In this document: one piece after another, positions 1 through 20,145 of the stretch
How positions within the stretch are numbered: position 1 is the first letter of the stretch
Layout of the letters: each line of letters begins with the position of its first letter
IMG/VR virus record: IMGVR_UViG_3300038714_000222
Span: 1-20,145 of that record
DNA from: a virus
Strand: one strand, 5' to 3'
Length of the DNA: 20,145 nucleotides
The notes under the pieces: generated by a model
Database searches by the model: none
The model's input: the letters and a program-made list of their open reading frames with translations, nothing else
Told to the model about the DNA's origin: nothing
Translations under genes and position numbers: made by a program

Positions 1-1
1 A

Positions 2-688
2 AAAAATATTGAAGATGCAAGAGCAAAAGCAGCAGAATTATCAAGATTAGAGTATGAACAAATAACTAAATCTTTAACAGATCAAATAGATTTTCTTAAT
101 AATGCAATTACATTAGGACAAGGAGAAGCTGAAATCATAAGGGAAAAAAATAGAGTTATAGAGGCTGCTAGAAAAGCTGGAGTTAAATTTGATGAAGCAG
201 AAATAGATAGACAAGTACGATTAAAACGTCAATTAGAAAAATTAAATACTTTATATGCAGGAATCGCTTCAACAATAGAAACAGGTCTTGTAGATGCAAT
301 AGAAGGTGCAATACAAGGAACTAAAACACTTGGAGAAGTTGCTCGTAGTGTATTCACGCAAATTCAAAGATCACTTTTACAGGTTGGTGTTAATTCTTTC
401 TTAGGAGCTATTGGTATTCCTGGATTCGCAAATGGAGGTAGGCCACCTGTGGGTAGAGCTTCAATCGTAGGAGAAAAAGGGCCAGAATTATTTGTACCTG
501 ATAGAGCAGGAACTATAATCCCAAACAATCAGTTAGGAGGGTCTACAAATGTAGTTGTAAACGTAGATGCCTCTGGATCTAATGTAGAAGGGGACGATCA
601 ATCCTCAAGACAACTGGGAGAACTTATAGCAGCTGCTGTACAATCTGAAATAGTAAAACAACAAATGTCAGGAGGTTTATTAAGTTAA
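2..688 (+). CDS. Tail tape measure protein, C-terminal part (5' end outside window)
   Basis: The reading frame is open from the window edge to a TAA, giving 228 residues of a longer protein. The first 85 or so residues are rich in charged residues and alanine and look helical. A more hydrophobic stretch follows, then the typical end of lambda-family tape measure proteins: FANGGRPPVGRASIVGEKGP followed by ELFVPDRAG and IIPN. Tape measure proteins set tail length, fill the tail tube and pass into the host envelope at infection. The family and its position just before the gpM homologue agree. The stop overlaps the next ATG by one base (TAATG), so translation is probably coupled. The N-terminal length cannot be seen. 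Confidence 0.9.
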   Translation, partial: KNIEDARAKAAELSRLEYEQITKSLTDQIDFLNNAITLGQGEAEIIREKNRVIEAARKAGVKFDEAEIDRQVRLKRQLEKLNTLYAGIASTIETGLVDAIEGAIQGTKTLGEVARSVFTQIQRSLLQVGVNSFLGAIGIPGFANGGRPPVGRASIVGEKGPELFVPDRAGTIIPNNQLGGSTNVVVNVDASGSNVEGDDQSSRQLGELIAAAVQSEIVKQQMSGGLLS

Positions 689-1035
689 TGACAGAGTCTT
701 TTCCAACAACAGTAAATCCGTCTTATGGTTCAAGAAAAATCTCGAAACCTAAAATACGAATTGCACAATTTGGTTCGGGGTACTCTCAGAGATCAACATT
801 CGGTATTAATCAAAATTTAAAGAAATATCAATTTGACTGGAACAATATTTCTGAAACAGAAGCAGACGAGATAGAAACTTTTCTTGATGCACGTGCTGGG
901 GTTGAACACTTTGATTACACACCAGCAGGAGAGTCAGCTTCTAAAAAATTTATTTGCAGAGAATGGAGTAAAACGATTCCATTTTTAGATAGAGCTACAA
1001 TAAGTGCAACATTTGAGGAGGTGGCAGAAACATGA
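688..1035 (+). CDS. Minor tail protein, lambda gpM-like
   Basis: This 115-residue protein matches the phage minor tail protein family of lambda gpM, which is about 109 residues long. Visible family features are the N-terminal region with IRIAQFGSGYSQR, a central LDARAGVEHFDYTP and the late KFICREW block. In lambda, gpM acts at the tail tip, where it joins the tip complex to the base of the tube. The gene starts on the last base of the tape measure stop codon and overlaps the next gene by ATGA. It therefore sits in the conserved H-M-L-K-I-J order. Confidence 0.88.
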   Translation: MTESFPTTVNPSYGSRKISKPKIRIAQFGSGYSQRSTFGINQNLKKYQFDWNNISETEADEIETFLDARAGVEHFDYTPAGESASKKFICREWSKTIPFLDRATISATFEEVAET

Positions 1036-1817
1036 CACTGGATTCTAATTTAGAAAGTAACAGTTCACAAATTGCACCCGCAAAAGCTATTGTTAGCGAA
1101 GAAATACAAAAATTAGAACCCTCTGCCCTTATCGAATTATTTGAACTTACTTACACTGCTGCTGTTAATGGAATAGATCAGGTGGTAAGGTATCATGCTG
1201 GAACAAATGAAGTAAAATCAGATATTGTTTTTGGTGGTAATACCTATTCTGCTCTACCTGTACAAGTTTCTGGGTTTGATAAAAAAACGCAGGGAACTTT
1301 ACCAAGGCCAAAATTAAAAGTCTCGAATGTAAATAATGCCTTATCTGCTTTTATTCTTCTTTATAATCCCTTACAGGGTAAAGTACAGAGAATACAGACA
1401 TTTACAAAATTTCTTGATGCTGCTAATTTTACAAGTGGTACAAATAGTACTGCTGACTCAACAGCCATAGTAACTACAGATGACATTTGGTACATAGATA
1501 GGATCAGTGCAGAAAACCCAGAATTTGTAGAATTTGAATTATCACCAAAGATAAATTTACAGGGCTTTAGGATCCCAAGAAGAGTGATTACAGAACATTG
1601 TCCATGGGAATATCGTGGTAATCAGTGTGGATATGAGGGTAATAAATGTTTTAACGTTAATGATGAACAAATAACTGGCGGTACGTTAGCAGAAAGAAAA
1701 GCACTTGATAAATGCGGTCATAAGTATTCAAGTTGTTTATTAAGATTTCCCAAAGGCGATAATAATGAAAGAGATTTGCCTTTTGGTGGGTTTATAAATG
1801 CAAGAATACAAATTTAA
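1032..1817 (+). CDS. Minor tail protein, lambda gpL-like, with iron-sulfur-type cysteines
   Basis: The protein has 261 residues. The first 180 are beta-rich and carry the gpL-family LPRPKLKVSN segment. The C-terminal part has the cysteine cluster: C190 in CPWEYRG, C199 in CGY, then C206, C228 and C235 before LRFPKG and LPFGGF. Lambda gpL and its relatives are known to hold an iron-sulfur cluster in this C-terminal domain through conserved cysteines, so an Fe-S cluster is expected here. There are five cysteines, one more than a four-ligand site needs. The protein belongs to the tail tip. The start overlaps gpM by ATGA, and the stop shares a base with the next start. Confidence 0.9.
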   Translation: MTLDSNLESNSSQIAPAKAIVSEEIQKLEPSALIELFELTYTAAVNGIDQVVRYHAGTNEVKSDIVFGGNTYSALPVQVSGFDKKTQGTLPRPKLKVSNVNNALSAFILLYNPLQGKVQRIQTFTKFLDAANFTSGTNSTADSTAIVTTDDIWYIDRISAENPEFVEFELSPKINLQGFRIPRRVITEHCPWEYRGNQCGYEGNKCFNVNDEQITGGTLAERKALDKCGHKYSSCLLRFPKGDNNERDLPFGGFINARIQI

Positions 1818-2122
1818 TGACATTTAAATTAGCGGCAAAACAACACGCATTAGAAGAAGCTCCAAAAGAAGCCTGTGGCATTGTTGTTAATGATATTTAT
1901 TATCCTTGTAAAAATATTTCTGATACGCCAGAAAATACTTTTGCAATACATCCAAAAGATTTTTTAAAGGCAAGATCAAAAGGTAAATTACAATATATTG
2001 TTCATTCACACCCTGAGGGAGGACTTGCAAGCAAAACTGATATAAATGCCTGTAAAGCAACCAAATTAAAATGGTATATTTATAGAAACACTTTAGACGA
2101 ATGGTTAATTATAAATCCTTAA
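1817..2122 (+). CDS. JAMM/MPN-type tail peptidase, N-terminal half of lambda gpK
   Basis: This 101-residue protein has the JAMM metalloprotease signature. E18 lies just before CGIVV, H63-S64-H65-P66 form the HSHP motif, and S72 and D75 lie in SKTD. This is the zinc-binding set of the Mov34/MPN/PAD-1 family. In lambda the domain is fused to an NlpC/P60 domain in gpK, but here the second half is a separate, overlapping gene. The gap between HSH and the catalytic serine is six residues instead of the usual seven. The role is tail-tip assembly, perhaps cleaving a partner or the host wall. The activity is inferred. Confidence 0.85.
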   Translation: MTFKLAAKQHALEEAPKEACGIVVNDIYYPCKNISDTPENTFAIHPKDFLKARSKGKLQYIVHSHPEGGLASKTDINACKATKLKWYIYRNTLDEWLIINP

Positions 2123-2475
2123 TTGGGAGACAATGGAAGTATGGTATTTTTGATTGTTATACGATAGTGCGTGATTATTATAAACTTTTAGGAATAAGTC
2201 TTCCTGACTACGAAAGACCTAAAGATGTAGAAACTTGTGAAAGTATTTTTTTAAAAGAATCAAATAAATTAAATTTTAAAGAAGTTAATATAAACAACAG
2301 AAAACCTAATGATATTTTAATAATGAAGATCTGGACTAAAGAACCTATGCACGCTGCCGTTTTGTTGAAAAATGATATGATTTTACATCAGAAATCTCAA
2401 TCATTAAGTTGTTCAGAATATTATAATCATTATTATAGAAGAAGAACTGTAGGGTGTTTTAGATATGCAGCATAA
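2101..2475 (+). CDS. NlpC/P60 cysteine peptidase-like tail protein, C-terminal half of lambda gpK
   Basis: The protein has 124 residues. C19 in FDCYTIVRDYY is the likely nucleophile, followed by the family's PNDILIM strand, H84 in MHAAVLL as the likely general base, and H96 as a possible third polar residue. NlpC/P60 domains cut peptidoglycan stem peptides. In phage tail tips they are thought to help open the host wall or assemble the tip. The reading frame overlaps the JAMM gene by 22 bases and the next gene by 11, so the three are probably translated together. No clear Shine-Dalgarno is visible for the start. Confidence 0.85.
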   Translation: MVNYKSLIGRQWKYGIFDCYTIVRDYYKLLGISLPDYERPKDVETCESIFLKESNKLNFKEVNINNRKPNDILIMKIWTKEPMHAAVLLKNDMILHQKSQSLSCSEYYNHYYRRRTVGCFRYAA

Positions 2476-3778
2476 AATCCTGCTGCTAGATGAATTGGGA
2501 AAAAGATGGGGTGAATCTCATACTTTTTATAATCTCAGAACCCCAGCAGATGCTATACGGCTTTTATGTATAAATTATCCAGATTTTGGTAAATATCTTG
2601 CAACTTCACATGAACAGGGTATCGCTTATCAGGTTACACAGGTGGGGCATGAATTAAAATCTAATGAACTCACACTCCCTTTAGGACAACATGATTTAGT
2701 AATAGCACCTGTAATTATAGGAAGTGAAGGTGCCGTAAAAGCTATTGCTGGTGCCGCTTTGATTGCTACTGCGGTCATCACAGGAGGTGCTGGTGGATTT
2801 CTTGCGACTTTTCAAGCTACTGGTTTAACCGGTGCCGCTGCCCAAATTGGTGCAGCTTTAGTGCTAGGTGGTGTACAGGAAATGCTTGCTCCTCAATTAC
2901 CTACTTTTGACAATTCAATGGATGTTGGTCGTACAGGTTTTAATGGTGGCCCCGCAGCATTAGAAAGGGGTGCTGATGGACAACAGAGCTATGCGTACAG
3001 AGGTGCATCAAATACTGTTGGAATCGGCAAAACAATACCCATAGTTTATGGTAAGGCCATGGTTGGTAGTCACTTAATCACCACAGATATAGATGTAACT
3101 AATGAAAGTGATCCGTTGATGACAAGTTTTGAAAAGCCAAGCAGTTCAACAGTTAGAGTAAATGGTGAAAAAGTTTTATTTTCAGATTCAATAAAAAATT
3201 ATGATAATTTACGTGCAGCTAGGATAGATCCAACTGAAAAAGTCACAAATTTTCCACCTCCAAATGCAAACAGAGTTGGAGCTTTGCAGACTATTGGAGA
3301 AGGAAATTTTGATTTTGTGTTAGGTAAAAGCGGTGGAGCAACAAGGATCGGCTTTGTAAACCTTGAAGGAACAGGGGAACAAAAAATTTTAGATAATTTA
3401 GCAATATCCGATGACTCTAATAGTGATCAATTTAGAAATAAATGCCAGATAATGATTACTTTTAGTGGTTTACAAGATCGAGTCGGCACTGCTAGTTCTA
3501 CAATAATTCAAGGATATATAAGTTTTGCAATAATAATAAAAACAGGATCATCTACTGTTTTAAATCAACAATTTATTATTCAAGGCACACAAAACTTTAC
3601 ACAAAAAATAAGATATATTTTTAATGTTAGACCTGTAGTTGTAAGTGGAGCTTCTAGTTATAAGATGTTTGTTCAAATTTTAGATAAAGCAACTTTTAAA
3701 ACAGCTACTTCCACAACTATTAAAAATGCTACAAAAATGAGAATTGATTCTGCTGGTTATGACTTAATTCCTACATAA
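2465..3778 (+). CDS. Tail assembly protein, lambda gpI-like with C-terminal extension
   Basis: The first 220 or so residues follow the lambda gpI pattern. They have an N-terminal beta-grasp-like segment with LRTPADAIRLLCINYPDF, a glycine/alanine-rich hydrophobic stretch at about residues 90-140 ending GGVQEMLAP, then NTVGIGKTIPIVYGKAMVGS. Lambda gpI is about 223 residues and is needed for tail-tip assembly. This protein has 437, so about 200 C-terminal residues are extra. They look beta-rich and I do not recognise them. The gene precedes the gpJ homologue by six bases and overlaps the NlpC gene, as expected for gpI. Confidence 0.8.
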   Translation: MQHKILLLDELGKRWGESHTFYNLRTPADAIRLLCINYPDFGKYLATSHEQGIAYQVTQVGHELKSNELTLPLGQHDLVIAPVIIGSEGAVKAIAGAALIATAVITGGAGGFLATFQATGLTGAAAQIGAALVLGGVQEMLAPQLPTFDNSMDVGRTGFNGGPAALERGADGQQSYAYRGASNTVGIGKTIPIVYGKAMVGSHLITTDIDVTNESDPLMTSFEKPSSSTVRVNGEKVLFSDSIKNYDNLRAARIDPTEKVTNFPPPNANRVGALQTIGEGNFDFVLGKSGGATRIGFVNLEGTGEQKILDNLAISDDSNSDQFRNKCQIMITFSGLQDRVGTASSTIIQGYISFAIIIKTGSSTVLNQQFIIQGTQNFTQKIRYIFNVRPVVVSGASSYKMFVQILDKATFKTATSTTIKNATKMRIDSAGYDLIPT

Positions 3779-3784
3779 AATAAT

Positions 3785-6154
3785 ATGTCATTAAATTCTA
3801 CAAGTGTTATAAAAATTGTTGACCTTTTATGCGAAGGTCCGATCGAGGAAATTGTTGGAGGTAAAAAAGGAATTTTTTTAAATGAAACTGCTGTTGAGGA
3901 TAATAAAGGTGATGAAAATTTTCCAAAAAAAGATGTTAAATATCAACTAAGAACAGGTACAAGAAATCAAAAACAGTTTGAAGATCATAAAAAAGCAAAT
4001 TCTAATGTTATAGATATAAATCAGGAAATAGGTTCAAATTACAGCGAAGAACTAAATGAGCAAAATAAAGTAAAAAAAAGAGACTATGGAGGAGGGGAAG
4101 TTATTACACAGATAAACGATCCAGATACAGATTCATTTCAGATATTATTTACTGTCCCTTCTTTATTTTGTCAAGGTATGGAGGGTATTTCTAGAGGACA
4201 ATTTTTTAATGCAAAAGTTAAAATAAAAATACTTGTAAAGGCAAGAAATACAAGTTATATATCATGTGAAACTTTAAACATAGAAGGCATTTCTACCTCT
4301 AATTATCAAATCAAAAGTAAAATTATTAATTTAAGAGAACTTAGAGAAAATGGTATTTTTAAACCACCGTTCTTAATAAAAGTACAAAAAATAACAGATG
4401 AGGAAAAAGATTATGAAGTTAGATTTAATCTGCTTGAGACAATAAATAAAAAAACACCCTTAGGAAATACTAGAGCAAACAGAGTCATCTTCAGCTCTTT
4501 AATAGAAAGACAAGAAATTAGAACCGCATATCCATATACTGCCTGCGTTGCCTTATCATTATCAACTGAATCCTTTTCGAGTTTACCTTCTAGATCATAT
4601 TTAGTAAAAGGAACAAAGGTAAAAATACCATCAAACGCAAGCGTTCAAAATGATGGAAGGCTTAAGTTTGAAGGCACTTTTGACGGAAGCTTGGCAGAAG
4701 GTAAATTCTGGACAACGTGCCCTGTTTGTATTTTTTACGACCTGCTTACCAATAATCGCTACGGATGCGGGGATTTTATAAAGGCATCTAACCTTAACTG
4801 GGTTGATCTATATGAGCTTTCAAGATACTGCAATCAACGTGTCGATACACCAGACGGAAAAGAGGCTAGATTTGCAATAAATACAGTTTTAGGAACTCAA
4901 GCTGATGCCTACAAGGTCTTGCAAAATTTAGCAAGTATATTCAAGGGTATTACTTATTGGGGATCAAATACTGTCAACCTTGTTGCAGATCATGGAAATC
5001 TAGATGGCAGTGATATTGATCCTGTTCATCTTTATACAAATTCAAATGTTATAGATGGCATATTTTCTTATTCTGGTTCATCATTAAAAACAAGGTCAAC
5101 ATCAATTCAAGTCAGTTACAACGATCCTGAAAATTTTTATAAGCCTAATGTAGTGGTAGTTGAAGATTATGATTTAATAGAAAAATATGGTTACAACATA
5201 AAACAAATAGTCGCTTTTGGTTGTTCTTCCAAATATCAGGCCCAAAGAATGGGTCAATGGGTTTTAAATTCAGAAAAATTAGATAGTAAAATAGTAACTT
5301 TTACAACTGGTCTTGATGGTATAGGTCTATTACCTGGTCAAGTATTTGCAGTTGCAGATGAAATGAAGGCGGGTTTAATATTATCAGGAAGAATTTTAGA
5401 CGTAGATTCAACAACACGATTCACACCAGATCAAAATTTCGATACTTATGTGGGAGGCAAAGGTAATCAATTTGAGGTGAGCGTTACTTTGTCTGACGGC
5501 ACTGTAGAGACACAAAAAATACAAAGTGTTTTTAATTCTGGAAAGATTACAGTTAAAAATGCTTTTTCCTCAGCTCCCTTGGCTGGTGCTGTTTATACTT
5601 TAGAAAATAATACTATTAACCCTGTTGTAAATCAAAAATTTAGGTGCATAGATATCAAAGATAATGGAAACAGTACTTACAATGTCACAGGATTAGAATT
5701 TAATGATTCCATTTATGAAGTTGCAGATAATACAACAAATAACAAAGCTAAATTAGAATATGAAGATGTAACAGGTTTTAATAACAGGCCAACAAAACCT
5801 GAAAATTTAGAAGTTACAAGTACAAGAATACAATTACAAAATAGTTCTACAAATAGAGTTACATTTTCATGGTCAAGAGGTATAAACGGATCTAATGTTA
5901 ATTTTACAGTTAGATTCAAGAAGGGAAATGGAAATTTTAAAATTAGAAAAAATATAGATGAGACATCATTTGAATTAGATAATGTCAAAACAGGAACAGT
6001 TATTAAATTTGAAGTAAGATCAGAAAGTATAGACGCTTTAAAATCAAAACATTCAGCTTATGTTAAAGCACCAAGTTTTACAGTAGGACAATCATTATTT
6101 CAGTCTTTAGCAGAGTTTGCAAGTGAAAATCCTGTGCCTGTTCCTTTACCATAA
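3785..6154 (+). CDS. Tail tip / host specificity protein, lambda gpJ-like
   Basis: This 789-residue protein begins like gpJ-family central tail tip proteins (IKIVDLLCEGPIEEIVGG). Its middle contains the conserved part around RYGCGDFI, then VLQNLASIFKGITYW, and a later LLPGQVFAVADE. A fibronectin type III-like domain seems to lie near residues 670-760 (PENLEVTSTR followed by alternating strands). Lambda gpJ is 1132 residues and its distal end binds the receptor. This protein stops earlier, and the next gene supplies a terminal lectin-like domain, so the distal functions may be divided between two proteins. There are six bases after the gpI gene and no visible Shine-Dalgarno. Confidence 0.85.
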   Translation: MSLNSTSVIKIVDLLCEGPIEEIVGGKKGIFLNETAVEDNKGDENFPKKDVKYQLRTGTRNQKQFEDHKKANSNVIDINQEIGSNYSEELNEQNKVKKRDYGGGEVITQINDPDTDSFQILFTVPSLFCQGMEGISRGQFFNAKVKIKILVKARNTSYISCETLNIEGISTSNYQIKSKIINLRELRENGIFKPPFLIKVQKITDEEKDYEVRFNLLETINKKTPLGNTRANRVIFSSLIERQEIRTAYPYTACVALSLSTESFSSLPSRSYLVKGTKVKIPSNASVQNDGRLKFEGTFDGSLAEGKFWTTCPVCIFYDLLTNNRYGCGDFIKASNLNWVDLYELSRYCNQRVDTPDGKEARFAINTVLGTQADAYKVLQNLASIFKGITYWGSNTVNLVADHGNLDGSDIDPVHLYTNSNVIDGIFSYSGSSLKTRSTSIQVSYNDPENFYKPNVVVVEDYDLIEKYGYNIKQIVAFGCSSKYQAQRMGQWVLNSEKLDSKIVTFTTGLDGIGLLPGQVFAVADEMKAGLILSGRILDVDSTTRFTPDQNFDTYVGGKGNQFEVSVTLSDGTVETQKIQSVFNSGKITVKNAFSSAPLAGAVYTLENNTINPVVNQKFRCIDIKDNGNSTYNVTGLEFNDSIYEVADNTTNNKAKLEYEDVTGFNNRPTKPENLEVTSTRIQLQNSSTNRVTFSWSRGINGSNVNFTVRFKKGNGNFKIRKNIDETSFELDNVKTGTVIKFEVRSESIDALKSKHSAYVKAPSFTVGQSLFQSLAEFASENPVPVPLP

Positions 6155-6156
6155 AA

Positions 6157-7299
6157 ATGAGTATTCAAGTTACAACACAAAATGAAGTAATTTTAAAATG
6201 GAGGATTCCATCAGATTATGCAGGAAATCGAAGTGAATTGGTAGCTGTTATAAGACATTCATCTTTAATTGATGGAACAGCAGTATGGCCTAATTCAACA
6301 TTTTTAAGGGAAGTTTCCGCTTTAACTGATTATTTAATACTGCCTTTAATAAATGGCACATATATGGTTAAATTTAAAGATTTAGAGGGACGTAAATCTT
6401 TAAGTCCTTTAAATCATATAATAAATATTCCTGATGAAAAACCAAAATTATTAGTTCAAACTGTAAGAGAAGATACTACATCACCACCTTTTCAAGGACA
6501 GTTAAATGATGTATTTTATTCATCTGAATATGATGCTTTAGTTTTAAATAATGATGATTTAGTAGATGATAAAGTAGATTTTGAACAGGGATATTTAGGA
6601 AGTATTGATTTCGGTGGTGAGCTTTTCAGTTCTGGTGAATATTTTTTTAAAGATAAGTTGGATCTAGGCGGTATTTTTACAGTTGAATTTCAAAGAATAT
6701 TAACCACGAGAGGTCTTTATCCTAATAATACTATTGATTTACATTTTACAAATATTGATGAATGGAGTGATTTTGATGGTAATACACCAGATGAAACCAA
6801 TGCTGTCATTCAATTTAGAAAAAGTAATGACGCACCAACTGATGATGAGATAGAAGATGAAAATACAGAATTTATATTACTAGAAGATGGTAATAAATTT
6901 AGTCAGGAGGATTCACAAGTATATGATGATTTTATTCCTATGGAAAATGGTAGATTTACTGGTAGAGTATTTCAATTTAAAGCAGATTTAAGTTCTAATT
7001 TTACAGATCAGACTCCTTTGGTTGATGAGTTAGGTTATAGGATTTTGTTTGACAATAGAACAGAAAGTGCAGCGGTTGCGAGTGGCGGTAGTAATCCAAA
7101 AGTGGTAACTTTTGATAAAGCCTTTTACCAAACTCCTAAATTAGGCATTACTGCTAGTAATATGGCTACAGGGGACTATTATGTAATTAGTAGTGAAAGT
7201 CGGACAGGCTTTTCCATCACTTTCTTTAATAGTTCAAATGCAGCTATTGACCGCACATTTGCCTACCATGCTAATGGCTTTGGTGCGGAAGGTGCTTAA
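6157..7299 (+). CDS. Distal tail protein with C-terminal lectin-like domain
   Basis: The protein has 380 residues and starts two bases after the gpJ stop. The first 90 residues look like a fibronectin-type fold (IPSDYAGNRSELVAVIR onwards). The middle, about residues 100-290, is acidic and aspartate-rich and I do not recognise it. The last 65 residues (VTFDKAFYQTPKLGITA, GDYYVIS, RTFAYHANGFG) resemble the terminal domain of many gpJ and side-fibre proteins, which looks like an H-type lectin fold and may contact the cell surface. A role as a gpJ extension or fibre adaptor is inferred from position and this domain. Confidence 0.65.
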   Translation: MSIQVTTQNEVILKWRIPSDYAGNRSELVAVIRHSSLIDGTAVWPNSTFLREVSALTDYLILPLINGTYMVKFKDLEGRKSLSPLNHIINIPDEKPKLLVQTVREDTTSPPFQGQLNDVFYSSEYDALVLNNDDLVDDKVDFEQGYLGSIDFGGELFSSGEYFFKDKLDLGGIFTVEFQRILTTRGLYPNNTIDLHFTNIDEWSDFDGNTPDETNAVIQFRKSNDAPTDDEIEDENTEFILLEDGNKFSQEDSQVYDDFIPMENGRFTGRVFQFKADLSSNFTDQTPLVDELGYRILFDNRTESAAVASGGSNPKVVTFDKAFYQTPKLGITASNMATGDYYVISSESRTGFSITFFNSSNAAIDRTFAYHANGFGAEGA

Positions 7300-7325
7300 A
7301 TTTATCTCATTTTCAAACTTGAGTT

Positions 7326-8729
7326 ATGGCAACACATGATTATGATTTAGCAAACCAATCGGGGGCCAGTTTTAGGTCAGATTTAAATAATGCTTTACAG
7401 GCGATATTAACAAATAATAGCAGTGCCACAGCACCATCTACGACCGCTGCCTATATGTTTTGGGCTGATACTAATACAGGTATTTTAAAAATAAGAAATT
7501 CCAGTAACAATGCTTGGGTTGAATTATTACAGCTTGATGGCACGTTAACACTTGAAGATGGTTCTGCAAGCACACCAGCACTTGCCTTTAGAGATGATTT
7601 AAATACTGGTATTTTTTCTAGTGAAGCTAATAAGTTAGATATTGCCTGTGCTGGTGGTTCAAAACTTCAAGTCAATATTAATGGAATAATTATTTCAGGA
7701 ACGGTTACTGATGATGGTGCTACTCATGATGGTGATGTGACCTTTACAGGTGCGGCAGCTAATGTAGTTTTTGATAAATCAGATAATGCACTTGAATTTG
7801 CTGATAACGCTAAAGCAACTTTTGGTACTGGAGGTGATCTTACCATCTCTCATGATGGTAGTAATTCGATCATTAATGATGCTGGGACAGGAGAATTACA
7901 ACTTCAAAGGGCAGGATCTACAGTAATTGCTTTAGAGGGAACTGGGATTACAATTCAAGATCCAAACGGTAATGCAAAAGTTAATATAAAAGCTTTTGAG
8001 AATAGTGATGCGGTTTTAGAATTACAAGCAGATGAAGGAGATGATAATGGAGATACATGGAGAATTGAATCAGTAGCCAGTGATAATGATTTAATATTTC
8101 TTAATGACACCAGTGGAAGTAATGTTCAGAAATGGGGAATAGATACAAGCGGTAATGTAGTGCAAACTGGAAATCTGACCGCAACTTTAGGTACTGCATC
8201 AGCCCCGTCTTATACATTTGCTGCTGATACTGATACAGGAATGTTCAGAACTGACAATTCTGCAAACAGCATCTCATTTACAGTTGGAGGAACAGAAGGA
8301 TATAGAATCAATACTAACCGTATAATGCCAGCAGTTGATGATGACAGGGATTTAGGTAGTGCTTCACTTAGATTTGATGATGTTCATGCTACTAACGGCA
8401 CTATTCAAACATCAGATAGAAATTTTAAAAATACAATCACTACAAGTGATCTCGGACTCGATTTTATTAATAAATTAAATCCAGTTTCTTATAAATTTAA
8501 CAATAAGACAAGAACACATTATGGATTAATTTCACAGGAAATAGAGACAGTTCTTGGAACTATAAGTAAATCAGCAACAGATTTTGCTGGATTCTGTAAA
8601 GATGAAGTTGATGATGATGGTAATGCCATAACACCTAGATATGCTTTAAGATATACAGAATTTATTTCTCCAATTATTAAAGCGATACAGGAACTATCAG
8701 CAAAAGTAACAGCACTTGAAGGTTCTTAA
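7326..8729 (+). CDS. Tail fibre with C-terminal S74 self-cleaving chaperone domain
   Basis: This 467-residue fibre has aspartate/glycine/threonine-rich beta repeats in the shaft, including DLTISHDGSNSII at about residue 175. The end, from residue 363, is an intramolecular chaperone of the S74 peptidase family. It reads SDRNFKNTI with the catalytic pair S363 and K368, then LNPVSYKF, HYGLISQEIE, an LRYTEF block and a C-terminal coiled coil. In this family the domain assembles the trimeric fibre and then cuts itself off before the serine, so the mature fibre would end near residue 362. One shaft segment is shared with the 832-residue fibre downstream. Confidence 0.88.
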   Translation: MATHDYDLANQSGASFRSDLNNALQAILTNNSSATAPSTTAAYMFWADTNTGILKIRNSSNNAWVELLQLDGTLTLEDGSASTPALAFRDDLNTGIFSSEANKLDIACAGGSKLQVNINGIIISGTVTDDGATHDGDVTFTGAAANVVFDKSDNALEFADNAKATFGTGGDLTISHDGSNSIINDAGTGELQLQRAGSTVIALEGTGITIQDPNGNAKVNIKAFENSDAVLELQADEGDDNGDTWRIESVASDNDLIFLNDTSGSNVQKWGIDTSGNVVQTGNLTATLGTASAPSYTFAADTDTGMFRTDNSANSISFTVGGTEGYRINTNRIMPAVDDDRDLGSASLRFDDVHATNGTIQTSDRNFKNTITTSDLGLDFINKLNPVSYKFNNKTRTHYGLISQEIETVLGTISKSATDFAGFCKDEVDDDGNAITPRYALRYTEFISPIIKAIQELSAKVTALEGS

Positions 8730-8765
8730 ATTTTTAAATATAATTACTTTAACTAATAAAAACTT

Positions 8766-9023
8766 ATGTCTAATCCAAACGATTTTATCAAAGCTGAAAT
8801 TGATGTAATAAAAGAACAATTAGAAATTGATATAAAAAAAGTTTCTTTATTGCAGCAGGAAATTAAAGAAATACAGGAACAAGCAAAAACTGCTATAAAT
8901 GATAAACAAAAACAGATAAATAATGCAACACAGCCTATCTTGGAAAATCAAGGTTCATTAAAAAAATTAACTGAGTTACTAAACAAATTAGAAGGTAAGA
9001 TAGAAACAACTACTGAAAAATAA
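8766..9023 (+). CDS. Small coiled-coil protein between fibre genes
   Basis: This 85-residue protein is almost all charged and glutamine-rich helix (IKEQLEIDIKKVSLLQQEIK and onwards) with heptad-like hydrophobic spacing, so a coiled coil is likely. It has no signal peptide or membrane span. The TAA stop is followed at once by the ATG of the large fibre gene, which implies coupled translation. It could be a fibre trimerisation partner or assembly chaperone. That role is inferred only from position and shape, and I do not recognise the family. Confidence 0.75.
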   Translation: MSNPNDFIKAEIDVIKEQLEIDIKKVSLLQQEIKEIQEQAKTAINDKQKQINNATQPILENQGSLKKLTELLNKLEGKIETTTEK

Positions 9024-11522
9024 ATGGCAGATAGGAAGATCACAGCACTTACTGAATTAACAGCACCAGTAGCAACTGATGTTTTTCCTATAATTGATAT
9101 AAGTGAATCTGATAACGCTAATAAAAACAAAAAAATACAGTTAACAACAATACTAAGAGGTATTCCTAATGGTACTGCCTCTGCCCCTAGTGTTGGGTTT
9201 ATTGATGACACTGGTACGTCAGGTCTGTTTAGAGTTACAGATGATGAGATTGGTATATCTTGTAATCAGACTCAAGTAGCATCTTTTGCCGCTGCTGGTC
9301 TGAAACTAGGTTCTGGTACTATTGCTGCACAATTACATCTGTTTAGTACAGACACCACAGATCAAGTAATCATAGAAAATACAGATGCTGGTGCTGATAC
9401 CGCACCTGATCTTGTTTTATTTAGAAATTCTGCTTCACCTGCTGATAATGATAATTTAGGCAATTTAATTTTCAGAGGCAAAGATGATAATTCAGATTCT
9501 GTTGAATATGCAAGTATTGTTGCACAGATAGCGGATGCTACAAATAGTTCTGAAGATGGTATTTTAGATTTAATGTCAACTGCTGCTGGTACGTTAGCAT
9601 CAAGAATTAGATTAAAAAGTGAATTTGTTGGAATACATGAAGCAGATCCGACTTTTCCTTTGCATTTAGCAACTGCTGATACTACATCAGGTTTTTGTAT
9701 AGAAAGCAGTTTGGATTCCGCTGCCAGTAGTGCTGACATTCTTTTATTTCATAGAAGAGGAAGTGATGGTGCTGGTCAGGATAACGATTTATTATCGTCA
9801 ATATCATTTCAAGGAAAAAATGATGCGGGCACTCCTGAAGAGGTGATATATGCAACGCTCGAAACAAAGATTATAGATGCAAGTGACGCTTCAGAAGATG
9901 GGCAGATAAATTTAAAATCTATGGTTGCGGGTACTTTGACAACTGTCTTAACAGTAGATTCCAATGGAGCAACTGTAGTAGGTAATGTTGTTGTATCTGG
10001 AACAGTGGACGGGGTTGATATTGCAGCAAGAGATACTTTATTCGGTGGATTGACTTCCAGTTCTGGTGTATTGACAAATGGAGTTACAGCTACAACACAA
10101 TCTGCTTCAGATAACAGTACAAAGGTGGCTACAACAGCCTATACCGACACAGCAATATCAAACTTAGTAGATAGTTCACCAAGTACATTAAACACCTTGA
10201 ATGAGCTTGCAGCGGCATTAGGAGATGATGCAAACTTTTCTACGACAGTAACAAACTCAATAGCAACAAAAATGCCATTGGCTGGTGGTACATTCACAGG
10301 TGATGTCACATTTACAGGAGATAGTGCAAATATCGTATTTGACAAGTCTGATAACGCTTTAGAGTTTGCTGACAATGCTAAATCTGTTTTTGGTGCTGGT
10401 GGAGATCTTACTTTGCTGCATGATGGAACTGACTCAAAAATTACAAATATCACTGGCAACTTAATATTTGAAGCAAAAGCTAGCGAGACAGGTATAAAAG
10501 TAATTCCTGACGGGAGTGTGGAGTTGTACCATGATAATTCGGTAAAGGCGCAAACGATGTCTTGGGGGCTGTATATTCTCGGAGAAATTAATACTACTGC
10601 CAGGATACAAAGTGGTGGTGACGTATTTATTTCTGGTACAGCACCAGCTTTACATTTAACCGATTCAGACAATAACCCTGATTATAGAGTAATGAATTCA
10701 CATGGAGAATTCAAAATTTTTGACGAAACTAATAGTGCAGATAGGTTTGTTATAAATACAACTGGTCAAATAAATTTAAATCCTAAATCAGGAGAAGATG
10801 GAATCAAGGTTATACCTGACGGAGCAGTGGAACTGTATCACGATAATGTGAAGAAGGCAGAAACATCAGCCGATGGATTTAACTTGCCAGATAGTAGTAA
10901 ATTACAACTAGGAGATTCACAAGATTTAGAAATTTATCACTCAGGCAATGGCTCTTTTATAAAAGATGCTGGTACTGGGCCTCTACAAATACTGACAAAT
11001 AACTTACTTATTAGAAATGCAGCAAATAATGAAGAAATGATAGTGGCTTCTGAAAACGGGTCGGTGGATTTGTACCACGATAATGTAAAGCGTTTTAACA
11101 CAACAGCCGATGCCGTAGATGTTCACGGACATATAAATTTAGGAGCAAATACTGACGATAAAAGGTTACGATTTGGGATAAATAATGACCTTCAACTGTA
11201 CCATGATGCTACAGACAGTCACATCCTTAATAGCACAGGAATTTTAAATATAAATTCTACTAACGGCATAAAAGTACATGGTAGTGTAGAACCTGAAGCG
11301 GATAATACAAGAGCATTAGGCTCATCTTCAAAACGATTTACAACTTTACATTCTGCTGCATTAAATACAGGTGACATTAATATGTCTAATCTTAATGATT
11401 ATGGTAATGAAGTAGATAGTACGAAAGGTAGTTGGTCGATACAGGAAGGTGCTGATGATTTATTTATTATTAATCGTTTAAGTGGTAAAAAATATAAATT
11501 TAATCTTACAGAAATCAATTAG
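9024..11522 (+). CDS. Large repeat-containing tail fibre / appendage protein
   Basis: The protein has 832 residues and starts MADRKITALTELTAPVATDVF, a start seen in many marine phage fibres. A region typical of fibre shafts at about residues 350-425 (TQSASDNSTKVATTAYTD, SPSTLNTLNELAAALGDD, KMPLAGGTFTGDVTFTG) is followed by repeats with the core ELYHDN at about residues 495, 600 and 680 and looser LYHD or IYHS copies. The end (NTRALGSSSKRF, GSWSIQEGADDLFIINR, SGKKYKFNLTEIN) is a cap I have seen on other marine phage fibres. No S74 domain is present. It probably forms a trimeric receptor-binding fibre. Confidence 0.85.
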   Translation: MADRKITALTELTAPVATDVFPIIDISESDNANKNKKIQLTTILRGIPNGTASAPSVGFIDDTGTSGLFRVTDDEIGISCNQTQVASFAAAGLKLGSGTIAAQLHLFSTDTTDQVIIENTDAGADTAPDLVLFRNSASPADNDNLGNLIFRGKDDNSDSVEYASIVAQIADATNSSEDGILDLMSTAAGTLASRIRLKSEFVGIHEADPTFPLHLATADTTSGFCIESSLDSAASSADILLFHRRGSDGAGQDNDLLSSISFQGKNDAGTPEEVIYATLETKIIDASDASEDGQINLKSMVAGTLTTVLTVDSNGATVVGNVVVSGTVDGVDIAARDTLFGGLTSSSGVLTNGVTATTQSASDNSTKVATTAYTDTAISNLVDSSPSTLNTLNELAAALGDDANFSTTVTNSIATKMPLAGGTFTGDVTFTGDSANIVFDKSDNALEFADNAKSVFGAGGDLTLLHDGTDSKITNITGNLIFEAKASETGIKVIPDGSVELYHDNSVKAQTMSWGLYILGEINTTARIQSGGDVFISGTAPALHLTDSDNNPDYRVMNSHGEFKIFDETNSADRFVINTTGQINLNPKSGEDGIKVIPDGAVELYHDNVKKAETSADGFNLPDSSKLQLGDSQDLEIYHSGNGSFIKDAGTGPLQILTNNLLIRNAANNEEMIVASENGSVDLYHDNVKRFNTTADAVDVHGHINLGANTDDKRLRFGINNDLQLYHDATDSHILNSTGILNINSTNGIKVHGSVEPEADNTRALGSSSKRFTTLHSAALNTGDINMSNLNDYGNEVDSTKGSWSIQEGADDLFIINRLSGKKYKFNLTEIN

Positions 11523-11643
11523 ATTTTTCTGTCATCTGACGAGTCATAATTCCCATTGTGATATAGAGGGGAGCCAAAGCACAGAGACCAGAAAATACTA
11601 TAATTGTAGTTAATGGTAATAATTTCAAAAGGGCTTGTCTCAT
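11515..11643 (-). CDS. Possible small membrane protein in the gap after the fibre gene
   Basis: The minus strand encodes 42 residues with an ATG start (MRQALLKLLPLTTIIVFSGL, then CALAPLYITMGIMTRQMTEK and SN). It has a positively charged start, one hydrophobic span at about residues 8-31 and a polar tail. It fills the otherwise empty space between the fibre gene and the next plus-strand gene, overlapping the fibre gene by eight bases. Its ATG comes from the same CATATG that supplies the next gene's ATG on the other strand. No good Shine-Dalgarno is visible. It could be a chance reading frame, but the membrane-protein profile and exact fit argue for a gene. Confidence 0.5.
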   Translation of the reverse strand: MRQALLKLLPLTTIIVFSGLCALAPLYITMGIMTRQMTEKSN

Positions 11644-11856
11644 ATGCTTAATAAAATCTCTTCAATATTATCCATCTTATCATTCTTGATAAGCTTAACA
11701 ACTATAGGAGCAGGGTACGCTACTTACAAATGGGTAAGCAGTCCACAATTTGAAGCAATGATGATGGAGAAGGTTATGGAAAGTGTAAGTAAAATATTAC
11801 CTAATCAAATAGATAAAAAATTACCAAAAGTAACAGGTCCTATGTTGCCTTTATGA
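11644..11856 (+). CDS. Small single-span membrane protein A of a tandem pair
   Basis: The protein has 70 residues (MLNKISSILSILSFLISLTT...) with one membrane span at about residues 6-27, then YKWVSSPQFE and an amphipathic tail. I chose ATG 11644 because AAAAGGG lies ten bases upstream. A TTG three codons earlier would sit almost on that site. The layout after the span (GxG, aromatic residues, SPxFE, VM) matches the next protein, so the two are probably duplicates. Such short span-plus-helix proteins occur in marine phages. A lysis or membrane-remodelling role is possible but not shown. The stop overlaps the next start by ATGA. Confidence 0.75.
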   Translation: MLNKISSILSILSFLISLTTIGAGYATYKWVSSPQFEAMMMEKVMESVSKILPNQIDKKLPKVTGPMLPL

Positions 11857-12176
11857 CAGAATTACAACGCACACCTACTCGTATAAGAACACGTTTTATA
11901 GCTGTGTTGGCATTGATAACATCAGGAATTACTTTTGGATCGGGATTTATGGTGTTTTTATACATGAAAAGTCCAGCATTTGAAAACCAATTATTAGGGC
12001 AGGTAATGAAACACATGGATTGGATTATCGCTGATGAGTTTGAAAAGCAGATAAGAAAATTAAAACCAAGACCTGTAGCAGATGCAAACGATCCAAATAA
12101 ATGGTTTTGGGATTATATAGAGCAAAGAAATAAAGAGTATATAGAATGGGAAACAAAAGGTAAATGGGAGCAATGA
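11853..12176 (+). CDS. Small single-span membrane protein B of a tandem pair
   Basis: The protein has 107 residues, with an arginine-rich start (TPTRIRTRF), a membrane span at about residues 15-38 and a soluble tail rich in lysine, glutamate and tryptophan. The stretch ITFGSGFMVFLYMKSPAFEN and the following QVMK correspond to TTIGAGYATYKWVSSPQFEA and KVME in the protein before it. The pair therefore looks like a tandem duplication with a new C-terminal extension here (ANDPNKWFWDYIEQRNKEY). ATGA overlaps at both ends place it in the late operon. The function is unknown. A holin or spanin-like role cannot be excluded. Confidence 0.78.
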   Translation: MTELQRTPTRIRTRFIAVLALITSGITFGSGFMVFLYMKSPAFENQLLGQVMKHMDWIIADEFEKQIRKLKPRPVADANDPNKWFWDYIEQRNKEYIEWETKGKWEQ

Positions 12177-12328
12177 ACTGTTGGCACTGTAAAACTGAAT
12201 TAATCTGGGGTGGAGATCATAGTATTGATGAAGATTTTCAACCTGTTCTTGCAGAAGAATATTCAATGGTAACTAATCTGTCCTGTCCTAAATGTAATTC
12301 TTATGTAGAAGTTTACTTAGCAAAATGA
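12173..12328 (+). CDS. 51-residue zinc-ribbon protein
   Basis: This very short gene encodes MNCWHCKTELIWGGDHSIDE followed by a spacer and LSCPKCNSYVEVYLAK. Two CxxC pairs (C3/C6 and C40/C43) should bind one zinc ion as a rubredoxin-like ribbon. It overlaps the genes on both sides by ATGA, which strongly supports its being real. I recall close relatives in marine phages, cyanophages among them, usually annotated as hypothetical. The role is unknown. Small ribbons of this kind often contact nucleic acid or another protein. Confidence 0.82.
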   Translation: MNCWHCKTELIWGGDHSIDEDFQPVLAEEYSMVTNLSCPKCNSYVEVYLAK

Positions 12329-12558
12329 TATTTGGGTTTTTTAAAAAACTTATTCAACATTACATAGACAAATTAGTTGATTGGATGCGTATGGTTAAGT
12401 TTGATTTGGAATTAGAGAACGAAATAAAAAAATTTCACGATAGTTATTTAAAGGAAGTTGCAAAAGGTGAACCGAAGGTAATAGAAAAAGGTACATTTGG
12501 ACAGGATGATTGGTCTATTTCTATCGGGGATATAGATGACAAAGATACCAAAGATTGA
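12325..12558 (+). CDS. Small acidic-tailed hypothetical protein
   Basis: The protein has 77 residues. The start IFGFFKKLIQHYIDKLVDWM is amphipathic and may lie on a membrane. A charged helix (LELENEIKKFHDSYLKEVAK) and an acidic tail follow. It overlaps the zinc-ribbon gene by ATGA and the next gene by 23 bases. I do not recognise the family. Its place among late genes suggests a minor virion or assembly role, but nothing in the sequence proves it. Confidence 0.7.
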   Translation: MIFGFFKKLIQHYIDKLVDWMRMVKFDLELENEIKKFHDSYLKEVAKGEPKVIEKGTFGQDDWSISIGDIDDKDTKD

Positions 12559-13180
12559 AATAAAAGAGGTTTACGTTCCAAAAATACGTTTATGGGAAGT
12601 ACAACCACCAATATTAGATATTATTTATAAACCAGTTGTTGATATTCCAGGATGTGTTGATGCTCATAGAAATAATCTGACAGGACTTATAAATGAGGAT
12701 GAATTTGGTACTTATCAAGCCTGTGGTACGTTTAATATTCCTAGCTTTGAACCTCTTGAGTACAACCCTGCAAATTTTATATATACCGCACCAGCAGAGC
12801 AGGAAGAACAGCAACAAGAACAACTTCCGCAGCAAAAACCTCAGATACCACAAAAGAAAAAAGATGAAGAATTAAAAATAGATCCATGCCCTCCTAAAAA
12901 CCCACAATTTAGACCAGGAGATTACAGAAATGATAAGAGGATCGAAAGGTTGGTAAAATGGGAAAGATCCCCCTCAGATGGTATTACTTGTGTCGGAGTC
13001 TGGGAAAAAGTACCATTCAGAGAAAGCTTTATTGGTACACCTCAAGCACTCATTTCTACTGCTGTTATTGGTGTGGTTGCTGGTGGCTCTGCGCTTTTGG
13101 CTCCTGTAATAAAAAAGTTAATCTCTGAAATATTTAAAAAGATAAAAAAGAAACTGACAAAGAAAAAAGATAAGATATAA
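12536..13180 (+). CDS. Proline/glutamine-rich protein with C-terminal membrane anchor
   Basis: The protein has 214 residues in four parts. The N-terminal part (KEVYVPKIRLWEVQPPILDI, then DIPGCVDAHRNN) resembles a protein I have seen in cyanophages. A low-complexity section at about 85-110 is rich in Gln, Glu, Pro and Lys. The middle contains CPPKNPQFRPGDYRND and a short WERSP segment. A hydrophobic segment at about 168-190 (LISTAVIGVVAGGSALLAPV) is followed by a strongly lysine-rich tail. The span and basic end suggest a protein anchored in or crossing a membrane. A virion role is an inference. It is the last protein gene of the late operon, and a promoter for the following RNA lies in its last codons. 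Confidence 0.78.
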   Translation: MTKIPKIEIKEVYVPKIRLWEVQPPILDIIYKPVVDIPGCVDAHRNNLTGLINEDEFGTYQACGTFNIPSFEPLEYNPANFIYTAPAEQEEQQQEQLPQQKPQIPQKKKDEELKIDPCPPKNPQFRPGDYRNDKRIERLVKWERSPSDGITCVGVWEKVPFRESFIGTPQALISTAVIGVVAGGSALLAPVIKKLISEIFKKIKKKLTKKKDKI

Positions 13181-13181
13181 T
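13154..13181 (+). promoter_or_regulatory. Sigma70-type promoter for a putative small RNA
   Basis: The -35 box CTGACA (13154-13159) and a perfect -10 box TATAAT (13176-13181) are separated by 16 bases. They lie in the last codons and stop of the preceding gene. A start of transcription near 13188 would give an RNA ending at the terminator at 13377-13421. The AT-rich background raises the chance of random -10 boxes, but the pairing with a good -35 box and a downstream terminator is notable. Confidence 0.6.
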
Positions 13182-13187
13182 AAATAT

Positions 13188-13421
13188 TACAAGTCTATAA
13201 TTCGGTCACTTCACTAGGTTGATCTCCCCCAGACCTCTTAGTTGTGTCTTTTATAGACAAGGGGGTAACTTAGCAACCAGACCCATTATCAAGTTGTTGA
13301 CTCAACCTCTGCTCTGTTGGAGCGTCAGTTGCTTACTTAGCAAAAGTGTTTTGAGATTTCCTTTTGCTTATAAATTAGTAGGTAGACTAGTTGGAAGGGG
13401 TCTATCTACTTTTTTATTTTT
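13188..13421 (+). ncRNA. Putative structured small RNA with own promoter and terminator
   Basis: No convincing protein gene lies here. The region is bounded by a sigma70-like promoter and an intrinsic terminator, which predicts a transcript of about 230 nt. Possible helices are CCCCC 13226-13230 with GGGGG 13261-13265, TGTCT 13245-13249 with AGACA 13255-13259, AGCAAC 13272-13277 with GTTGCT 13328-13333, and AGCAAAAG 13339-13346 with CTTTTGCT 13361-13368. GTCTATA 13193-13199 could instead pair with TATAGAC 13252-13258. The 9-mer ACTTAGCAA occurs at 13268 and 13335. It matches no RNA family I can name, and it is not a tRNA or a recognisable tmRNA. It could also be an untranslated region of the late operon. 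Confidence 0.55.
13377..13421 (+). terminator. Strong rho-independent terminator
   Basis: The arms 13377-13387 (AGTAGGTAGAC) and 13400-13410 (GTCTATCTACT) form an 11-bp stem with one G-T pair and a 12-base loop, followed by a T-rich run with a single interruption. This should end both the late operon and the putative small RNA. On the minus strand the same hairpin lacks a good T-run, so it is probably one-way. Confidence 0.85.
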
Positions 13422-13467
13422 AAGGTAGAATGTTTATCCGTAGATAAGTTTAATACCCGTGACTTGT

Positions 13468-14088
13468 CTATTCTAATTTATGAGTGTGCGGTAATACCTG
13501 ATTCATCTTTTCAGTAACAATCACATCTTTGCATAAATCTGCGTACTTACTGCTTGGCAAAAATGATATGCCCCGAATTGCTAATTCTCCACAATTTTTT
13601 AGACGTGCGAGCTCGTAGTTGAGCCTTTCTTTAGATAGTATTTGACTTTGTATTTTTTCTTGGGTCGTGGCTGCTTTTAAACATTGATCTTGAAATCTTT
13701 GATCTAATGGAAAGGTAAAAGTTAATGCTGCACCAAAATTAATACCAAGACTATCTTTGTTATTACTGTAGTTTTCTTGATAATACAGAATATCTCCTGG
13801 GTTTATTAAATTACCATCTTCATCAACACTTGGATCGTACACTGGTGTCATGTATGTGTAATCAAATGGTCGTTTCTGATTAAAGGAAGTGGTGACAAAC
13901 GGGCTAAATGACATTTGTGGGCCTTGGCATCTAATACCGTTTCCATAATGATTTTCTATAGTATTTCCTTGTAAAACCTGTGTTGCAAAATTAGAGACAG
14001 ATCCACTAGCAGAAGCAGAGGGAGCAGCAGTGTTTGAGGTATTAGCAAACGCTGGACTCCCAAATAATAATCCTATTACTGCGAGAAT
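13468..14088 (-). CDS. Secreted protein with unusual start codon, last gene of a four-gene cassette
   Basis: The mature part is clear. A hydrophobic core and cleavage-like site (LAVIGLLFGSPAFA) lead into a Ser/Ala/Thr-rich stretch, then NHYGNGIRCQGPQMSFSPFV, a repeat-poor middle and a C-terminal helix (LSKERLNYELARLKNCGELA). Proteins of this shape occur in cyanophages and may be virion or surface proteins. No ATG, GTG or TTG lies just before the signal sequence. The chosen start is ATT at 14088, which gives 206 residues. ATA at 14076, overlapping the upstream stop, is the alternative. An ATG at 14247 is in frame but would add an arginine-rich stretch that is the shadow of the upstream gene. 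Confidence 0.7.
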   Translation of the reverse strand: MLAVIGLLFGSPAFANTSNTAAPSASASGSVSNFATQVLQGNTIENHYGNGIRCQGPQMSFSPFVTTSFNQKRPFDYTYMTPVYDPSVDEDGNLINPGDILYYQENYSNNKDSLGINFGAALTFTFPLDQRFQDQCLKAATTQEKIQSQILSKERLNYELARLKNCGELAIRGISFLPSSKYADLCKDVIVTEKMNQVLPHTHKLE

Positions 14089-14501
14089 ATTGTAGTTGTA
14101 TCTGTTACGCTTTGGCTTTCTATGGTTCTCGTTACGTCTGAAACTGATTCTAGACCAGGTGGTGTATAAACTTCTGTAAATTGAAAGGCATCTCCTGGAT
14201 TTGTTATTGACCAATTGGGTTTCTCTCCTAAATCTAAACCTGTCCATGTATAAGTTGTACCATTTATATTTTCAGTGACAGTTGCATTTGGAGCAGATAT
14301 AGTCGATCCATCATGGCTGACACCTGATCCTGTAACTGAATATGTATACCCAGAATTATAGTTTGATGTTCGTATAGATTCTGTAATGTTTGTGGTAGTT
14401 TCTGTTCGGCTACTAGAACTACCTTGTGTGAAGTTAGGCACAATAGGCACAGCGTAGACAGGGCTAGATATAAGAAAAACAAACGGAAGTGTCCTCCACA
14501 T
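14076..14501 (-). CDS. Secreted hypothetical protein of the minus-strand cassette
   Basis: The protein has 141 residues with a clear signal peptide (MWRTLPFVFLISSPVYA, cleavage after residue 17). The mature part begins VPIVPNFTQGSSSSRTETTT and is rich in Thr, Ser and Asn. Its middle block NYNSGYTYSVTGSG echoes the SYSISGSG block of the gene before it, and it ends QSVTDTTTIFSQ. It has no enzymatic motif. I recall similar proteins next to similar neighbours in cyanophages, where the function is unknown. The start shares one base with the preceding stop, and its own end overlaps the next gene's signal sequence. Confidence 0.82.
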   Translation of the reverse strand: MWRTLPFVFLISSPVYAVPIVPNFTQGSSSSRTETTTNITESIRTSNYNSGYTYSVTGSGVSHDGSTISAPNATVTENINGTTYTWTGLDLGEKPNWSITNPGDAFQFTEVYTPPGLESVSDVTRTIESQSVTDTTTIFSQ

Positions 14502-14995
14502 CAGTCAATGGTCAAGTCGGTAACAAAAGAACCAGTAAGCGTAACACCTGTACCAGTTCCAGGAGTTAGGGTAATTGTATGATTATCTAAACCAATATCT
14601 GCTGTGCCAACACTTGCTGCTTCAGTTGATGTGATATTTGAGAAGTTTGGTATCTCACCTACTGTAGCTGCTGCGGAAGGTGTAGCATCTCCTTCTATGT
14701 AGCTAGTAGTGTAGTTAAAGGCTTCACCTGCTGTAGTTTGTGCAACTGAATCTGGAAAAGTTATTGATGGTACGCCATCTGTTGCATCTCCGAAGCCACC
14801 AATACTGTTTGCATCGTCAGAATCTAAAGTAGTCACTCCGCTACCTGAGATACTGTATGAACTTGAAACTTTCTCGGCAATACTTCCAGCCGATACTGCT
14901 TCAAGTTGTACTGAAGAAGAAATTGAATGACTTATGCCTCCAGCATAAGAAGCTGGAATACCAGCAACTAACAAAAGTGGTAAAAGTTTTTTCAT
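14501..14995 (-). CDS. Secreted hypothetical protein with signal peptide
   Basis: The protein has 164 residues with a typical signal peptide (MKKLLPLLLVAGIPASYA, cleavage after residue 18). The mature chain starts GGISHSISSSVQLEAVSAGS, contains SSSYSISGSGV and runs on as an acidic, Thr/Ser/Gly-rich, beta-like sequence without cysteine. The start overlaps the preceding gene by ATGA. A related SYSISGSG-type block in the next protein suggests the two share ancestry or a common partner. The final location could be the periplasm, the cell surface or the virion. No catalytic motif is seen. Confidence 0.85.
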   Translation of the reverse strand: MKKLLPLLLVAGIPASYAGGISHSISSSVQLEAVSAGSIAEKVSSSYSISGSGVTTLDSDDANSIGGFGDATDGVPSITFPDSVAQTTAGEAFNYTTSYIEGDATPSAAATVGEIPNFSNITSTEAASVGTADIGLDNHTITLTPGTGTGVTLTGSFVTDLTID

Positions 14996-15276
14996 TTACT
15001 TGAAGGATCTTTACCTGATGTTACATTATTCGGCCTCTTCTTGCCATTACCATTGCTTTTCACTGGCAAATTCATACTTGACATTACTGCCGACAACAAT
15101 CCAGCAGCAAAAGTTGTATCAATTTGTCGGGTTGAGTTTCCGAAATACGCAAAAGAAATTACTGCCAAACTCCAAAACAAAATAATCATTTGGACTACAT
15201 TTGAGATAAGAGAAGGACCTTCTTTCTCTTCTTTTTCTTCTATTATTGGTTCGGTTTTTGGGTCTTTTGTTGTCAT
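14992..15276 (-). CDS. Small membrane protein, first gene of the minus-strand cassette
   Basis: The protein has 94 residues: a charged N-terminus (TTKDPKTEPIIEEKEEKEGP), a membrane span at about residues 26-45 (NVVQMIILFWSLAVISFAYF), a weaker hydrophobic stretch at 54-70 (TTFAAGLLSAVMSSMNL) and a basic tail. The size and layout would fit a small holin, but no endolysin gene is beside it, so this is only a possibility. AGGA lies two bases before the ATG, which is close for a Shine-Dalgarno. A promoter lies 20-50 bases upstream. Confidence 0.78.
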   Translation of the reverse strand: MTTKDPKTEPIIEEKEEKEGPSLISNVVQMIILFWSLAVISFAYFGNSTRQIDTTFAAGLLSAVMSSMNLPVKSNGNGKKRPNNVTSGKDPSSK

Positions 15277-15298
15277 AATCCTAGTGATATACTATAAA
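15270..15298 (+). promoter_or_regulatory. Sigma70-type promoter, rightward
   Basis: TTGTCA (15270-15275) and TATAAA (15293-15298) each match the consensus at five of six positions and are 17 bases apart. It would drive the two small genes at 15360-15793 from a start near 15305. The -35 box lies over the start codon of the leftward gene at 15276. Confidence 0.6.
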
Positions 15299-15325
15299 TA
15301 TAAAGATTGAGGCCAAGATTGGCAA
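15297..15325 (-). promoter_or_regulatory. Sigma70-type promoter, leftward
   Basis: Read on the minus strand, TTGCCA (15325-15320) and TATATT (15302-15297) are separated by 17 bases. Transcription would start near 15290 and run into the secreted-protein cassette. Its -10 box overlaps the rightward promoter's -10 box by two bases, so the two face each other. Confidence 0.5.
15312..15323. repeat. Perfect palindrome, candidate operator
   Basis: GCCAAGATTGGC has two 5-base arms (15312-15316 and 15319-15323) around GA. It covers part of the leftward -35 box and lies just after the start of the rightward transcript, where a bound protein could affect both directions. Confidence 0.4.
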
Positions 15326-15359
15326 TAAGCGTTAAGGTAGGAATAGAGATATAAAAGTC

Positions 15360-15521
15360 ATGTCAAAATTTTTAATTGGAATGTTTATCAAGTTTGGTAG
15401 ATCAGAGTCTTTGCGTAAAGCAGCACTATCTTTACTCAAGGCTATGGTGGCAAAAACTGATAATGATATAGATGATGCAATAGTAAAAATGATTGAAGAA
15501 AAATTATTTCCAGTAAAATGA
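15360..15521 (+). CDS. 53-residue hypothetical protein
   Basis: The product starts MSKFLIGMFIKFGRSESLRK and ends AIVKMIEEKLFPVK. An amphipathic N-terminal helix is followed by a helix-rich, charged remainder. The TGA overlaps the next gene's ATG (ATGA), and a promoter of good quality lies 62 bases upstream, both of which support a real gene. GGAATAGAG upstream may act as a weak ribosome site. I do not recognise the function. Confidence 0.7.
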   Translation: MSKFLIGMFIKFGRSESLRKAALSLLKAMVAKTDNDIDDAIVKMIEEKLFPVK

Positions 15522-15793
15522 AAGTTACTAAATTTCTCAACATAGATATTGAACCAGCACCTCCTGAGTTGGAACTTCAAATTGAAATGCAATGTAGAGA
15601 AATTATGCAGAGTAACGATTTAGATAATATAAAAAGATATTGCACACATATGGTTAGAAAAAAATTTGATCAAGATATTTTTATGGCTTCATTATTAAAC
15701 AGACTTATAGAACTAGAAGCCAATCGTGTTGTAGTCGAGATGAGAAAGCAAAAACCAAGAAATCCTATTGCAAAGTTTTTTCGTATTCGTTAA
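15518..15793 (+). CDS. Small helical hypothetical protein
   Basis: The protein has 91 residues, starts MKVTKFLNIDIEPAPPELEL and is mostly helix afterwards, with cysteines at residues 26 and 42 and a basic end (RKQKPRNPIAKFFRIR). It resembles a protein of similar length that I recall from cyanophages, where it has no known function. It overlaps the preceding gene by ATGA. Its 3' end overlaps the converging minus-strand gene by 29 bases, and no terminator is visible between them. Confidence 0.75.
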   Translation: MKVTKFLNIDIEPAPPELELQIEMQCREIMQSNDLDNIKRYCTHMVRKKFDQDIFMASLLNRLIELEANRVVVEMRKQKPRNPIAKFFRIR

Positions 15794-16040
15794 TTTCCAT
15801 ATTAGTAAAATCTTTTACTTGTAATTTTTCAATCTTATCAATTTCGTAGTTAAATTTAAGTATTGCAGTTCGGATATGTTCTGTTATCCAACCACCTTGC
15901 TTTGAAACAACTTGAGCTTTATTTCTTTCATTGATAAAGATGTAATGATCATAGCCCTTGAGTTCTATATCTAAAAGATTTTTTTCAAGATTTCTACGTC
16001 TTATTTCTTTTAATTTTTTAAGTTTTTTTGAATCGCTCAT
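15765..16040 (-). CDS. Small basic hypothetical protein, last gene of the recombination operon
   Basis: The protein has 91 residues, MSDSKKLKKLKEIRRRNLEK at the start, then GYDHYIFINERNKAQVVSKQ and a helical end. The lysine/arginine-rich first helix suggests contact with nucleic acid, although no known domain is recognised. I chose the ATG at 16040 because it forms an ATGA overlap with the preceding small gene. An ATG 11 codons upstream would run through that gene. The 3' end overlaps a converging plus-strand gene. Confidence 0.72.
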   Translation of the reverse strand: MSDSKKLKKLKEIRRRNLEKNLLDIELKGYDHYIFINERNKAQVVSKQGGWITEHIRTAILKFNYEIDKIEKLQVKDFTNMEINEYEKTLQ

Positions 16041-16153
16041 TTTTCGTATGTGGTAGGAGGAGGTGTAATCCAATGACGTTTGCCATTGATAATTTTAAAA
16101 TGTATTTTTAGTAAGGGATCATTTACTAAGTATTGTTTAGGTTTTTTTCTCAT
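16037..16153 (-). CDS. 38-residue basic hypothetical protein
   Basis: This short gene encodes MRKKPKQYLVNDPLLKIHFK, then IINGKRHWITPPPTTYEK. It fills exactly the space between the helicase gene and the next gene, with ATGA overlaps at both ends, which is the main reason to believe it. The composition is basic with a proline-rich end. No function is recognised. Confidence 0.68.
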   Translation of the reverse strand: MRKKPKQYLVNDPLLKIHFKIINGKRHWITPPPTTYEK

Positions 16154-18165
16154 TTGTAGATCCTCTGTAATTCTCTGCTAAGTTTTCTAGCATAGTAGTT
16201 TCTATGTATCCAATCAATTTTATAACCAACATTGAAATGAGCTTTTCTACAAACATCAATAAGATTATCCATTAAACGTCTATCAAACTTAAAACCTCTC
16301 ATCCTTTTTCTTACTTTCTCTCCTTGTTTAAAGTTTATAGAGTTTGTAGATATCCAACCTGTTTTATCAGCAGTTTCATAAGTTTCTAATCCATTATCTG
16401 TCAACATGATGCAAGTGTATCCTGCGTGAGTTTTATCTCCTTTCTTACGCAATCTTCGTAAATACAAATTCATTATGTCTCCTGTTTCTTTATTTCTTAT
16501 GTGAATATATGGTTGAGTTCTTTTTCCTAAAAATATAATTTTGTCAAAATGTTCATTTTCTCTTATATCTTGTAACTCACCTAACTCTTTACCTTTTTGT
16601 ATGTAATCAGGGAAAAGATATTCTTGAGTATCTTCATTGATTGGTGGGACAGTATATGGATGCATATAAGTATCTTCTGTTCCTTTATCAATAAATCCAA
16701 CAATTATCCCATATTTTTGTTGATTAGCACCTACATAATAAATAATATTATCACCTACTTTTACTTGTTTATCTTGATTGTGATTTAGATAGAAACTAGT
16801 ATTCCAATTAGTCTTAGTTTCAAAAACTACTTTTTTATTTTTGGTTAAAAATTCAAAATCTAATAAATTAGAATTATTGTATTTTGATTTTGCATAAATT
16901 GATGTTTTATATTTTTCTTTTATAGTATCTGGTTTTCTATCATGATTCCTTTTAAGTTCTTCTAACTGACCTTCAATTTCAAGTAACTCTTCTTTTGTAA
17001 GTTCGTGACCACAATTAGGGCAAACTTTTTGTGGTTTAAAAACATAATTGCATTGCTTACAAGTTTTAAATATAGGTTTAGCTTTGTTTTTTACTTCTTC
17101 TTCATCAAAATCTAATTCCCAATGCCTTTCAATATCTACAAAGTCATGCCTGTAAGTATTGCCAACATGATCTAATACTATTGCTGTCTTACCTTCTTCT
17201 GGTCTAAGGATTCTTCCTACTTGTTGAACATATAAAGTAAGAGAGTTCGTTGGGCGAAGGAGGATAGCTCCTGTCACGCAAGGTAAATCAGTTCCCTCGC
17301 TAATGATGTCGATAGAAACAACAACACTTATCTCATGGTTTCTTAGCTTATCAAGAACTTTATCTCTTTCGGGTAGTTTCATCTCACCTGTTAATAGTTC
17401 TGCCTTAACACCTTCTTTTATAAACTTTTCATGCACTTTTTTGGCATGAGCAATATCAACACAAAAAGCAATCGCTGGTTTATCTAATAAATGTTTTTTA
17501 TATTGTTCAACAGCATCACCAATAATCATTGGTTGATCCATTACTTTTTTTAAATCTTTTTTCTGGTATTCTCCTCTTTTTAATCTACAACCAGTTAAGT
17601 CAGGTTGTTTTGCTCCTGCAAACACTTTGTGATTACATAAATAACCTTTTGAAACTAGGTCATTAGTTTGTACATCAGATATAAGTACGTTAAAAAACTT
17701 ACCTAAAGGTTTGTTATCTAAACGTATGGGAGTCGCTGTTACTCCTACCTTGATGGCATCTTTATATCTTTTGACAATCTTCAACCATGTTGATGCAGCA
17801 ATATGATGTGCTTCATCAAAAATAATTATGTCAGGAACAAACTTTTCTCTTTCGATGTTTCTGTAAAGAGTATAAACAGAAGCAACTTGTAAAGGTTGAG
17901 TATTATCCCTGGGAAAACCAGAGGCGATGATTCCGTATTTAGAATCAATCAAATCAAGCTTTTGACAAGATTGTTTAATTAATTCTCTTTTATGAACAAG
18001 AACCATTACTTTCTTGCCTTTACTTACAAAATCTTTTGCAAGCTCTGAAAAGATAACTGTTTTACCAGCACCTGTAGGCAAGACAAGTAAAGGAGATTTA
18101 TTCTGATTTTGAAGTTGAAGATTTAACTGCTCAAGAGCAGTGGTTTGGTATTCTCTTAATTGCAT
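16150..18165 (-). CDS. Superfamily 2 DEAH helicase with zinc finger and long C-terminal region
   Basis: The protein has 671 residues. The helicase core occupies residues 1-340: Q-motif-like REYQ at 4-7, Walker A PTGAGKT at 30-36, DEAH at 117-120, TATP at 143-146, an SEGTDLP block near 289 and motif VI QQVGRILRP at 314-322. A four-cysteine zinc finger follows (C369, C372, C382, C385). The remaining 285 residues are unrecognised and beta/charged. The core resembles ATP-driven DNA translocases and helicases such as the RAD25/SSL2 and UvsW type. Beside an annealing protein and a nuclease, a role in branch migration or recombination-dependent replication is likely. Confidence 0.88.
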   Translation of the reverse strand: MQLREYQTTALEQLNLQLQNQNKSPLLVLPTGAGKTVIFSELAKDFVSKGKKVMVLVHKRELIKQSCQKLDLIDSKYGIIASGFPRDNTQPLQVASVYTLYRNIEREKFVPDIIIFDEAHHIAASTWLKIVKRYKDAIKVGVTATPIRLDNKPLGKFFNVLISDVQTNDLVSKGYLCNHKVFAGAKQPDLTGCRLKRGEYQKKDLKKVMDQPMIIGDAVEQYKKHLLDKPAIAFCVDIAHAKKVHEKFIKEGVKAELLTGEMKLPERDKVLDKLRNHEISVVVSIDIISEGTDLPCVTGAILLRPTNSLTLYVQQVGRILRPEEGKTAIVLDHVGNTYRHDFVDIERHWELDFDEEEVKNKAKPIFKTCKQCNYVFKPQKVCPNCGHELTKEELLEIEGQLEELKRNHDRKPDTIKEKYKTSIYAKSKYNNSNLLDFEFLTKNKKVVFETKTNWNTSFYLNHNQDKQVKVGDNIIYYVGANQQKYGIIVGFIDKGTEDTYMHPYTVPPINEDTQEYLFPDYIQKGKELGELQDIRENEHFDKIIFLGKRTQPYIHIRNKETGDIMNLYLRRLRKKGDKTHAGYTCIMLTDNGLETYETADKTGWISTNSINFKQGEKVRKRMRGFKFDRRLMDNLIDVCRKAHFNVGYKIDWIHRNYYARKLSRELQRIYK

Positions 18166-18183
18166 TGGAAGGTAGTTTAAGTT

Positions 18184-18492
18184 TTAAAAAGGTAGTTCTT
18201 CGTTTACAGATTCGATCTTCTGTGGATTAATGTTGCCCCAAGGGCCGTATTTTCCATCCATGACTTTAGAGTAGATTTGTATACATTGAGTTTTAACTGT
18301 GTCTTTTTTACTGAAGTCGTAGACATCTGCATCTTTTGCTTTTGTGTTAACTAGGTTTTGTAAATGATCTATCAAATGAGTCAAAGAGTCAACAGGAATT
18401 GTGAGACTCAAGACTTGTTTTTCAGGATCAAATCTATCGTCATTGATTGTCCATTTAATTGGTAATGGAAGTGCTGGATTGAAATCAGGCAT
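18184..18492 (-). CDS. Putative single-stranded DNA-binding-like protein
   Basis: The protein has 102 residues: a beta-rich first part (LPLPIKWTINDDRFDPEKQV), a helix (LTHLIDHLQNLVNTKAK), then YGPWGNINPQ and the acidic end NEELPF. Bacterial SSB proteins end in an acidic tip such as DDDIPF that binds partner proteins. A similar tip here, beside helicase and annealing genes, suggests SSB-like work. A full OB fold is not obvious by eye. The start overlaps the preceding gene by eight bases. Confidence 0.6.
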   Translation of the reverse strand: MPDFNPALPLPIKWTINDDRFDPEKQVLSLTIPVDSLTHLIDHLQNLVNTKAKDADVYDFSKKDTVKTQCIQIYSKVMDGKYGPWGNINPQKIESVNEELPF

Positions 18493-18700
18493 GATTAAAA
18501 AATTCTTTTAATAAGTTGTTTAAAAATTGGTTAGTAGAGAGATTGCTCGACTTGCAATGCTCTCTAACTTGAGCAGCTAATTCATCAGAAGTACGCACCC
18601 CTAAAACATTTCGATTAAGGTTTTTTTTCTGGGCTGCTCTTCTCTCTTCAAGTTGTTTCATAATTGCTTGTCCAGAGAAGTCTGCTTCTTCTGTAGTCAT
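18485..18700 (-). CDS. Ribbon-helix-helix (CopG/Arc-like) DNA-binding protein
   Basis: The protein has 71 residues. After a charged N-terminal helix (about 1-30), residues 32-69 have the ribbon-helix-helix pattern: a short strand VLGVRTSDELAAQVREHCKS, a turn, and a second helix NLSTNQFLNNLLKEFF. Such proteins bind DNA as dimers and often control their own operon. It overlaps the genes on both sides. A repeat-rich gap two genes upstream (19417-19459) is a natural place to look for its site, but that link is only an inference. Confidence 0.72.
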   Translation of the reverse strand: MTTEEADFSGQAIMKQLEERRAAQKKNLNRNVLGVRTSDELAAQVREHCKSSNLSTNQFLNNLLKEFFNHA

Positions 18701-19416
18701 AGTGTGTCATCTATTTTTGATATAGCATGACTTAAAAACTCACCATGTAAAGCAGTTGTAATATGTCTGGAAATCTTTGCATCTTTGATTCCAAACTTAT
18801 TTCTAAATGATTCAACAAGTTCTTTCATTTTATCAGGGTTTGATTTATCAAGACTTGCAAGTTGTTCAAGTAGTAATGTTCTTGCCTCTCTTGAAATAGG
18901 AGGATCAGTTTTTGCCTTTTCAGAAACAGGAGCTAATTCTTGATTAGGTTTTGTTGGAGTGTTAGCAGTACCAATTTTTGGAGGTGGAGGTGTTTGTTTA
19001 GCTTCATCAATTTCGATCTGTGCCCATAATTCATAAGCCAAACCAAATGTAAAACAAGCACAAGCACATAGACACCTACGATGAGAATTTTGAAAATGAA
19101 CAGACGAAATCTTATCTAAAGGAATAGGTCTGTTTGCATTGTCTGTAATCGCAAAAGGGAAAAGAGCAGTTTTGATACCTGTATCTATATTTTCAAAATA
19201 TCCCATAAGGAAACCAGTTCCATCAGGAGCTTTAAAAATATAAGATGATATTTCTTCTTCAACAGAAGATTTATCTAAACAGAACTGCCAACCAGGAGCG
19301 TGTTCTCTTAATATTTGTGCAGTTTTAGCCCATGCAACATAATCAAACTTCATCTTTTTATAGATGTCAGTAGTTTTAATTACACCAGCTAAATTGGGAA
19401 GGGTAGTAGTGGTCAT
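18697..19416 (-). CDS. Sak3/DUF1071-like single-strand annealing recombinase
   Basis: The protein has 239 residues. The N-terminal 130 residues follow the DUF1071/Sak3 pattern: KFDYVAWAKTAQILREHAPG at 23-42, a beta-rich centre with FPFAITDNANRPIPLD, and the helical block RRCLCACACFTFGLAYELWA at 113-132, which corresponds to the family's R-x-K-A-x-A-x-x-G-L block. A proline-rich linker and a helical C-terminal part follow. These phage proteins anneal complementary strands during recombination. The neighbouring nuclease, SSB-like protein and helicase fit. The similarity is judged by eye and the lysine of the usual block is not seen. Confidence 0.68.
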   Translation of the reverse strand: MTTTTLPNLAGVIKTTDIYKKMKFDYVAWAKTAQILREHAPGWQFCLDKSSVEEEISSYIFKAPDGTGFLMGYFENIDTGIKTALFPFAITDNANRPIPLDKISSVHFQNSHRRCLCACACFTFGLAYELWAQIEIDEAKQTPPPPKIGTANTPTKPNQELAPVSEKAKTDPPISREARTLLLEQLASLDKSNPDKMKELVESFRNKFGIKDAKISRHITTALHGEFLSHAISKIDDTL

Positions 19417-19459
19417 CAGTAATTGTTTACTTGAGATTAATATTACAACAATATTATGT
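19417..19459. promoter_or_regulatory. Operator-like gap with direct and inverted repeats
   Basis: This 43-base gap is one of only two clear spaces between the minus-strand replication genes, the other being the 18-base gap before the helicase. It holds inverted arms TAATATT (19438-19444) and AATATTA (19450-19456) flanked by two copies of TGTTTACT. A weak leftward -10-like TAATAT lies within it. It may be an operator or internal promoter for the annealing gene. The AT-rich content makes chance repeats likely. Confidence 0.35.
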
Positions 19460-19795
19460 TTACTGCAAGGCTGATTGTAATAAAGTATTGAATTGTTCTG
19501 GTGTTAACACAACTCGCCATTCTCCTCCACGAAACCTAACCATGCTGGCAACGAAGTCTACACCTGCATTTTTTCTTTGTGTTTCTACTTCCCTGGGCTT
19601 TACTAAACAGGCTCGGCTTTTATCTTTGTAATCACAAACCTGCACTACACAATTTGGTATGCCATAAATATCTCCAACATCATCTGGTATCCCTGCTGCA
19701 AGATTTCTTTTGCATTCAAAACCAGTAACTTCTGTTAGAAGTTCTGCTGCTTCTCTTTCTGCCTTATCTCCTTTTCTTTTATTTGGATTAGTCAT
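19460..19795 (-). CDS. PD-(D/E)XK-like nuclease / phage Holliday junction resolvase family
   Basis: The protein has 111 residues and the layout of small phage resolvase-type nucleases: KRKGDKAEREAAELLTEVTG at 6-25, a GDIYGIP turn at 41-47, the strand VVQVCDYKD, then a helix with EVETQRKNAGVDF and FRGGEWRVVLTPEQF. Family members cut branched DNA. D42 is in the expected acidic place, but the usual E-x-K on the next strand reads QVC, with a lysine three residues on (DYK). The enzyme may therefore use shifted residues or be inactive. The ATGA overlap with the upstream gene sets the start. Confidence 0.68.
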   Translation of the reverse strand: MTNPNKRKGDKAEREAAELLTEVTGFECKRNLAAGIPDDVGDIYGIPNCVVQVCDYKDKSRACLVKPREVETQRKNAGVDFVASMVRFRGGEWRVVLTPEQFNTLLQSALQ

Positions 19796-19962
19796 CCTTT
19801 TAACTCTCGAATCCGTCTTTGAATATCATCAAATGCTACAACATACTCTTTGTCATTAATTTCATTTTGAAACCATTGCCATTCAAGTGTTGCAATCTCA
19901 TTATTTAGTTTTGTAATGAGATACTTTTTTCTTCGATCAAGTTCTCGGTAAAAACACTTCAT
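19792..19962 (-). CDS. Small helical hypothetical protein
   Basis: The product is MKCFYRELDRRKKYLITKLN, then NEIATLEWQWFQNEI and NDKEYVVAFDDIQRRIRELK ending in glycine, 56 residues in all. It is nearly all charged helix, with coiled-coil character. I chose the ATG at 19962 because it overlaps the upstream stop by ATGA. An in-frame ATG at 19977 is possible. The end overlaps the nuclease gene by ATGA, so it may be a partner of that enzyme. The function is not recognised. Confidence 0.65.
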   Translation of the reverse strand: MKCFYRELDRRKKYLITKLNNEIATLEWQWFQNEINDKEYVVAFDDIQRRIRELKG

Positions 19963-20145
19963 TTCATTATTTTCCATTTTTGTCTTATTTTAGATTTAAG
20001 TTGTTTAGTTTTCTGAATTTTTAAACTTAAGTAAGTATCATTAAGTTCATCTATCAAGTGAGTAAAATCTCTTTGAGATGACATTTCTAATGACCTTTCA
20101 AAGTTAACAATGGAAGCTTTGATTAGTTCTAAGTCTCTACCTGAG
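19959..20145 (-). CDS. Partial hypothetical protein (5' end outside window)
   Basis: The frame is open from the window edge to TGA at 19961-19959, giving 61 residues: SGRDLELIKASIVNFERSLE, then MSSQRDFTHLIDELNDTYLS and a basic end (KTKQLKSKIRQKWKIMK). It is helical and charged. An internal ATG at 20084 could be the start, which would make it a complete 41-residue protein. The frame continues upstream without a stop, so the larger form is more likely. It overlaps the next gene by ATGA. Confidence 0.55.
   Translation of the reverse strand, partial: SGRDLELIKASIVNFERSLEMSSQRDFTHLIDELNDTYLSLKIQKTKQLKSKIRQKWKIMK

Follow-up and report, generated by a model that had tools for sequence, protein, structure and literature searches.

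A putative small-RNA gene of exchangeable structured modules at the late-operon end of a likely Prochlorococcus siphovirus

The locus and its predicted features

The window, by which we mean the whole 20,145-nucleotide stretch analysed here (IMG/VR record IMGVR_UViG_3300038714_000222), is a 20-kb piece of a lambda-like siphovirus genome, with tail genes among its proteins. Its closest named relatives, judged by the gene that ends its late operon (gene A), are the Prochlorococcus siphophages P-HS2, MED4-184 and MED4-117; P-HS2 and MED4-117 encode a gene A homologue with 38% identity. In the reading we favour the window phage is itself a Prochlorococcus siphovirus, an assignment that we lean towards rather than regard as settled. 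The features that concern us lie where gene A converges on gene B:

12536–13180, plus strand: gene A (PHROG 570, function unknown), last gene of the late operon, with the promoter inside its final codons
13154–13181, plus strand: predicted promoter CTGACA-16 nt-TATAAT (CTGACA at 13154–13159, TATAAT at 13176–13181), within the 3' end of gene A
13188–13267, plus strand: module MA, stem 13193–13200/13251–13258 and pseudoknot of CCCCC (13226–13230) with GGGGG (13261–13265)
13272–13334, plus strand: module M2, a long interrupted hairpin with closing pair AGCAAC/GTTGCT; 86 bits by cmsearch
13338–13369, plus strand: module M3, hairpin AGCAAAAG/CTTTTGCT, also seen in loci L056, L192 and L207
13377–13421, plus strand: module MT, an intrinsic terminator with conserved loop TTGGAAGGGG and compensatory changes in its stem; relatives in L040, L170, L181 and L201
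13426–13431, plus strand: second −10-like box, TAGAAT, preceding M0, without a clear −35
13440–13471, plus strand: module M0, hairpin GTAGATAAGT/ACTTGTCTAT, loop including ACCCGT, overlapping the end of gene B
13468–14247, minus strand: gene B (PHROG 848/1755, function unknown), convergent with gene A

The initial annotation, made from sequence alone, had proposed a promoter, a stretch with no credible protein and a strong intrinsic terminator in that order at 13154–13421. The order held, and so did the terminator: MT has a 10-bp stem (13378–13387 with 13400–13409) followed by the U's of TTTTTTATTTTT at 13410–13421, and was missed by a terminator-finding tool only because its loop exceeds 8 nt. 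The proposed end at 13421 held in part, since the second −10-like box and hairpin M0 come after it and the feature truly ends at 13471; in many relatives an identical TAGAAT comes right after gene A and leads into M0. The sole open reading frame between promoter and terminator is one of 69 codons for amino acids with a TTG start (13219–13428), and the only repeat in the window array is a 12-nt imperfect direct repeat.

Taken by itself, the window does not make the case. CTGACA-16-TATAAT is the top sigma-70-like match in the half of the window that was scanned, agreeing at 11 of 12 positions, yet sites of this class are not enriched over shuffled sequence (36 observed against 39.9 expected), so the promoter call needs comparative evidence. 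The folding energy of the region is modest (z = −2.1 against shuffles). As neither observation alone goes beyond chance, the argument depends on relatives. The minus strand of 13181–13470 folds better than shuffles (z = −3.5), as would be expected if the hairpins also terminate transcription of gene B.

Database searches supported the statement that the RNA belongs to no family that can be named. There was no match to Rfam 15 at the gathering threshold in the window, only chance matches when 13100–13500 was searched with lax filters, and none in 20 relatives carrying other modules; the marginal matches (CrcZ, trypanosome LSU and Mnt IRES) were rejected as composition noise. BLAST of the modules against isolate phages and plasmids returned nothing except the promoter stretch in MH327490. 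The M2 pattern occurs in no cyanobacterium of an 84,980-species collection, which points to a phage-specific element. A host origin was considered and rejected: matches to the pattern in Pelagibacter all fall in one conserved coding sequence, probably ubiB by its translation, and are ascribed to chance. A weak match of the M2 model in a Synechococcus myovirus was likewise set aside, as it sits within a structural gene. ARAGORN found no tRNA or tmRNA in the window, Pfam and PHROGs scans revealed no integrase among the window genes tested, and PADLOC run on eight neighbouring proteins gave no convincing defence or toxin match, only one weak partial one.

Modules are exchanged at the A/B junction

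We retrieved 80 IMG/VR loci with gene A and 78 with gene B (individual loci are given L numbers). The junction between the two genes measures only about 34 nt in many relatives, corresponding to one hairpin, M0, as the sole module. In other relatives the position is filled by RNA-like sequence, 60 to 300 nt long, or by protein genes instead, and most relatives carry modules other than those of the window. The window junction matches its relatives piecewise, with positions 1–87 of the junction shared with one set, 85–153 with another and 197–249 with a third, while L056 has the same pieces in a different order. Because these pieces coincide with closed hairpins, we treat them as modules. The prediction of one RNA of about 230 nt thus held in part: the stretch is a patchwork of modules (MA, M2, M3 and MT, then M0) that are exchanged independently of one another, and a single novel 230-nt fold is ruled out, as the parts are inherited separately.

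Module families were collected by pattern scans of the viral collection (M2, MA, M6, M5 and M4 motifs) and by profile searches across 358 sequences. They number about 20 and make up 190 distinct arrays, after resolution into clusters, with 97 different orders. Arrays hold 1 to 7 modules, none contains a reversed module, the spacer between modules has a median of 6 nt, no genes lie between modules and adjacent modules mostly come from different families. The M2 and M5 covariance models find the correct places with high scores. Weak cross-matches suggest a distant kinship of some families with M2.

The junction also receives protein accessory genes (L012, L038, L089, L165, L002 and L072), sometimes with RNA modules after them; the insert of L002 holds a gene that resembles an adenine methyltransferase by its sequence, and those of L012 and L165 are two-gene inserts. 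At the same site L040 (5630–6500) has a repetitive stretch of roughly 900 nt (GATTGATTTGAG.., GACGATTAAATC.TAGAGGTGTTAAAAAGG..) that does not appear to code for protein and lies ahead of protein genes, and similar stretches begin in L035 and L070. Elsewhere in the window, the early operon encodes a Sak-like single-strand annealing protein (18697–19416) and a RusA-like resolvase (19460–19795), which could conceivably aid patchwork exchange of modules, although this link is an inference.

Helices are conserved by compensatory change

Paired positions were counted in three families. In M5, 99.2% of pair cells form, both sides have changed at 11 of 20 pairs, and 53 double-change cells are seen against 13.9 in shuffles. 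The corresponding figures are 97.8%, 14 of 19 pairs and 69 against 17.7 for M2, and 98.8%, 8 of 15 pairs and 47 against 13.2 for M4. These structures were derived from the same alignments, which biases the paired fraction upward; slid controls were only 20 to 65% paired. For MA the stem was checked by hand, RNAalifold on a MAFFT alignment having missed the true stem. Compensatory changes are present in L313, L344 and L149, and the CCCCC/GGGGG pseudoknot is altered on both sides in L313. Evidence of this kind spans M5, M2, M4 and MA; M3 has too few variants to provide it. The check for compensating base changes that the initial annotation had proposed is positive for the helices of M2, M4 and M5, and the pattern that it said would refute it, homologues conserving a reading frame but not the helices, is the opposite of what the homologues show. 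No reading frame is retained, since family members differ by 1–2 nt in length and modules are swapped outright; these length differences, together with the covarying stems, rule out a protein-coding reading of the 69-aa frame.

A −10 box tracks the modules

At the stop codon of gene A, 124 of the 139 distinct junctions with modules have a TANAAT box, as against 0 of the 16 without (Fisher p about 1e-13, without correction for phylogeny); in most of the exceptions listed, a similar box is displaced by a few bases. Measured across arrays, TANAAT lies within 22 nt upstream of the first module in 140 of 186, compared with 3.1% at random places. In L056, L037 and L171 several such units of −10 box and module stand in tandem within one array. 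The −35-like CTGACA doubles as coding sequence (Leu-Thr-Lys-Lys) and is retained in some module-less phages, so it is the −10 box, and not the −35, that tracks the RNA modules across relatives. A clear terminal U-tract is present in only 101 of 180 arrays.

These data bear on the idea that the modules are recombination sites acting as DNA, akin to the attC hairpins of integrons, rather than RNA genes. In its favour, the modules are inverted repeats swapped in tandem at one site and in one orientation. Against it, G-U pairs occur in the covarying stems of M5, M2 and M4, as RNA would predict, the −10 box follows the modules, no integrase turned up among the window genes tested and no genes lie between modules. 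We consider this explanation very unlikely.

Arrays occur in different phages and settings

Of the 190 arrays, 166 are located at the A/B junction of a single siphovirus group, and spread between lineages is accordingly supported by few contigs only. Two of these, L174 and L178, are T7-like podoviruses, and the capsid proteins of L178 and Prochlorococcus phage P-SCSP1 share 99.7% identity. Both carry a cassette of promoter and modules between the scaffold and capsid genes, ending in a U-tract, whereas P-SCSP1a has no insert there. A different podovirus setting is common to L199, L250, L252, L253 and L258; in L199, L252 and L253 the array carries a promoter of its own and runs antisense to the exonuclease gene. 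L252 matches P-SCSP2, relatives of MA are found in L252, L253 and L258, and L274 has a single M6 module adjoining the exonuclease gene without a clear promoter. The same cassettes are thus shared by two or more kinds of virus infecting one host genus and, as their genomic settings differ, the arrays are independent of any particular neighbour. Among cultured phages, P-HS2 (L244:3146–3273) and MED4-117 (L245), two of the nearest named relatives by gene A, have TTGACT..TAGAAT followed by a structured stretch with hairpin CCCTAA..TTAGGG at their own A/B junction, a candidate at the corresponding site.

Two further observations concern these phages. A conserved antisense RNA candidate lies beside the exonuclease gene of T7-like cyanophages (L252, L199, L253, L373 and P-SCSP2, L372:1121–1252); it runs from AGCAAGGAGTGGTTACCTTG.. 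to ..GAGTGGTTCC.. with a U-tract, and is kept even where there is no module cassette. In the same siphovirus group as the window, M4 and M10 cores occur at the tips of larger terminator hairpins among early genes (L327:8870–8974, L353, L368, L339 and L316).

A simpler view holds that the modules are cis elements, hairpins at 3' ends that terminate transcription between convergent operons and shield the upstream mRNA from decay. Most arrays do follow the final gene of the late operon, U-tracts are present in MT and in many terminal modules, and the M4/M10 cores lie within early-operon terminator hairpins with no obvious promoter (for M4, no clear one in L327 or L353, for example). Several facts speak against it: 16 relatives manage without any hairpin at the A/B junction, a −10 box stands beside the first stem of arrays, the podovirus arrays are antisense to a neighbouring gene, and about 20 conserved internal architectures would be needless for a pure terminator. 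The antisense arrays and module-less relatives in particular make a purely cis role less likely, and we regard it as an unlikely account of the arrays, though it may apply to the early-operon copies.

Interpretation as a trans-acting small-RNA gene

With the modules, their helices, their exchange and their link to the −10 box shown, we favour, by a modest margin, the reading that the locus is a small-RNA gene of separately folding modules, exchanged as cassettes and acting in trans as a decoy or regulator. Transcription, its start and stop points and RNA stability are inferred, and the target is the least certain part. The earlier proposal of an autonomous phage small RNA is supported, in that a conserved promoter box and compensatory structure are both in hand, while transcription is inferred without RNA data.

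On this favoured reading, host RNA polymerase would probably initiate near 13188, at the base of the first stem, using the promoter within the last codons of gene A, read through MA, M2 and M3, and stop at MT (about 13421) to give an RNA of about 234 nt. A 5' end close to a stem and a 3' terminator hairpin would be predicted to make it stable. M0 may give a second short RNA, and the AU-rich linkers may be cleaved, freeing single modules. Conserved loops on freely changing stems would bind host or phage RNA or protein in trans, and cassette exchange would alter the repertoire of modules. Binding of a partner in trans is suggested because loops stay constant while stems vary freely: the loop GCUAACACUC is common to the otherwise unlike M4 and M10. 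A role as effectors against the host or rival phages would fit the fast swapping of cassettes at a site where relatives hold protein accessory genes.

How such RNAs might act can be framed in two ways. They may be base-pairing small RNAs in which segments that are conserved and left unpaired anneal to specific mRNAs of host or phage. Loops such as GCUAACACUC support this possibility, and against it several modules conserve the internal loops of long hairpins more than open seeds. Alternatively, as a special case of the favoured reading, they may be decoys for a host nuclease or defence. Fast cassette turnover where L002, L012 and L165 carry protein genes is consistent with this, and a podovirus of MED4 reportedly increases RNase E in its host in the course of infection (PMC9692554); on the other side, there is no homology to known decoys and no defence gene among the eight tested neighbours. 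We regard the decoy model as tentative and clearly less likely than not. The present evidence does not distinguish decoy from base-pairing modes, and base pairing too we rate as less likely than not; nor does it separate the options of regulator, decoy and structural RNA, the first and last of which were offered at the outset.

Comparison with known systems

The structured or antisense RNAs described in phages of marine picocyanobacteria (CfrI, PhotoRC-II, wcaG, manA, glnA and abiF; PMC9964418, PMC9602691, PMC2864571) are the closest in kind, but these are single elements, mostly UTR-linked, and none is a multi-module array. Type III toxin–antitoxin ToxI, and the pseudo-ToxI decoy of phages, consist of tandem small pseudoknotted or hairpin RNA units, and the resemblance lies in such units being carried by a phage. 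ToxI, however, has near-identical repeats with a toxin gene, whereas here adjacent modules are mostly unlike and the eight tested neighbours gave no convincing toxin or defence match. RNA anti-CRISPRs, lone CRISPR-repeat units of phages that are believed to work in trans, are likewise short phage RNAs with their own promoter, while the arrays here lack a CRISPR-like repeat, use many folds and run to as many as seven modules. Integron cassette arrays resemble the locus in that their units can be exchanged and all face one way at a single site, but our units are RNA hairpins without genes, and the window genes tested yielded no integrase. Phage tRNA clusters and the T4 stable RNAs C and D are clusters of stable small RNAs, similar in their clustering; the present locus has no tRNA by ARAGORN and its folds are not cloverleaves.

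Phage small RNAs have been known as individual cases. Mix-and-match structured RNA modules common to unrelated phages of one host are in neither Rfam nor the open-licence papers searched; no published description of module arrays was found in that literature, so an earlier account elsewhere cannot be excluded. A bolder reading, which we offer as speculation that may well not hold, is that Prochlorococcus phages draw on a common accessory pool made of RNA alone. It would comprise about 20 families or more, strung together combinatorially under promoters that the phages carry; siphoviruses and T7-like podoviruses would trade its modules both within each group and across the two, and use them as RNA effectors to counter host nucleases or defences. 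The genome of Prochlorococcus is streamlined and its known phage-resistance systems are few, and the binding partners of the module RNAs would reveal how such phages control this host. With cultured P-HS2 and MED4-117 carrying a same-site candidate, and MED4 available as host, the system is experimentally testable now. If true, the bolder reading would make these arrays an RNA counterpart of protein anti-defence islands.
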